From: Ruegeria arenilitoris
Lineage (GTDB): Bacteria > Pseudomonadota > Alphaproteobacteria > Rhodobacterales > Rhodobacteraceae
DNA: 64,000 bases
Reading direction: 5' to 3'
Assembly: GCF_013035315.1 (NCBI RefSeq)
Contig: NZ_WQHP01000008.1
Span: forward strand, 62,001 to 126,000
Positions 1 to 64,000 of this stretch are shown in pieces (the stretch's first letter is position 1; the number at the start of each line of letters is the position of its first letter). The notes beneath the pieces were generated by a model that did not search any database, was not told the origin of the DNA, and saw nothing but the letters and a program-made list of their open reading frames with translations. A program made the translations under genes and the position numbers.

Positions 1-642
1 GTCGATATAGGTCAGAGCGCCAAACTCATCCGCCAGATCGCAAATCTCTTCGATCGGACCGAAATCACCATCCATCGAATAGACGGATTCGAATGCGATC
101 AGCTTGGGGGCCGCAGGATCGTCGGCCTCAAGCAGCTCACGCAGGTGAGCAACGTCATTGTGACGGAAAATCCGCTTGGCACCACCATTGCGGCGCACAC
201 CTTCGATCATCGAGGCATGGTTCAGCGCGTCAGAATAGATGATCAGGCCGGGGAACAGCTTGGGCAGCGTGCTAAGCGTCGCATCATTTGCGATATACGC
301 GCTGGTGAACAGCAAGGCAGATTCTTTGCCGTGCAGATCGGCCAGCTCAGCCTCAAGACGCTTGTGATACACCGTCGTGCCCGAAATGTTACGGGTTCCA
401 CCTGAACCCGCACCTGCAGCGTCCACCGCTTCGTGCATGGCCTCAAGGACGACCGGATGCTGCCCCATCCCAAGGTAGTCATTGCCACACCACACAGTGA
501 TGTTCTGCTGCGACCCGTCAGGACGGGTGCGTACGGCGTGCGGGAAATGACCATTCCGGCGTTCGATATCAATAAAGGTCCGGTAGCGACCTTCATCATG
601 CAGCTTGGCTAGCGCTGTATCGAGCTGAGCAGTATAATCCAC
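1..642 (-). CDS. hemA: 5-aminolevulinate synthase (5' half, runs off window)
   Basis: Pyridoxal-phosphate enzyme that condenses glycine and succinyl-CoA to 5-aminolevulinate, the first step of tetrapyrrole synthesis by the C4 (Shemin) route used by alphaproteobacteria. The 214 residues visible begin MDYTAQLDTALAKLHDEGRY and include the family blocks WCGNDYLGMGQHP, GAGSGGTRNISGT and the substrate-pocket segment around SDALNHASMIEG. The full protein should be about 405 residues, so the PLP-binding lysine lies outside the window. I chose the GTG at 640-642 because AAGGAG lies about 7 bases upstream and the frame then matches the family N-terminus. An FNR-type box lies about 136 bases upstream, so oxygen control is likely. 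Family identity is very secure. Confidence 0.95.
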   Translation of the reverse strand, partial: MDYTAQLDTALAKLHDEGRYRTFIDIERRNGHFPHAVRTRPDGSQQNITVWCGNDYLGMGQHPVVLEAMHEAVDAAGAGSGGTRNISGTTVYHKRLEAELADLHGKESALLFTSAYIANDATLSTLPKLFPGLIIYSDALNHASMIEGVRRNGGAKRIFRHNDVAHLRELLEADDPAAPKLIAFESVYSMDGDFGPIEEICDLADEFGALTYID

Positions 643-976
643 CGGTTTCTCCTTCTGCGCCCGGCATTTGCGTTTGTTTGCCGAACCCGTTGTTCCCTCA
701 GATGACAGGCTTAGCTGCCCCTTCGGTGTCGCTTCCCCTAGAATAACGTGCCTAACGTCAATCTCGGAGTCGCAACTTTGATCTGCATCAATTATCCCTG
801 ATCACGCCATTCGACAAGTAAAGTTACGGCCATCGGACGCGAGGAAACGACGCAGGCAACCCTGCGACCCGAAACAGGTTTCCTATCTTATCACCGATTT
901 CCTGCCGATACAGGCTGGACGGCGCTGCCGGTGCTGTTAGGTTCCGCTGCAATTCACGACCATTCAGGAGACGCTC
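643..976. other. Intergenic region, hemA divergent from M20 peptidase
   Basis: A 334-base region between the divergent starts of hemA (minus) and the M20 peptidase (plus). It must hold both promoters. The only clear element is the FNR-like box at 778-791. No convincing small ORF or RNA was seen. Confidence 0.6.
778..791. promoter_or_regulatory. FNR/FnrL-type box upstream of hemA
   Basis: The sequence TTGAT-CTGC-ATCAA is a perfect match to the FNR/FnrL consensus TTGAT-N4-ATCAA. In Rhodobacter, FnrL boxes lie in front of hemA and other tetrapyrrole and high-affinity oxidase genes, so the position before hemA fits established biology. The box is 136 bases from the hemA start and 186 bases from the peptidase start. 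I infer that it serves hemA. Confidence 0.75.
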
Positions 977-2362
977 ATGTCACTAGACGCTGTTCTGAGC
1001 AGGATCGACGCCGATCTGTCCACATCCATCGACCGGCTGATGGAATTTCTGCGCATCCCGTCGATCTCAACCGACCCCGCCTATAACGAGCAGGTCGAAA
1101 AGGCCGCGGACTGGCTTGTCGCCGATCTGCAAAGCATCGGCATCGCCGCTGAAAAGCGGCTGACAACCGGGCACCCGATGGTCGTTGGCCATGTGGGCGA
1201 AGACGGCGACGGCCCGCATGTTCTGTTCTATGGCCACTATGACGTGCAGCCGGTTGACCCGCTTGAGCTGTGGAAGCGCGATCCGTTTGACCCGGCGTTG
1301 GAAGACACTGAAAACGGTCAGGTCATCCGTGGCCGTGGCTCATCCGACGACAAAGGCCAGCTGATGACCTTTGTCGAGGCCTGCCGGGCTTGGAAAGCGA
1401 TTCATGGCACCCTGCCCTGCCGCATCACATTCTTCTTCGAGGGCGAAGAAGAATCCGGCTCGCCTTCGCTGGTCCCATTCCTTGAGGCCAACAAAGATGA
1501 GCTGAAAGCTGATCTGGCACTAGTCTGCGACACTTCGATGGTTTCGCGCGGTGTCCCGTCCATCGCGTCGCAGCTGCGCGGTATGCTCAAAGATGAGTTT
1601 ACCGTAATCGGCCCCCGGATTGACCTGCACTCAGGTCACTATGGCGGGCCGGGGCTGAATCCATTGCGCGAGTTGTCCAAGATCGTCGCGTCCTTCTATG
1701 ACGACGAAACCGGCCGCGTCGCGGTCGACGGCTTTTATGAAGGTGTCCACGAGGTACCTGCGGAACAACTGCGCCAATGGGAAAATTGCGGATTCAACGA
1801 GACTGAATACCTGAAATCGGTCGGCTACACGCAGCCGCACGGCGAAAAGGGATACTCCACGCTTGAACAGCAATGGGCGCGCCCGACGCTTGAGGTGAAC
1901 GGGTTGTGGGGTGGCTATAACGGTGCTGGCTCAAAGACGGTCATCCCATCCGAGGCACACTGCAAAATCACCTGCCGCCTTGTGGGCGATATGGACCCCG
2001 ACGCGCTGCGCGACAAAATCCGTAAACACGTCGAAGATCGCCTGTCGCCAGACGCAAAAGTTGTCTGGGACAACGACTTGGAAGGCTCACCCGCATCCGT
2101 CATGAACCTCGACCGTCCCGAATTCGAAGCAGCCCGCGGCGCGCTGTCCGATGAATGGGACCGCGAGGCCGTCTTTACCGGTATGGGCGGGTCAATTCCG
2201 GTGGTCGGTTATTTCGATACCGTCCTCGGCCTGGATTCAATGCTGGTTGGCTATGCCAATGACGACGACGCTATCCACTCGCCCAACGAAAAGTACGACG
2301 TGAAAAGTTTCCACAAGGGCATCCGGTCCTGGGCCCGAATTCTGGACGCTTTGAACAAGTAA
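977..2362 (+). CDS. M20 family dipeptidase / metallo-hydrolase
   Basis: Cytoplasmic two-zinc aminoacyl hydrolase of the M20 family, most like the carnosinase/CPG2-type dipeptidases of about 460 residues (461 here). Zinc-site motifs are visible in order: GHYDVQP (His87), GSSDDKGQ (Asp124), the GEEESGS block (Glu158/159, catalytic and ligand), VCDTS (Asp185) and a late DAIHSPNEKY carrying the last histidine. The central dimerisation lid, about residues 200-360, carries RIDLHSGHYGGP, typical of the group. The start is supported by AGGAG about 8 bases upstream. It is divergent from hemA and monocistronic, ending before a repeat element. The exact peptide substrate cannot be told from sequence. 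Confidence 0.9.
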   Translation: MSLDAVLSRIDADLSTSIDRLMEFLRIPSISTDPAYNEQVEKAADWLVADLQSIGIAAEKRLTTGHPMVVGHVGEDGDGPHVLFYGHYDVQPVDPLELWKRDPFDPALEDTENGQVIRGRGSSDDKGQLMTFVEACRAWKAIHGTLPCRITFFFEGEEESGSPSLVPFLEANKDELKADLALVCDTSMVSRGVPSIASQLRGMLKDEFTVIGPRIDLHSGHYGGPGLNPLRELSKIVASFYDDETGRVAVDGFYEGVHEVPAEQLRQWENCGFNETEYLKSVGYTQPHGEKGYSTLEQQWARPTLEVNGLWGGYNGAGSKTVIPSEAHCKITCRLVGDMDPDALRDKIRKHVEDRLSPDAKVVWDNDLEGSPASVMNLDRPEFEAARGALSDEWDREAVFTGMGGSIPVVGYFDTVLGLDSMLVGYANDDDAIHSPNEKYDVKSFHKGIRSWARILDALNK

Positions 2363-2371
2363 ACACTATTT

Positions 2372-2491
2372 GCGAGGCTCTGCCTCGCGCTCCGAGGTAT
2401 TTGGGGCCAGATGAATAAAGGATCCCCTGCTTCATCTGGCTGAAAATACCTCGGGGGAGTCGCCCGAAGGGCGGCGGGGGCAGAGCCCCCT
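2372..2491. repeat. REP-like palindromic intergenic element
   Basis: Three nested hairpins fill the gap between the convergent peptidase and lpd genes. They are a perfect 7-bp stem GCGAGGC/GCCTCGC (2372-2388), a long imperfect inverted repeat with 24-base arms (2392-2415 and 2431-2454, about 20 of 24 pairing, ends CCGAGGTATTT / AATACCTCGG), and GC-rich hairpins in 2460-2490 (GCCCGAAGGGC and GGGGGCAGAGCCCCC). Elements of this style recur between genes in Rhodobacteraceae. It may double as a terminator for both genes. Confidence 0.7.
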
Positions 2492-2495
2492 ATTC

Positions 2496-3890
2496 TTACA
2501 TGTGGATCACGCGTCCATAGGCATCCAGAACACTTTCATGCATCATTTCTGACAGTGTCGGATGCGGGAAGACTGTGTTCATCAGGTCTTCTTCCGTGGT
2601 TTCCAGCTGGCGGCCAACGACATAGCCTTGGATCAATTCCGTGACCTCCGCTCCGATCATGTGCGCACCTAGCAACTCACCGGTTTTCGCATCGAACACG
2701 GTCTTGATCAGACCCTCCGGCTCACCCAGCGCGATCGCCTTGCCGTTCCCGATGAAGGGAAACTTCCCGACTTTGACCTCATAGCCCAGCTCTTTGGCCT
2801 TTGCTTCGGTGTACCCGACCGACGCAACTTGCGGCTGGCAATAGGTGCAGCCCGCGATACTTTCGGGCTTCACCGGATGCGCATGCTGGCCAGCGATAAG
2901 TTCGGCGACCATTACACCTTCGTGGCTGGCCTTGTGCGCCAGCCAAGGCGCGCCGGCGATGTCGCCGATCGCATACAGGCCTTCGACACCCGTGCGGCAA
3001 TACTCATCTGTAACCACGTGGGTCCGATCGATCTTGACGCCCAGAGTTTCGAGCCCAAGGTTTTCGACATTCCCGACGATGCCGACAGCCGAGATCACAG
3101 TATCAAACTCGTGCTTCTCAACCTTACCCCCAGTTTCGATATGGGCCGTGACCTTGCCCTTGGCGCGGTCCAGTTGCTTGACCATCGCCTTTTCCATGAT
3201 GGTCATGCCCTGCTTGGTGAAAGCCTTCTTGGCAAAAGCGCTGATTTCGGCGTCTTCGACGGGCAGAACGCGGTCCATGACCTCGACAACGGTCGTATCC
3301 GCACCAAGTGTGTTGTAGAAGCTGGCGAACTCAATCCCGATTGCACCGGACCCAATGACCAGTAGCTTTTTCGGCATGCGCGGCGGCGTGAGCGCATGTT
3401 TGTATGTCCAGACCAGATCGCCATCCGCCTCAAGCCCTGGCAATTCGCGGGCGCGGGCCCCGGTGGCGACGATAATGTTCTTGGCCGTCAGCTCTTCGTT
3501 GCCCTTGTCGGTCTTGACGCTGACTTTGCCTTTCGCGGGGATCGTCGCCTCACCCATTATTACGGTGACTTTGTTCTTTTTCAGGAGGTGACCCACACCG
3601 CTTGTCAGCTGCTTGGCGACCCCGCGCGAGCGTTTTACCACCGCGTCCAGGTCATAGCCGATCTTATCGGCGCTCAGGCCGAAATCCTTGGCGCGCTCCA
3701 TCAGGTGGAACACTTCGGACGACCGCAACAGTGCCTTTGTCGGGATGCACCCCCAGTTCAGGCAGATACCACCCAGATGCTCGCGTTCGACAACGGCTGT
3801 TTTCAGTCCCAGTTGCGCGGCACGAATTGCAGCCACATAACCGCCCGGACCGGCGCCAATTACGATCAGATCAAAAGATTGTGCAGCCAT
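2496..3890 (-). CDS. lpdA: Dihydrolipoyl dehydrogenase (PDH-type E3)
   Basis: FAD enzyme that reoxidises the dihydrolipoyl groups of 2-oxoacid dehydrogenase complexes with NAD. The 464 residues show the FAD-binding GAGPGG near residue 12, the redox disulfide Cys43/Cys48 in GGICLNWGCIPTKALL, a second GSGAIG dinucleotide fold near residue 180, and the catalytic pair His443/Glu448 in HPTLSEMMHE. The ICLNWGCIPTKAL version is typical of pyruvate-dehydrogenase E3 rather than the TCLNVGCIPSKAL form of 2-oxoglutarate dehydrogenase. The gene stands alone, but a palindrome 31 bases upstream of its start closely matches one before pdhA at 19.7 kb. That suggests it serves the PDH complex and is co-regulated with it. 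Confidence 0.95.
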   Translation of the reverse strand: MAAQSFDLIVIGAGPGGYVAAIRAAQLGLKTAVVEREHLGGICLNWGCIPTKALLRSSEVFHLMERAKDFGLSADKIGYDLDAVVKRSRGVAKQLTSGVGHLLKKNKVTVIMGEATIPAKGKVSVKTDKGNEELTAKNIIVATGARARELPGLEADGDLVWTYKHALTPPRMPKKLLVIGSGAIGIEFASFYNTLGADTTVVEVMDRVLPVEDAEISAFAKKAFTKQGMTIMEKAMVKQLDRAKGKVTAHIETGGKVEKHEFDTVISAVGIVGNVENLGLETLGVKIDRTHVVTDEYCRTGVEGLYAIGDIAGAPWLAHKASHEGVMVAELIAGQHAHPVKPESIAGCTYCQPQVASVGYTEAKAKELGYEVKVGKFPFIGNGKAIALGEPEGLIKTVFDAKTGELLGAHMIGAEVTELIQGYVVGRQLETTEEDLMNTVFPHPTLSEMMHESVLDAYGRVIHM

Positions 3891-3921
3891 GTTTCCCTCT
3901 CGGCGCAGGTCGATTCAGAAA

Positions 3922-3941
3922 TTAGTTTACCATTAAACTAA
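3922..3941. promoter_or_regulatory. Palindromic operator upstream of lpd
   Basis: A perfect 8-bp inverted repeat TTAGTTTA / TAAACTAA with a 4-base spacer (CCAT), ending 32 bases from the lpd start codon. The same core, TAGTTTA-N4-TAAACTA, stands in front of pdhA (19660-19683). I infer a binding site for a dimeric regulator of the pyruvate dehydrogenase genes. The regulator is not encoded in this window as far as I can tell. Confidence 0.7.
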
Positions 3942-4106
3942 ATCTCGAAACGCATCAACATATTGCTCCCGCGACAAATGCGACGCAGGGTAAAGTAGCG
4001 CGACATGCGCTGTTTTCAGCCTATACCGCACGTGCTTCAATAGCTAGAACAGAGGCACCAACCCCACGCGGGCTTTATGAAACCCAAGTCATTTGAAAGG
4101 CTTACC

Positions 4107-4541
4107 ATGGCCAAAACGCTGAAAGATCTTTTGCTTGCCCTACTGAACGCCACGCTTATCCTGATTGCGCTGTGCTTGTTTCTGGGGTGGAAACTGGCGG
4201 CGACCGTCGACGACATCACCGGTAAGTTTGCCGAAAAGGTTCAGATTGTCGCCCCTTTGAAAGAAGAGGTTCAGGGCGTGCGCGGCGAATTGACGGCATT
4301 GCGCAGCGATCTGTCATCTATTCAGTTTGCCGGAACCGTGGCCGACAGTGCGACGGCTCAGAAACTGTCTGAGGTCTTGGACAAGCTGGATGATCTGGAA
4401 TCGAACCTGCGCGGGGCGCAGTCGAAAATGGCTGAACTGACCGAGTCTCCGGACCAGTTGATCAACACGGCAATTGAGAATTCGGCCGACATTGTTGCCG
4501 ACCGTATCATTGCAATCCGAGGGTGCGAGCCCGCGTCCTAG
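4107..4541 (+). CDS. Small single-pass membrane protein with coiled coil, unknown function
   Basis: I do not recognise this family. The 144-residue product begins MAKTLKDLLLALLNATLILIA. One strongly hydrophobic segment (about residues 7-32) is followed by a hydrophilic, heptad-like stretch (about 45-125) that should form a coiled coil, so it is probably anchored in the inner membrane with the coil outside or inside. I prefer the ATG at 4107 because GAAAGG sits 6-7 bases upstream; the in-frame ATG at 4077 has no ribosome site. The gene overlaps the convergent DUF924 gene by four bases (CTAG, both stops). It is divergent from lpd. Confidence 0.65.
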   Translation: MAKTLKDLLLALLNATLILIALCLFLGWKLAATVDDITGKFAEKVQIVAPLKEEVQGVRGELTALRSDLSSIQFAGTVADSATAQKLSEVLDKLDDLESNLRGAQSKMAELTESPDQLINTAIENSADIVADRIIAIRGCEPAS

Positions 4542-5119
4542 CTGGCCGCAGCCTGCAGCTCGCGCACGGTTGATCCATATCCGCCCATGCTGACATAGGC
4601 GGCTTCGTGCTCGGTCATTGGCCGCGACAGTGCGTCGTTGCGGTATGGGAACCGGCCGAACTTGCGGATCACTTCGCGATGCGCCCGTGCGTGCAACAGG
4701 TTGCCGTCGTCACTATTGGTCATGTTTTGACACATCAGACGAACGCAACGTTCCTGGTCACACAGGTTTTCGGAATGCATCAGGGGAAGGTAGAAGAACT
4801 GGCGTGCCGGTTCATCAATCTTCATGTCCCAACCCTTGTCGATTGCGCATTTCGCCGCCGACAGGGCCGCGCGATCCGATGCGAACGCCTTGGCGCTTCC
4901 GCGGAACATATTGCGCGAGAACTGATCCATCAGGATGATGTAAGCCAAAGCACCGCTGGGATATGTCAGCCAGAGTGAAAACCTGCCTTCATTCGCAGCT
5001 TCCCACGTTGTCAGGAACCTCTCGCGAATGTCTGCATCCAAATCGTCGTCCTGTAGATACCAACCCTTTGGACCGACTTCATCTAACCAATAACTCAATA
5101 CTTCTTCAGGACTTGCCAT
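4538..5119 (-). CDS. DUF924 family protein
   Basis: A 193-residue protein of the all-helical DUF924 family, widespread in proteobacteria and without an assigned reaction. Family hallmarks are the opening PEEVLSYWLDEVGPKGWY, the central ILMDQFSRNMFRGSAKAFASD and the histidine-bearing FFYLPLMHSENLCDQERCV. The fold resembles TPR-like helical repeats, but no catalytic role is established. It overlaps the stop of the convergent neighbour by four bases and has no partner gene on its own strand nearby. Confidence 0.88.
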   Translation of the reverse strand: MASPEEVLSYWLDEVGPKGWYLQDDDLDADIRERFLTTWEAANEGRFSLWLTYPSGALAYIILMDQFSRNMFRGSAKAFASDRAALSAAKCAIDKGWDMKIDEPARQFFYLPLMHSENLCDQERCVRLMCQNMTNSDDGNLLHARAHREVIRKFGRFPYRNDALSRPMTEHEAAYVSMGGYGSTVRELQAAAS

Positions 5120-5229
5120 GCCCTTAACTCCGTCGTGTTTCCCACCCCAGGGGACGTAAGGTCATTTAAGTGCGTTTTACACAGTTGTTACAGTAAAAAA
5201 TTGCAACACTTGCGACATAATCTTGTGTC

Positions 5230-6501
5230 TTAGGCAACATCTTGCGTCTCTTGCTCGGCTTCGGCGGCTTCGATCGCCACTTCTTGCGCCAATTCCACGG
5301 CCACGGGTGAGGCCGTTGGGTAGACCGGCGACAGGGTTCCGGTCTCGTCGACCGGGATCGCCGCGCGCTGTGTCATGCGGTAGAGCGCATAGGCTGCCAT
5401 TGTCACCAACAGCGCTGCAATGAACAGGAAGAACCCAGACGGGCCAAAGACGTCGTCACCCATCAGCCAACCGGTAATCAGCGGGCCAGCGATTGCGCCC
5501 AAACCGTTGATGAACAGCAATCCGCCAGAGGCCGCCGCCATATCCTCGTGCTCAAGAAAGTCATTCGCGTGGGCAATCAGCAAGGAATAGAGCGGGTTCG
5601 ACATCCCTCCGATCACAAAGGCCGAAACCAGCAGCAGTGGGAAGGTCACGCCGAACACCATGCCCACAAAGGCCGCAATCGCTCCTACACCGGCAACCAG
5701 CATGATCAGGAAACGGCGGTCCATGCGATCCGACATCCAGCCCAGCGGGTATTGCAACACCAGTGCGCCAACATAGAAGGCCGCAACGAAGGTTGAAATC
5801 TCAACCAACGACAGCCCAGCGCGGGCGCCGTAAACCGAGGCCATCCCGAACTGTGCCGAGAAGACCCCCCCCAGAAGGAACATGCCGACGCAGCCGAGCG
5901 GCGAGTAGCCAAAAAGCTCGCGCAGGGTCATGGGTTTCGTTGTGTCGAACGCAGGCGTCGGTGAGATCGACAGAAGGATGGGCGCAAAAGACACCGAAAC
6001 CAGGATCGAAGCGATGACGAAGGTATCGAAGCCAGCCGGATCGCCAACAAGGACCAAACCCTGCGCGGTGATGATGCCGGTCATCTGGAAGATCATGTAA
6101 AGCGACAGGGCCTGGCCGCGGTTTTCGTTACTGGCTGCATTGTTTAGCCAGCTTTCCGCGGTCACATACACGCCCGAAAAACAGAATCCGATCACGACGC
6201 GACCCAGAATCCAGACAATTGGATCTGTCATCAGCGGATACAGGATCATCACGGCGGAGATAAACGACGCCAGCGCCGCAAAGACCCGCACATGGCCGAC
6301 ACGACGGATCATCTCAGGTGCGAAACGCGAGCCACCCAGAAAGCCCATGAAGTACGCAGACATCACAAAGGACATCTGCAGAGTCGAAAACCCCTCAATC
6401 TCGCCCCGGACACCAAGGATCGTCCCCTGCAGGCCGTTCCCGACCATGAGCAAGCCCATACCAAGCAAAAGCGCCCACGCGCTGGAAAGGACCTGAAGCA
6501 T
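5230..6501 (-). CDS. MFS transporter (YcaD-like)
   Basis: Inner-membrane transporter of the major facilitator superfamily, 423 residues with about 12 hydrophobic helices. The helix 2-3 loop has RFAPEMIRRVGHVRVFA and the helix 8-9 loop GWMSDRMDRR, the MFS signature G-x3-D-R-x2-R. The first half resembles the YcaD/UPF0226 group, which has an ESWLNN motif (here VTAESWLNNAASNENRGQ). The C-terminal tail, about residues 390-423, is soluble and rich in Ala and Glu. Substrate is unknown. The gene is alone on the minus strand between DUF924 and queA. Confidence 0.85.
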   Translation of the reverse strand: MLQVLSSAWALLLGMGLLMVGNGLQGTILGVRGEIEGFSTLQMSFVMSAYFMGFLGGSRFAPEMIRRVGHVRVFAALASFISAVMILYPLMTDPIVWILGRVVIGFCFSGVYVTAESWLNNAASNENRGQALSLYMIFQMTGIITAQGLVLVGDPAGFDTFVIASILVSVSFAPILLSISPTPAFDTTKPMTLRELFGYSPLGCVGMFLLGGVFSAQFGMASVYGARAGLSLVEISTFVAAFYVGALVLQYPLGWMSDRMDRRFLIMLVAGVGAIAAFVGMVFGVTFPLLLVSAFVIGGMSNPLYSLLIAHANDFLEHEDMAAASGGLLFINGLGAIAGPLITGWLMGDDVFGPSGFFLFIAALLVTMAAYALYRMTQRAAIPVDETGTLSPVYPTASPVAVELAQEVAIEAAEAEQETQDVA

Positions 6502-6614
6502 TTGGGGCCTCCGAAGAATCTCGACCAGAAGTTTGAGTCCGTTCTGCTATGGAAAACGGCTTTGGTCATGCTTGTCTACGACATCGAAAAGATTCGATCC
6601 CGACAAGACGTCCC

Positions 6615-7661
6615 TTACGGGATCAAAAGCGACGAATCCCCGTAAGAGAAGAAGCGGTATTTCTGTTCAATGGCATGCGCATAGACCTGTTTCATCCGCT
6701 CTTGCCCCATCAGGGCCGAGACCAGCATCAGCAGGGTCGACTTGGGCAGGTGGAAATTGGTCATCAACGCATCGGTCACGTGGAACTTGAAACCGGGATA
6801 GATGAAAATGTCGGTGTCACCTTCCCACGGCTCGATCCGACCGGATCGGCTGGCGCTTTCGATCAGTCGAAGGGCAGTTGTGCCGACCGGGATCACCCGG
6901 CCTCCGGCTGCCTTGGTGTCGCGGATGTCCTGCGCGGCCGCGGCGCTGACCCTGCCCCACTCTGCGTGCATCTTGTGGGTCGTCACGTCCTCGACCTTGA
7001 CCGGCAAAAATGTGCCCGCGCCCACATGCAGGGTGACATGCGTGAAGTCTACGCCGCGCGCAGCCAGCGCCTGCATCAGCGCATCGTCAAAATGCAGCGA
7101 CGCTGTGGGCGCCGCCACAGCGCCGGAATTTCGGGCCCAGATCGTCTGATAATCCGTCTTGTCCTGCTCATCCGCTGGACGTTTGGCGGCGATGTAAGGC
7201 GGCAGCGGCATCGCCCCTGCCCGTTCCAGCGCAGCGTCGAAATCCTCGCCCGTCAGGTTGAACCGCAGATGGGCCTGCCCATCCTCAACCCGGTCCAAAG
7301 TCGCGCTGAGTTCGTCCGAGAACTGGATGTCCTCGCCCGGCTTCACTTTCTTCAACGGTTTGATCAGCGCGGCCCATGTGCCGTCGGCCTGCGGGTCCAA
7401 CAACGTCGCTTCGATCGCGGCGGACACCGGACCTTGTGCGCTGTCACGGTGCCTGCGCCCGTTCAGGCGCGCGGGAATGACGCGCGTGTCGTTCAGAACC
7501 AAACGGTCCCTTGGCTGCAACCAGTTCGGCAAGTCAAAGACATGCGCATCCGAGATCGCCTGCCCCTCGGCCACCAAAAGGCGCGCGGACGAGCGCGGGT
7601 TGGCAGGTCGCGTGGCAATCAGGTCTTCGGGCAGATGGAAATCAAAATCGCTGAGTTTCAT
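6615..7661 (-). CDS. queA: tRNA preQ1(34) S-adenosylmethionine ribosyltransferase-isomerase
   Basis: Transfers and isomerises the ribosyl part of S-adenosylmethionine onto preQ1 at tRNA position 34, making epoxyqueuosine. The 348-residue protein starts [20 protein letters not shown], the usual QueA opening. It continues with [52 protein letters not shown] and the C-terminal [18 protein letters not shown], all strongly conserved. An open frame continues upstream to 7832, but the family N-terminus fixes the ATG at 7661. It lies 43 bases downstream of the AsmA-like gene on the same strand, so the two may be cotranscribed. Confidence 0.95.
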
Positions 7662-7704
7662 GGCCGCGCCATACAAGCCCCCACCGGATTCAGCAACCGC
7701 CCAT

Positions 7705-10700
7705 TCAGTTATCCCTGGGGGGTGAACCAAAGGTCTGCTTGGGCTCATCCGGTTTTTGCGGCACGGCGTTGGGCCCGTCCGAGACCGTTGGCGCAGGAGC
7801 GCGCAGCAGGTTGCGCAGGAACAGGGGTGCAAGGCCCGACAGCGGGTTCACCGTCACTCGCGGCTGCGTCAACGGCCCGGTCAGGCGGTAGTTGAACCCA
7901 ATGACCCCCTCGCCCTTTTTTGTGAAGACACTGCCGATGGCGTTGACCAGATAAATCGGAGAGATCGCCCCGCGCAGATCCAGCATGCCAGCCACCGTGT
8001 CAATCGTCCCGTCAAAAGACAACCCGATCGAGGGGCCAACGGCGCTGCCGCTGAGCACCTTGATCTCGGTCGGTGTGATCCGCATGCGGCTGTCTATGGT
8101 CGCAAAAAAGATACCCTGCCCCGTCATTTCATCCAACAGACCAACCAAGCTGATAGCGTCTAGCAACGCGGCCATCGCAGGGGCATCGGTAATTCGGGTG
8201 TTCACGATCTTAAGGATCACGTCATAGTTTCCGGGTGCGCTCACCGGTTCCAGCTGCAAGTCCAGTCCGCCGCCCCGTGCCTGCGTAATGACCCCAGCCG
8301 AACGCAACACGGCCCCCGCATCATTCGACTTAATGTTCACGGCACTGCGTCCGTTGCGGGGGCTGACCGCACCACTGACGGCGGCACCGCCATTCACTTG
8401 GGACGTAAAGGTGCCGTTGATGCCACCGGTTGTTTGGAACGAGCCCCTGAACCCGGTCAGTGCCACGTCTTCGGTCACCTGAAGGCGGTCCAGCAGAACG
8501 TCCAGCCTTGGACCGGGACCCGATCCACCTCCGCCGCCGCCGGAGCCCAAGGTCGCACGACCCAGGTTCAACACGCCGCCCTGCACCACGATATTAGGCA
8601 CCGGGCCTCCGCTGTTGATCAGTTCCGCCGGGACGGCCAGCCAATTGCCCAGATCGAACGAGCTGAAACGCATCCGATCAAACTGCCCACCATCTCGGAA
8701 CGTTATCGACGCCGTGCTGCGCAGCCCCGCCACGTCCAGTTGCAGGTTATCCACGCGCGGTTGTTGTCCCAGCGTTGCGTCCAGCACCATCGTACCGGTC
8801 GCCGCAGCGCCTTTGCGCCACCCGAGTTCCGGAATCGCAAGCCCAACCCCCGCCAGATCAGATGTCGCTGTGAGTTTGATGGGCTCGTCCGCGCCGATCC
8901 CGACGGTTACATCCGCAGTTCCGGTCCCGGTCAGCATCCCCGAGGGCAGCGGAACCTTCAGTTCGCTCATCAACCTTGGGGACAGTTCGATCTGGCCTGT
9001 CAGTTCGCTGCTCTGCGGTCCTTCCCCGCCGATGGGCTGCCGCCAGGCAACCTGCATCGGCACCTGACCAAACAGCCCGTTGCCGTCAATTTCCACCTCT
9101 GTCTGGTTCCCCGTCAGGTTCAACAGACTAGCACTGACCGCGTATCCGGGAACCAACTTGTCACTTTGGACATTTTCGATCTCACCAGTGAAGTGAAACT
9201 CGGTATCCTGAAACTTCAGTTCTTTTTTCAACGGCAAGGCCAGTGTCCCCGTCAGGTTGACCTGACCCTCTGCCAGATCGACCGGCAGGCTCGCTTTGCT
9301 CAATAGGCTAAGCGGCGGCCGGTCGAGCAATGACAAAGCAGCCTCGACGCTGCCCCTGGCGATGATACGCGCAATCGCTGGTGTTGCGCCCTTGGCGGTT
9401 GTGTCGGGTATGATGAAAGAGGTACCGGCCACATCTACCGCACCGCCCTGATCCGCGACAACAATCCCATGTTCGGCTGTGACGGTGAACCTGTCTTTCA
9501 GCAGGCTCAGACGGCCCTGCCCATTCTGGATCAACGGCAGAGTTTTGGCGAACCTGATCTGGGCCTGATCGAACCCCACCCCAAGGTAAATGTCAGGTGC
9601 ATTGCCGGGATCCAGACGCAAGGCGAATTCTACGTCCGAGAACTGACCTTCGTACAGGTTTTCCGCCACCCATTTACGCGGGTTCGGGGCCAGCGCCTCG
9701 GGCCAGTATCGCAGCAGGTTCTCGGACCCCATCTTATCCAGTTGGGCATCCAGCGCGGCCACCCAACCGTCCGGCTGTCCGATCAACTTCCCCGTAGCAT
9801 GAAGCTCATGCAAGCCATCAATGATGGTCAACTGCCCCAGTTCCAACTCGAACGGGGCCAGTTTCATCTGAAAATCCAGATCGGCGCGGGCGGTTTCCAG
9901 CGACTCGGGGAACAGACCGCCGGGATAGATATCAATGCTGTTCAGGGTCAGTTGCGCGGTCAGGCTTTCCAGAACTCCATTCTGGATCCCGTTCAAAAAC
10001 GCTGTGCCCTCGGCCTGAACGGCCCCTAGGTCGGACACCAAGGACGCTTCGTTGAAATCCAGAACCTGCCGCGCGGGGTCGTAAGTGAAATAGGCGCGCG
10101 CCGAGTCAAAGCGGATCGGTCGGGTTTCGGGTGTGGGTTGGACCACGCCCGCGCCCAAGTTCAGCGTGGCAAACAGCGGACCCAACGCGGCTTGGCCGTC
10201 AACACTGCCGCGGAGAGAGCCGGAAATCGGGGCCTTGAGAACCTGCAACCATCCCAGCGCCACGCTTTGCCCGGCAATATCCTCGGACGGCAGGTCGGTG
10301 ATCGACACGCCAAAGCTGGCCTGCGGACTGCCAAGGACGCTGGTATAGTTCGCCTCAATCGTGCTGGCGTAATCGCGCCCGGTCAGAACCGAGAACCCGG
10401 TGGCCAGTCGCATCTCATCGCCCTCTCTGGTGGCCGAGATATGACCGCCGTCAAACACCCATGCCCGTCCAAGCCGCAGGTCCTGATAATCCAGCGTCAG
10501 CGACTCCAGATCAATCGATCGCAGCCCCGACAGGATCGGGGACAGAAAGACATCGTCCGACTCTTCAATCAGTTGCGCCAGTGTTGGCGCACGTTGCACA
10601 GGCGCACTGCCCGAGCCAACCGTCAGCGACAAAGCACCATCCTCACCACGGGTCAAAGCGATCTGCGCGCCGCGCAGAGTGATCCGCCGGGGCCTGATCT

Positions 10701-11097
10701 GACCACGCAGCAAACCACGCATCGACAGCCGGGTCCGCAAGTCCGAAACCTGAGCAATCTGCTGACCTGCCGCGTCGCTGATGGTCACATCGGTCAGCCG
10801 GATACGCGGCCGCCAGTTTTCGTTGACGATGAAACTGGCGTCGCCAAACGTGAACCGCAATCCACCCAGGCTTTGTTCCAATCGCGCCTCAACCCTTTCC
10901 TTGACCCATTCCGGGGCGTGCAGTTGTTTTCCGATGACAAAGAACCAGCCAGCCCCGGCCAGCAGACACAACACTATGATGGTTCCGACGAGCCAACGCG
11001 CAGCAATACGACGCCGCGACCGGCGGCGCGCAGGCATTTGCGGCCGGTCTGCACTTGCGTCTTCGTGCTGAACCAATTTTTTATCCAAGCCTTTCAA
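7705..11097 (-). CDS. AsmA/YhdP-like giant envelope protein
   Basis: An 1130-residue protein with a basic N-terminus ([12 protein letters not shown]) and one membrane helix at about residues 33-53, followed by a very long beta-rich periplasmic domain. The order of segments and the C-terminal [11 protein letters not shown]-like block with [30 protein letters not shown] match the YhdP/AsmA-like group (DUF3971 and AsmA_2 regions). Members are thought to form hydrophobic-groove bridges that move phospholipids to the outer membrane. A glycine run lies near residue 860. The start at 11097 is a TTG with a weak ribosome site; an in-frame ATG at 11037 is the alternative. It is divergent from the peroxiredoxin gene with only 59 bases between. 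Confidence 0.85.
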
Positions 11098-11156
11098 CCC
11101 GCTCGTGCCGCCCTATTATGCCGGACAGCCTTTAAAAACCTTTAGCGGAGTTTCCA

Positions 11157-11618
11157 ATGCCCGACGTAACAGACATCGCCCCTGATTTCACATTACCCCG
11201 CGACGGCGGCGGCGAGGTGACCCTGTCGGACCTGCGCGGCGGTTCCGTCGTGCTGTTTTTCTACCCTCGCGATGATACGCCGGGCTGTACCAAGGAATCC
11301 ATCGGTTTCTCGGAACAACTTCAGGCCTTTGCCGATGCGGGTGCTCAAGTTTTCGGCATCTCGCGGGACAGCGTTGCCAAGCATGACAAGTTTGTCGCCA
11401 AACATAGCCTGACTACGCCGCTTTTGTCTGACGAAGGATCGTCGGTCTGTGAGGATTACGGCGTCTGGGTCGAAAAGAACATGTATGGCAAGAAATCCAT
11501 GGGCATTCAGCGCTCGACCTTCCTGATCGACGCGGACGGTAAGATCGCCAAGGTCTGGCGCAAGGTCAAAGTGCCCGGCCACGTGGATGAGGTACTGGAA
11601 GCGGTGCGGGCCCTGTAA
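11157..11618 (+). CDS. bcp: Thioredoxin-dependent thiol peroxidase (Bcp/PrxQ)
   Basis: Cytoplasmic peroxiredoxin that reduces hydrogen and organic peroxides using thioredoxin. The 153-residue protein has the PrxQ active site FFYPRDDTPGCTKES with peroxidatic Cys44. No cysteine stands five residues later, where E. coli Bcp carries its resolving Cys. The only other cysteine is in SSVCEDYGV near residue 97, so this member either resolves through that distant Cys or works as a 1-Cys type. GCGGAG 6 bases before the ATG supports the start. It is divergent from the AsmA-like gene and 63 bases ahead of the DUF455 gene. Confidence 0.93.
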   Translation: MPDVTDIAPDFTLPRDGGGEVTLSDLRGGSVVLFFYPRDDTPGCTKESIGFSEQLQAFADAGAQVFGISRDSVAKHDKFVAKHSLTTPLLSDEGSSVCEDYGVWVEKNMYGKKSMGIQRSTFLIDADGKIAKVWRKVKVPGHVDEVLEAVRAL

Positions 11619-11681
11619 CCCTCTCGACCACGGTCGCCATCCGGTTTATGAGCCGCCAACCTCAATCAGCGGAGCAAGCCA

Positions 11682-12518
11682 GTGCCAAAAACACTGACCC
11701 AGATGGCGACCGAAGTTCTGACCACGGCCGATGGTCGCGAAAAGACAGCTTTGTCCAAGCGCCACGCCGCCGCATGGTTCGCATCGCGCAAGGGGGACGC
11801 CCCAACGATTGAGATCGGCACCGCAACGCCGCCGCTGAATCCGGCCCGTCCGGATAAACCCGAACTGCTGTCGCCACGCGAAGTTCCCAAGCGCAAACCC
11901 GGATCAGAAGCCGGTCGCATTGCCCTGCTGCACGCGGTTGCGCATATCGAGTTGAACGCAGTGGACCTGCACTGGGACATCATCGCGCGGTTCGGTCACG
12001 TGCCGATGCCGGTTGGTTTCTACGACGACTGGGTCAAATGCGCCGAGGAAGAGTCGCGTCATTTCGAGATGGTTTGCGATTGTCTGGAAAACATGGGCAG
12101 CCATTATGGTGCCCTACCCGCCCATGCCGGGATGTGGCGCGCCGCTGAGGATACCGCCGAGGACCTCATGGGGCGTTTGGCCGTCGTTCCCATGGTGCTT
12201 GAGGCGCGGGGGCTGGATGTGACACCGGGTATGATCGACATCTTCCGTAAGGCCAAGGCCGAGCAGGCGATTGCCGCGCTGGAAATCATCTATGCTGAAG
12301 AAGTGGGCCACGTGGCCTACGGGTCCAAGTGGTTTCATTTCCTGTGCGGACGCGAAAATGCCGACCCCAAGGATGTGTTTCACCAGCTTGTGCGCAAGTA
12401 TTTCCACGGTGCCCTCAAGCCCCCCTTCAATGAGGAAAAACGCGCCGAGGCCGGGTTGCCGCCGGATTTCTACTGGCCCCTGACCGAAGACATGCCGCTG
12501 CCGGGCCAAGCCCAATAA
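11682..12518 (+). CDS. DUF455 ferritin-like protein
   Basis: A 278-residue member of the DUF455 family, which has a ferritin-like four-helix fold. Metal-ligand-type residues are visible: HAVAHIELNAVDLHWD (Glu and His pairs), CAEEESRHFEMV (EExxH-like) and IYAEEVGHVAYGSKWF (EExxH), the spacing expected of a diiron carboxylate centre. The biochemical role is not established; some relatives are noted next to tRNA-modifying genes. The GTG start has GGAG about 8 bases upstream. It follows the peroxiredoxin on the same strand, possibly as a unit concerned with oxidants, which is inference only. Confidence 0.85.
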   Translation: MPKTLTQMATEVLTTADGREKTALSKRHAAAWFASRKGDAPTIEIGTATPPLNPARPDKPELLSPREVPKRKPGSEAGRIALLHAVAHIELNAVDLHWDIIARFGHVPMPVGFYDDWVKCAEEESRHFEMVCDCLENMGSHYGALPAHAGMWRAAEDTAEDLMGRLAVVPMVLEARGLDVTPGMIDIFRKAKAEQAIAALEIIYAEEVGHVAYGSKWFHFLCGRENADPKDVFHQLVRKYFHGALKPPFNEEKRAEAGLPPDFYWPLTEDMPLPGQAQ

Positions 12519-12697
12519 ACACGCGCAAGTTGACGTTATCGGCAAGTTCTTGCCTAGATTCGGCGGTAAAATCCTGTAACGCCGGGTCGATTGGTTAACA
12601 AACTTGCCCAAAGGCCACTCTGCCTCTATTCACTTCGCCCAAGGGACGGCTATCACTCACGACCGGCCCGATCTTTGGGGATGGAGAGGTAAGACGC

Positions 12698-14023
12698 GTG
12701 AGAACTCGTCTGGCGATCAAATTACACTCACTGCTTGAGCGGCATTTTCCTGAACGCCGTGTATTTCTGAAATCGGACAACGATACCCGGTTCATCCGGC
12801 TCAGCTCGGAAACGCAGATCGTCGCCGTTGCTGGTGTCGCTGTTTTTGTAGGATGGACCGCCGTCGCCACCGCGATCCTGTTGATGGACAGCATCGGATC
12901 AGGCAACTTCCGGGAACAGGCCAAACGTGATCAGGCGACCTATCAGGAACGTCTTAACATCATGTCCGCCGAGCGCGACATGCGTGCGCAAGAGGCCGTA
13001 GCCGCACAAGACCGTTTCAATGCCGCGCTAGAGCAAATCTCGGCCATGCAGTCCGAGCTGCTGGCTTCGGAAAACCGCCGCCGCGAACTTGAGACCGGGA
13101 TTGAGGTCATCCAGACCACACTCCGCGCGACGATGAAGCAGCGCGAAGAGGCCCGCACTGAGCTGACCAAACTGCAGCAGGAAGCAGGCGACGGCGACAT
13201 GTATATGGCCGCCGTCGGCAACCCCGAGCAGATGAATTTCATGACCGAAGCGCTGGCGCGCACGGCAGAAGAACGCGACCAGATCGCAGCCAACGCCAAG
13301 AATGCGCTGGAACAGCGTGACGATTTGGAACTGGAAATCCGGCTGATGCAGGAACGCAGCGACGAGATTTTCCGCCAGTTGGAAGAGGCGATGGTGATCT
13401 CGGTCGAGCCACTGGACAAAATGTTCCGCAAGGCCGGTATGCCAACCGACCGCATCATCGAAGAAGTCCGCCGCGGTTACAGCGGCATGGGCGGCCCCCT
13501 AACCCCCATCTCTTATAGTACGCGCGGTGAGGAACTGACCCCCGACGAGATCCGCGCGAATGCTCTGCTGCAACAAATGGATCAGCTAAACCTGTATCGC
13601 ATCGCAGCGGAGAAAGCGCCGTTTGCAAGCCCCGTTAATTCCGTCGTGCGATTCACGAGCGGTTTCGGGACGCGCCGTGACCCCAAAACAGGTGGTCGCC
13701 GCATGCACAACGGCGCCGATTTCGCCGGTGCCCACGGCACCGACATCTTTGCCACCGCAGACGGCGTTGTCACCCATGCGGGATGGCAGTCCGGATTTGG
13801 TCGGCTGGTAAAAATTAAGCACGCCTTCGGAATTGAGACACTTTATGCCCATAACACAAAGATACGTGTGAAGGTTGGTCAAAGGGTCTCGCGCGGGGAT
13901 CATATTGCTGATATGGGTAGCACCGGACGGTCAACCGGCACGCACCTGCACTATGAAGTGCGCGTGAACGGAAAACCTGTTAACCCAATGACTTACATCA
14001 AGGCTGCGAGAAATGTTTTCTAA
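12698..14023 (+). CDS. M23 family peptidoglycan endopeptidase with coiled coil
   Basis: Membrane-anchored LytM-type zinc endopeptidase that should cut peptidoglycan cross-links in the periplasm. Residues about 44-68 form a membrane helix, residues about 75-240 a long coiled coil, and residues about 310-440 the M23 domain with HNGADFAGAHGTDIFATADG (first His and Asp ligands) and THLHYEVRVNG (HxH). All zinc residues are present, so it is probably active rather than a degenerate activator. The GTG start at 12698 follows GGAGAGG. It overlaps the bactofilin gene by 11 bases, a coupling seen in many bacteria where bactofilin positions an M23 enzyme. Confidence 0.92.
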   Translation: MRTRLAIKLHSLLERHFPERRVFLKSDNDTRFIRLSSETQIVAVAGVAVFVGWTAVATAILLMDSIGSGNFREQAKRDQATYQERLNIMSAERDMRAQEAVAAQDRFNAALEQISAMQSELLASENRRRELETGIEVIQTTLRATMKQREEARTELTKLQQEAGDGDMYMAAVGNPEQMNFMTEALARTAEERDQIAANAKNALEQRDDLELEIRLMQERSDEIFRQLEEAMVISVEPLDKMFRKAGMPTDRIIEEVRRGYSGMGGPLTPISYSTRGEELTPDEIRANALLQQMDQLNLYRIAAEKAPFASPVNSVVRFTSGFGTRRDPKTGGRRMHNGADFAGAHGTDIFATADGVVTHAGWQSGFGRLVKIKHAFGIETLYAHNTKIRVKVGQRVSRGDHIADMGSTGRSTGTHLHYEVRVNGKPVNPMTYIKAARNVF

Positions 14024-14513
14024 GAGCAAAATCAACGAGCCCTCGTCCGCTGCACCCGAGGCGGCAAAACCTGCCGCTCCGGCGACACCGGCCGCGTCTG
14101 CACCGACAGAAAACAAGGCCAGCACCGCGCCCAAGCCCAAGCCGCCGGCGTCGGTTCTGTCCTCGGACCTGCATATCACGGGCAACCTCAAGACCTCGGG
14201 CGATATCCAGGTTGAAGGCACTGTCGAAGGCGATATCCGTGCACACCTGCTGACCATCGGTGAGACCGCGACGATCAAAGGCGAAGTCACTGCTGATGAT
14301 GTCGTAATCAACGGCCGCATCGTGGGTCGCGTGCGTGGCTTGAAAGTCCGCCTGACCTCGACCGCACGTGTCGAAGGCGACATCATCCACAAGACCATCG
14401 CAATCGAAAGCGGTGCGCATTTCGAAGGTTCGGTTCAGCGTCAGGACGATCCACTGAACCCTGGCCGCAGCGGCAAGGCGGGCGCAAACCCGGCCGCAGA
14501 GGTCAAGCAGTAA
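14013..14513 (+). CDS. Bactofilin family cytoskeletal protein
   Basis: A polymer-forming protein with the DUF583 right-handed beta-helix core (about residues 50-140), recognised by LHITGNLKTSGDIQVEGTVEG, followed by turns of GEVTADDVVINGRIVGRVRG type. The first 48 residues are rich in Ala, Pro and Lys, and the tail is polar, as usual for bactofilins, whose ends flank the core. Its start lies inside the end of the M23 gene, so translation is likely coupled. I infer that the filament recruits or restricts that peptidase at specific wall sites. A strong terminator follows at 14539. Confidence 0.92.
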   Translation: MFSKSKINEPSSAAPEAAKPAAPATPAASAPTENKASTAPKPKPPASVLSSDLHITGNLKTSGDIQVEGTVEGDIRAHLLTIGETATIKGEVTADDVVINGRIVGRVRGLKVRLTSTARVEGDIIHKTIAIESGAHFEGSVQRQDDPLNPGRSGKAGANPAAEVKQ

Positions 14514-14538
14514 CGCTGACCACCTGAATTGGTTTGGA

Positions 14539-14566
14539 ACGCCGCGGGGAGACCTGCGGCGTTTTT
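14539..14566 (+). terminator. Intrinsic terminator after bactofilin
   Basis: Stem AACGCCGC / GCGGCGTT (8 bp) with a 9-base loop, followed by TTTCTTT. It ends the M23-bactofilin unit. It also lies inside a possible longer reading frame of the next gene, which argues for the later start of that gene at 14630. Confidence 0.85.
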
Positions 14567-14629
14567 CTTTCGCCCAGCCGGATGGGATTTCCGGTTTCAA
14601 CCGGGGGCCTTGCGCCTATAGTGACCCCC

Positions 14630-15439
14630 ATGCTGTTCTTCTTTCTCGCCCTGGCGCTTATCGCTGGCTTCGTTCTGTATCGCCACTGGTCCAAATCCCA
14701 GAAGCGCCAACAGCTACTGTCCACGCCCTTGTCGGATCACCAGCGCCAGATCATCGAAGAGCATGTGCCACTGATCCGCCGCCTGCCGCTGGACTTGCGG
14801 GTCAAACTGGACGGCAAGGTAAACCTTTTTCTGAATCAGGTCCGTTTCTTTGGGTGCGAGGGGCTGGAGGTCACGGAAGAGATGGAACTGGCCATCTCTG
14901 CACAAGCTTGCCTGCTGATCGTGAACAGTGACCTGTGGTACGACAACCTGACAACCATCCTGATCTACCCCAACGCCTTCAAGTCGCGACAACGTCGGCA
15001 GGATGGCTATGTGATCAGCGAGAAGGAAATCGTCCGCACCGGGGAAAGCTGGGACCGCGGTCCGGTGATCCTGTCCTGGCGACACAGCGAGTTGGGCGCG
15101 CTGAATGACCATGACGGGCAAAACGTGGTTTTGCACGAATTCGCCCATCAGATCGACGACCTGTCAGGCGGCACCAACGGCGTTCCGATCCTGAGCGACG
15201 GTCAAACCTTTGCCGAGTGGGAGCGGGTCTTTCTGACCGCCTACGACGCCCATGTCCACGCGGTCGAGCACGGGCGGAACACCGTCATCGACCCCTATGG
15301 CGCGACCGGTCATGAAGAGTTCTTTGCTGTCTCTGTCGAGGTGTTCTTTGAAAAACCCCGCGCGCTCAAATCTGAGGTGCCGGAGGTTTATGATCAACTG
15401 TCCAAGTTGTTCCGTCTGGACCCGGCAGAGTGGATCTGA
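14630..15439 (+). CDS. mtfA: Zinc-dependent peptidase, MtfA family (M90)
   Basis: A 269-residue protein of the MtfA/M90 family, gluzincin-like peptidases; in E. coli MtfA binds Mlc and affects glucose uptake. The zinc motif HEFAH is at residues 169-173 (VVLHEFAHQIDDLSG), and a downstream GHEEFFAVSVEVFFEKP supplies the third ligand glutamate. Residues 1-17 are strongly hydrophobic, unlike cytosolic E. coli MtfA, so this version may be membrane-tethered. The ATG at 14630 is preferred over an upstream in-frame start at 14534 because the upstream stretch spans the bactofilin terminator. Confidence 0.88.
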   Translation: MLFFFLALALIAGFVLYRHWSKSQKRQQLLSTPLSDHQRQIIEEHVPLIRRLPLDLRVKLDGKVNLFLNQVRFFGCEGLEVTEEMELAISAQACLLIVNSDLWYDNLTTILIYPNAFKSRQRRQDGYVISEKEIVRTGESWDRGPVILSWRHSELGALNDHDGQNVVLHEFAHQIDDLSGGTNGVPILSDGQTFAEWERVFLTAYDAHVHAVEHGRNTVIDPYGATGHEEFFAVSVEVFFEKPRALKSEVPEVYDQLSKLFRLDPAEWI

Positions 15440-15550
15440 CAACGCTTTTTTGGATTGGGCTCCTGCGGCCTTCTCAGCCAGATCACATAAAATTTAACAA
15501 AATCTGATTTTTGAACTACACTGAAACCATTGTTTTCTGGAGGACTTTTG

Positions 15551-16237
15551 ATGTCATCAAAACTCATCGCTGAATTCTTTGGTACATTTTGGTTGGTGCT
15601 TGGAGGCTGCGGAAGCGCGGTTCTAGCCGCCGGAGTGGCCGATGTGGGCATAGGCTGGCTGGGCGTTTCATTTGCCTTCGGCCTGACGGTTCTGACCATG
15701 GCCTACGCGGTCGGGCATATCTCGGGCGGGCATTTCAACCCGGCGGTCAGCCTTGGGCTGATGATCGGCGGGCGGTTCCCGGCCAAGGATCTGATCCCCT
15801 ATTGGATCGCCCAGGTGATCGGCGCGATAGCCGCCGCCGCTGTTCTGTATCTGATCGTCAGCGGCGCGCCCAACTTTGAAGGTGTCGGCAGCTTTGCATC
15901 GAACGGATACGGCGCTGCGTCGCCCGAGGGGTATTCACTGACATCAGCTCTGGTGATCGAGATCGTGATGACCGCGTTCTTTGTTATCGTCATTCTAGGC
16001 GCGACGTCCAACTTTGCCCCCGAAGGGTTTGCCCCGATCGCAATCGGGCTCTGCCTGACGCTGATCCACCTGATCTCGATCCCGGTGACGAACACATCCG
16101 TAAACCCGGCCCGCTCGACAGGCGTTGCTCTGTTTGCTGATGGCCCAGCCTTGGCACAGCTTTGGCTGTTTTGGGTCGCGCCCCTGATCGGTGCAGCCGT
16201 CGGAGCGTTGATCTGGAAAGCAATGGGCGACGACTGA
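15551..16237 (+). CDS. aqpZ: Aquaporin Z-type water channel
   Basis: Inner-membrane channel of 228 residues with six helices and two NPA half-helices, at 63-65 ([11 protein letters not shown]) and 185-187 (SVNPARSTG). The selectivity-filter positions read Phe43, His173, Thr182 and Arg188, the narrow water-selective set of AqpZ rather than the open set of glycerol facilitators. The ATG at 15551 is fixed by GGAGGA seven bases upstream; seven upstream codons in the open frame are not needed. It is monocistronic with its own terminator. Confidence 0.95.
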
Positions 16238-16254
16238 GCCGTCCAGAAATGATT

Positions 16255-16290
16255 GACCCCGGCGCGTCAAACACGTCGGGGTCTTTTCTT
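16255..16290 (+). terminator. Intrinsic terminator after aqpZ
   Basis: Stem GACCCCG / CGGGGTC at 16255-16261 and 16277-16283, followed by TTTTCTTT. It lies between convergent aqpZ and the cyclophilin gene whose stop is at 16290. Confidence 0.8.
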
Positions 16291-16838
16291 TAATCGATTA
16301 CGGTAACCTTTTTCATCACATCCGGCTGGCCGATGACGGCGCCGTTCTGGCCCTCGCCACGTTTGATCGCATCCACGACATCCATGCCTTCGGTGACCTG
16401 ACCGACAACTGTGTATTGCCCGTTCAGGAACGGACCTGGAGCAAACATGATGAAGAACTGCGAGTTGGCGCTGTTGGGGTCCTGCGTCCGGGCCATGCCG
16501 ACGACACCCCGGTCATAGTTATAGTCCGAGAACTCGGCAGGCAGGTCGGGGCGGTCCGATCCACCGGAACCCGCGCGGCTCATATCGCTGCCCAGACGGC
16601 CATGTTCGACATCACCGGTTTGCGCCATGAAGCCGTCGATCACGCGATGGAACACCACGCCATCATACTTGCCTTCGGCAGCCAGACTCGAAATCTGTTC
16701 AACATGCTTGGGGGCAAGATCGTCGAACAGGTCGATGGTGACGGTGCCATTGGCCCCCTCGCCTTCGATTTCAATCTCAAGACCAGTGGCCAGCGCGGGG
16801 CTGGCCAACAGGGCAAATGCAGCGACGAGCTTATACAT
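16290..16838 (-). CDS. Exported peptidyl-prolyl cis-trans isomerase (cyclophilin)
   Basis: Cyclophilin of 182 residues with a signal peptide (MYKLVAAFALLASPALA) that sends it to the periplasm, where it assists folding. Core motifs are VFHRVIDGFMAQTGD (catalytic Arg, Phe), ANSQFFIMFAPGPFLNGQYTVVGQV and the C-terminal IGQPDVMKKV. It overlaps the end of the preceding cytoplasmic cyclophilin gene by 8 bases. The pair therefore forms an operon that supplies related isomerases to two compartments. Confidence 0.93.
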   Translation of the reverse strand: MYKLVAAFALLASPALATGLEIEIEGEGANGTVTIDLFDDLAPKHVEQISSLAAEGKYDGVVFHRVIDGFMAQTGDVEHGRLGSDMSRAGSGGSDRPDLPAEFSDYNYDRGVVGMARTQDPNSANSQFFIMFAPGPFLNGQYTVVGQVTEGMDVVDAIKRGEGQNGAVIGQPDVMKKVTVID

Positions 16839-17337
16839 CAGCCGCCACCTTGACGCTGATCATCCGGTCAGGGCTTGCTGGCGGCTCACCGCGGGTGATC
16901 GCGTCAACATGTTCCATCCCGTCGATCACACGACCGTATACGGTGTACTGACCGTTCAGGAAGTGATTGTCTTTGAAGTTAATGAAGAACTGCGAGTTGG
17001 CCGAGTCCGGGTTCTGCGACCGCGCCGCGCCCAGCGTGCCACGGTCATGCGGCAGCTTCGAAAACTCCGCCGGAACGTTCGGCAGAGACGACCCACCGGT
17101 GCCAGCCATACGAATGTTGAACCCGTCTTCCATGTCACCGTGCTGGACGTCTCCGGTCTGCGCCATGAAGCCGTCGATCACACGGTGAAAGGCCACGTTG
17201 TCATACTCGCCACCGCGCGCCAGTTCCTTCATGCGAGCGCTGTGCTGGGGGGCCACGTCGGGCAGCAGCTCAATGACGACATTGCCGCCCTTAAGCTCGA
17301 TGATGATTGTGTTTTCGGGATCTTTGATCTCGGCCAT
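16831..17337 (-). CDS. ppiB: Cytoplasmic peptidyl-prolyl cis-trans isomerase (cyclophilin)
   Basis: Cyclophilin of 168 residues without a signal peptide, starting MAEIKDPENTIIIELKGGN. Motifs are AFHRVIDGFMAQTGDVQHGD, the substrate-binding SANSQFFINFKDNHFLNGQYTVYGRV and GMEHVDAITRGEPP. The ATG at 17337 is preceded by AGGAGG; the open frame continues to 17406 but lacks a better start. It is first in a two-gene unit with the exported cyclophilin and divergent from pgk (136 bases between). Confidence 0.94.
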   Translation of the reverse strand: MAEIKDPENTIIIELKGGNVVIELLPDVAPQHSARMKELARGGEYDNVAFHRVIDGFMAQTGDVQHGDMEDGFNIRMAGTGGSSLPNVPAEFSKLPHDRGTLGAARSQNPDSANSQFFINFKDNHFLNGQYTVYGRVIDGMEHVDAITRGEPPASPDRMISVKVAADV

Positions 17338-17473
17338 GAGGCCCTCCTGTCGTTTGGTCTTGGCCAAATAACTATGCGCCAGGGGCGTGAATGCCAAGTG
17401 ACGCATTGACCTGAGGGCAAAATGAAGGAAAAGAACCGCCTAAATCACTTTCACAATTGTCGAGGATTGCGCG

Positions 17474-18664
<1,191 letters not shown>

Positions 18665-18723
18665 CCCCTTTCTGGGCGGCAATCGGCATTCGTGGTATTC
18701 TCCCGCAAACCGAGAGATGGGCC

Positions 18724-19068
18724 ATGAAAGCCGTTGCCACCCTTGCTGTTATCCTTCTGCCCACTGTTTCCGGCGCGCAGTCCCATTGTGCCGGCCAAAC
18801 TCAGATCGACGCCACTTTCTGTGCCAAAGAGAAATGGGAAATCGCGGATAAAGAGCTGAACCGCATCTGGAAAGAGATCAAACCAGCGGCGGATACGCGC
18901 GGAAACGGACAGGCTTTGTTGAACGAACAGCGCGCCTGGTTGAAACGCAGGGATGCAACCTGTGACCCCGAACTCAAAAGCGATGGCAGTGCTGCGCAGA
19001 TGTTCTATTGGGCCTGCATGGAAGAGCAGACCCTGAAGCGAAATCAGGAACTGGCCGCTTGGCGTTGA
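18724..19068 (+). CDS. Exported LprI/DUF1311-like protein
   Basis: A 114-residue secreted protein: signal peptide MKAVATLAVILLPTVSGAQ, then a four-cysteine domain (HCAGQTQIDATFCAKEKWEIADKELNRIWKEIK ... DATCDPELK ... YWACMEEQTLKR). This layout matches the LprI N-terminal / DUF1311 family, some members of which inhibit lysozyme. The four Cys probably form two disulfides in the periplasm. I chose the start at 18724 by the signal peptide; the frame is open further upstream into pgk. It follows pgk by 59 bases on the same strand. Function in this organism is unproven. Confidence 0.78.
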   Translation: MKAVATLAVILLPTVSGAQSHCAGQTQIDATFCAKEKWEIADKELNRIWKEIKPAADTRGNGQALLNEQRAWLKRRDATCDPELKSDGSAAQMFYWACMEEQTLKRNQELAAWR

Positions 19069-19232
19069 TGCGATATCTGCGCGGTCACTGCCCATAGAAG
19101 ATCACATTTTTTCGTCGAACGCCAAAAAGTGCGAATCCAGGGATTCACAAGCCGAATCACCTATGACATAGTGTTCGCAGATGTCCGCAAAGGGCACGTT
19201 ATTGAGGCAGACTTCATACGGCGGTAAACAGA

Positions 19233-19532
19233 GTGTCCCGTTCCCATCGGCCCGGTTTGGGCGCAGTTGCATTCTTCATGGTGGCGTTCATGCTAGGTGT
19301 TTATTTCACCTTTGCCGCCGTGCAGGGCGACTATGGCCTGTTTCGGCGGGTCGAAATAGCAGCGGAACGGGACGCCCTGTCGCGCGATCTGGCAAAGCTT
19401 GAAGCCGAGATCGCAGAGATGGAGAACCTTACGCGCCGCCTGTCTGATACGTATCTTGATCTTGACCTCCTGGATCAACAGGCGCGCTCCGTGCTGGGCA
19501 TGATCCGCTCGGATGAAATCGTCATCCGCTGA
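19233..19532 (+). CDS. ftsB: Septum formation initiator family protein (FtsB/DivIC-like)
   Basis: A 99-residue bitopic membrane protein with a membrane helix at about 10-31, then a coiled coil (about 38-75, ERDALSRDLAKLEAEIAEMENL) and a short periplasmic tail ending ARSVLGMIRSDEIVIR. This is the standard architecture of FtsB/DivIC, which links divisome proteins FtsL and FtsQ. Its place just before pdhA is a common gene order in alphaproteobacteria. The GTG start at 19233 has only a weak ribosome site. Confidence 0.85.
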   Translation: MSRSHRPGLGAVAFFMVAFMLGVYFTFAAVQGDYGLFRRVEIAAERDALSRDLAKLEAEIAEMENLTRRLSDTYLDLDLLDQQARSVLGMIRSDEIVIR

Positions 19533-19659
19533 TCCGGACCGCATCTCTTCTTCACATCCCTGTCACGCACCGCGTCTGATCTACGCATTTGGGCCAAACC
19601 AAGCGCGTTCCGACGCTGCGTCACATTTACTCTCGCCAGAACGCAGGAAATGCTTTATG

Positions 19660-19683
19660 AGATAGTTTAACGCTAAACTATCT
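19660..19683. promoter_or_regulatory. Palindromic operator upstream of pdhA
   Basis: A perfect 10-bp inverted repeat, AGATAGTTTA and TAAACTATCT, separated by ACGC, ending 24 bases before the pdhA start and just before the ribosome-binding GAGAGGGGGAG. The inner 7 bases of each arm are identical to the palindrome at lpd (3922-3941). At this position a bound protein would cover the promoter or transcription start, suggesting repression. I infer a dedicated pyruvate dehydrogenase regulator. Confidence 0.75.
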
Positions 19684-19707
19684 TGCCGAGAGGGGGAGAT
19701 CGCCACA

Positions 19708-20697
19708 ATGGCTGCGCGAAAAACCACAAAGAAACCAAACGTTTCAGCGGAAGAACTTACCACCTATTACCGTGAGATGCTGCTGATCCGCCGATTCGAG
19801 GAAAAGGCCGGTCAGCTGTACGGCATGGGATTGATTGGCGGTTTCTGCCACCTTTACATCGGTCAGGAAGCGGTTGTTGTCGGCCTTGAGGCCGCGGCAG
19901 AAGAAGGTGACAAACGCATCACCTCATATCGCGATCACGGTCACATGCTGGCCTGTGGCATGGACCCGGGCGGCGTGATGGCCGAACTCACCGGGCGCAT
20001 CGGAGGACTGTCCAAGGGTAAGGGCGGTTCGATGCATATGTTCTCGAAGGAAAAGCACTTCTACGGTGGCCACGGCATCGTTGGCGCGCAGGTTCCGCTG
20101 GGTGCGGGTTTGGCCTTTGCTGACAAGTACAAGGAAAACGGCCGTGTCACCTTCACCTATTTTGGTGATGGCGCAGCAAACCAGGGCCAGGTCTACGAGA
20201 CGTTCAACATGGCTGCCCTTTGGGAATTGCCTGTCGTGTTCGTGATCGAGAACAACCAGTACGCTATGGGTACCGCACAAGCACGCTCGACCTCATCGGC
20301 CGATATTTACCATCGTGGTCAGGCCTTTGGGATACCCGGCGAAATGGTCAACGGCATGGATGTGCTGGCCGTCAAAGCAGCCGGCGAAAAGGCCGTAGCG
20401 CACTGCCGCGCGGGGAAAGGTCCGTATATCCTTGAGATCAAGACCTACCGTTACCGAGGCCACTCGATGTCCGACCCGGCCAAGTACCGCACCCGCGAAG
20501 AGGTTCAGAAGGTTCGCGAACAGAGCGACCCGATCGAACACGTGCGCGAGCTGCTGTTGACCGGCAAACACGCGACCGAGGATGATCTGAAAGCGATCGA
20601 TAAAGAGATCAAAGAGATCGTCAATCAGGCCGCCGAATTCTCGAAAGAAAGCCCCGAGCCTTCCGTCGAAGAGCTCTGGACCGACATTTACGCCTGA
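19708..20697 (+). CDS. pdhA: Pyruvate dehydrogenase E1 component, alpha subunit
   Basis: Thiamine-diphosphate-dependent subunit that, with E1 beta, decarboxylates pyruvate and loads the acetyl group on lipoyl E2. The 329-residue protein shows YYREMLLIRRFEEKAGQLYGMG, the active-site GHGIVGAQVPLG, the ThDP motif GDGAANQGQVYETFNMAALW ending in ENN, and the phosphorylation-loop-like YRYRGHSMSDP seen in alpha2beta2 E1 enzymes. It is first of pdhABC, 15 bases ahead of pdhB, with a palindromic operator 24 bases upstream. Confidence 0.97.
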   Translation: MAARKTTKKPNVSAEELTTYYREMLLIRRFEEKAGQLYGMGLIGGFCHLYIGQEAVVVGLEAAAEEGDKRITSYRDHGHMLACGMDPGGVMAELTGRIGGLSKGKGGSMHMFSKEKHFYGGHGIVGAQVPLGAGLAFADKYKENGRVTFTYFGDGAANQGQVYETFNMAALWELPVVFVIENNQYAMGTAQARSTSSADIYHRGQAFGIPGEMVNGMDVLAVKAAGEKAVAHCRAGKGPYILEIKTYRYRGHSMSDPAKYRTREEVQKVREQSDPIEHVRELLLTGKHATEDDLKAIDKEIKEIVNQAAEFSKESPEPSVEELWTDIYA

Positions 20698-20712
20698 GAG
20701 GACGATTAAGAC

Positions 20713-22086
20713 ATGGCAACCGAAATTCTCATGCCCGCCCTTTCGCCCACAATGGAAGAGGGCACGCTAGCAAAATGGCTGATCAAAGAAGGCGACACCG
20801 TATCCAGCGGCGACATCATGGCCGAGATCGAAACTGACAAGGCAACGATGGAGTTCGAAGCAGTCGATGAAGGCATCGTCGGCAAGATCCTGATCGCGGA
20901 AGGCACCGAAGGCGTCAAGGTGAACACCCCCATCGCGGTGCTGGTGGAAGAAGGCGAAGATGCCTCGGCCATTCCAGCGGCGGCACCCGCAGCCGCGGCG
21001 GAGACCGAGGCTGCCCCTGCGGCGGTTGAGGCCCCCGCCCCTGTCGCTGCCGCTCCTGTTGCGCCCCAGGTGGACCTGTCCCCGGACTGGCCGGCAGATG
21101 CACCGATGATCCAGCAGACCGTACGCGAGGCGCTGCGCGATGCGATGGCCGAAGAAATGCGCACGGACGAAGATGTCTACCTGATGGGCGAAGAAGTCGC
21201 CGAGTATCAGGGCGCCTACAAGATCAGCCAGGGCATGCTGGACGAATTCGGCTCCAAGCGCGTGATCGACACCCCGATCACCGAGCATGGTTTTACCGGC
21301 ATCGCCGTCGGCTCGGCCTTTGGCGGACTGAAGCCGATTGTCGAGTTCATGACCTTCAACTTCGCCATGCAGGCGATCGACCAGATCATCAACTCTGCCG
21401 CTAAGACACTTTACATGTCCGGCGGTCAGATGGGTTGTCCCATCGTGTTCCGCGGCCCGAATGGTGCCGCTGCGCGCGTGGCGGCCCAACACTCGCAGGA
21501 CTACGCCGCATGGTACATGCAGGTGCCTGGTTTGAAAGTGGTGATGCCTTACTCCGCAGCCGACGCCAAAGGTCTGCTGAAATCGGCAATCCGTGACCCC
21601 AACCCGGTTGTGTTCCTGGAAAACGAAATCCTCTACGGTCGTTCGTTCGACCTGCCACGGGTGGATGACCTGACGGTCCCGCTGGGCAAAGCGCGCATCT
21701 GGCGCGAGGGCACGGATGTGACCATCGTCAGCTTTGGCATCGGGATGCAGTTCGCCTTGGAAGCCGCCGACAAGCTGGCCGAAGACGGGATCAGCGCCGA
21801 AGTGATCGACCTGCGCACCATCCGCCCGATGGACACTGGCGCGATCATCAACTCGGTTATGAAAACCAACCGTCTGGTGACCGTCGAAGAAGGCTGGCCG
21901 CAAGGCTCGGTCGGCAGCTACATCAGTTCCGTGGTGATGCAAGAGGCGTTCGACTATCTGGATGCGCCGGTCATCAACTGCACCGGCAAGGACGTTCCGA
22001 TGCCCTATGCCGCGAACCTTGAAAAACTGGCGCTGGTGACCACCGATGAGGTGATCGCTGCCGTCAAGCAAGTGACCTATCGGTAA
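20713..22086 (+). CDS. pdhB: Pyruvate dehydrogenase E1 component, beta subunit with N-terminal lipoyl domain
   Basis: A 457-residue fusion: residues 1-80 are a lipoyl domain (lipoate on Lys43 in ETDKATMEF), about 85-130 an Ala/Pro linker, and about 135-457 the transketolase-type beta subunit ([62 protein letters not shown]). Lipoylated E1 beta is known from alphaproteobacteria and is not an annotation error. The lipoyl domain is about 73/84 identical by eye to that of the adjacent E2. It sits mid-operon, 14 bases before pdhC. Confidence 0.97.
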
Positions 22087-22100
22087 GGAGCGACAGACAG

Positions 22101-23408
22101 ATGCCTACAGAAATTCTGATGCCCGCCCTTTCTCCGACCATGGAAGAAGGCACGCTTGCCAAATGGCTGGTCAAGGAGGGCGACACTGTCTCCTCCGGCG
22201 ATCTGCTGGCTGAGATTGAGACCGACAAGGCCACAATGGAGTTCGAGGCTGTTGATGAAGGCACCATCGGCAAGATCCTGATCCCGGAAGGCACCGAAGC
22301 CGTCAAGGTCAACACCGCGATCGCAGTTCTGCTGGAAGAGGGCGAAAGCGCCGACGACATCGCGGCCACTCCGACCAAAGCTCCTGAGGCGGCGCCAGCC
22401 GCCGCGGGCAACGAGGCTGCCGCGCCTGCGGCACCCGAGGCGCCCGCCCCTGCCCCGGCTGCTCCGGCCAAAGCGGATGGTGGTCGTATCTTCGCCTCAC
22501 CGCTGGCCCGTCGCATTGCGGCCCAGAAAGGGCTGGATCTGGCTCAAATCACAGGCTCCGGCCCGCACGGTCGCATCGTGAAAGCCGATGTTGAAGGCGC
22601 ATCAGCAAGCGCACCCGCTGCCGCCCCGGCCGCTGCAGCCGCGCCTGCCTCTGCTGCACCTGCAGCCGCACCCTCCGGTCCATCGGCGGATATGGTCGCG
22701 CGGATGTACGAAGGTCGCGAATACGAGGAAATCCAACTGGACGGCATGCGCAAAACCATTGCCGCGCGCCTGTCCGAAGCCAAACAGACGATCCCGCATT
22801 TCTACCTGCGCCGTGACATCAAGCTGGACGCGTTGCTCAAATTCCGCAGCCAGCTGAACAAGCAGTTGGAAGGCCGCGGCGTGAAGCTGAGCGTCAACGA
22901 CTTCATCATCAAGGCCGTCGCCAACGCGCTGCAACAGGTTCCCGCTTGCAACGCGGTTTGGGCCGGTGATCGGGTTCTTCAGCTGAAACCTTCGGACGTG
23001 GCCGTTGCGGTCGCAATTGAGGGCGGGCTGTTTACTCCGGTTCTGCAGGATGCCGACACCAAATCTCTGTCAGCACTGTCGACCGAGATGAAGGATCTGG
23101 CCGCCCGCGCCCGCGAGCGCAAGCTGGCCCCCCATGAATATCAGGGCGGCACGTTTGCGGTTTCAAACCTCGGCATGTTTGGCATCGACAATTTCGACGC
23201 CATCGTGAACCCGCCGCATGCGGGCATCCTCGCAGTCGGTACCGGTGTCAAAAAGCCGGTTGTCGGCGATGACGGAGAACTGACCGTGGCGACCGTTATG
23301 TCGGTCACCATGTCGGTCGATCACCGGGTCATCGACGGGGCTTTGGGCGCTGAACTGCTCAAAGCTATCGTAGAGAACCTGGAAAATCCGATGGTCATGC
23401 TGGCCTAA
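22101..23408 (+). CDS. pdhC: Dihydrolipoamide acetyltransferase (PDH E2)
   Basis: Core of the pyruvate dehydrogenase complex, which transfers acetyl to CoA. Domains in order: lipoyl (1-80, Lys43), Ala/Pro linker, peripheral-subunit-binding domain (about 130-168, [19 protein letters not shown]), a second Ala/Pro linker, and the catalytic domain (about 210-435) with [15 protein letters not shown] and the active-site [12 protein letters not shown]. The single lipoyl domain is normal for this group because E1 beta carries another. It is last in pdhABC; E3 is supplied by the distant lpd at 2.5-3.9 kb. Confidence 0.97.
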
Positions 23409-23418
23409 CAAAAATCAC

Positions 23419-23449
23419 AGGCCGCGCCAGTACCAAATCGGCGCGGCCT
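23419..23449 (+). terminator. GC hairpin after pdhC
   Basis: Perfect 10-bp stem AGGCCGCGCC / GGCGCGGCCT with an 11-base loop, 10 bases after the pdhC stop. There is no T-run after it, so it may protect the 3' end or slow polymerase rather than act as a classical terminator. Confidence 0.55.
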
Positions 23450-23556
23450 ATCCCGATCACAACCGTGATGTGAGCGTCTGTGATCCCCGCACAAGTTGCG
23501 ACCTTGCGCACCTCTGACCACCTTGTTTGTGAAGAGACCTCAAACACAGGTGCGCT

Positions 23557-23799
23557 ATGCCCCGCATGTATCCGGCTATCCCTTTTCTGATTGCGGCCAT
23601 TTCGGTCGGGCTGCCCGCGTCAACACTCGCAAAACCCAACACCTATCCCGGTGAGCATTCAGCATTTACCTCTGACCCAGTCGAAACCGCAAAACGACAG
23701 GCCGAGCGTCCGAAGCGCAAGGAAGAACGAAAAAAGCGGCGAAAAGAGAAACGAAACAAGCGGTTAAACAAGAGCGATCAACCGCTTGATCTCAGGTGA
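23557..23799 (+). CDS. Small exported basic protein, hypothetical
   Basis: An 80-residue frame starting MPRMYPAIPFLIAAISVGLP, which reads as a signal peptide ending near ALA-like STLAKP. The rest is a strongly basic tail (KRQAERPKRKEERKKRRKEK). The ribosome site is weak. The frame ends one base before the convergent cysE stop. Codon use is compatible with a gene, but such a short lysine-rich sequence could be chance. I do not recognise a family. Confidence 0.4.
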   Translation: MPRMYPAIPFLIAAISVGLPASTLAKPNTYPGEHSAFTSDPVETAKRQAERPKRKEERKKRRKEKRNKRLNKSDQPLDLR

Positions 23800-23800
23800 C

Positions 23801-24610
23801 TTACTGGTCTTTGCCCAGCATGTGATCCATTGAGATCGCTGGCTGATCGCACCCAGCCTCACCCACGATCTTGGCAGGGATACCGGCAACGGTCTTGCAG
23901 GCGGGAACCTCTTGCAGAACGACCGAGCCTGCCGCGATCCGGCTGCAATGGCCAACCTCGATGTTGCCCAGAACCTTGGCGCCCGCACCGATCAGCACAC
24001 CATCGCCGATTTTGGGATGACGCTGCTCTTCTTCCTTGCCGGTCCCGCCAAGCGTCACCGAATGCAGCATCGAGACATTGTCGCCGACGATGGCCGTCTC
24101 ACCGATTACAATGGAATGGGCGTGGTCGATCATGATCCCCTTGCCGATCTTTGCAGCAGGGTGGATGTCGATCCCGAAAATCTCGGACGAGCGCATCTGG
24201 AAGAAATACGCAAGATCATAACGCCCCTTGCGCCACAGCCAATGCGCCACGCGATAGGCCTGCATGGCTTGATACCCTTTGAAGTACAGAATCGGCTGCA
24301 ATAGCCGGTGGCAGGCCGGGTCGCGTTCGTACACGGCCATCAGGTCGGCACGCGCGGCTTCGATCAACGACGGATCGTTGGCATAGCTTTCGTCCACGAT
24401 CTCGCGCAGGACCATCATCGACATTTCGTTCGAGCACAGCTTGGCGGCAATCCGGTAGGACAGTGCGCGTTCCAGGCTGCGGTGATGCAGAATACAAGCG
24501 TGCACCAACCCGCCCATCAGCGGCTCTTTTTCCACGGCTGCCTGAGCTTCGGCCGTGATACGATCCCAAACAGGGTCGACAGGGGTCACATGACTGCGCG
24601 TTTCGAACAT
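23801..24610 (-). CDS. cysE: Serine O-acetyltransferase
   Basis: First step of cysteine synthesis, acetyl-CoA plus L-serine to O-acetylserine. The 269-residue protein has the helical N-terminal SATase domain (DPVWDRITAEAQAAVEKEPLM, LSYRIAAKL) and the C-terminal hexapeptide left-handed beta-helix (IDIHPAAKIGKGIMIDHAHSIVIGETAIVGDNVSMLHSVTLGGTGK), with the catalytic His/Asp in this block. The tail DHMLGKDQ may be the peptide that binds cysteine synthase. To my recollection, cysE flanks the GTA cluster in Rhodobacter, which fits the GTA remnant 0.7 kb away. Confidence 0.95.
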   Translation of the reverse strand: MFETRSHVTPVDPVWDRITAEAQAAVEKEPLMGGLVHACILHHRSLERALSYRIAAKLCSNEMSMMVLREIVDESYANDPSLIEAARADLMAVYERDPACHRLLQPILYFKGYQAMQAYRVAHWLWRKGRYDLAYFFQMRSSEIFGIDIHPAAKIGKGIMIDHAHSIVIGETAIVGDNVSMLHSVTLGGTGKEEEQRHPKIGDGVLIGAGAKVLGNIEVGHCSRIAAGSVVLQEVPACKTVAGIPAKIVGEAGCDQPAISMDHMLGKDQ

Positions 24611-24694
24611 GGCTTTTCATCCTTTGCTGCGCCTAGGATGCCATTTAGTGGCAAAAAGACCAAACGCAAACCCGTGATCTGCAAGGTAACGGAA

Positions 24695-25033
24695 ATGAAT
24701 GAAACGCAATTGGCCGGGTTCAAGACCCGGATACTCGCCCGATTGGCCGAGCTGGCCGAGCATTCAGCTTTGGGCCATGAAGCTCAGGCGGTGGTCGATC
24801 TGGACCAACAGGCCGTTGGGCGCCTAAGCCGGATGGACGCCCTTCAAAACCAAGCCATGGCCAAGGCACAGCAGGCAAATCGGGACGTTGAGACGCTCAG
24901 ATTAAGGGCTGCTTTGGACCGGATTGAAGAGGGCGAATTCGGCTATTGCGAGGACTGCGGCGAAGAAGTTCCGGTCGGTCGACTGGAACTGGACCCCGCC
25001 GCCAGCAAATGTGTCAGTTGCGCCTCCGGGTAA
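24695..25033 (+). CDS. TraR/DksA-type C4 zinc-finger protein
   Basis: A 112-residue DksA-like protein. A coiled coil carries a DxDxxA-type tip (DLDQQAVGRLSRMDALQ), followed by a C4 zinc finger CEDC...CVSC with a 17-residue gap. Such proteins enter the RNA polymerase secondary channel and alter transcription, often together with ppGpp. It is shorter than E. coli DksA (151) and resembles the small DksA-like proteins of Rhodobacterales. The ATG at 24695 is chosen by homology; the frame is open back to 24308 but that part is antisense to cysE. Its 3' end overlaps the convergent small gene by 20 bases. Confidence 0.82.
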   Translation: MNETQLAGFKTRILARLAELAEHSALGHEAQAVVDLDQQAVGRLSRMDALQNQAMAKAQQANRDVETLRLRAALDRIEEGEFGYCEDCGEEVPVGRLELDPAASKCVSCASG

Positions 25034-25310
25034 CGTGGAAGTGAACCAGACACCGCAGAACCATCTCAAAACACTGACAATATTGCGGGTCGTCAAAGTT
25101 GGGTTCGTCGGCCAAGGACCGAGTACGCGCCGCCATCATCAGGGATCCATTGCCAAACAGCGGATGCAATCGCCCGGTCTGGCCGACATGAATGTCGGCC
25201 AGTTCAGCTTCGCGCAGCATCGTGGTGCACAGATTTTCACGAGACGCAGGCGGCGCGTTCAAAAGAACCCGCGCCGCCGCACTGACATCGCCATGCAAGA
25301 TGGGTCGCAT
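25014..25310 (-). CDS. Small GTA-linked conserved protein (DUF7742-like)
   Basis: A 98-residue protein starting MRPILHGDVSAAARVLLNAP, with the body GQTGRLHPLFGNGSLMMAARTRSLADEP and DDPQYCQCFEMVLRCLV. From memory it resembles the short conserved gene that follows the GTA megatron/host-specificity gene in Rhodobacteraceae (DUF7742). The ATG at 25310 is eight bases after the GTA fragment's stop, so it keeps the original linkage. The open frame continues upstream into the GTA fragment, but the family start is clear. Its own function is unknown. The 3' end overlaps the DksA-like gene tail-to-tail. Confidence 0.7.
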   Translation of the reverse strand: MRPILHGDVSAAARVLLNAPPASRENLCTTMLREAELADIHVGQTGRLHPLFGNGSLMMAARTRSLADEPNFDDPQYCQCFEMVLRCLVHFHVTRRRN

Positions 25311-25317
25311 AAGCCCC

Positions 25318-26472
25318 TCAACCGACAGTAGTACGTGCGAATGGGCCCGGCCCAAAACTGGCTGAGATTTGGGCAACGTCGACCGAATAACTGCCGGTTA
25401 CACCATCCGCGACCTTCATCCCCGGCGCATAGATCCATCGCGGTTCTGATAATACTTGTTCGCGCACAATTCCGCCGTTGACCCGGATTCTCAGCAAATA
25501 GGATTCGGTCTCTTCCCCTAATGGGACATCCAACCCTTCCCAGCTGTCGTCGTCCAACCGGGTGCGGCGAATCCATGAAATCTGGTCGCCTTGCGCGGTC
25601 GCCGTGGCCCCTAGATGCACCGGAGCGTAGGGCCTCAGCCCATTGCCGTCGAATGTATGCACCTGATGGACAAAGGACGGGTCATCATACGCTCTGGTAC
25701 CCGGCCCGATGCGGTAGTTTTTGGTCACGCGCCGTTCCGACCGCAACAGTCCGGTCTGAAAGACCCGCTCATCCAACAGAACAATGGTCGAGCCATCGGG
25801 CCAGACATCCGGCATGGCTGCATCTGTTCCCAACTGACCACGCAACCGACCACTGAGGGCATAGACCCCCTGATCCTCTAGCGAAGCCGCAGCAAACTGG
25901 AACAGCTCCCAATTGCCAGGGGTGCCATCGCCGATTGCGGCCAGGTTTGCGCCGTTCAACAAAGCCTCGCGCGGCCGCGATTCCAACAGGCCATCAACCA
26001 GTCGCACGCGCAATGGTGCGCCATCATCCCAAAGCCCAACGCTGGCCCGCCGCAACGGCGTTTGGGTGGTACCGACGACGGCCTGGGCGGAGATCACTTC
26101 CTGCAACGCATAGTCCTCGTCATTGGTCGCGGAATACACCGCAGCGCTGCCGGGCCACGGGTCCGCAGTGACGGCAATGTAAGGCGGGTGCGGAACTTCC
26201 GATCCGGTCAACAACGGCAAGTCCAGGAACACAGGGAAGACCGGAACCGGGGCGACAAAGGGCTTGGTCGAAACCCTGTCGTCAGACAAATCTGAGGGCG
26301 CGTAAATCCCCGGCTCGATCCGAACAGCGTCGGCCAACTGCATCTCGGCTTGCTCCAGCCGATCGATGCGGAATAGAACGCCCTGCTCTTCCCCGTCCAG
26401 AGTGATGACATCCCCCGCACCGATATGGGCCAGTGATGGCGGCAGCGCAAAGCGGACGGTCTCGCGCGACAC
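25318..26472 (-). pseudogene. C-terminal fragment of GTA baseplate megatron/host-specificity protein (gp15)
   Basis: A 384-residue frame whose sequence (VSRETVRFALPPSLAHIGAGD, later LRGQLGTDAAMPDVWPDGS and YRIGPGTRAYDDPSF) corresponds to the last third of the roughly 1300-residue gene transfer agent TIM-barrel host-specificity protein, gp15 of RcGTA. The frame continues five codons (LSEAR) before the GTG at 26472, then hits TAG near 26488. The whole N-terminal two thirds and gp1-gp14 are absent upstream. No frameshifts are evident, so the loss may be recent or the fragment may still be translated. Identification is from memory of the family, with good confidence. Confidence 0.75.
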
Positions 26473-26487
26473 GCGCGCCTCGCTCAG

Positions 26488-26954
26488 CTAGAGTTCACCC
26501 GACCTGTCGAGTCGTTCATCCTGTTGAAGGTTTGGTGCCCTCCGAAGAAGTGGCGAAGGAATCGGCGTATGTGCTCAACCTCGTCTCAAAGGGATTACTA
26601 CTCAAGGTCGCTACTCCCGAAGACTAGACACAAAATCTAAACACGTGACGAACGTTCTGTTTCACTGAATAACTGAATATCCAAAGCGCCCCCCGCTTGA
26701 CATTTAACGTCTGAACCTGCATTCGCCCAGGATTGAAGCGCCAATGCGTGAACTTTCGCGGATTGACCCGCCCCATAAGCGCGCTAAACACCTACCAGTT
26801 CCCCATCACGCAGGGTTCTTTACGCGACGGCCGGATGCCGCAGGAACCGCCTGCCCGTCCCGAGGTCTCGCGGAAACCCTGCCGGTCACGCGCTGCATGG
26901 CCCACAAAACACGTCTGCAGGGCCAAAGCCTTGTGGATCACAAAGGATAGTTAT
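26488..26954. other. Gene-poor scar upstream of GTA fragment
   Basis: About 465 bases with no supportable gene between the broken end of the GTA fragment and the DEAD-box helicase start. A plus-strand frame to 26627 (ending GLLLKVATPED) and an upstream extension of the helicase frame from 26733 are both without family support. No terminal inverted repeats or transposase remnants were recognised by eye. It contains the helicase promoter. Confidence 0.55.
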
Positions 26955-28217
26955 TTGTTCGACTTCGACATGCTGGGCCTCACCCCGGCCCTGAATGACG
27001 CGTTGAAACGCGCCAATTTCTCTCAACCGACACCGATTCAGAACCAGGCCATTCCGTTGGCTCTGAACGGCCATGATGTTCTTGGATTGGCGCAGACCGG
27101 CACCGGCAAGACGCTGGCCTTTGGCCTTCCGCTGATCGACCACCTGCTGGCGCAGCCCGGTAAACCAGCCCCTAAAACCGCGAAGGCATTGATCCTCGCG
27201 CCAACGCGCGAACTGGTCAACCAGATTGCAGAAAGCCTGCGCAACCTGACCCAAAAGACCAGGCTGCGCGTTGCCACAGTGGTTGGCGGGCAATCCATCG
27301 GCAAACAAATCTCGTTCCTGTCGCGCGGGACTGACATTCTGGTCGCCACCCCAGGTCGCCTGATCGACTTGATGGAGCGTGAAGCCGTTGACCTCAGCCA
27401 GGTACGCCATCTGGTTCTGGATGAGGCCGACCAGATGTTGGACATGGGCTTTATTCACGCGTTGCGCAAGATCGCTTCCAAGCTGGGCACCCCGCGCCAA
27501 ACCATGCTGTTCTCGGCAACCATGCCCAAGCAGATGGAAGAGATCAGCCAGGCCTACCTGACGAACCCGCACCGCGTGCAGGTTTCGCCTCCGGGCAAGG
27601 CGGCGGACAAGATCACGCAATCGGTGCACTTCCTCAGCCGCGCCGAGAAACCCGCAAAGCTGCGTGAGGTCCTGTCCGCGGATATGGGCGCGCTGACCCT
27701 GGTCTTTGCGCGCACCAAACATGGTGCGGAACGCCTGATGAAAGATCTGGTCAAAGACGGCTTCAATGCGGCCTCAATCCACGGCAACAAAAGTCAGGGC
27801 CAGCGTGACCGCGCCATCAAGGCGTTTCGCGCGGGTGAAATCAACGTGCTGGTCGCCACCGATGTGGCCGCACGCGGCATCGATATTCCCGGCGTTGCCT
27901 ATGTTATCAACTATGACCTACCCGAAGTGCCCGATAACTACGTTCACCGCATCGGACGTACCGCGCGCGCCGGGCGTGAGGGCGAAGGCATCGCGTTCTG
28001 CGCCCCCGATGAATTGGATCAGTTCATCCAGATTCAAAAACTGATGAAGATCGAAATTCCCGTGGCAAGCGGCACCATGCCGGCTGAGGCCGAACCCAAG
28101 AAGCCCCGCAAACGCGGCGGTTTCCGCGGGCGCGGGGTCAAGCCAAAGGCAGCGAACGGAGCATCAAAGCCCGGCCCCTCCAAACGCCGCAGGCCCCGCC
28201 GTCGCCCGGCAGCGTAA
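26955..28217 (+). CDS. DEAD-box ATP-dependent RNA helicase (RhlE-like)
   Basis: RNA helicase of about 420 residues. Motifs in order: Q motif FSQPTPIQNQAIP, Walker A AQTGTGKT, PTREL, DEAD, SAT, ARTKHGAERL, and HRIGRTARAG. A basic tail follows (about residues 375-420, KKPRKRGGFRGRGVK), typical of the RhlE group that remodels ribosomal or messenger RNA. I chose the TTG at 26955 because AAGGA stands 8 bases before it and it adds only FDFD to the family start; ATG 26970 is the alternative. The longer frame from 26733 adds an unlike N-terminus. Confidence 0.93.
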   Translation: MFDFDMLGLTPALNDALKRANFSQPTPIQNQAIPLALNGHDVLGLAQTGTGKTLAFGLPLIDHLLAQPGKPAPKTAKALILAPTRELVNQIAESLRNLTQKTRLRVATVVGGQSIGKQISFLSRGTDILVATPGRLIDLMEREAVDLSQVRHLVLDEADQMLDMGFIHALRKIASKLGTPRQTMLFSATMPKQMEEISQAYLTNPHRVQVSPPGKAADKITQSVHFLSRAEKPAKLREVLSADMGALTLVFARTKHGAERLMKDLVKDGFNAASIHGNKSQGQRDRAIKAFRAGEINVLVATDVAARGIDIPGVAYVINYDLPEVPDNYVHRIGRTARAGREGEGIAFCAPDELDQFIQIQKLMKIEIPVASGTMPAEAEPKKPRKRGGFRGRGVKPKAANGASKPGPSKRRRPRRRPAA

Positions 28218-28224
28218 GCCATAG

Positions 28225-28259
28225 AAAAAGGGCCGCGTTTTCCGACGCGGCCCTTTTTT
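28225..28259. terminator. Bidirectional terminator, helicase / mltG
   Basis: Stem AAAAAGGGCCGCG / CGCGGCCCTTTTT (28225-28237, 28245-28257), with A and T runs on the two sides. It therefore works in both directions between the convergent helicase and mltG genes. Confidence 0.9.
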
Positions 28260-28260
28260 C

Positions 28261-29421
28261 TTAGTTGCTTGAGCTGTTTCTTTCCGCCTCAATCTCACGC
28301 CACTTGGCGACGTTGCGGTTATGCTCCTGCAGAGTTTCTGCGAATGCGTGGCCCCCGGTACCGTCTGCAACAAAGAAGATAAAGTCGGTCTCTTCCGGTG
28401 CGACGGCGGCCTCAAGGCTGGCCAGTCCGGGGTTTGCAATTGGTGTAGGTGGCAAACCGTCGATCACATATGTATTCCAAGGCGTTGCCCGACGTAGTTC
28501 ACTCCGGCGCAGACCACGGCCAAGCGTGCCCTGACCCTTTGTGACGCCATAAATCACCGTTGGGTCCGTCTGCAGCCTCATGCCTTGCTCAAGGCGATTA
28601 ACAAAGACGCTAGCGACCTGACCCCGCTCATTCGGTACGCCGGTTTCCTTTTCGATAATCGACGCAAGGATCAGCATCTCTTCTGGGTTGCTGATGGGCA
28701 AGTCATCCTGACGGCTTTCCCAAACGGCATTGATGCGCAGTTGCTGCTTATCCTGCATCTCTTGCAAGACAGCAGTTCGGTCATCACCGGGGGTAAGCTC
28801 ATAGCTGTCGGGTGCCAACATGCCCTCGGCAGGAATCTCCGCGATCTCGCCAGTCAACGCATCGATTGCTTGCAAGCCCTGCGCGACTTGCCACGACGTC
28901 ACGCCTTCGGCCACCGATACGCGATAGCGAGTGTCGGCCTCCTCACGCTTTTGGGTGTATTCCGCAGGGGTTTCTTCGTCGGTTACGTCAAAGGATGCAA
29001 TTTCCACGAAATCCAGCGTTGCCGGATCCAGTTCGCGGACACGCGTCTGAATACGGGTGACACCAATGCGATACTCGATCTCAGACCCGCAGGTACTTGC
29101 CCCGCTGCTGGTGATTTCGTCGATGATCTGTTCCATCGACGCGCCTTCGCGCACCAGAAAGCTGCCCGCCTTAAGCTGCTGGGCCTTATCGGTATAGTCC
29201 GCCGCCATACGGAAGATTGTCGCGTTCGTGATCGCGCCCTGATCTGCCAACTCATTGCTGACGCGGGTCATGTTCGAACCGCTTCTGACTTGCAGGCAAA
29301 TGGCGGTTTCCAGCGGACCCTCGGCCTTATACTGCGACTGCCCCCAGACGATCAGCCCGCCCATCAGGAACAGACCAACGATCAACAGGGTCAGTGCGTT
29401 CGAAGCAAGAGCCCGCCACAT
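28261..29421 (-). CDS. mltG: Endolytic transglycosylase MltG
   Basis: Membrane-anchored lytic transglycosylase of the YceG family that cuts nascent glycan strands and sets their length. The 386-residue protein has a membrane helix at about 8-28, a LysM-like region, and the catalytic domain with LILASIIEKETGVPNERGQVASVFVNRL (catalytic Glu in EKET), LQTDPTVIYG, TPWNTYVIDGLPPTPIANPG and the C-terminal FFVADGTGGHAFAETLQEHN. Its start abuts the fabF stop directly, so the two are one transcript, an order common in Rhodobacterales. Confidence 0.95.
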   Translation of the reverse strand: MWRALASNALTLLIVGLFLMGGLIVWGQSQYKAEGPLETAICLQVRSGSNMTRVSNELADQGAITNATIFRMAADYTDKAQQLKAGSFLVREGASMEQIIDEITSSGASTCGSEIEYRIGVTRIQTRVRELDPATLDFVEIASFDVTDEETPAEYTQKREEADTRYRVSVAEGVTSWQVAQGLQAIDALTGEIAEIPAEGMLAPDSYELTPGDDRTAVLQEMQDKQQLRINAVWESRQDDLPISNPEEMLILASIIEKETGVPNERGQVASVFVNRLEQGMRLQTDPTVIYGVTKGQGTLGRGLRRSELRRATPWNTYVIDGLPPTPIANPGLASLEAAVAPEETDFIFFVADGTGGHAFAETLQEHNRNVAKWREIEAERNSSSN

Positions 29422-30687
29422 TTAGCTGACCTTTCCAAAGATCACGCTGGCATTGGTGCCGCCAAAGCCGAACGAGTTCGACAGCGCCACGTTGATTTCA
29501 CGCTCACGCTTGGCATTGGGTGCCAGATCAATCGGAGTTTCAACAGCCGGATTGTCCAGGTTAATCGTCGGCGGAGCGACCTGATCACGGATCGCAAGGA
29601 TCGAGAAGATTGCCTCGATCGCACCAGCAGCCCCCAGCAGGTGACCGGTGGCCGATTTGGTCGAGGTCATCGTTGCGTTGCCCGCATGATCACCCAGCAA
29701 ACGCTCCACTGCACCCAATTCAATGGTATCCGCCATGGTCGACGTGCCATGCGCGTTGATGTAATCCAAGTCTTTTGGTTCCAGGCCGGCACTGCGCAGC
29801 GCGGCTTTCATCGAACGTTCGGCGCCATCGCCATCCTCGGACGGCGCAGTGATATGGTAGGCGTCGCCCGACATACCGTAGCCCAGCACTTCCGCATAGA
29901 TTTTTGCGCCGCGCGCTTTGGCGTGCTCGTATTCTTCAAGAACAACGATGCCTGCGCCCTCACCCATGACGAATCCGTCACGGTCTACATCATACGGACG
30001 GCTCGCTTTCTTCGGATCGTCTGCGTATTTGGTCGACAGCGCCTTACATGCGTTGAAACCTGCGATGCCGATCTCGCAGATGCAGCCCTCGCCGCCACCT
30101 GCGACCATAACGTCCGCGTCCCCCGCACGAATGATGCGGCTTGCATCGCCAATCGCATGTGCACCGGTTGAACAGGCCGTTACAACCGAATGGTTCGGCC
30201 CTTTGAACCCATGACGGATCGAAACCTGACCGGAAGCCAGGTTGATCAGCGCACCGGGAATAAAGAACGGCGACACGCGGCGCGGACCCTTATCGCGGAT
30301 CAGGTTGGCCGTTTCTGCAATGGAACCCAGTCCGCCAATACCCGAACCGATCAACACGCCTGTACGCAGGCGATCCTCTTCATCCTCAGGCAGCCAGTTG
30401 GCGTCCTGACAGGCCATATCGGCCGCAGCGATAGAATACAGGATAAAGTCTTCGATCTTGCGCTGCTCTTTCGGCGGCATCCAATCGTCGGGGTTGAACG
30501 TTCCGTCGGTGCCATCACCGCGCGGGACTTCGCAGGCATAGGTCGTGGTGACGCCGCTTGCTTCGGCATCAAACTGCGTGATCGGGCCCGCGCCGGATTC
30601 TCCATCCAGCAAACGCGACCAGGATTCCTCGACCCCGCTGGCCAAAGGAGTGACCAATCCCAGACCGGTTACAACGACTCTGCGCAT
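29422..30687 (-). CDS. fabF: Beta-ketoacyl-ACP synthase II
   Basis: Condenses malonyl-ACP with acyl-ACP in fatty acid elongation. The 421-residue protein begins MRRVVVTGLGLVTPL and carries the catalytic triad: Cys172 in VVTACSTGAHAIG, His in INAHGTSTM and His in SATGHLLGAAGAIEA; the C-terminus SFGFGGTNASVIFG is standard. It is followed without a gap by mltG and preceded, 193 bases upstream, by the HisA-like gene. The acpP, fabG and fabD genes lie 1.7-4 kb further upstream on the same strand. Confidence 0.97.
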   Translation of the reverse strand: MRRVVVTGLGLVTPLASGVEESWSRLLDGESGAGPITQFDAEASGVTTTYACEVPRGDGTDGTFNPDDWMPPKEQRKIEDFILYSIAAADMACQDANWLPEDEEDRLRTGVLIGSGIGGLGSIAETANLIRDKGPRRVSPFFIPGALINLASGQVSIRHGFKGPNHSVVTACSTGAHAIGDASRIIRAGDADVMVAGGGEGCICEIGIAGFNACKALSTKYADDPKKASRPYDVDRDGFVMGEGAGIVVLEEYEHAKARGAKIYAEVLGYGMSGDAYHITAPSEDGDGAERSMKAALRSAGLEPKDLDYINAHGTSTMADTIELGAVERLLGDHAGNATMTSTKSATGHLLGAAGAIEAIFSILAIRDQVAPPTINLDNPAVETPIDLAPNAKREREINVALSNSFGFGGTNASVIFGKVS

Positions 30688-30816
30688 GAAATGCCTCTTG
30701 CCTGCTTCCTATTTGAGAACCGCTCATACCCCGGCCCGGGGTCCGGGGGCAAGAGCAACAGCACATTCCGCACCGGCACCATTCTGCCGGGTGATCGGTC
30801 CACACGATTTGTGCTG

Positions 30817-30862
30817 AAAGAAAATGCCCCGCCCGCCTTCTGTGTTTGAAAGCGGCGGGGCA
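30817..30862 (-). terminator. Terminator after HisA-like gene
   Basis: On the minus strand TGCCCCGCCGC pairs with GCGGGCGGGGCA around a 15-base loop, followed by TTTTC. It separates the HisA-like gene from fabF, so fabF should have its own promoter in 30688-30816. Confidence 0.75.
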
Positions 30863-30880
30863 AGGGTTTGCGTAGTCGAA

Positions 30881-31624
30881 TTACTGGAATTCGGCCACCG
30901 GCTCATGAGCCTGCGCTGCAACTTCAAGCGCATCGGCCAAATCAATCGTTTTACGGAACAACGCGCGTCCGACCAACGCGCCCGAGATGTTATGCACATA
31001 GGCCAGCCGTGAAATATCATCCGAGGTTCGAACGACTCCGCTGGCGATCACCGGCGTCCGCGACTGCTCGGCAATGCCTGAGATCAGACCCAGTTGCGCA
31101 TCGACATCTTCAATATCGCTGTCGATGTCGGTCACCAGAATGGCGGCAAATGGTGTGCCCTCAAAAGCTTTGATGAAGGCGTCGGGCGTGAACGCGCTCT
31201 GGCTGCGCCAGCCTTCGGTCATGACCTGCCCTTGCCACACATCCACGGCAAGCACGATCTGATCGGGATACAGTTTGGCCAATTCCTTGACCAGGTTCGG
31301 ATCCCAGGCTGCCAGCGTGCCGATCACGATGCGTCCCGCGCCCTTGTCGATCCAGTATTCGACCTGTTCCCGCGTCCGCATACCACCAGCCAGCTGCACC
31401 GACATCTCGGACGTGCGGATGATATCCTCGACCAACTCGGCGTTGGTATCACGGCCTTCGATCGCGTCGAAATCCGTCAAGTGCATCCAGGTGGCCCCGG
31501 CCGCAGACCAGCTGCGCGCCGTTTCCGTCGGATTCACATGCCAGATCATCGCGTCCTCCAGACGGCCCTTGTCCAGTGTGACACACCGGCCGTTCTGCAA
31601 TTCCATCGTGGGGTAAATCCTCAT
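30881..31624 (-). CDS. HisA/HisF-related TIM-barrel protein with altered active site
   Basis: A 247-residue beta/alpha barrel resembling phosphoribosylformimino-AICAR-phosphate isomerase (HisA), starting MRIYPTMELQNGRCVTLDKG. Compared with true HisA, the first catalytic Asp in PAIDL is Glu (PTMEL) and the TDISRDGT block reads TDIDSDIED. The second Asp (VDVWQGQVMTEGW) and the phosphate-binding glycines (AGGMRT) are kept. GGAGGAGAAAGCTC before the ATG at 31624 is a strong ribosome site. It is located among fatty-acid genes, not histidine genes, so it is probably a paralogue with a different or weakened reaction. The true function is unknown. Confidence 0.8.
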   Translation of the reverse strand: MRIYPTMELQNGRCVTLDKGRLEDAMIWHVNPTETARSWSAAGATWMHLTDFDAIEGRDTNAELVEDIIRTSEMSVQLAGGMRTREQVEYWIDKGAGRIVIGTLAAWDPNLVKELAKLYPDQIVLAVDVWQGQVMTEGWRSQSAFTPDAFIKAFEGTPFAAILVTDIDSDIEDVDAQLGLISGIAEQSRTPVIASGVVRTSDDISRLAYVHNISGALVGRALFRKTIDLADALEVAAQAHEPVAEFQ

Positions 31625-31746
31625 GAGCTTTCTCCTCCGCTCAATCGCTCTGCAAACCAGAGTACCATACACGCGCAAGATCGGCCCGTTTTGACCGGGA
31701 TCGGCAAACCACGCTCAGTTTGCGGCATTCTTGAAGTCTCAGATTG

Positions 31747-32286
31747 CTAGCGGCGCGGCGGAGGCCCGTTGCGGCGCAGCAGCGTGACTTCGCTGCCGTT
31801 GAACTCGCATTCACGCATTGGCATGTAGCCCAGCTTGTCGGCCAGCTTTTGCGAAGCAGAATTGGCGGAGTTCACCATCGCGACCAATGGCCCCGGCATG
31901 ATCCGGTCAAACCAGTCATGCGCGGCCTGCGCAGCCTCGTACCCTAACCCTTGCCCCTGTGCCTCTGGGACCAGAATCCAACCGGCTTCGGGGAATGTGT
32001 CAAAGTCCTCGCCAATCGAACGATTGCCGTAAAAAAACCCGGCCTGACCAATCATCTGCCGATTCGACTGCTGGACGACAGCCCATTGACCGAACCCAGC
32101 CATCTGCCAATGTCCCGCATTGCGAAGAAAGGAATCCCACGCTTCCCCGCGCGAACGTGGCTTGCCGCCGATATGCCGCACGATACATGGGTTCCGCCAA
32201 ATCTCGGCGAACCTGTTAAAATCCTCTGGCCGCATGGCGCACAGCGTCAAACGTGCCGTATTTATCATCGGGGTGGATCGTATCAT
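31747..32286 (-). CDS. GNAT family N-acetyltransferase (RimJ-like)
   Basis: Acetyl-CoA-dependent acetyltransferase of about 179 residues, resembling the RimJ/RimL group: TARLTLCAMRPEDFNRFAEIW opening, GFFYGNRSIG, and the acetyl-CoA loop with VPEAQGQGLGYEAAQAAHDWF (Q-x-x-G-x-G/A). It ends MPMRECEFNGSEVTLLRR. The start could be 32286 or the in-frame ATG at 32268; neither has a good ribosome site. It stands between acpP and the HisA-like gene on the same strand but behind the acpP terminator. Substrate is unknown. Confidence 0.82.
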   Translation of the reverse strand: MIRSTPMINTARLTLCAMRPEDFNRFAEIWRNPCIVRHIGGKPRSRGEAWDSFLRNAGHWQMAGFGQWAVVQQSNRQMIGQAGFFYGNRSIGEDFDTFPEAGWILVPEAQGQGLGYEAAQAAHDWFDRIMPGPLVAMVNSANSASQKLADKLGYMPMRECEFNGSEVTLLRRNGPPPRR

Positions 32287-32371
32287 GCCCTGCCCGCTCT
32301 GAATTATGTGCCTCGGGCAAAAGGGTGCGAACGAAACCGGCACCTGGCAAGCCCGAATTCGTTGCAGGCAC

Positions 32372-32404
32372 AAAAAACGGCGCCTCCGTTGCCCGGAAGC
32401 GCCG
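32372..32404 (-). terminator. Terminator after acpP
   Basis: On the minus strand the stem CGGCGC / GCGCCG with an inner TCCG/CGGA pairing is followed by TTTTTT. It lies 23 bases beyond the acpP stop. Confidence 0.85.
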
Positions 32405-32426
32405 CTTTTTTAGGTTTTTGAAGCTA

Positions 32427-32660
32427 TTAGGAAGCTTCCGAGATGAATTTGACGGCGTCGCCAAATGTCTGGATGGTCTCGGCTGCGTCATCAGGGATCT
32501 CGATGCCGAACTCTTCTTCGAAGGCCATAACCAGCTCAACAGTGTCCAGGCTGTCTGCGCCCAGATCGTCGATGAAGGACGCGTTTTCGGTCACTTTGTC
32601 TTCTTCAACACCCAGGTGCTCAACAACGATCTTTTTTACGCGATCTGCGACGTCGCTCAT
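32427..32660 (-). CDS. acpP: Acyl carrier protein
   Basis: Carrier of growing fatty acyl chains. The 77-residue acidic protein has the 4'-phosphopantetheine site Ser37 in [20 protein letters not shown]. Length and sequence are standard. It is followed by its own terminator, which allows the high expression usual for ACP, and lies 209 bases downstream of fabG on the same strand. Confidence 0.98.
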
Positions 32661-32869
32661 GTCTATTCCTCATTCCGTTTTCAGGGCCTAGTGCCCGGTT
32701 CTGCCCTTGCCCGCTCAGGCTGGCTTTGATTTGCCCGGTGCGGGCGGTTGGGTCCCGGCTGACCGGGAAAGTAGAAGGCCGACCGTTTGGTCGACCTCAG
32801 CATTTATGCGCCGCCTATAGCATAGACAACGCGCAAGGCAAACGCTTTCGCATCTGCCTTGGTCCGCGC

Positions 32870-33607
32870 TCACAACATGGCCATACCGCCGTTAACATGC
32901 AAGGTGGTTCCGGTAACATATCCTGCTTCGGGGCTGGCAAGATACAGAACTGCCGCAGCAATTTCCGATGCATCGCCCATACGCCCGGCGGGAACCTGCC
33001 CAAGAATGCCAGCTTTCTGATCGTCCGTCAGCTTGTCGGTCATGGCCGTGGTGATGAAACCCGGCGCAACCGCGTTCGCAGTGATGCCGCGGCTCGCGAC
33101 CTCGTAAGCCAGCGATTTGGTCATGCCGACCATACCCGCCTTGGACGCCGCATAGTTCGCCTGACCAGGGTTACCGGTGGCACCGACCACGGACGAGATG
33201 TTGATGATCCGACCCCAGCGAGCCTTCATCATGCCCCGCAGCACGCCTTTGCACAGCTTGGCGGTCGAGGTCATGTTCACGTCGATCACGCTCTGCCATT
33301 CTTCGTCCGACATGCGCATGAACAGGTTGTCCCGTGTGATCCCGGCGTTGTTCACCAGAATATCGACGGATCCCATCGCCTCGGCCGCCTGTTTGGGCAG
33401 CGCCGAAACGGCCTCACCGTCGCTTAGGTTGCACGGCAGAACATGGGCGCGTTCACCCAACTCAGCGGCCAGTGCTTCAAGCGGTTCGACCCGCGTACCG
33501 GACAGCGCAACGGTTGCCCCTGCCCTGTGCAGCACGCGCGCAATCTCGCCTCCAATCCCGCCGGATGCACCCGTGATCAGCGCATTCTTCCCTGTCAAAT
33601 CAAACAT
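32870..33607 (-). CDS. fabG: 3-oxoacyl-ACP reductase
   Basis: NADPH-dependent short-chain dehydrogenase that reduces 3-ketoacyl-ACP. The 245-residue protein has the cofactor loop TGASGGIGGEIA (12-22), NNAG, the catalytic Ser in NISSVVGATGNPGQ and the YxxxK pair in YAASKAGM, and ends in the family tail YVTGTTLHVNGGMAML. It lies 42 bases after fabD on the same strand, so fabD-fabG are likely cotranscribed and lead towards acpP. Confidence 0.97.
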   Translation of the reverse strand: MFDLTGKNALITGASGGIGGEIARVLHRAGATVALSGTRVEPLEALAAELGERAHVLPCNLSDGEAVSALPKQAAEAMGSVDILVNNAGITRDNLFMRMSDEEWQSVIDVNMTSTAKLCKGVLRGMMKARWGRIINISSVVGATGNPGQANYAASKAGMVGMTKSLAYEVASRGITANAVAPGFITTAMTDKLTDDQKAGILGQVPAGRMGDASEIAAAVLYLASPEAGYVTGTTLHVNGGMAML

Positions 33608-33649
33608 TCGATCTTCCTTTTGCAGCGCAACTTCCGTCGCACGTTGTTC

Positions 33650-34588
33650 TTACGATTCGCTCTGAACCACATTCTGCACGTCGTCCGGCGTGCCAACAGC
33701 CTTACCCGCAATCGCGCGGTCGATCTTACGGATCATGCCCGACAGCGCCTTGCCCGCGCCAATCTCCCACGTCTCAGTGACGCCCTGCGCGGCCATGTAC
33801 TGAACGCTCTCTCGCCAGCGCACGGACCCGGTGACCTGCTCGACCAGCAATTGCCGGATCAGGTCCGGGTCACTCACGGCCTCGGCGCGCACGTTCGCCA
33901 CCAGAGGAACTGCAGGAGCTTTGATTTCAACCGCGGCCAGCGCCTCGGCCATCACGTCCGCTGCGGGCTGCATCAGCGCACAATGGAACGGAGCGCTAAC
34001 GGGCAGCATCACAGCGCGCTTTGCGCCTTTTTCCTTCGCGATCTCAGCGGCGCGTTCAACGGCGGCCTTCGCGCCCGAAACAACGACCTGCGTCGGATCG
34101 TTGTCGTTCGCAGCCTGACAGACCTCGCCCTGTGCGGCCTCGTCTGCAACGGCGCGCACCGCCTCAAGGTCCAGCCCCAGGATAGCAGCCATCGCGCCTT
34201 CGCCCACCGGAACCGCGCTTTGCATGGCCTGTCCACGAGTCCGCAACAGGCGCGCTGTATCTGCGACCGACAGCGCACCGGCGGCGGCCAGTGCCGAGTA
34301 TTCGCCCAGCGAATGCCCCGCCACAAAAGCCGCGTCCGTGATCGAAGCGCCCTCGGCCTCCAACGCGCGCATCGCGGCCATCGAGGTCGCCATCAACGCG
34401 GGCTGTGCATTTTGTGTCAGCGTCAATTCGGCAATATCGCCTTCCCAGATCAAGCTGCTCAGCTTTTCGCCCAGCGCATCGTCAACCTCATCGAAAATGG
34501 CCTGTGCGGCCGGGTAAGCCTCGGCCAGTGCTTTACCCATGCCGATGGTTTGGGCGCCCTGCCCCGGGAAAACGAACGCGCGTGTCAT
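33650..34588 (-). CDS. fabD: Malonyl-CoA:ACP transacylase
   Basis: Loads malonyl from CoA onto ACP. The 312-residue protein begins MTRAFVFPGQGAQTIGMGK and has the nucleophile Ser93 in GHSLGEYSAL, the Arg in LLRTRGQAMQ and the His in APFHCALM. AAGAGG before the ATG at 34588 fixes the start; the open frame reaches back to 34792 but that part is not FabD-like. It is first gene of a fabD-fabG-(acpP) series, divergent from the cytochrome b561-YceI fusion. Confidence 0.97.
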   Translation of the reverse strand: MTRAFVFPGQGAQTIGMGKALAEAYPAAQAIFDEVDDALGEKLSSLIWEGDIAELTLTQNAQPALMATSMAAMRALEAEGASITDAAFVAGHSLGEYSALAAAGALSVADTARLLRTRGQAMQSAVPVGEGAMAAILGLDLEAVRAVADEAAQGEVCQAANDNDPTQVVVSGAKAAVERAAEIAKEKGAKRAVMLPVSAPFHCALMQPAADVMAEALAAVEIKAPAVPLVANVRAEAVSDPDLIRQLLVEQVTGSVRWRESVQYMAAQGVTETWEIGAGKALSGMIRKIDRAIAGKAVGTPDDVQNVVQSES

Positions 34589-34749
34589 TGCAACCTCTTG
34601 GATGACGTTAGGTTGCGACGGGGTGTAAACCGAGTGAACGAGCGGCACAAGCTCTGCATCCGAACACGCATCCTGTGCGTCAGAAGCTATTGTGTCCGCC
34701 CCCCCTATAATTAGGGTGGCAGCAGCAAACAGACCGGAGCCTGAAACCA

Positions 34750-35979
34750 ATGTCCCTTGCAAATTCAGCCCAAAGCTACGGAGGTGTTTCAAAAACCTTC
34801 CACTGGCTGACGGCCCTGCTTATTCTGACGGCCCTTCCGATCGGTTGGTTCGCAACCCGACTGGCCCATGCCATCGAGGACCCGGCCATCCCAACGACGC
34901 CCGAGGATCTGCAACAGGCGGCTCAACTGTTCTCATTGCATAAGACAATCGGCGTCACGGTGTTCTTTGTTGCGCTTGCCCGCATTCTGTGGGCGTTCAG
35001 TCAGCCCAAGCCCGGCCTGCTGAACGCAGACAACAAGCCCGAGGCATTCGCCGCCGAAACCGTACATTGGCTGCTGTACGGCTCGCTTGTGCTGGTTCCC
35101 CTGACCGGCTGGATCCACCATGCGGCGACAGAAGGGTTCGCACCGATCCTATGGCCGTTCGGACAGAACTTGCCCTTCGTGCCCAAATCCCCCGCCCTGG
35201 CCGAAGCAACCGGCGGGTTGCATTTTGTCCTGATGCTGGTCCTGGTTGGCGCTTTGGTTCTGCACATCGCCGGCGCGTTCAAGCATCACGTGATCGACAA
35301 GGACAGCACACTGCGCCGCATGCTTCCGGGTCGGGTTGATCTGCCAGAACCGCCCCAGCAGTGGCACTCACCAGTTCCCGCCCTTGCGGCTGTCGTGATC
35401 TGGGCCGCAGCGCTTGGCATCGGATGGTTGGACGGGGCCTATTCAGCGCACCCTGCTGACGATAACGCCTCAGCCGAGTTGGATGCCGTCCAATCCGACT
35501 GGCAAGTTCAGGATGGCACTTTGGGCATCACCATAACCCAATTGGGCAGCCCTGTGTCTGGCGGGTTTTCGGACTGGACCGCTGCGATCACCTTTGACGA
35601 ACCTGCTGAACCGGGCCCTGCCGGGTCTGTCGATGTGACCGTGGCGATCGGCTCTTTGACCATAGGCACTGTGACGCAACAAGCGCTGGGGGCGGACTTC
35701 TTTGACAGCGCACAGTTTCCGACCGCGAAGTTCACCGCCGATCTTTTCAAAACCGATCTGGTTTACGAAGCGCGCGGCATTTTGACCATCCGGGACAAGT
35801 CGATGGACGTCGTCCTGCCGTTCGAGTTGGACATGCAGGACGGCACAGCCAAAATGCAAGGTGCGCTCGATTTGAATCGCTTGGACTTCGATATTGGCAC
35901 GTCGCAACCGACCGAAGACTCTCTGGCCTTTGGAGTCACAGTGAATGTTGAGCTGACGGCCAGCCAATCGCAGGAATAA
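34750..35979 (+). CDS. Cytochrome b561 - YceI fusion protein
   Basis: A 409-residue two-domain protein. Residues about 8-200 are a four-helix di-haem cytochrome b561 domain with the expected His residues (KTFHWLTA, SLHKTIG, GLHFVL, LHIAGAFKHH). After another hydrophobic helix (about 213-232), residues about 245-409 form a YceI-type lipocalin-like domain on the periplasmic side (SDWTAAITFD, TKFTADLFKTDLVYEARGILTIRDKSMDVVLPF). b561 passes electrons from or to quinone; YceI domains bind isoprenoids such as quinone. The fusion therefore suggests a periplasmic quinol or redox relay. It is convergent with a stand-alone yceI gene. Confidence 0.9.
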   Translation: MSLANSAQSYGGVSKTFHWLTALLILTALPIGWFATRLAHAIEDPAIPTTPEDLQQAAQLFSLHKTIGVTVFFVALARILWAFSQPKPGLLNADNKPEAFAAETVHWLLYGSLVLVPLTGWIHHAATEGFAPILWPFGQNLPFVPKSPALAEATGGLHFVLMLVLVGALVLHIAGAFKHHVIDKDSTLRRMLPGRVDLPEPPQQWHSPVPALAAVVIWAAALGIGWLDGAYSAHPADDNASAELDAVQSDWQVQDGTLGITITQLGSPVSGGFSDWTAAITFDEPAEPGPAGSVDVTVAIGSLTIGTVTQQALGADFFDSAQFPTAKFTADLFKTDLVYEARGILTIRDKSMDVVLPFELDMQDGTAKMQGALDLNRLDFDIGTSQPTEDSLAFGVTVNVELTASQSQE

Positions 35980-35997
35980 GTGAGCAACCAAATAGAA

Positions 35998-36034
35998 AAC
36001 CGCCGGGACCTCTCGATCCCGGCGGTTCTTTTTT
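35998..36034. terminator. Bidirectional terminator, b561-YceI / yceI
   Basis: Stem AACCGCCGGGA / TCCCGGCGGTT (35998-36008, 36017-36027) followed by TTCTTTTTT on the plus strand. It separates the two convergent YceI-containing genes. Confidence 0.9.
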
Positions 36035-36050
36035 GTCACGTCAGGTCGAC

Positions 36051-36623
36051 TTAGTCGGCCTTCTGAGCCTCAACCGAGATACGAACCTCGACCTCATCGC
36101 CCACGAAGGGTGCGAACTGACCCAGATCGAAATCGCTGCGGACCAGTGTGGTGGTCGCGTCAAAACCCGCCCATGGCTTGTTTGCCATCGGGTGATCACC
36201 GACTTGGTTCAGCTTCGCGTCCAGAACGACCGATTTGGTGACGCCGTTCATGGTCAGATCGCCGGTGATGTTCGCGGTGTTGTCGCCGGTGACTTCGATA
36301 CCAGTCGAAGTAAAGGTGATCAGGTCGCCCTCTTTGACGCCAAAGAAGTCTTCGGTCATGAAGTGATCTTCGCGCGGCTTCCAGCCGGTGATCATTTCAA
36401 CAACCGGCATCGACACGGTCACGCTGGAGGCAGCAGGATCTTCCTGATCGAACATGATCTCGCCCTCAAAGCCCGAGAACATGCCGTAGGTGGTCGAAAA
36501 CCCAAGATGGTTGTAGCTAAAGATGACCTGGCTGTGGCTGGGGTCCAGAACGTATTTCTCGGCGCTGGCAAATGCCGAGGTCGCCGATACGGCCAGTGCA
36601 GCAGCAAGAAGGGTGGATTTCAT
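36051..36623 (-). CDS. YceI family periplasmic protein
   Basis: A 190-residue exported protein: signal peptide MKSTLLAAALAVSATSAFA, then the YceI beta-barrel with YVLDPSHSQVIFSYNHLGFSTTYGMFSGFEG, DFFGVKEGDLITFTSTGIEV and GDLTMNGVTKSVVLDAKLN. YceI proteins bind polyisoprenoid lipids or quinones in a lipocalin-like cavity. GGAGATTGTC before the ATG at 36623 supports the start. It is convergent with the b561-YceI fusion and downstream of a small membrane-protein gene on the same strand. Confidence 0.93.
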   Translation of the reverse strand: MKSTLLAAALAVSATSAFASAEKYVLDPSHSQVIFSYNHLGFSTTYGMFSGFEGEIMFDQEDPAASSVTVSMPVVEMITGWKPREDHFMTEDFFGVKEGDLITFTSTGIEVTGDNTANITGDLTMNGVTKSVVLDAKLNQVGDHPMANKPWAGFDATTTLVRSDFDLGQFAPFVGDEVEVRISVEAQKAD

Positions 36624-36750
36624 GACAATCTCCAAAGTTATTGTGGATGCAAACCAATCGGCATGCTCGGTAACGAAAATGTGCCGCCCTGAGGCAGCAC
36701 ACAAGCCATATTCGCTCACACTTTCTGTTCTCAGGTGAACAGAATAGAAT

Positions 36751-37269
36751 TTAGGCGAAGATTGTTACACTTCCACTCAATTGGCCCTTGAGCGCTCGGC
36801 CAACATCCGCCGATTGCAGCGGCAGCTTCATGAGCAAGCTACCGTCCACGTCAAAGAGCTCCACCTGATCGTCCGTAAACCGCGCACCACCCAAGGTGTC
36901 ATAGCTGCGGCGCAGAACCGTCTGCGGGCGGCCGTTTTCGTTCTTCTGCAGCACGCGAACCTCGCGGCGGATCGGATCGAAATACGCATCAGGGCGCTGA
37001 TCCAGAACCTGAACGGTCAGCAGGCTGACCCCGATCAGCAAGAACATCAATGACGCCGCCAGTTTGATCGGCCAAACCTCAGTCGCCATAACCGCGCCGG
37101 GCATCAACCACATCGAGAAGGCCATAATGATCAGGAACGCTCCAACAAAGCGCGCCAGAATGGTTCTGGCCTGCCAGTTCGGTGCGAATGCCACAAGAAC
37201 TGGAACCGATTGGTCGTAAGTCGCGTTCTTTGCAGACTTGTCGAAGGTATTCGTGTTCGTCGCCGTCAT
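36751..37269 (-). CDS. Two-helix membrane protein, unknown function
   Basis: I do not recognise a named family. The 172-residue protein has a polar N-terminus (1-38), two hydrophobic helices (about 39-60 and 68-90, ILARFVGAFLIIMAFSMWL and IKLAASLMFLLIGVSLLTV), then a soluble domain of about 80 residues (FDPIRREVRVLQKNENGRPQ, DQVELFDVDGSLLMKLPLQ) that looks like a small beta domain similar in layout to membrane PH-like proteins. It lies 127 bases upstream of yceI on the same strand and divergent from the ribosomal operon. Confidence 0.7.
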   Translation of the reverse strand: MTATNTNTFDKSAKNATYDQSVPVLVAFAPNWQARTILARFVGAFLIIMAFSMWLMPGAVMATEVWPIKLAASLMFLLIGVSLLTVQVLDQRPDAYFDPIRREVRVLQKNENGRPQTVLRRSYDTLGGARFTDDQVELFDVDGSLLMKLPLQSADVGRALKGQLSGSVTIFA

Positions 37270-37562
37270 TTCACTGTACCTTATATAAGGTTGCCGCCTT
37301 TGTTTGGTCGTTCCGGCTAGTCCCCGGTATGAAAAACAACTTTGAGCCGAAAAGCGTCAGGAATTGGGCGGCGCAATGTTAATTGGATGTTAATAGCGCG
37401 ACTTCACCGAGGCATGTGCGCGGGGCTTGCCCCCGGTGCCGAATGGTGTATATGGGGCCATCCTTCGCAAGAGTTATGAATCGCGCAGCCTCTCGTGGCC
37501 GGGTCGCGGAGGGTTGAATGACCCTGCCTTTGAAATGCGCCTTGATAGAAACAGGAGTGCAC

Positions 37563-37916
37563 ATGCCACTGTATGAGCATGTAATGATCGCGCGTCAGGA
37601 CCTGTCCAACGCGCAGGCAGAAAGCCTCGTCGAACATTTCGGCACCGTTCTGGCGGACAACGGCGGCAACGTTGTTGAAAGCGAGTACTGGGGCGTCAAG
37701 ACGATGGCCTACAAGATCAACAAGAACCGCAAAGGCCACTATGCCTTCCTGAAGACCGACGCCCCTGCTGGTGCCGTTCAGGAAATGGAACGCCTGATGC
37801 GCCTGCATGACGATGTTATGCGCGTTCTGACCATCAAGGTCGACGAGCATGCCGAGGGCCCTTCGGTCCAGATGCAGAAGCGCGATGAGCGCGAAGGCCG
37901 CCGCGAGCGCCGCTGA
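37563..37916 (+). CDS. rpsF: 30S ribosomal protein S6
   Basis: Small-subunit protein that pairs with S18. The 117-residue protein starts MPLYEHVMIARQDLSNAQAE and has VVESEYWGVKTMAYKINKNRKGHY. The tail is basic and Arg/Glu-rich. The ATG at 37563 follows AGGAG; a 15-codon upstream extension to 37518 is not part of the family. First of rpsF-rpsR-rplI. The leader contains a short AGGGT/ACCCT hairpin (37510-37525), possibly part of an autoregulatory structure, which is inference. Confidence 0.97.
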   Translation: MPLYEHVMIARQDLSNAQAESLVEHFGTVLADNGGNVVESEYWGVKTMAYKINKNRKGHYAFLKTDAPAGAVQEMERLMRLHDDVMRVLTIKVDEHAEGPSVQMQKRDEREGRRERR

Positions 37917-37943
37917 TCTAAGCCTGACGAAAGGACATTTACC

Positions 37944-38171
37944 ATGGCCGCAAAACCATTTTTCCGCCGCCGCAAGGTTTGCCCGTTCTCGGGCGACAAC
38001 GCGCCGAAGATCGACTACAAAGACACCCGTCTGCTGCAGCGCTACATCTCTGAGCGCGGCAAGATCGTTCCTTCGCGCATCACCGCCGTTTCGGCAAAAA
38101 AGCAGCGTGAACTGGCCCGTGCTATCAAGCGCGCCCGCTTCCTCGCCCTGCTGCCCTACGCTGTGAAGTAA
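37944..38171 (+). CDS. rpsR: 30S ribosomal protein S18
   Basis: A 75-residue basic protein beginning [20 protein letters not shown] and ending [12 protein letters not shown], standard for S18. It binds 16S rRNA as a heterodimer with S6. It sits 27 bases after rpsF and 12 bases before rplI, the conserved gene order. Confidence 0.98.
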
Positions 38172-38183
38172 GGAGAGACTGAT

Positions 38184-38804
38184 ATGCAAGTTATCCTGCT
38201 GGAACGCGTTGCGAAACTGGGTCAGATGGGCGACGTCGTTGACGTCAAGCCCGGCTACGCCCGCAACTTCCTGCTGCCCCAAGGCAAAGCCCTGAGCGCA
38301 TCGGACGCCAACATCGCATCGTTCGAAGCCCAGAAAGCCCAGCTTGAGGCGCGCAACCTGGAAACCAAGAAAGAAGCTGAAGCACTGGCTGAAAAGCTGG
38401 ACGGTCAGCAGTTCATCGTGATCCGCTCGGCATCGGATGCCGGCGCTCTGTACGGTTCGGTCACCCCGCGTGACGCCGCAGACGCTGCTACTGAGGCTGG
38501 TTTCACCGTCGACAAGAAACAGATCGCCCTGATCGCTCCGATCAAGGAACTGGGTCTGCACTCGCTGGCAGTCAAACTGCACCCCGAGGTCGAAGTTGAA
38601 ATCAAGATGAACGTTGCTCGTTCGGAAGAAGAAGCCGAACTGCAGGCTTCGGGCAAGTCGATCCAGGAACTGGCCGCTGAAGAAGAAGCAGCCGCAGAAT
38701 TCGAAATCGCCGAGCTGTTCGACGATATCGGTTCCGCCGCTTCTGAAGATGATGACCTGATCGCCGAAGAAGCTCCGGCAGAAGAAGACGAAGCCAAAGC
38801 ATAA
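38184..38804 (+). CDS. rplI: 50S ribosomal protein L9 with acidic C-terminal extension
   Basis: Large-subunit protein at the base of the L1 stalk that limits frameshifting. Residues 1-150 are typical ([37 protein letters not shown], the long helix and the C-terminal domain). The protein is 206 residues instead of about 150: the last 55 or so are rich in Glu, Ala and Asp ([16 protein letters not shown], ending [12 protein letters not shown]). I believe such tails occur in other Rhodobacterales. Last gene of the operon, followed by a terminator. Confidence 0.97.
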
Positions 38805-38826
38805 TCTGGTAGTCTTGGAAAATTAC

Positions 38827-38857
38827 AAAGGCCGCGCCGAAGGGTGCGGCCTTTTTT
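38827..38857 (+). terminator. Terminator after rplI
   Basis: Stem AAAGGCCGC / GCGGCCTTT (38827-38835, 38846-38854) running into a T-run. It closes the rpsF-rpsR-rplI operon. Confidence 0.9.
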
Positions 38858-39034
38858 GTTTTGCGACAGGAATGACCTGCCCAAGGCCTGGCGCAGAAAT
38901 CCTATGAAAAATGTGCCACCTTAGGCGAACGCGGCCCATGCCGCCCGATGCCGTATTATTTTTTGACTGATTATTTTAGAAATTTTACCTGATCGCGCAT
39001 CTGGGCGGACCGCGATCCGACAGGAGAAAGCGTC

Positions 39035-39391
39035 ATGGCATCCTTGTGCGACTACATCGTCGTGAACGACGGTTCATTCTCTTTAAACCCCGGCGAAAGC
39101 CAGACTTTCAGCGACCCGATCCCCTCGAACCTGATTTTCGGAACCAACCGTGCCAAACCGATCCTAGCCTGCAAGGCTTGGGCAACACCTTCCGGAGGGG
39201 CGTTCCAGATCGAGATCAACGATACCCTAATATACGGTCCGTCCATGTCAGGCGGTGACATTCGCGGACTATGGGAGGCCTTCCCCGGAACAGTCCTGAA
39301 CCCGGGAATCACCAACACCGTTCAGTTCCGTGCGACAGAGAACAAGATTTGGTTTGCCGATATCATCTTGTGGTTTCAGGTCGAAGCGTGA
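39035..39391 (+). CDS. Unknown small beta-rich protein
   Basis: A 118-residue protein that I cannot place in a family. AGGAGA about 8 bases before the ATG is a strong ribosome site, so it is very likely real. It has no signal peptide or membrane helix. The sequence alternates short hydrophobic and polar stretches with many Gly, Pro and aromatic residues (FSLNPGESQTFSDPIPSNL, ITNTVQFRATENKIWFADI, ILWFQVEA), suggesting a beta-sandwich. It stands alone between the ribosomal operon and a lytic transglycosylase lipoprotein. Two cysteines (5 and about 46) are present. Confidence 0.6.
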   Translation: MASLCDYIVVNDGSFSLNPGESQTFSDPIPSNLIFGTNRAKPILACKAWATPSGGAFQIEINDTLIYGPSMSGGDIRGLWEAFPGTVLNPGITNTVQFRATENKIWFADIILWFQVEA

Positions 39392-39532
39392 CTGCCCACG
39401 GTTCATAAATGCGGCGTCAAATCGGGACGAATATGACTCGCTACCCGGCGTAATTCAGCGCGTACGCAACTGGTCAGCTTGCGGTTGCACATGGCTGGTT
39501 TATCATATTGCGACCCCCATCGGAGACTACAA

Positions 39533-40012
39533 ATGCCCCAATACACGCGTCGCACCTTGCTCGTTACACTTTTGGCCCTGCCCACGCTGGCCGCTTGTGG
39601 CGGCGAGACCAGCACCCGGGAAGCGACATTCGACCCGCCACTTTATCCCAATGAGACGCCAGAACTACGCGCGTCGATCAACAAATGGGCGGATCACTAT
39701 GAACTGCCCAGAGAGTTGGTGCACAAGCTGGCCGTTCGCGAAAGCACGCACCGGCCCTGGGCGGTGAATCGCCCTTATTACGGCTTGCTCCAGATCCTGC
39801 CTGCCACGGCGCGCTCGATGGGCTACACCGGAACACCGAAGGGGTTGCTGGACGCAGACACCAATCTGGAATTTGCAGGAAAGTACCTGCGAGGCGCTTG
39901 GCTTTTGTCAGATGGCGACCAGAAACGCGCCATTTTCCTCTACGCTAAAGGCTACTACCCCGAGGCAAAAGCACGCGGAATGTTGGTTGAAACAGGCTTA
40001 AGGTCGGAATAA
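39533..40012 (+). CDS. Lipoprotein lytic transglycosylase (SLT domain)
   Basis: A 159-residue lipoprotein: signal peptide with lipobox LAAC (MPQYTRRTLLVTLLALPTLA then Cys), then an SLT-type domain with LVHKLAVRESTHRPWAVNRP (catalytic Glu in VRES), YYGLLQILPATARSMGYTG and LDADTNLEFAGKYLRGAW. It should cleave peptidoglycan glycan strands at the outer membrane or periplasmic face. The ATG at 39533 is chosen by the signal peptide and CGGAGA about 7 bases upstream. It precedes luxR by 158 bases on the same strand. Confidence 0.9.
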   Translation: MPQYTRRTLLVTLLALPTLAACGGETSTREATFDPPLYPNETPELRASINKWADHYELPRELVHKLAVRESTHRPWAVNRPYYGLLQILPATARSMGYTGTPKGLLDADTNLEFAGKYLRGAWLLSDGDQKRAIFLYAKGYYPEAKARGMLVETGLRSE

Positions 40013-40130
40013 CGCAGACTTGAAATCCCAACACAAATATGAACACAATATTAACGTGTATCTTATTTGTTTGCTCGGGTACTATGTTGCCGGAACCACG
40101 CAATATGCCTAAGCGTTTTGAACAAATACC

Positions 40131-40157
40131 TTGCGTCGGCCACCAAAGTTGACGCAA
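40131..40157. promoter_or_regulatory. Inverted repeat upstream of luxR
   Basis: Perfect 7-bp arms TTGCGTC / GACGCAA with a 13-base spacer, ending 13 bases before the first possible luxR start. It could be an operator or an RNA hairpin at the 5' end of the luxR message. Confidence 0.45.
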
Positions 40158-40170
40158 CGTACACACTGAA

Positions 40171-40929
40171 ATGGACAGATTTGGCATTTCTTTGGGGAAA
40201 GAGATGCCTTCCGCAAGGGTTGGACAGGTGAAACTAATAGACTTGGCCGCGATCGACCACGAAGAGAAGTCGGCAGCCGACATCATTAATGCTGTCTGCG
40301 AAGAGCTTGGCTTTGACTATGCGTCCTATGCCACCTTCAACCCTGTCAAAGGTGACGTTCAGGGTTATGCGAACTATCCCGATGAATGGAAAATTCACTA
40401 TGGAAGTCAAGGCTTTCACCATTTCGACCCTACTCTGTACCAATCCGCTCTCAGCATCGCCCCAGTGGACTGGGGCAGATTTGATCATGACGAAAAGTTT
40501 CATTCGGTTTTCCGGGATGCCCATGACTTTGGCATTACATCCCGCGGTCTGACCGTCCCGGTGCGTGGCCCCTACGGGGAATGCGGCCTACTGAATGTGA
40601 CCCGCAATTGTTCGGATGCCGAGTGGGAGAAGTTAAAAAAACATGTCATGGGGGACCTGCAGATGGCTGCAGTTACGGCGCATGATACTGTGATGCAGTC
40701 TGGCCTATTGGCCAAGGCACTGTATCTTCCAACCCTGTCGACGCGCGAAAAAGAGATTCTACAATGGGTCGCCGACGGAAAATCTCAGCAAGATATTGGT
40801 GACATCCTGTCAATCTCGCACCGAACTGTTGAGGTTCACATGCGTTCAGGGCGCGAAAAACTGGGTGCTTTGACAACACCTCAGGCCATTGGTCGCGCGA
40901 TTGGTCTTGGTCTAATTGCCCCTGGATAA
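40171..40929 (+). CDS. luxR: LuxR-family quorum-sensing transcriptional regulator
   Basis: A 252-residue acyl-homoserine-lactone receptor and DNA-binding regulator. The N-terminal ligand domain keeps the pocket residues Trp73, Tyr77, Asp86, Pro87 and Trp101 (WKIHYGSQGFHHFDPTLY, PVDWG) and the conserved Gly in TVPVRGPYGECGLLN. The C-terminal LuxR helix-turn-helix is at about 188-250 (LSTREKEILQWVADGKSQQD, SHRTVEVHMRSGREKLG). The start may instead be ATG 40204, which has GGGGAAAG upstream. It is followed at 96 bases by a luxI gene, its likely partner. Confidence 0.93.
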   Translation: MDRFGISLGKEMPSARVGQVKLIDLAAIDHEEKSAADIINAVCEELGFDYASYATFNPVKGDVQGYANYPDEWKIHYGSQGFHHFDPTLYQSALSIAPVDWGRFDHDEKFHSVFRDAHDFGITSRGLTVPVRGPYGECGLLNVTRNCSDAEWEKLKKHVMGDLQMAAVTAHDTVMQSGLLAKALYLPTLSTREKEILQWVADGKSQQDIGDILSISHRTVEVHMRSGREKLGALTTPQAIGRAIGLGLIAPG

Positions 40930-40980
40930 TCAAAAAAGATAAAAAATACGGGAAACCCCCAATAGTTTCAGTTCAAAACT

Positions 40981-41007
40981 TGGTTAACCTAATCCTTACG
41001 GTAACCA
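40981..41007. promoter_or_regulatory. Candidate lux-box-like operator upstream of luxI
   Basis: Imperfect palindrome TGGTTAACC / GGTAACCA with a 10-base spacer, ending 18 bases before the luxI start. The inner ACC-N10-GGT spacing resembles lux boxes bound by LuxR dimers. I infer that LuxR acts here, but the outer bases differ from the Vibrio consensus. Confidence 0.5.
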
Positions 41008-41025
41008 GACTGTAGGGGGATGGAA

Positions 41026-41877
41026 ATGATCATCGTAATTGATGGTATTAACCAACATAAGTTCAAAGACGTCTTGGATGAGATGCACAAACTGCGCGCG
41101 CGTGTGTTTGGGGATCGGCTTGGCTGGGACGTGAATATCGTTGACGGGCGCGAGCGTGACCATTTTGACGATCTTCATCCTGCACACGTAGTCAGCATCA
41201 ACGACGAGGGGAACGTCGTTGGGTGCATGAGATTACTGCAGACAACCGGGCCACATATGCTATCGGACGTATTCCATTCGATTCTGGATGGCGAGGCGCC
41301 AATCCGCAGTGCCCAAGTCTGGGAAGCGACCCGTTTCTGCGTCGACACAAAGAAGCTTGGTCGTGGTCGAGGCGTGAACTCAGTTTCCTATGTCACCAGC
41401 GAAGTCATGATTGGATCCTTCGAATATGCGAAGACGGCCGGCGTGTTGGACTCTATCGCCGTGATCGATCCGGTGATGAACCGCGTTTTGCAACGTTCGG
41501 GCAACGCTCCGTATGATTACCTTGGCACCGCAAAGCCCATGGGCAAGGTGGTGGCAATGGCCGCCCTCATGGATTGCTCGGACGAGCGTATCTCCGGAAT
41601 TCGCAACTATGCGGGCATCGAACACGATGTCTTTCTGACCGAAGATCAGGCCCTAGAGCTGTTCGAGCGGTCGAAGGTCAAGGCAAGTGCCGCAAACTAC
41701 GATCACCAGCCCTTGAGCCAGCTGGAGAAGTACTTTGTAGAACAGATGAATGCGGCGACTTCGAAAGATGAAGTTGCATCAGTCCTAAAGCTGATCGAAG
41801 CGCTTTCTGACCGGTTCACACCAGAGCAAAAGAATGCTCTGCTCAGTTCCCCCCGTGCTTTTGCTCATGAGGCCTGA
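41026..41877 (+). CDS. luxI: Acyl-homoserine-lactone synthase with C-terminal extension
   Basis: Makes an acyl-homoserine lactone signal from S-adenosylmethionine and acyl-ACP. The 283-residue protein has the invariant residues Arg24, Phe28, Trp34, Asp45, Asp48, Arg69, Glu100 and Arg103 (LRARVFGDRLGWDV, ERDHFDD, VGCMRLL, WEATRFCVD). Typical LuxI proteins are near 215 residues. Here residues about 215-283 add a charged, helical tail (LSQLEKYFVEQMNAATSKDE, DRFTPEQKNALL) of unknown role. The ATG at 41026 is preferred over 41020 because AGGGGG is 6 bases before it. Own terminator follows. Confidence 0.94.
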   Translation: MIIVIDGINQHKFKDVLDEMHKLRARVFGDRLGWDVNIVDGRERDHFDDLHPAHVVSINDEGNVVGCMRLLQTTGPHMLSDVFHSILDGEAPIRSAQVWEATRFCVDTKKLGRGRGVNSVSYVTSEVMIGSFEYAKTAGVLDSIAVIDPVMNRVLQRSGNAPYDYLGTAKPMGKVVAMAALMDCSDERISGIRNYAGIEHDVFLTEDQALELFERSKVKASAANYDHQPLSQLEKYFVEQMNAATSKDEVASVLKLIEALSDRFTPEQKNALLSSPRAFAHEA

Positions 41878-41909
41878 CCCCCTCACCTCATAAGTTAAAG
41901 CCACAAAAG

Positions 41910-41949
41910 CGGAGCCGTCTTATTTCAGACGGCTCCGTATTTTTTTTGC
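41910..41949 (+). terminator. Terminator after luxI
   Basis: Stem CGGAGCCGTCT / AGACGGCTCCG (11 bp, 6-base loop) followed by TATTTTTTTT. Confidence 0.92.
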
Positions 41950-41974
41950 CCATTACCCGTTGGGCAGACGAGGA

Positions 41975-43306
41975 TTATTCCTCGTCCAGCGCCTCAACGG
42001 CTTTCTGCAGGTCGTCTTTGCTGACTTCTTTGTCGGCAACCTGCGCCAGTTCGACGATGTAGTCGATCACCTTGTCTTCGAAGATCGGTGCGCGCAGCTG
42101 CTGCTGCATCTGAGCGTTCTGCTGAACAAACTCAAAGAACTGACGCTCCTGACCGGGGTACTGACGCGCCTGGTTCATGATCGCCTGTGTCATCTCGGCA
42201 TCGGTGACCTCAACCTCGGCTTTCTGACCCAGTTCGGCCAGCAACAGGCCCAGACGGACGCGGCGCTCAGCCAATTTGTTGTGCTCGTCGGTCGGCTCGA
42301 TCTCGGCGTGGTCGTGACCTTCGACTTCGGGGTTTTCTTCGTGCCACAGCTGATGTGCGATTTGCTTGGCTTCGGCCTCAACCAGCGAAGGCGGCAGGTC
42401 GAAGGAGACTTTCTCATCCAGCGCGTCCAGCAGACCACGCTTCATGACGGCGCGCGATGCACCGGCGTATTCCGCCTCCAGACGCTCGGCGATCTGACCT
42501 TTCAGGGCTTCCAGATCTTCTGCGCCAAACTTCGTGGCCAGTTCGTCATTGACCTCGGCTGCGACCGGCTCTTTCACTTCTTTCACGGTGCAGGTGAAGA
42601 CAGCGTTTTTACCGGCCAGGTGCTCGGCGCCGTACTCTTCGGGGAACTTCACCTCGACGTCTTTTACTTCTTCGGCTTTCACGCCAACCAACTGCTCTTC
42701 GAAGCCGGGGATGAAGCTGTTCGAGCCTAGAACCAGCGGATAGTCTTCGGCCGAGCCACCTTCGAACTCTTCACCGTCCACTTTACCAACGAAGTCGATC
42801 ACAACCTGATCGCCGTCCTTGGCTTTGGAACCCTTGCGGCGCGCTTTGAAGTCCTGAGCGGTTTCAGCCAGGTTGTTCAGCGCTTCTTCGATGGCCGCGT
42901 CATCTGCTTTGACGACCAGTTTTTCCAGTTCGACCGATTTCAGGTCAACTTCCGGGATCGCAGGCAGAGCCTCATAGGACATCTCGACGTGTACGTCGTC
43001 GCCTTCTTTCCAGTCTTCGTTGGTCATTTTGACCTGCGGCTGCAGCGCAGGACGGTCACCGCTGTCTTCAAAGTGCTTGTTCATGGCGCCGTCGATGCTT
43101 TCCTGCATCGCTTCGCCCAACAGGCGCTGGCCGAACTGCTTTTTCAGCAGAGCCATAGGCACTTTGCCTTTGCGGAAACCTTTCATCTCGATTTCCGGCT
43201 GCGCTTCGACCAGTTTCTCGTTAACTTTGTCGTCCAGCTCAGCTGCGGATACGACGATGTTGTAGCCGCGTTTCAGACCTTCGTTCAGCGTCTCGGTAAC
43301 CTGCAT
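41975..43306 (-). CDS. tig: Trigger factor
   Basis: Ribosome-bound chaperone and prolyl isomerase. The 443-residue protein starts [19 protein letters not shown] and has the ribosome-binding signature [20 protein letters not shown] near residue 40. The FKBP domain spans about 150-245 ([31 protein letters not shown]), followed by a long helical C-terminal chaperone domain. The start is chosen by family; the frame is open upstream to 43456. It is monocistronic, convergent with luxI. Confidence 0.96.
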
Positions 43307-43437
43307 TATGGTAGTCCCCATAGGATTCGGGGCGCGCAAAACGGCGCGCCGGGCAAATTTGACGCCTTCTATTTGCCCAGCCGCCCACGTGCAAGGGGCA
43401 ATGGCCGGATCAGCCTTGTTTTGCCGCCGATTTGAAC

Positions 43438-43465
43438 AAAAAAACGCCCCGACCAAGGCCGGGGC
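43438..43465 (-). terminator. Terminator after porin
   Basis: On the minus strand GCCCCG / CGGGGC with inner pairing, followed by G then TTTTTTT. It separates the porin from trigger factor downstream. Confidence 0.85.
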
Positions 43466-43488
43466 ATCCTGTCTCGTGGGAAATGTTG

Positions 43489-44625
43489 TCAGAACTTCCA
43501 GAGCGCACCCAGCACCCAGGCTTCGTTCTTGTCAAAATCGACCGTGTCGTCGAAATCGTGGTTGCGGTATTTCAGGTAAGCATCCGTGTTGATCGCATTG
43601 ATGCGCTGAACAACGGCAATGCCCCAGGATTTGGTGCTGGAGCCCTGATTTTCGAAATCTGAGCCGTCAAAATAGTCGATACCTACGCCGGTTTTACCCC
43701 ACGACACCCAGTCGCCTTCATAGGCCAGCTTGGTGTACCAATAATTCGGATCACTGGCACCGGCTGATGTATTGTCCCGCGAACCCAGAGCCGCGGTAAA
43801 GCTGAAACCACTCGGCAACAGGACCGAAGCGGACCCGATCGTATCCCTCTGTTCGCCTGAACCATCGTCAAAATCCCTGACGGCATAGGCCAGACTGGCC
43901 GCGAACTCGATGCCATTTGCGAAAGTGTTTCCGTAGTTTAAGGCGATGTCGTAGTAGTCGTCGTCATCGCTGCTGGACAGGATGTTCTGACCATAGGCAA
44001 TCGCGGCCGAGAAGCCGTTGAAATCCGGCGTATCGTACCGGATCCGACCACGGCGACCACCGTCAAAGTTACTGGACGAGTCGCCCACGGTAATGTCACT
44101 CAGAACGCCATCTGCGCCGCGATAGAAGAAGGCACCGTTTTCGTCGTTCGTGAAGGAATAGAGCGCCGTCCCGACATAGGACAGGTCAGTTTCCGCAGCC
44201 CCATCCGAGGCCATACTGCCCTGACCGGCCGAGAACTTGCCGTACCCGCCCTTGAGCGAGAAATCGACATGACGGATATCCGACCGTGTCCAACCATTGG
44301 TGTTAGTTCCGTTCTGGTTTGCTGTGGCAGTACTTGGAAGTCCCAGGCCCGTCTCGAACCGAAACATGAACTCATTGCTGCCATAGGGTTGCATGACACG
44401 CAGGCCCACGCGGCTGTTGGATAGGTCGTTGTCCAGCAAACGGGTCTCGGTTTGCTGCCCATCGTCGACCGATACGATCACCGGGTCGAACTGACCATAT
44501 AGCTCGACTGAACCACCGCTGTTGTTTTGGTATTTTAGATCAGCAAAGGCCGGGATCGCAGTGGTCGCTGACAAAACCGCAGCCACCGGGAGAACTTTCA
44601 ATTTCACTGTCATTTTCTTCACCAT
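43489..44625 (-). CDS. Outer-membrane porin
   Basis: A general-diffusion beta-barrel porin of about 378 residues: signal peptide ([24 protein letters not shown]), then repeated amphipathic strands such as [50 protein letters not shown] and [20 protein letters not shown]. The C-terminal residue is Phe (LGALWKF), the usual assembly signal. Many acidic loop residues (DDDDYYD) suggest cation preference. The start is uncertain between 44625 and 44613. About 290 bases of AT-rich upstream region (44626-44916) hold its promoter. Confidence 0.9.
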
Positions 44626-44916
44626 CAACGTTACGGTTGTGGATACCGCCAAAAAGAGAAGTCAATGTGACAGCCCACGACCCAAAGAACCGAATAACTC
44701 GCACCCAGGACTTCTGCCTCACGGCTCAAATTGGCAGAAAGTAATTTCCAATTTTATCAATAAATTGACCCCCACGCTCTGACCGGCCGGAGATTCTTTT
44801 GTTCAAGTCTGCCACTCTGTGGAATGTGTTTCAAAAAGAATGACATGCATTTATGTGGATATTTGCGGCTAATTCTTGCCGAACGCTCAAAAAAGCGGCC
44901 AAATTCCGCCCATGCG

Positions 44917-46470
44917 TTACTTGGCCAGATTTCGGAAGACTTCGGGCAATTGTTCGGGCAAATCCTCGGCAATCAACCCCGGCCCGAACAGACGCGCGCA
45001 TTCCACGTGCAGCCACGCCGCTGTTTCTGCCGCTTCCATCGGACCGAAGCCCAGTGCCAGCAGCCCCGTGATGAACCCGGCCAGCACATCACCGGACCCC
45101 GCCGTTGCAAGCCAAGGTGCCGAACGATCATAGTGGGCCGAGTTAATTGCACAGCGCCCATCCGGTGCCGCAATCACCGTATCCGCCCCCTTGAACAGAA
45201 CCACGCACCCTGCCCGCTTGGCGGCCTCGCGTGTAGCGTCGACCTTGGAATAGGCCGGGCCGTTGGTTGGTACAGCAGCCAAATGTTCCGCAACATCTGG
45301 GAACAGCCGCGCAAACTCACCCCCATGCGGTGTCAAAACACAAGTCTCATGCAGTTGATCAAACAGATCGGCAGGATCATCCGCAAAAGCCGTCAGCGCA
45401 TCCGCATCCAGAACAGTCGAGCGCCCTGCCCTAAGGGCCGCAGGCACAAGATTGCGCGCCCGTTCAAGACCCATTCCCGGACCAAGACACAGGGCATTCA
45501 GGCGCTCATCTTCGAGGGTTTCTGACAGCGCATCCCCATCTTCAATTCGCTGCAGCATGATCGTCGTGACTTGCGTCGCGACTTCCAGCAGGGATGCCGG
45601 AGGCACGCCAAGCGTCACCAACCCAGCCCCGATACGCAATGCGCCCCGGGCAGCCAAACGCGCAGCTCCGGTTTTTCCCGAACCACCCGACAGGATCAGT
45701 GAGTGCCCGTGAGAGTATTTGTGATCCTTCGGTGTCTTGGCCCATGGAAAAAACCCTTTGGAAACAAGCCGAGCCACGTCATTGGACATATTGGATTGAA
45801 GCCCGATTGGCTTGGTTCGAACTCGGCCGCAATTTACGGGGCCATCGCTGATCATGTGGCCGACCTTTTTGTCATCGAACGTAACAGTGAGGTCAGCCGC
45901 GATAGTATTCCCAAGAACTCGGCCACTATCGGCGCATAATCCACTTGGGATATCGATTGCGACAACGCGTGCGCCGTGGCTCCGCATCAGGCGCCTTGCG
46001 TCTTCAGACGCCAATAGCGTGAAAACCCCCTGAAAAGGACGCGTCAGACCGGTTCCGAACAATCCATCAACAAGAAGATCAAATTCCGGCGGAAACTTTA
46101 GGTAGTCATCGACAAAAGGAGCTGGATTGAGCTTATGAACTGCGACCTCGTTTTTTGCGTTCCATCTCTCATAGTTCGCTCGCGCATCTGGGGGTAGTTT
46201 TTCAGGGTCGCCATACAGAAATACCTCAACCTCCCAGCCCCACTCTTTCAGCAACCGCGCGACGACGAACCCGTCGCCGCCATTGTTCCCTGGGCCGCAC
46301 AGAACCACCGCGCGACCAGAGGTTTTTGCCAGTTCCGGCCATTCTTCGAAAATTGCCTTAACAACGCCACGGCCAGCCCGCTCCATCAGCTCCATACCGG
46401 TGACCTCACCGGACTTGATCGCGGCCTGTTCGATGGCCCGCATCTGTGCTGCAGTCAGCAATTGCGTCAT
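44917..46470 (-). CDS. nnr: Bifunctional NAD(P)H-hydrate epimerase / ADP-dependent dehydratase
   Basis: Repairs damaged (hydrated) NADH and NADPH. The 517-residue protein joins two enzymes. The epimerase domain (about 1-220) has MRAIEQAAIKSGEVTGMELM, VLCGPGNNGGDGFVVARLL and VAIDIPSGLCADSG. The dehydratase domain (about 235-510) has KYSHGHSLILSGGSGKTGAA, LTPHGGEFARLFPD, VLFKGADTVIAAPDG and the ADP-site ATAGSGDVLAGFITGLLA. It is divergent from glnB across 169 bases. The plus-strand frames inside are shadows. Confidence 0.96.
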   Translation of the reverse strand: MTQLLTAAQMRAIEQAAIKSGEVTGMELMERAGRGVVKAIFEEWPELAKTSGRAVVLCGPGNNGGDGFVVARLLKEWGWEVEVFLYGDPEKLPPDARANYERWNAKNEVAVHKLNPAPFVDDYLKFPPEFDLLVDGLFGTGLTRPFQGVFTLLASEDARRLMRSHGARVVAIDIPSGLCADSGRVLGNTIAADLTVTFDDKKVGHMISDGPVNCGRVRTKPIGLQSNMSNDVARLVSKGFFPWAKTPKDHKYSHGHSLILSGGSGKTGAARLAARGALRIGAGLVTLGVPPASLLEVATQVTTIMLQRIEDGDALSETLEDERLNALCLGPGMGLERARNLVPAALRAGRSTVLDADALTAFADDPADLFDQLHETCVLTPHGGEFARLFPDVAEHLAAVPTNGPAYSKVDATREAAKRAGCVVLFKGADTVIAAPDGRCAINSAHYDRSAPWLATAGSGDVLAGFITGLLALGFGPMEAAETAAWLHVECARLFGPGLIAEDLPEQLPEVFRNLAK

Positions 46471-46627
46471 TTCAATTCCCTCAGCGATTCATTTTCGCTT
46501 ACTTTTTATGCAACTCGATCAAAATTTGACCCACCGCCTGTTTTCTAAGCGCCCGACCGGGGCCAAATTCGCAATCACATTGCCGACCGAATTTAGACGT
46601 GGTCAGTGCCAAACTGACAAGAGTTAA

Positions 46628-46978
<351 letters not shown>

Positions 46979-47011
46979 TCGAACAATCTCAAACCAGAGG
47001 ACTAGAAAAAC

Positions 47012-48418
47012 ATGAGCAAGGACGCAGTTCTTCAGCTGATCCGGGATGAGGACGCCGAGTACGTCGACATCCGCTTTACCGACCCGCGCGGCAAGCTTCA
47101 GCACGTGACCATCATGGCCGATCAGGTTGATGAAGATTTCCTGGAAGAAGGCTTTATGTTCGACGGTTCGTCCATCGCGGGCTGGAAGTCGATCGAAGCG
47201 TCGGACATGAAACTGATGCCCGACACCGACAGCGCCTATATCGATCCGTTCTACGCGGAAAAGACCATCTGCATTCACTGCTCGGTTGTTGAGCCCGACA
47301 CCGGAGAAGCCTATGAGCGTGACCCGCGCGGCACCGCTCAGAAGGCCGAAGCTTACCTGAAAGCATCGGGTATAGGTGACGCAGCATTCTTCGGCCCCGA
47401 AGCTGAATTTTTCCTGTTCGACGATGTCCGTTTTTCGAACAGCATCAACAAGGTATCCTACGAAGTTGATGCAACCGACGCGTCGTGGAACACCGACACC
47501 GAGTACGAGATGGGCAACATGGGCCACCGTCCGGGCGTCAAGGGCGGTTACTTCCCGGTCAACCCGATCGACGAAGCACAAGACCTGCGTTCGGAAATGC
47601 TGTCGACCATGAAGCGTCTGGGCATGAAGGTCGACAAACACCACCACGAGGTTGCATCCTGTCAGCATGAGCTGGGTCTGATCTTTGACAGCCTGACCAA
47701 GCAGGCGGACGAGCTGCAGAAGTACAAGTACGTCATCCACAACGTGGCACACGCCTACGGCAAATCGGCCACCTTCATGCCGAAGCCGATCGCAGGTGAC
47801 AACGGCACCGGCATGCACGTAAACATGTCGATCTGGAAAGACGGCAAGCCTCTGTTCGCAGGTGACAAATACGCTGACCTGTCGGACGAAGCGCTGTACT
47901 TCATCGGCGGTGTTCTGAAGCACGCCAAGACCCTGAACGCCTTCACCAACCCGTCGACCAACAGCTACAAGCGTCTGATCCCGGGCTTTGAAGCACCTGT
48001 TCTGCGCGCCTATTCGGCCCGTAACCGTTCGGGTTGTGTCCGTATTCCGTGGACCGAAAGCCCGAAAGCCAAGCGCGTCGAGGCTCGCTTCCCCGACCCA
48101 GCCGCAAACCCCTACCTGGCGTTTGCCGCACTGCTGATGGCTGGTCTGGACGGCATCAAGAACAAGATCGATCCGGGCGAAGCCATGGACAAGAACCTGT
48201 ACGATCTGCCTGCCGAAGAACTGGCCGACATCCCGACCGTTTGCGGCAGCTTGCGTGAAGCTCTGGAAGCTCTGGCATCCGATCACGACTTCCTGCTGCA
48301 GGGCGACGTGTTCACCAAAGACCAGATCGACGGCTACATCGCACTGAAGATGGAAGAGGTCGAAACCTACGAGCACACGCCGCACCCTGTTGAGTACGGC
48401 ATGTACTACAGCTGCTAA
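47012..48418 (+). CDS. glnA: Glutamine synthetase, type I
   Basis: Main ammonium-assimilating enzyme, dodecameric. The 468-residue protein carries [10 protein letters not shown], the metal-site [13 protein letters not shown], the ATP-site [26 protein letters not shown] and the adenylylation site Tyr397 in [10 protein letters not shown], so it belongs to the regulated GSI-beta class. It is second gene of glnB-glnA, with a strong terminator after it. Confidence 0.98.
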
Positions 48419-48444
48419 ACAAGAGTTTCCGAAGGATACTCTTT

Positions 48445-48476
48445 AAGGGGCGCCCAGCGGGCGCCCCTTTTCTTTT
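48445..48476 (+). terminator. Terminator after glnA
   Basis: Perfect 11-bp stem AAGGGGCGCCC / GGGCGCCCCTT with a 3-base loop, followed by TTCTTTT. Confidence 0.92.
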
Positions 48477-48550
48477 CCCCGGCCCGCCGCCGCTTGACTG
48501 GCGCGCAATAACGTCAGAGCCTTCGGTGAAACACAACGCGGGAGGGGACG

Positions 48551-48829
48551 ATGCGCCTGATGCTGAAATTCACGATACCGGTCGAAAAGGGTAATCAGGC
48601 CGAAAAAGACGGCACGCTTGGCCCGGCGATTGACGCTTTGGTAAAACAGGTGAATGCCGAAGCTGCCTATTTCGCGCTTGAAAATGGCAAACGCATGGGG
48701 ATCGTCATTTTTGAAGAAACCGATCAGGCCCGTATGCCTTCTATCAACGAACCGCTGTTTGCCGCGCTGAATGCAAGCATCGAAATCCAACCTGTGTTAA
48801 CGTCGGCTGACCTCCAACGCGCATTATAA
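48551..48829 (+). CDS. Small conserved hypothetical protein
   Basis: A 92-residue protein preceded by GGGAGGGG six bases from the ATG, so clearly translated. The pattern (MRLMLKFTIPVEKGNQAEKD, VNAEAAYFALENGKRMGIVI, IEIQPVLTSADLQRAL) suggests a small alpha/beta domain of the ferredoxin-like or ABM-like type. I know no function. It follows glnA behind a terminator and precedes a MltB-type transglycosylase by 31 bases, possibly as an operon. Confidence 0.7.
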   Translation: MRLMLKFTIPVEKGNQAEKDGTLGPAIDALVKQVNAEAAYFALENGKRMGIVIFEETDQARMPSINEPLFAALNASIEIQPVLTSADLQRAL

Positions 48830-48860
48830 ACCGCTTGTAACTGCAAAGATTGAGGACCCC

Positions 48861-49655
48861 ATGCTACGCCCTGCTGTTCTGATTGCACTCTTTCTGGCCT
48901 CGCCGACCCTCGGTACAGCCGCCACCTGTGGCAATACCGGCAGCGGGTTCGAGTCATGGAAAAGCGACTTTGCCAGGCAGGCCAAGCGTGCGGGCGTTAA
49001 AAAGAAGGGGCTGCAGGCTTTGGCGCAGACGCAATATGCCACGCGCACAATTGCAGCCGACAGAAACCAGAAAAGCTTCAAGTACTCACTGGATAAATTC
49101 ATGCGTGTTCGCGGTGCAGATACGATCGTGGCGCAAGGGCGCAAACGAAAGGCGCGCAACCCGCAATTCTATGCGGCGCTTGAACGCCAATACGGAGTTC
49201 CCGCCGGAGTTCTGATCGCCATTCACGGGATGGAAACGGGGTTCGGGAATTTCATGGGCGACAGTCAGGTTGTTTCCGCAATCACAACACTCGCTTATGA
49301 CTGCCGACGGTCCGATTTCTTTATCCCCCACGCGATCGGGGCGCTGAAACTGGTCGATCAAGGCAGCATTACGACCGCCACAAAAGGGGCAAAACATGGC
49401 GAACTTGGGCACACCCAGTTTCTGCCCGGCAACGCGATGAAATACGGCGTTGATGCCACAGGCGATGGTCGCGTCGATTTTTACAATATGACCGATGCAT
49501 TGGCCTCGACCGCCAATTTTCTACGTAAGAAGGGGTGGAAACCGGGACGTGGCTATCAACCGGGTCAGCCAAACTTTGCCGTGATTCAACAGTGGAACGC
49601 GGCCTCGGTTTACCAGCAATCCATCGCAATTATGGCCGCCCGAATCGACGGTTGA
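48861..49655 (+). CDS. MltB-type lytic murein transglycosylase
   Basis: A 264-residue exported enzyme: signal peptide MLRPAVLIALFLASPTLGTAA, then the SLT_2 (MltB) domain with PAGVLIAIHGMETGFGNFMG (catalytic Glu in METGFG), STANFLRKKGWKPG and a late GELGHTQFLPGNAMKYGVDATGDG. It cuts glycan strands in the periplasm. No lipobox is seen, unlike E. coli MltB, and the peptidoglycan-binding domain found at the C-terminus of longer relatives is absent. Confidence 0.9.
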   Translation: MLRPAVLIALFLASPTLGTAATCGNTGSGFESWKSDFARQAKRAGVKKKGLQALAQTQYATRTIAADRNQKSFKYSLDKFMRVRGADTIVAQGRKRKARNPQFYAALERQYGVPAGVLIAIHGMETGFGNFMGDSQVVSAITTLAYDCRRSDFFIPHAIGALKLVDQGSITTATKGAKHGELGHTQFLPGNAMKYGVDATGDGRVDFYNMTDALASTANFLRKKGWKPGRGYQPGQPNFAVIQQWNAASVYQQSIAIMAARIDG

Positions 49656-49853
49656 GGCAGCCCAGACAATCGGGCAATTGCGGCAGATTTCGGCCACATT
49701 GTCGCCACAGACATTAAACGGCCCCTAAAAAGCCTAGGTTTCCATAGCGTAATCAATCCCGGCGATTTCTCATTTTTTTCCATTTTTGCCCAAATCTGTC
49801 CCAGATCGCTTGCTAGATTGTTTCCACGACAGGATGCGACAAAGGACAGCGCA

Positions 49854-50765
49854 GTGACTCCGAAGCACAGCTATCACGGTGGTCTGCAATTCAGCGGTAA
49901 GGCCGAAGACGCCATTGAGCGGTTCAGCGAAATCGTTGCCAAGACCCTTGAGGACTACGGTCACCTGATCGAGCGCAAAACCCTTTTGAACAGCACCGAA
50001 GCCAGCATCGTTTCCAGTCAGTATCTGGTACGCTTGACCTTGGACACTCGCGTTGTGGATACCGAAGACCGGTACGAACGCCTTAACCGCGCGGCCGGCC
50101 TGAAGACGATCCCAAAGCCGGTCGTGACGCTTCCGAAGAACCGACTGACAATCACCGTAACTCCGGTATCCCCCATACTGGATGACAGCGAAGTCTCTGA
50201 ACTGATGCTGGTGGTGATCCTCTACCGAATGGTCGACGTTTGTGCGACGCAGCGCGTTGAATGGCTGTCGCCCAACACCGTTTTGACCATTGAACAATTC
50301 ATGAGCGCGTTTGACTCTTTGACCCCCAGCAAGCCGCGCAACAGAAAGCAGATTTTCGAGGCAGTGACAGGCCCGTTTGCCGGGCTGGACGTTACTGACG
50401 CAGAAGACCTGGATGAGCCAGAAAAACAGGCGCTGAAACCAGTAGCCCGGCCGATCCAGCTGTCGGATGAGCAGTTGCTCAGCATCGCTTTTCGGACAGA
50501 ACCTATCGAGCAGAATACCGATCGGGACGACACGCCCCCCCTCGACCATGAGCGACCCAGTGACATTCTCCGGCTATCCAGCTGGGGATTGACGGGTGCC
50601 GTGGCAAGCGTGTCGGTCCCGATTGCGGTCTCGTTGGCCGCTGTAAACCTGATCAAGGGCGAGGACTTTCGCCTGAATACTCAGGTGCTGGCGTATACGG
50701 TCGCGATCTCCGCTCTCAGCACAAGCGGAGCACTCGCGGGCGTCGCCGGCGCTCTGGGCCTCTAG
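49854..50765 (+). CDS. Unknown protein with C-terminal membrane segments
   Basis: A 303-residue protein that I cannot assign. Residues about 1-205 are soluble, with charged helical and beta segments (FSGKAEDAIERFSEIVAKTL, KPVVTLPKNRLTITVTPVSP). Residues about 206-235 are acidic. The C-terminal 65 residues hold two hydrophobic helices (SSWGLTGAVASVSVPIAVSL and TVAISALSTSGALAGVAGAL), so it is tail-anchored with the bulk in the cytoplasm. The GTG at 49854 with AAAGGA seven bases before is preferred over a TTG at 49818. A terminator follows. Confidence 0.65.
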   Translation: MTPKHSYHGGLQFSGKAEDAIERFSEIVAKTLEDYGHLIERKTLLNSTEASIVSSQYLVRLTLDTRVVDTEDRYERLNRAAGLKTIPKPVVTLPKNRLTITVTPVSPILDDSEVSELMLVVILYRMVDVCATQRVEWLSPNTVLTIEQFMSAFDSLTPSKPRNRKQIFEAVTGPFAGLDVTDAEDLDEPEKQALKPVARPIQLSDEQLLSIAFRTEPIEQNTDRDDTPPLDHERPSDILRLSSWGLTGAVASVSVPIAVSLAAVNLIKGEDFRLNTQVLAYTVAISALSTSGALAGVAGALGL

Positions 50766-50793
50766 CCCAGTTATCAATGACCCTCCTTGGAGG

Positions 50794-50815
50794 CCCCGCC
50801 ATCAGGCGGGGTTTT
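50794..50815 (+). terminator. Terminator after unknown membrane gene
   Basis: Stem CCCCGCC / GGCGGGG with loop ATCA, followed by TTTT. The loop contains the stop codon of the convergent DUF3445 gene, so the two genes share this element. Confidence 0.8.
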
Positions 50816-51545
50816 CCATTTGGGCCACCCGCTCTGCTGAAAGCACATAGGTATGAATGGAAAACACAACCGCCTGCGTTTGCGGCAGGCGCAGCAATGT
50901 CTGACGCTCACTACGCAAATACTTCGCTGAACTGGCGGTCTGCGGGTCGCGACGTTCATTTGCGCTACGCGGCTGATGCAGCTCAGCATCCTCGTACCAA
51001 AGCGCGTTGAAGCGCCACAAAGGGCGCCCCGGTTGTATCCCGTCAAACAGCCGCTGAACGCGTCGGGCAATGTTCTCGTCATAGCTGTCCACGGGGATAT
51101 GAATGTCGATCAGAGGCCGCATGAATTTTTCGGACAAGGTCCAACTGGCGGGAAAGCAAAGGATCGCCCCTGTAAGCACATGTTCGTCGCCATGTTTTTG
51201 GAGGATGCAGAAGTCTTCTTGCACGAGCCGACAGAGCGTCTCCAAAGGGCGATCGCGGTCCACCTGCACGCTCTGCCCGTCCGGGCGCGTCACGTGATCC
51301 GTGCTGTCTGGATAGACTTGGGCAAGGACCAGATCCAACAGCTCTTGCGCAGCGGGAACGGCAGCGGGATCCTGCGCCAGTACATCCGAACGTCGGTTTG
51401 ACAAAAGCCGGTCGCGGTGTTGCATCTGTGCGGCGAACGCGTCGTCGCAGTGTAACCAGCTGTCCATGCTGGCTGGCTGAATGCCGGGCAAGGGACGCTG
51501 TTCCAATGGGTTAAACGGGATCGTGGTCTGTAGAATGCAGGTCAT
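50802..51545 (-). CDS. DUF3445 haem-dependent oxidative N-demethylase family protein
   Basis: A 247-residue protein of the DUF3445 family, now linked to haem-dependent oxidative N-demethylases of dimethylamine-type substrates. Characteristic parts are IQPASMDSWLHCDDAFAAQM, RLVQEDFCILQKHGDEHVLTGAILCFPASWTLSEKFMRPLIDIHIPVDSYDENIARRVQRLFD, and LRSERQTLLRLPQTQAVVFSIHTYV. The first His/Cys and HxPV region probably surround the haem. Other demethylase subunits (ferredoxin, reductase) are not adjacent. It is divergent from dddP, with 120 bases between. Confidence 0.82.
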   Translation of the reverse strand: MTCILQTTIPFNPLEQRPLPGIQPASMDSWLHCDDAFAAQMQHRDRLLSNRRSDVLAQDPAAVPAAQELLDLVLAQVYPDSTDHVTRPDGQSVQVDRDRPLETLCRLVQEDFCILQKHGDEHVLTGAILCFPASWTLSEKFMRPLIDIHIPVDSYDENIARRVQRLFDGIQPGRPLWRFNALWYEDAELHQPRSANERRDPQTASSAKYLRSERQTLLRLPQTQAVVFSIHTYVLSAERVAQMENPA

Positions 51546-51665
51546 GAAGATGACCTATCATCAGAAATCCGGCCTGTCGGTCAAAAAGCGACGATCGCGC
51601 GGTCGCAATTTTTCAAGACGGCGCTCGATTGATTCTCCACGCTGAGTACAGGCAGGGAGGCCGCC

Positions 51666-53009
51666 ATGAATCAGCATTACCGTGACACTCGCAAAATTGA
51701 CCCAACCAAGGGCGCAACCCTTGGCGACGGCACCCCGAACGAAAATGATCGGATCGAGATCGGCCCGACCCAGCTGGCGTTTTCCGAATGGGAGCAGGCC
51801 GGGCTTGCCCTGCCCGATCTGGCGCGCATGCGTGAATACCGCTGGAAACGGCTGACCCAGGCCATCGTGGATCGCGGCTATGGGGGGTTGCTGGTCTTTG
51901 ACCCGCTCAACATCCGGTACGCGACGGACAGCACCAACATGCAGCTGTGGAACACGCATAACCCGTTCCGCGCGGTTTTGTTATGCGCCGACGGGTACAT
52001 GGTGATCTGGGACTACAAGAACTCTCCGTTCCTGTCCAAGTTCAACCCCCTGGTGCGCGAGCAACGCTCAGGCGCGGATCTGTTCTATTTTGATCGCGGC
52101 GACAAAGTGGACGTGGCCGCCGATGTATTCTCGAACGAGGTGCGCGTTCTGATCGAAGAACACGGCGGCGGCAACAAGCGTCTGGCTGTCGACAAGATCA
52201 TGCTGCACGGCCTGCGATCGCTTGAGGCGCAGGGTTTCGAGATCATGGAGGGTGAAGAGCTCACCGAAAAGACCCGTGCCATCAAAGGTCCGGATGAAAT
52301 CCTTGCCATGCGCTGCGCCAACCACGCCTGCGAGACCGCCGTTGCCGAGATGGAGAAATTCGCCCGCGCCAACGTGGGTGACGGCAAGACCTCGGAAGAT
52401 GACATCTGGGCTGTCCTGCACGCCGAAAACATCCGTCGCGGCGGTGAGTGGATCGAAACCCGCCTGCTGGCTTCGGGTCAGCGCACCAATCCTTGGTTCC
52501 AGGAATGCGGGCCTCGGATCACGCAGAAAAATGAGATCATCGCCTTCGACACCGACCTGATCGGGTCCTACGGCATCTGCATTGATATCTCTCGGACGTG
52601 GTGGATCGGCGACGAAAAGCCCCGTGCGGACATGGTCTACGCGATGCAACACGCGCATGAGCACATCATGACCAATATGGAAATGCTGAAACCCGGCGTG
52701 ATGATCCCCGAGCTGACGGCCAATGCGCATAAACTGGATGACAAATTCCAGGCGCAGAAATACGGCTGCCTCATGCATGGTGTCGGTCTGTGTGACGAGT
52801 GGCCTCTGGTCGCCTATCCGGACAAGGCAGTGGCAGGATCATACGACTATCCGTTGGAACCCGGCATGGTCCTGTGCGTCGAAGCCGCCGTTGGCGAGGT
52901 CGGTGGCGATTTCTCGATTAAGCTGGAAGATCAGGTTCTTATCACCGAAGACGGATATGAGAACCTGACCACCTACCCCTTTGATCCGCAGCTCATGGGG
53001 CTGAGCTAA
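51666..53009 (+). CDS. dddP: Dimethylsulfoniopropionate lyase DddP
   Basis: Cleaves DMSP to acrylate and dimethyl sulfide. The 447-residue protein has the creatinase-like N-domain and the M24 pita-bread C-domain. The metal ligands described for Ruegeria lacuscaerulensis DddP fall at exactly the same positions here: Asp295, Asp297, Asp307, His371, Glu406 and Glu421, and the proposed catalytic Asp377 is present in GVGLCDEWP. This separates it from M24 peptidases. GGGAGG just before the ATG supports the start. It is monocistronic and convergent with a 64-residue membrane protein gene. Confidence 0.97.
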   Translation: MNQHYRDTRKIDPTKGATLGDGTPNENDRIEIGPTQLAFSEWEQAGLALPDLARMREYRWKRLTQAIVDRGYGGLLVFDPLNIRYATDSTNMQLWNTHNPFRAVLLCADGYMVIWDYKNSPFLSKFNPLVREQRSGADLFYFDRGDKVDVAADVFSNEVRVLIEEHGGGNKRLAVDKIMLHGLRSLEAQGFEIMEGEELTEKTRAIKGPDEILAMRCANHACETAVAEMEKFARANVGDGKTSEDDIWAVLHAENIRRGGEWIETRLLASGQRTNPWFQECGPRITQKNEIIAFDTDLIGSYGICIDISRTWWIGDEKPRADMVYAMQHAHEHIMTNMEMLKPGVMIPELTANAHKLDDKFQAQKYGCLMHGVGLCDEWPLVAYPDKAVAGSYDYPLEPGMVLCVEAAVGEVGGDFSIKLEDQVLITEDGYENLTTYPFDPQLMGLS

Positions 53010-53013
53010 CGTC

Positions 53014-53208
53014 TCAGTTGGGCCAATGCGACCGCCGGACATTGCCGTGCCAGTCCTCGGACACGGGCGCGGCAATTTCCGTTGTGCCCGACGAAGCGAG
53101 CGGCCAGTTCTGACCAATCGAAAACCCGATCACTCCGGTCAGCGCGATCGCGATCAAAACGTCCGGACGCAGCATCACGCCCCTGGGTTCAGATACGGTA
53201 TGTGCCAT
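53014..53208 (-). CDS. Small single-pass membrane protein
   Basis: A 64-residue protein with one hydrophobic segment (about 17-32, DVLIAIALTGVIGFSIGQ) and a polar C-terminus, probably in the periplasm. AGGAGG six bases before the ATG is an excellent ribosome site, so the gene is likely real. The stop lies four bases from the dddP stop. I know no family or function. The 232 bases before it (53209-53440) are AT-rich and hold its promoter and that of the divergent hydrolase-OsmC gene. Confidence 0.6.
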   Translation of the reverse strand: MAHTVSEPRGVMLRPDVLIAIALTGVIGFSIGQNWPLASSGTTEIAAPVSEDWHGNVRRSHWPN

Positions 53209-53440
53209 GTGAGCCTCCTGAGCTGAATAAGTGCCATGACCGCAACATGGGGGCGTTCTAAAAATAAGTGAAACGAATATTTATTTGACTAAACATCACA
53301 AATATTGATTTATTGAACTCACACTTTCACACGCAAACCTGTATCCAATCCTCACCTTCCCGTGACGCGTCTTACAATGGGGTTGAGAGCCCATACGGAT
53401 GCACTCAGTATTAGGGCATCCCGCCAAGTAAGGAACCGCC

Positions 53441-54655
53441 ATGCCCACCGAACGCATTACCTTTGCCGGTCACGACGGCAACCAACTGGCCGCGCGCCTG
53501 GATTTACCGGATGGGCCGGTTCTGGCGACGGCTTTGTTTGCACACTGCTTCACCTGTTCCAAAGACATCCCAGCCGCACGCCGGATTGCCGCGCGGCTGG
53601 CCGCTATGGGCATTGCTGTGCTGCGGTTCGATTTCACCGGGTTGGGGCATTCCGGTGGCGAGTTTGCCAACACCACCTTCACCTCGAACGTCGAAGACCT
53701 GATCGCGGCAGCGCAGTATCTCGCGGGCCGCAATATGGCCCCTGCTCTCTTGATCGGTCATTCGCTGGGTGGCGCTGCGGTGCTGCGCGCCCGTGCCGGG
53801 ATTCCCAGCGTCAACGCCGTTGTGACCTTGGGCGCGCCCGCCGATCCCGGCCACGTGTCCCATCACTTTGAAGGCGCGCTGCCGGAAATTGAACAGGCGG
53901 GCTCCGCCGAAGTCATGTTGGGCGGGCGTCCGTTCCGCATTGGCAAAGCGTTCGTCGACGATATTTCCGAGACGGCCCTGCTCCCGGCGATTGCGGAACT
54001 GAAGGCCGCCTTGCTGATCCTGCACGCTCCGCGGGATGAGACTGTAAGCATCGAGAACGCCAGCACAATTTTCCTGGCGGCCAAACACCCCAAAAGCTTT
54101 GTGACGCTTGATGACGCCGATCACCTGATCACTCGCGCCTCAGATGCTGAATACGCGGCGGATGTGATTGCGGCCTGGGTAAAGCGCTATGTCAGGCTCT
54201 GCCCGCCCGCCCCACCGCCGGGCGCACCAGAGGGCGTTGTGCGCGTAACCGAAGCGGATCCCGAAGGCTTTCTGCAAGACATTCAGTCCGGCCCACGGCA
54301 CCATGCAGTCGCGGACGAGCCCGCGTCCTACGGCGGCACCGACCGGGGCATGTCGCCTTACGGTTTCGTGTCTTCAGGTTTAGGAGCCTGTACGTCGATG
54401 ACAATCCGCATGTACGCGCGGCGCAAACGCTGGCCCCTTAAGGGCATCACAGTCGATGTATGCCACAACAAAGTCCACGCGCAGGACGCCGGACTTGCTG
54501 GCGAAGGCAAGGTTGATCAGTTCCGTCGCAAAATCCGTCTTGAAGGCGCGCTGACCTCGGATCAGCGCGCGCGACTGCTGGAAATCGCGGACAAATGCCC
54601 GGTGCATAGAACACTGGAAGGGTCAGCCCAGATTACGACCGAGCTGCTGGACTGA
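53441..54655 (+). CDS. Alpha/beta hydrolase - OsmC fusion protein
   Basis: A 404-residue two-domain protein. Residues about 1-245 are an alpha/beta hydrolase with nucleophile Ser in LIGHSLGGAAVL, acid near HAPRDETVS and His in DDADHLITR. Residues about 260-404 are an OsmC/Ohr-like peroxidase domain with the two cysteines in LGACTSMTIRMYARRKRWPL and DKCPVHRTLEG. This fusion recurs in proteobacteria; the reaction is unproven, perhaps hydrolysis and reduction of peroxidised esters. Monocistronic. Confidence 0.93.
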   Translation: MPTERITFAGHDGNQLAARLDLPDGPVLATALFAHCFTCSKDIPAARRIAARLAAMGIAVLRFDFTGLGHSGGEFANTTFTSNVEDLIAAAQYLAGRNMAPALLIGHSLGGAAVLRARAGIPSVNAVVTLGAPADPGHVSHHFEGALPEIEQAGSAEVMLGGRPFRIGKAFVDDISETALLPAIAELKAALLILHAPRDETVSIENASTIFLAAKHPKSFVTLDDADHLITRASDAEYAADVIAAWVKRYVRLCPPAPPPGAPEGVVRVTEADPEGFLQDIQSGPRHHAVADEPASYGGTDRGMSPYGFVSSGLGACTSMTIRMYARRKRWPLKGITVDVCHNKVHAQDAGLAGEGKVDQFRRKIRLEGALTSDQRARLLEIADKCPVHRTLEGSAQITTELLD

Positions 54656-54664
54656 CCCGATGCC

Positions 54665-55015
54665 TCAGCGTCGCCCCGCGGGACGGTGGATCGGCGGTCT
54701 CGCCGCCGGAGGCCGTGCAACAGGCGGTCGGGGCCGGTTCGGCGGCCGCGAGATCGGCGGTCTGTTGGGCGGTTTCGCAATGGGCGGAACGGGGCGCGCC
54801 GGGGGACGACCGTCGGGCGGCCGGGGACGATCCGGGCGGTCGATATCAATATCCACATTGACGTCGTGATAGTAGTCGTTCCACAGCATCGAGTCATAGA
54901 ATGGGTCATACCCGTACCCCACTCCGACGGTCACGCCATCACAAGCCGAAAGTGTCAGGCTGGCCGCCCCAAGTCCAAGGGCAAGGGTTGCGCGTTTGAT
55001 CAGATTGCGAGTCAT
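54665..55015 (-). CDS. Proline-rich lipoprotein
   Basis: A 116-residue predicted lipoprotein: signal peptide with lipobox LSAC (MTRNLIKRATLALGLGAASL), a short region with Asp- and Tyr-rich GVGYGYDPFYDSMLWNDYYH and DVNVDIDIDRPD, then a Pro/Arg tail of irregular RPP repeats (about 70-116). The tail is extended and basic, perhaps contacting peptidoglycan or lipopolysaccharide, which is inference. The start at 55015 is chosen by the signal peptide. It is third of three small exported-protein genes on this strand. Confidence 0.7.
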   Translation of the reverse strand: MTRNLIKRATLALGLGAASLTLSACDGVTVGVGYGYDPFYDSMLWNDYYHDVNVDIDIDRPDRPRPPDGRPPARPVPPIAKPPNRPPISRPPNRPRPPVARPPAARPPIHRPAGRR

Positions 55016-55025
55016 TTGCGCCTCC

Positions 55026-55583
55026 TCACTGTAGGGACCGGAACGACGCAAATACGGCGTTCAGGTCGTCCACATAAGCCGGATCGGCCCCGTCTCGCAG
55101 GATCGCGACGGCAACAGCCACCCGGCCGTTTGGCAGGTCAATTACAGTCGCGGTGAAGTTCACGCCTCGCCTTTCCCGCGTGCCTGAACCCCGGATCACA
55201 CGCGCAGGCAAACCGCCAATCCGCGTCGTGCTGGTCCCGGTCACTGTTGGGTCTTTGACCAGAAACTTGTCGATGTCCTGCAGATACCGAAGGCCATCGT
55301 CGATCGAGGCCACACCAACCGGCGAAACAAAGCCCATCCAGACGCTATCGTCCGTGACGGGCCGCAGCCCCATCACGCGTGCGACCGCGCGGGGATCGGC
55401 CAGTTCAGTGTCCTCAATCTCGCGCGAGCCACCTGTGCGCAGCGCCCAGAAATCTGGAACCGAAAAGCTGAACAGTGCGCGCCCATTGTCAGTATAGGTG
55501 ACCGGAGTATCCGCCGACGCCGGGCCTCCTCCCGTCCAAAACGCGGCGAAAATTGCCAGCGCCGAGATGAATTGTATCCGCAT
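55026..55583 (-). CDS. Exported protein, unknown function
   Basis: A 185-residue protein with a signal peptide (MRIQFISALAIFAAFWTGGGPASA) and a compact beta-rich body (YTDNGRALFSFSVPDFWALR, GLRYLQDIDKFLVKDPTVTG, LPARVIRGSGTRERRGVNFT, VDDLNAVFASFRSL). The pattern resembles small PsbP/Mog1-like secreted proteins, but I cannot name a family with confidence. No clear ribosome site precedes the ATG; a perfect inverted repeat sits just before it (55592-55619). The lipoprotein gene follows after 10 bases. Confidence 0.68.
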   Translation of the reverse strand: MRIQFISALAIFAAFWTGGGPASADTPVTYTDNGRALFSFSVPDFWALRTGGSREIEDTELADPRAVARVMGLRPVTDDSVWMGFVSPVGVASIDDGLRYLQDIDKFLVKDPTVTGTSTTRIGGLPARVIRGSGTRERRGVNFTATVIDLPNGRVAVAVAILRDGADPAYVDDLNAVFASFRSLQ

Positions 55584-55591
55584 ATTGAAAT

Positions 55592-55619
55592 AACCTGATT
55601 ACATGATCGCAATCAGGTT
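55592..55619. promoter_or_regulatory. Inverted repeat before exported-protein gene
   Basis: Perfect 9-bp arms AACCTGATT / AATCAGGTT with a 10-base spacer, ending nine bases before the start codon at 55583. It could be an operator or a hairpin that controls translation of a gene lacking an obvious ribosome site. Confidence 0.5.
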
Positions 55620-55650
55620 GACCCGTACGGCATTGACTTGTCCAGTGATT

Positions 55651-55983
55651 TCAGTCCGAGAAAACCCCGTCCGTCGTGCTACCGCTGTCGTCCACGAACC
55701 GGATCACATCGCCGCTTTGTTGCACGTCGTAGCAGGCCCAAAGATCGGATGGCGGCCAGAGCGAGCAATAGCGATCCTCACGCACCGCCCAGCGTCCTGC
55801 ACTGGGGCGACCCGAAAAATACTGCGTCAGCATCGTGTCGTCGAAGGTCTGCCAGATACCCTCACCATAATCGAGTTTCTGCCCGGACAGCGCCGTCAGA
55901 ATCTCATCCCCCGTCAGCGGTCGGAACTCCTCCGCTGTCAGAAAACCGGGCCAAAAGGCCAAAATCAGGGCAAACCGTCTCAT
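55651..55983 (-). CDS. Small exported protein, unknown function
   Basis: A 110-residue protein with a signal peptide (MRRFALILAFWPGFLTA), then EEFRPLTGDEILTALSGQKL, a YGEGIWQTFDDTMLTQYFS stretch and RYCSLWPPSDLWACYDVQQS with two cysteines likely paired. I do not know a named function; small secreted proteins with this layout are common in Rhodobacterales. A GTG at 55995 is an alternative start. It is first of three exported-protein genes and divergent from purB. Confidence 0.68.
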   Translation of the reverse strand: MRRFALILAFWPGFLTAEEFRPLTGDEILTALSGQKLDYGEGIWQTFDDTMLTQYFSGRPSAGRWAVREDRYCSLWPPSDLWACYDVQQSGDVIRFVDDSGSTTDGVFSD

Positions 55984-56072
55984 ATTCGCACTCACGCCTT
56001 GTTCGTTGGCCTGCGCGGGTTTAAACCCCGCCGCATCGCCTCCTGCCCAAACACAATAAGGTGCCGCTGCTT

Positions 56073-57377
56073 ATGATTCCACGTTATTCCCGCCCCGATA
56101 TGGTCGCCATCTGGTCGCCCGAAAGCAAGTTCCGCATCTGGTACGAGATTGAGGCCCATGCCTGCGACGCCATGGCCGATCTGGGCGTGATCCCGCGCGA
56201 GAACGCCGAGGCTGTCTGGAAAGCCAAGGACGTGGAATTCGACGTCGCTCGCATTGACGAAATCGAAGCCGTCACCAAGCACGACGTCATCGCCTTCCTG
56301 ACCCATCTGGCCGAACATGTCGGCAGCGAAGAGGCCCGTTTCGTGCATCAGGGTATGACGTCTTCGGACGTGCTAGACACCTGCCTCAACGTCCAGCTGA
56401 CCCGCGCCGCTGATCTTCTGATCGCCGACCTCGAAGGTCTTCTGGCCGCTCTGAAACGCCGCGCGATCGAACACAAAAATACCGTCCGTATCGGTCGCAG
56501 CCACGGCATCCACGCAGAGCCCACCACCATGGGTTTGACCTTTGCGCGTTTCTACGCCGAAATGGACCGCAACCTGTCGCGGATGCGCGATGCCCGTGCC
56601 GAAATCGCAACCGGCGCGATCAGCGGAGCGGTCGGCACCTTTGCCAATATCGACCCGCGTGTCGAAGAACATGTCTGTGACCAGCTGGGCTTGGTCCCCG
56701 AACCGATCAGCACGCAGGTCATCCCGCGCGACCGTCACGCGGCGTTCTTTGCGACGCTTGGCATCATCGCCAGCAGCATCGAAAACATTGCCATCGAAAT
56801 CCGCCACATGCAGCGGACCGAGGTGCTGGAGGGGGCCGAGTTCTTCTCGATGGGCCAAAAGGGCTCGTCGGCCATGCCCCACAAGAAAAACCCGGTCCTG
56901 ACTGAGAACCTGACCGGCCTGGCTCGCATGGTCCGAGCCGCCGTGATCCCGGCGATGGAAAACGTGGCGCTTTGGCATGAGCGCGATATCTCGCATTCCT
57001 CGGTTGAACGGATGATCGGACCCGATGCTACAATCACGCTGGATTTTGCGCTGGCCCGCCTGACCGGGGTGATCGACAAGATGCTGATCTTCCCCGAGAA
57101 CATGATCGAGAACATGAACAAGTTCCCCGGCCTGGTGATGAGCCAGCGGGTACTGCTGGCCCTGACACAGGCTGGTGTCAGCCGCGAAGACGCCTATGCC
57201 ATGGTTCAGCGCAACGCGTTGAAGGTTTGGGAACACCGCACCGATTTCAAAGAGGAACTGCTGGCTGACCCCGATGTCACCGCTGCGCTGAGCCCTGAAG
57301 AAATCGAAGAAAAATTCGACCTCGGGTATCACACCAAACACGTCGACACGATCTTCACCCGCGTTTTCGGCGAATAA
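56073..57377 (+). CDS. purB: Adenylosuccinate lyase
   Basis: Removes fumarate from SAICAR and from adenylosuccinate in purine synthesis. The 434-residue protein of the fumarase/aspartase superfamily begins MIPRYSRPDMVAIWS. It has THLAEHVG, HQGMTSSDVLDTCLNVQLT, GRSHGIHAEPTTMG (catalytic His) and the signature GSSAMPHKKNP with the mobile serine loop. The ATG at 56073 is preferred over a GTG at 56061 by family N-terminus. Monocistronic. Confidence 0.97.
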   Translation: MIPRYSRPDMVAIWSPESKFRIWYEIEAHACDAMADLGVIPRENAEAVWKAKDVEFDVARIDEIEAVTKHDVIAFLTHLAEHVGSEEARFVHQGMTSSDVLDTCLNVQLTRAADLLIADLEGLLAALKRRAIEHKNTVRIGRSHGIHAEPTTMGLTFARFYAEMDRNLSRMRDARAEIATGAISGAVGTFANIDPRVEEHVCDQLGLVPEPISTQVIPRDRHAAFFATLGIIASSIENIAIEIRHMQRTEVLEGAEFFSMGQKGSSAMPHKKNPVLTENLTGLARMVRAAVIPAMENVALWHERDISHSSVERMIGPDATITLDFALARLTGVIDKMLIFPENMIENMNKFPGLVMSQRVLLALTQAGVSREDAYAMVQRNALKVWEHRTDFKEELLADPDVTAALSPEEIEEKFDLGYHTKHVDTIFTRVFGE

Positions 57378-57500
57378 ACCTCGCCTGATCAAACGGTTCG
57401 CATGGCCCGGTTCGCACAACGCGTTCCGGGCCTTGTACTTTTGCCAGATCGCGCAAAACCGGCTATGATGTTTGGAAATGTCCGATACAGGAGATCCGAC

Positions 57501-57653
57501 ATGATCCGTACTTTGATCTGCGCACTGGCCCTTGCTTGCTCAGCCTCGGTCGCACTGGCCTGCAGTGGTCATTCCAAGCAAACTCAATCCTGTGCGCCGG
57601 GCACATTTTGGGATGCTGAAACCCAAACTTGCGCCAAAATTGTAAACAGCTGA
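57501..57653 (+). CDS. Very small exported Cys-motif protein
   Basis: A 50-residue protein: signal peptide MIRTLICALALACSASVALA, then CSGHSKQTQSCAPGTFWDAETQTCAKIVNS. The mature part is about 30 residues with three cysteines and the motif C-x2-G-x3-D-x5-C. AGGAG precedes the ATG. The same motif occurs in the next gene (CLFGRVYDKDAGRC). This resembles the core of small chitin-binding-like disulfide modules, but binding is unproven. Confidence 0.65.
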   Translation: MIRTLICALALACSASVALACSGHSKQTQSCAPGTFWDAETQTCAKIVNS

Positions 57654-57757
57654 GAAAAAATTTTCCTATTCGTGAATAAACGCGAGCCTTCGGTTGTTAG
57701 CTTTTTTGAAGATCGCACTATGCTTTCTTAAAGAAGCCCCGAAAACGGAGTAGGAAA

Positions 57758-58300
57758 ATGCGTCTATTACTCGCTTCAGCCATTGCCCTTCAGGCCTTTG
57801 CCGTCGCGCCGGTCGCGCTGGCTGCCGGAGGTGACAGCAGCAGCCCGCCAAAACCGACCAACACCACCAAGAAGTGCCTGTTCGGCCGCGTCTATGACAA
57901 GGACGCCGGACGCTGCGTGAAGCCCGACAAAACCAACTTCTCCCAAGACGAGCTGTATGACGCCGTGCGCGAACTGGCCTATGACGGCCAGCTCGAGAGT
58001 GCGCAGGAAATCCTGCGTGTAATGGATCAGAATGACGACCGCGTTCTGACCTATTGGGGTTTTACTTATCGCAAAATGGGCGAGCTTGATCTGGCAAACG
58101 CCTATTACTCGGATGCCATTGCGGCGAACCCCGACAACCTGCTGGCCCGCAGCTACATGGGTCAGGGTTTTGTGACCGAAGGCAAAACCGATCTGGCAAT
58201 TGCTCAGTGGCGCGAGATCAAGGCGCGCGGCGGTGAAGGTACCTGGGCCGAAGCATCCCTGCGCGAAGCGATCCAGAGAGGGCTGACCTACAGCTACTAG
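57758..58300 (+). CDS. Exported TPR-repeat protein with Cys motif
   Basis: A 180-residue exported protein: signal peptide (MRLLLASAIALQAFAVAPVALA), the motif CLFGRVYDKDAGRC at about 40-53, then a TPR-like helical part (about 62-165: LAYDGQLESAQEILRVMD, YWGFTYRKMGELDLANAYYS, GFVTEGKTDLAIAQWREI). Periplasmic TPR proteins usually act as adaptors. It shares its Cys motif with the gene just upstream, 104 bases away on the same strand. Partner unknown. Confidence 0.78.
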   Translation: MRLLLASAIALQAFAVAPVALAAGGDSSSPPKPTNTTKKCLFGRVYDKDAGRCVKPDKTNFSQDELYDAVRELAYDGQLESAQEILRVMDQNDDRVLTYWGFTYRKMGELDLANAYYSDAIAANPDNLLARSYMGQGFVTEGKTDLAIAQWREIKARGGEGTWAEASLREAIQRGLTYSY

Positions 58301-58368
58301 GCTTCAGCCTTTCTTTACCCGTTTCCCGATACTCTGCCTGTGGAACAGAATCTTGGCACCACAGGCAG

Positions 58369-59463
58369 ATGCAGGACACAAATTCTTTGGTACAACTTGC
58401 GCCGGGTGCAGCCGCTCCTGTCGCGGACAGTCGGGATATCGACGCACCGCGTGTCCTTCCCAAAGTGCTGAGCAATCGGCAAAAGGCAGCCGTCGTTGTA
58501 CGCCTTCTGCTGAATGAGGGCGCTGATATTCCCTTGGAGGAATTGCCAGACGACCTGCAGGAAAAGCTGACCCATCAGCTTGGGCAGATGGGGCTTGTGG
58601 ACCGGGTCACGCTGGCATCCGTCGCACATGAATTTGCCGAAGCACTGGACAGTGTCGGTCTGTCCTTTCCTCATGGGCTGGCCGGAGCGCTGGATGCGGT
58701 CAGCGATCGGATCGCCCCCGCAACTGCGGCCCGGTTGCGCAAAGAGGCCGGAGTGCGCCAGATCGGTGATCCCTGGCAAAGGTTACGCGAAATCCCAACT
58801 GAAGATCTTGCCGAGATGGCGCAGGCCGAAAGTACCGAGATCGCCGCGGTCATGCTTTCCAAACTGGAGACGGCCAAAGCCGCACAATTGCTGGGACATC
58901 TGCCCGGCCCCATCGCCCGGCGCATAACCTATGCGGTGTCCAAGACGGCAAACATCACCCCCGAAGCGGTCGAGCGGATTGGCTGGTCGCTGGCGGCGCA
59001 ACTTGATCAGCGACCAGCCACAGCCTTCAGCGATGGTCCCGGCGTGCGGGCCGGGGCCATCCTGAACCAATCTGCCGCCGCCACGCGCGACGGGCTTTTA
59101 ACGGCACTGGACGAAGAAGACACGGATTTTGCCGCGGTAGTACGCCGTTCAATCTTTACCTTTGCCCACATCCCCGCGCGCATTCTGCCGCGTGATGTTC
59201 CCGCGGTTCTGCGCGGTGTGGATCAGGCTGATCTTGTGACCGCACTGGCCGGGGCCGCCACCGACGAAGACAAGGGCGCGGTCGATTTCATGCTGTCCAA
59301 TATGTCCAGCCGCATGGCCGACAACCTGCGCGAGGAAATTTCAGAACGCGGCAAGGTCAAACTCTCCGAAGCCGAGGACGCCATGACCCGGATCGTTGGC
59401 GCCATTCGCACGCTGGTTGATGAAGGGGCCATAACCCTTATCGAGGAGGACAGTGAAGACTGA
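58369..59463 (+). CDS. FliG-like flagellar motor switch protein, orphan
   Basis: A 364-residue protein with FliG architecture: N-terminal (KAAVVVRLLLNEGADIPLEE), middle (STEIAAVMLSKLETAKAAQL) and C-terminal domains (AVLRGVDQADLVTALAGAAT, MLSNMSSRMADNLREEISER, DAMTRIVGAIRTLVDEG). FliG transmits torque between stator and rotor. The torque helix differs from E. coli: the FENLVDVDDRSIQ block reads FTFAHIPARILPRDVP, about three residues longer and without the Asp-Asp pair. No other flagellar gene is within the window. It may be the genuine divergent FliG of this lineage or a repurposed paralogue. Confidence 0.8.
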   Translation: MQDTNSLVQLAPGAAAPVADSRDIDAPRVLPKVLSNRQKAAVVVRLLLNEGADIPLEELPDDLQEKLTHQLGQMGLVDRVTLASVAHEFAEALDSVGLSFPHGLAGALDAVSDRIAPATAARLRKEAGVRQIGDPWQRLREIPTEDLAEMAQAESTEIAAVMLSKLETAKAAQLLGHLPGPIARRITYAVSKTANITPEAVERIGWSLAAQLDQRPATAFSDGPGVRAGAILNQSAAATRDGLLTALDEEDTDFAAVVRRSIFTFAHIPARILPRDVPAVLRGVDQADLVTALAGAATDEDKGAVDFMLSNMSSRMADNLREEISERGKVKLSEAEDAMTRIVGAIRTLVDEGAITLIEEDSED

Positions 59464-59554
59464 CTTCCACCCTTGTGCTTCGCAACGCTTGTGGTTGCGG
59501 TTTCTGCCTTGTATGTCTGACCCGGCAAATCGCAACAGCCGGTGAGACCAGAAT

Positions 59555-60478
59555 ATGCCCGTCGAAAAGTCGGAACTAAGCCGCACAGAGCTTAGAAAAT
59601 ACTACATCACCGGATTGTTCATGAAAGGCGTCATCGGGGCCATGCGACTGCTGCCCTATGAAGCCCGCCTGGCGACCATGGGTGCGATTGCGCGGGGTTT
59701 GTCTCCGTTGATTGGCTTCACCAAGCGGGTGCGCAGCAATCTGAAACTGACTTGCCCGGACCTCCCCGAGGATGAGGTCAAGCGGATTTGCCGCGCCGTG
59801 CCCGACAATGCGGGCCGCGCAATCATGGAGCATTTTTCGCCCGAAGGTTTCACCGAGCGCCAGCGCAATGCGAAGGTCAGCGGCTCCGGCGTCGCGGCCT
59901 TTGATGCGGCCATAGCCGAAGGCCGCCCGATCATGATGATCACGGCTCATTTCGGTCACTACCTGGCGGCCCGCATCGCCCTGCAAGAGCGCAGCGGCCA
60001 ACCCATCGGATGCCTGTACCGGCGCATGGCAAACCCATACTTTAACGACAAGTATGTCGAGGCGTTCTACAAGACCGGCTCACCCATGTTCGAACAGGGC
60101 CGCCGCGGGATGGTCGAAATGGTGCGTTCGCTCAAGAAAAGCGGGATCATTGCGATTGTCTCGGATCTGCACGCACATGGTGGCGAAGAACTGACGTTCT
60201 TTGGCAAACCCGCCGTGACTTCGGTGCTGAATGCAGAGCTGGCGATGAAGTACAACGCCGTTCTGATCCCGTGCTATGCCGTGCGTCAGCCCAATGGTGT
60301 GGACTTTGAAATCGTCCTGCACGACCCGGTTCCGCATACGGATCCCAAGACCATGACTCAGTTCACCAATGATGACCTAGAAGCCATGGTGAAAAAGCAC
60401 ATGGGACAATGGTTCTGGATTCACCGGCGCTGGAAAACGTGGAACGGGCTGGGCGTTCAGCCCGAGGACATGCCCTGA
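59555..60478 (+). CDS. LpxL/HtrB-type lysophospholipid acyltransferase family protein
   Basis: A 307-residue membrane-associated acyltransferase like the late acyltransferases of lipid A synthesis, though related proteins act on other lipids. The active-site region MMITAHFGHYLAAR lacks the usual acidic residue five positions after His (HxxxxD/E), having Leu. The substrate-side blocks LYRRMANPYFND, IAIVSDLHAHGGEELTFFGK and QWFWIHRRWKTW are kept. It may therefore be catalytically altered. It follows the FliG-like gene by 91 bases and abuts the convergent DUF1223 gene. Confidence 0.85.
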   Translation: MPVEKSELSRTELRKYYITGLFMKGVIGAMRLLPYEARLATMGAIARGLSPLIGFTKRVRSNLKLTCPDLPEDEVKRICRAVPDNAGRAIMEHFSPEGFTERQRNAKVSGSGVAAFDAAIAEGRPIMMITAHFGHYLAARIALQERSGQPIGCLYRRMANPYFNDKYVEAFYKTGSPMFEQGRRGMVEMVRSLKKSGIIAIVSDLHAHGGEELTFFGKPAVTSVLNAELAMKYNAVLIPCYAVRQPNGVDFEIVLHDPVPHTDPKTMTQFTNDDLEAMVKKHMGQWFWIHRRWKTWNGLGVQPEDMP

Positions 60479-61180
60479 TCACTTGACCCGCGTGGCCGCA
60501 ACGATCGGGCCATGCCCGGCCCTCTGGACCAAAACCACAGCGGGCAGATCCGACGTCAACGTGACAGAAAACGCCTGAGGGGCCGCTCCGTCCCATTGTC
60601 CGGCCATATGCCAGTCTTCGACCACATTGGCATAGTCCAGCTCATGCCCAGCCAACTCTCCGCGCCGGATCGATGCATGGCGCATCGGCGAATACTGGAT
60701 GACCCGCACGTTGTAAGTTTCACCAGCAGGCAATTCGACCGGCGTAACGCTCACTGTCACATCATCCCCTGACCGCGTTGCCGAGACCGAAGCCTGTGCT
60801 GCCGCCTTGAGGTGCGCGTTGATCAGACGGTCCAACTCGCGCGATTGCGCCCCGACCACGTCCTGTTGACCGTTCACCACCATCTGAGGCGTATAGATCA
60901 TCGACCGCCCGCCCTCGCGGGCATAGGCGCGCTGACGTAATGTGTGATCGGGGTCAGCGTATTCGTCTTTCCAGCCGATGTAATCCCAGTAATCCACGTG
61001 TAGAGCCAGACCGATCACGTCATCCCGTTTGGCCAGATCATGCATGATCCGATCCGCGGGCGGACAGGACGAACACCCTTGCGAGGTGAAAAGTTCGACC
61101 ACAACCGGGTCATTCTCGGCCACAGCGGCGGTGGCGAGGAAAAAGGAAACAAGTGCGGTTGCGCGAACAGATTTGATCAT
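60479..61180 (-). CDS. DUF1223 thioredoxin-like exported protein
   Basis: A 233-residue exported protein: signal peptide (MIKSVRATALVSFFLATAAVA), then a thioredoxin-like fold with VVELFTSQGCSSCPPADRIM (CSSC active site) and IYTPQMVVNGQQDVVGA (cis-Pro region), followed by a beta-rich C-terminal part with HxDYWDYIGWKD earlier. DUF1223 proteins are presumed periplasmic thiol-disulfide enzymes. The start at 61180 is set by the signal peptide. It is divergent from acnA across 229 bases. Confidence 0.9.
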   Translation of the reverse strand: MIKSVRATALVSFFLATAAVAENDPVVVELFTSQGCSSCPPADRIMHDLAKRDDVIGLALHVDYWDYIGWKDEYADPDHTLRQRAYAREGGRSMIYTPQMVVNGQQDVVGAQSRELDRLINAHLKAAAQASVSATRSGDDVTVSVTPVELPAGETYNVRVIQYSPMRHASIRRGELAGHELDYANVVEDWHMAGQWDGAAPQAFSVTLTSDLPAVVLVQRAGHGPIVAATRVK

Positions 61181-61325
61181 TATGGGTCTCAGGATTTTGG
61201 CTGGGTGCACAGTTTGGTTTAGCGGCATGCCCGTTCAACCTCCAATCAAGGTTTCTTGAGGCATGCGACCCTCGTGCCTCTTAAAATCTGTGTGCAATGG
61301 TATACATTAGGCGCAGCGCATCGCC

Positions 61326-61341
61326 TTGGTTCTTGAACCAA
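61326..61341. promoter_or_regulatory. Short palindrome upstream of acnA
   Basis: TTGGTTC / GAACCAA with a 2-base spacer, 68 bases before the acnA start. A candidate operator for acnA or for the divergent DUF1223 gene. Confidence 0.4.
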
Positions 61342-61409
61342 AGGCTTTGGTGATGCAGATATCACTTAGCGAATCCCGAGACCTAAGTCATTTCAGAGGG
61401 AGGCCACAG

Positions 61410-64000
61410 ATGCCCATCAAAGTCGGACAAGATACTGCCAAAACACGCCGCAGCCTAAGCGTGAACGGTAAATCCATTTCCTATTACTCGATCCCCGCCG
61501 CGCAAGAGGCCGGTTTGGGCGATTTCTCGCGCCTTCCCGCCGCGCTCAAAGTGGTCTTGGAAAACATTCTGCGGTTTGAGGATGACGGCTTTTCCGTCTC
61601 GGTCGACGACATCAAAGCCTTTGGCGAATGGGCGACCAACGGCGGCAAGAACCCACGCGAGATTGCCTATCGCCCTGCCCGCGTTCTGATGCAGGACTTT
61701 ACCGGTGTTCCGGCCGTGGTCGATCTGGCCGCAATGCGCGATGGCATCAAGGGGCTAGGTGGTGACGCGCAAAAGATCAACCCGCTGAACCCCGTGGATC
61801 TGGTCATCGACCACTCGGTCATGATCGACGAATTCGGCAACCCGCGCGCGTTCCAGATGAACGTGGACCGCGAGTATGAGCGGAACATGGAGCGTTATCA
61901 GTTCCTGAAATGGGGTCAGTCGGCCTTCAACAACTTCCGCGTTGTGCCTCCGGGAACCGGCATCTGTCACCAGGTGAACCTGGAGTATCTGGCCCAGACC
62001 GTCTGGACCGACACCGACCAGAACGGGGATGAGGTCGCCTACCCTGACACGCTGGTCGGCACCGACAGCCACACCACCATGGTCAACGGCATGGCCGTTC
62101 TGGGCTGGGGTGTCGGCGGGATCGAGGCTGAGGCCGCGATGCTGGGTCAACCAATCTCGATGCTGATCCCCGAGGTTGTGGGCTTTGAACTGACCGGCTC
62201 GATGGTCGAGGGCACTACTGGCACCGACCTTGTTCTGAAGGTCGTTGAAATGCTGCGCGAAAAGGGAGTCGTCGGCAAGTTCGTCGAGTTCTACGGCGAA
62301 GGTCTGGACCGTCTGCCGCTGGCTGACCGCGCGACGATTGCCAACATGGCCCCCGAATATGGCGCGACCTGTGGTTTCTTCCCCATCGACGGTGAAACCC
62401 TGCGCTACATGCGCAACACCGGCCGGGATGAGGAGCGTCTGGCGCTGGTCGAAGCCTACGCCAAGGAAAACGGTCTCTGGCGTGATGAGAACTACGCCCC
62501 GATCTATACCGACACGCTGACGCTGGACATGGGCACGATCGTCCCTGCGATCTCGGGTCCCAAACGCCCGCAGGACTATGTCGCCCTGACTGACGCCAAG
62601 GCGGCCTTCACCAAAGAGATGGCCGAGACCTTCAAGCGCCCGATGGGTAAACAGGTCGAGGTCAAAGGCGAAGAATACGGCATGGAGTCGGGCAAGGTTG
62701 TGATTGCCTCGATCACCTCCTGCACCAACACCTCGAACCCTTATGTGATGATCGGGGCCGGTCTGGTGGCGAAAAAGGCGCATGAGCTGGGCCTGAACCG
62801 TCAGCCTTGGGTCAAAACATCTCTGGCCCCCGGATCGCAGGTTGTGTCCGAGTATCTTGAGGCCGCAGGTCTGCAACAGCACCTGGACGCTATCGGTTTC
62901 AACCTTGTCGGCTATGGCTGCACCACCTGCATCGGGAACTCCGGCCCGATCCAGCGGGAAATCTCAGAGGCGATTTCCGAGGGCGATCTGGTCGCTACTT
63001 CGGTCCTGTCAGGCAACCGAAACTTCGAAGGCCGGATCTCACCGGACGTGCGCGCCAACTATCTGGCTTCGCCGCCGCTGGTGGTGGTCTATGCGCTGGC
63101 GGGCACGATGGGTATCGACCTGACATCGGAACCGATTGGGCAGGACAAGGACGGAAATGATGTCTTCATGAAAGACATTTGGCCGACCCAAAGCGAGATT
63201 GCCGAACTAGTCGAAGCAACCGTGACCCGCGAGGCGTTCCAGTCCAAATACGCTGACGTCTTCAAAGGCGATGAGAAATGGCAAGGCGTCGAAGTTCCGC
63301 AACAGGAAACCTATGACTGGCCTCCGACCTCGACCTACATCCAGAACCCGCCTTACTTTCAGGGCATGGGCGCCGAACCGGGCACGATCTCGAACATCGA
63401 CGGTGCGAAGGTTCTGCTGATCCTTGGCGACATGATCACCACCGACCATATCTCGCCCGCCGGGTCGTTTGCCACGACCACGCCAGCCGGAAAATATCTG
63501 ACCGACCGTCAGGTGCAACCGCGCGAGTTCAACTCGTATGGCTCGCGCCGCGGCAACCACGAGGTCATGATGCGTGGCACATTCGCCAACATCCGCGTAA
63601 AGAACGAGATGCTGGATGGTGTCGAGGGCGGTTACACAAAGGGCCCCGATGGTCAGCAGACCTCGGTCTATGAGGCGTCGATGGCTTATCAGGAACAGGG
63701 CGTTCCTCTGGTGGTATTCGGCGGTGAACAGTACGGCGCGGGGTCTTCGCGTGACTGGGCGGCCAAGGGTACGGCGCTGCTAGGCGTCAAGGCCGTGATC
63801 GCCGAAAGCTTTGAGCGCATCCACCGCTCGAACCTGGTTGGTATGGGCGTCATCCCGTTGGAATTCACCGGCGGTGACACCCGCAAAACGCTGGGCCTGA
63901 AGGGCGACGAAACCGTCTCGATCCACGGTCTGGACACGGTCGAACCGCTGCAAGAGGTGCCCTGCACCATCGTCTATGGCGACGGCACCGAGAAGACGAT
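61410..64000 (+). CDS. acnA: Aconitate hydratase A (3' end beyond window)
   Basis: TCA-cycle enzyme isomerising citrate and isocitrate with a 4Fe-4S cluster. The visible 863 codons of about 895 include [49 protein letters not shown] and the cluster cysteines in [13 protein letters not shown] and [12 protein letters not shown]. The swivel domain follows, with [32 protein letters not shown] and [19 protein letters not shown] before the ATG at 61410 supports the start. Sequence and length point to the AcnA (IRP-like) class. Confidence 0.97.

Follow-up and report, generated by a model that had tools for sequence, protein, structure and literature searches.

A gene transfer agent remnant in Ruegeria arenilitoris and the large deletions at the same locus across its genus

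The remnant and its intact relative

The window, by which we mean the whole 64,000-nucleotide stretch of DNA analysed, spans positions 62001-126000 of contig C22 in a 4.39-Mb genome (23 contigs, 99.99% complete). Its minus strand carries, at 23801-26487, the last 389 codons of gp15, the megatron gene of the gene transfer agent (GTA), along with a DUF7742 gene and cysE. The features of the locus are:

23801..24610, minus strand: cysE, serine O-acetyltransferase (TIGR01172, over its cut-off)
24695..25033, plus strand: DksA/TraR-type C4 zinc-finger gene, a conserved neighbour (start codon inferred)
25014..25310, minus strand: DUF7742 gene (E 3.9e-36), by position in the place of RcGTA g16, the last gene of the GTA operon
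25318..26487, minus strand: C-terminal fragment of GTA gp15, covering the fibre-binding domain and the last part of the central one (Pfam, 6tba and NCBIfam matches)
26488..26794, no strand: deletion junction with filler (comparison with relatives)
26931..28217, plus strand: DEAD-box helicase, the conserved gene at the far side of the GTA cluster (Pfam and comparison with G022)
28261..29421, minus strand: mltG/yceG (profile match)

The gp15 fragment is read as a 384-aa ORF (25318-26472) with a GTG at 26472 as a possible start, in a frame that is open from 26487. The original prediction had taken this ORF for the C-terminal third of gp15, and profile and structure matches agree: the fragment aligns without large gaps to residues 921-1303 of the RcGTA chain 6tba_8A (E 9.4e-125), to positions 917-1298 of 1299 in the NCBIfam model GTA_megatron (NF048004, 396.6 bits), to the end of Phage-tail_3 (E 2.9e-7), and to Rcc01698_C (PF23666, E 1.2e-32), where 112.6 bits against a cut-off of 27 identify the C-terminal domain. 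The NF048004 score lies below the whole-protein cut-off of 800 bits, as for a homologous sequence that is a fragment. Pfam finds no GTA TIM-barrel domain (PF13547) in the fragment, while that domain is complete in the gp15 of the relative G022. The sharp end described earlier at LSEAR-V, with a stop upstream, is also real, as an in-frame TAG lies immediately 5' of that motif and gp15 homology ceases there or a few codons past it. Domain borders follow the portions of PMC7296036 that describe the megatron.

The small gene expected to trail gp15 is the DUF7742 gene, which starts 7 bases past the gp15 stop. Its equation with g16 relies on the position of that gene in the RcGTA operon as given in the relevant part of PMC9552610, where yceG is likewise the upstream neighbour of the RcGTA cluster. 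The claim that cysE comes next was right about the identity of that gene and overlooked the DksA/TraR-type gene on the opposite strand, between DUF7742 and cysE.

In the nearest relative, Ruegeria sp. R14_0 (G022), the DEAD-box helicase and the DUF7742 gene likewise flank the locus, with gp1-gp15 intact between them and a gp15 of 1322 aa. The window locus sits in the same slot as the relatives' cluster, sharing the helicase and DUF7742/DksA neighbours. It matches G022 on both sides of the gap (91% identity on the helicase side, 88.6% on the gp15 side), with both flanks colinear, and is without ~14.8 kb relative to it. The synteny comparison that the original prediction had proposed thus speaks for the first of its two alternatives, that this strain lost its GTA. 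A panB-like gene also lies in the stretch of G022 that is missing here; most of the 54 Ruegeria genomes compared below are without it at that place, so it was possibly not lost in the window.

A search of the rest of the genome for gp1-gp14 and the N-terminal two thirds of gp15 had been proposed as well. A 15.2-kb DNA query across the G022 cluster retrieved from the window genome a 66-bp overlap only (40 of 75 first-look candidates scored). As protein queries, the gp15 fragment matched only itself in this genome, and neither gp5 nor a join of gp2 101-185 with gp15 662-745 matched anything; the missing gp genes other than gp2, gp5 and gp15 were searched there as DNA only. With that scope (DNA, and for gp2 and gp5 also protein), terminase, portal, capsid and tail genes are absent from both window and genome, there is no trace of a second cluster, and the statement that no other GTA gene remains applies genome-wide. 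These results make extremely improbable the other course that had been suggested, a break of the cluster within gp15 through inversion or translocation, with the remainder elsewhere: the genome yields no gp2, gp5 or other gp15 protein and no cluster DNA, and the flanks are colinear, so the loss was a deletion. At the level of sequence comparison, it is shown that, once the lineage had split from R14_0, a single deletion of ~14.8 kb removed gp1-gp14 together with the initial ~930 codons of gp15; judged from the DNA, the window is a simple deletion rather than an inversion, a translocation or a duplicate.

The junction holds filler of 190-290 bp, depending on the aligner (unaligned at 26502-26794, or at 26502-26693 in a more permissive comparison). 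The longer form has ~51% G+C, occurs just once in the genome, and matched nothing in 60 relatives, plasmids or the compared loci. A Pfam match of the filler to a viral glycoprotein (E 0.037) was under the cut-off and was dismissed as chance.

That the loss was recent holds on the scale of species: it followed the split from G022, to which rpoBC is 96% identical, and holin-like (PF11351) and DUF6456 genes are present and still open on another contig of the window genome. We take the holin-like gene to be the GTA holin and the DUF6456 gene to be the GafA activator. Substitutions in the gp15 fragment numbered 26 nonsynonymous and 44 synonymous in the window vs 14 and 52 in G022 with one outgroup (p=0.059), and 20 and 16 vs 9 and 13 with three outgroups (p=0.42); pairwise dN/dS to G022 is 0.087. 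The fragment is thus only weakly relaxed, which suggests that the loss is young or that the remnant is constrained. The lineage would be unable to make GTA particles, since capsid, portal and terminase are missing. It may still receive GTA DNA, as the retained cysE, holin-like and DUF6456 genes suggest, and continued receipt by non-producers is expected in a passage of PMC10883770.

Large deletions across Ruegeria

We mapped gp1-gp15 at the locus in all genomes of a 54-genome Ruegeria set. An internal GTA deletion is present in 18 of the 54, in nine junction classes, namely the window, a junction shared by ten genomes and seven found once each. The original prediction had not anticipated such a series in the genus. 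The junctions besides that of the window are:

Shared junction gp2-185::gp15-662: G001, G004, G016, G021, G025, G026, G041, G045, G046, G047
Single deletion in G011: gp2-108/gp14-27
Single deletion in G018: gp2-261/gp15-19
Single deletion in G029: gp6-34/gp15-938
Single deletion in G033: gp3-224/gp15-777
Single deletion in G036: gp2-142/gp15-1234
Single deletion in G039: gp6-196/gp15-1023
Single deletion in G084: gp2-212/gp15-1221

Measured against near intact relatives, the deletions are 7.6-14.8 kb long (16 of 18 measured, being eight of the ten with the shared junction and all others; the remaining two have that same junction), and every one of them takes out at least gp7-gp13. No GTA capsid gene was found anywhere in 16 of the 18 deleted genomes, G041 giving a 35% match only, and the remnants in G029 and G039 retain gp5; over the whole set, gp5 occurs at 90% identity or more in 38 genomes. 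For two breakpoints falling uniformly over 15.3 kb, the probability that the deletion reaches 7.6 kb is 0.25, and that all nine classes do so is 4e-6, by a crude null whose threshold was picked from the data.

Undeleted clusters are mostly in good order. By tblastn, 28 of 36 are clean, and a clear frameshift in a GTA gene occurs in two of the 34 seen whole (G014 in gp4 and G037 in gp2; G013 and G030 are the two not seen whole). A stop at gp4 codon 3 in G017 is probably a start variant, and a repeated gp2 end is the sole oddity in the G032 cluster. Deleted and undeleted species are intermixed on the rpoBC tree (14 changes), which is in line with the cheater idea as set out in part of PMC10883770.

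A mechanism that would account for this size spectrum combines cost and repair. GTA-null cells would be spared the cost of lysis; small lesions would be restored by GTA DNA from intact neighbours, at a payload of ~4.5 kb; and lasting null alleles would be those deletions too long for one particle to refill. Short lesions would then be erased and deletions beyond the payload kept, a repair that we infer from the rarity of small lesions. Background for it comes from sections of two papers: RcGTA carries ~4.5 kb and restored a 710-bp deletion far better than one of ~4.5 kb (PMC9690577), and null alleles are described as restored by GTA in a paper which itself argues that this repair does not make up for the producers killed by lysis (PMC6209664). 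Taken as one explanation, a deletion in the window postdating the split from R14_0, 17 other large deletions in Ruegeria and persistence governed by repair make an account that we consider very probable.

The main rival to it is that selection favours removal of the whole costly, lytic operon, with GTA repair of small lesions playing no part, which we hold possible and somewhat doubtful. The loss of gp7-gp13 in all 18 deletions suits it, as does the lysis cost discussed in a portion of PMC6209664. A stop in the activator or the terminase would also save much of the cost, yet clear frameshifts are confined to the two whole clusters named above. That rarity is itself countered by the DUF6456 gene, where small lesions do occur: four of the 18 deleted genomes have a broken copy, against two of the 36 undeleted ones (p=0.087), where its state was read directly in 10 of the 36 and judged indirectly in the rest. 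The broken copies among homologues of this gene (G000:C1:456484-456891) include those of G023 and G012, in which the cluster is undeleted.

The C-terminal piece of gp15 is kept in 54 of 54 genomes, so one may ask whether it has been domesticated together with DUF7742 to serve some separate function, and was retained for that reason. The open frame of the window fragment and its low dN/dS would fit. We regard this as improbable, as G036 and G084 retain only 88 and 101 codons, the G039 fragment contains a stop, and DUF7742 is absent in G085 and interrupted by a stop in G012 (codon 96 of 98) and G030.

Three observations concern the clusters themselves. The gap between gp2 and gp3 (L031:5661-6410 and 36 other Ruegeria clusters) measures 557-2971 bp in 37 genomes and holds differing, unrelated ORFs on either strand (SDR-, cation-efflux-, cyclase- and isochorismatase-like by eye, and unknown ones), with repeated gp2 3' ends inside it in G014 and G032; it looks like a variable cargo slot within the GTA cluster. 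In G028 and G042 (L112, L133), dS is 0.12-0.14 for gp15 and DUF7742 (0.13 for gp15) vs 0.22 for rpoBC, which hints that GTA DNA has recently passed from one Ruegeria species to another. Groupings of gp5 differ by eye from those of rpoBC; a division into two capsid types was abandoned, as the split is not clean (9 changes on the rpoBC tree vs a shuffled mean of 12).

The gp2::gp15 chimera

The shared junction joins the N-terminal ATPase half of the terminase (residues 1-185, Walker A to the Walker B 'DE') in frame to gp15 from residue 662 to the end. The gp2 side ends in '..FDAAWVDE' (Walker B) and the gp15 side continues with 'xGCAAIDKG'; the crossing seems to lie within a Glu codon common to both. 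In 27 genomes from 16 Rhodobacteraceae genera, 15 of them besides Ruegeria, such a chimera stands where the GTA cluster would be (e.g. L054:8648-11152, L070:8648-11158, L136:16597-19101, L214, L243 and L244); the junction is codon-identical in all 27, and none of them showed a separate gp2 or gp15. A family-wide search covered 394 genomes, almost every one from a separate genus; 16 of them contain this junction within a single ORF and 30 gave no match. In a second genus, 13 genomes comprise 3 chimeras (one of them among the 16) and 10 intact clusters; the genus of G301 is represented by G301 alone.

The chimera is open throughout in 23 of 26 complete cases (the exceptions being G046, G139 and G397; the twenty-seventh runs off its contig), junction to stop measures 642-654 codons in 24 of those 26, and Walker A is intact in 24 of 25 aligned chimeras. 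In L054, Pfam recognizes Terminase_6N, the end of GTA_TIM, Phage-tail_3 and Rcc01698_C in one protein. By mechanical count, an ORF of at least 85 codons stands in the place of gp1 in all 27 genomes, and in six carriers from other genera the next gene is a 234-236-aa ORF that starts 5 bases inside the chimera's end, with a DUF2793 domain (Pfam) in both of the two tested.

For the sister chimeras of G001 and G025, dN/dS is 0.03-0.07 on three parts, like that of intact pairs; this demonstrates constraint on the chimera provided that the fusion was present before the two diverged. Relaxed selection was sought by branch tests on nine of the ten Ruegeria chimeras, all but that of G045, with mixed results: they gave p=0.012-0.033 on GTA totals for G047, G001 and G025, and p of 0.09-1 for G004, G016, G021, G026, G041 and G046. 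Two structure models (mean pLDDT 57 and 64) offered no fold rationale for the junction; in the second, the terminase part is well folded at 87-184 and most of 185-293 is not, a difference of little weight, as just two alignment rows cross the junction.

The exact chimera pattern is absent from IMG/VR. Phage and plasmid records gave four matches over at least 80% of the junction query (46-49% identity among the matches listed); the three of these that were examined are full-length gp15-type proteins rather than chimeras. Separately, 591 stretches in IMG/VR contigs filed as viral encode relatives of a GTA-type terminase, 80 of them (L283-L362) being 66-88% identical; many of these contigs may be GTA clusters rather than phages.

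Within Ruegeria, the chimera is scattered beside intact kin and requires 8 changes on rpoBC (deep branches weak), the same number on each of two trees of which the quick one is 97 log units worse than the fuller. Protein trees (90 rows, 25 of them chimeras) call for 16 changes on the gp2 part and 13 on the gp15 part. We give serious weight, a little short of calling it probable, to one old chimera allele that moved between species and whose arms local intact alleles then replaced as far as the junction. The identical junction codon in 27 of 27 favours this, as does the lack of any other Ruegeria junction within 20 codons (the nearest gp2 end is at codon 212, with a different gp15 end). GTA segments also seem to move between species, as in G028 and G042, and on the fuller rpoBC tree the chimeras of G021, G046 and G045 split off early within the main group. 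A single clade is compatible with the initial 300 nt of gp15 (p=0.17) and with 300+300 nt around the junction (p=0.15), but the final 300 nt of gp2 reject it (p=1e-5), and a clade of the ten Ruegeria chimeras is rejected on whole arms (gp15 p=1.6e-4, gp2 p=0.004). In the second genus, a three-chimera clade is rejected on gp15 (p=2e-52), with p=0.059 on gp2. Directly past the junction, moreover, chimeras are no more alike than chimera and non-chimera (permutation p 0.81-0.99).

Three candidate clues were discarded. Greater likeness among chimeras in the first 60 nt past the junction (0.182 vs 0.259) was a tblastn edge effect and disappeared once the sequences were compared in exact frame. The quick rpoBC tree had raised the possibility that G045 acquired its chimera by transfer, which found no support (p=0.82). 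A long DNA repeat as driver of the junction was rejected, as exact identity at the site is just 2-8 nt in 34 undeleted genomes, where the same regions contain 757-1601 exact repeats of at least 8 nt, the longest being 12-17 nt. Either a specific or strongly selected route gives rise to this fusion again and again, or a single old allele has persisted while recombination replaced its arms. Tentatively, the chimera might be a selected functional gene, for instance a GTA-tied inhibitor or decoy, reached by codon-precise convergence, or an old polymorphism of producers and non-producers common to several genera; we see this as a minority possibility. Either way, a codon-identical chimera across genera is a second regularity, unpredicted by neutral GTA decay. 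Titles and abstract beginnings of open-access PMC literature offered nothing on the chimera or on a size limit of GTA loss alleles.

Comparison with known systems

Ruegeria offers a natural series of GTA loss alleles, in which the window is a clean loss beside an intact sister. We take the authors of PMC10883770 to be Kogay and Zhaxybayeva (2024). Why costly, lytic GTAs persist is treated as an open question in parts of PMC6209664 and PMC10883770, and the size spectrum makes testable the idea that null alleles are repaired through GTA transfer as long as they fall below the size of its payload.

Three known systems bear on the locus. With the RcGTA-like cluster (alphaproteobacterial type I; RpGTA of Ruegeria pomeroyi) it shares the gp15 C-terminus, DUF7742 in the place of g16, and the cysE and yceG/mltG neighbours, whereas it is without gp1-gp14 and ~70% of gp15, and no particle would be possible. 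With the megatron Rcc01698 (PDB 6tba, 6teh) it shares the aligned C-terminal residues given above, whereas it lacks the iris/penetration, adhesin-like and peripheral domains, by the borders in the megatron description of PMC7296036. Like the pseudogenised or lost clusters read as cheater lineages in PMC10883770, it is a GTA-null lineage beside a GTA-positive sister species; what differs here is that the lesions are mapped: deletions span 7.6-14.8 kb, small lesions are few, and many relatives share a codon-identical junction. The window locus is thus a clean GTA loss of a kind already known, and its interest stems from the deletion series to which it belongs.
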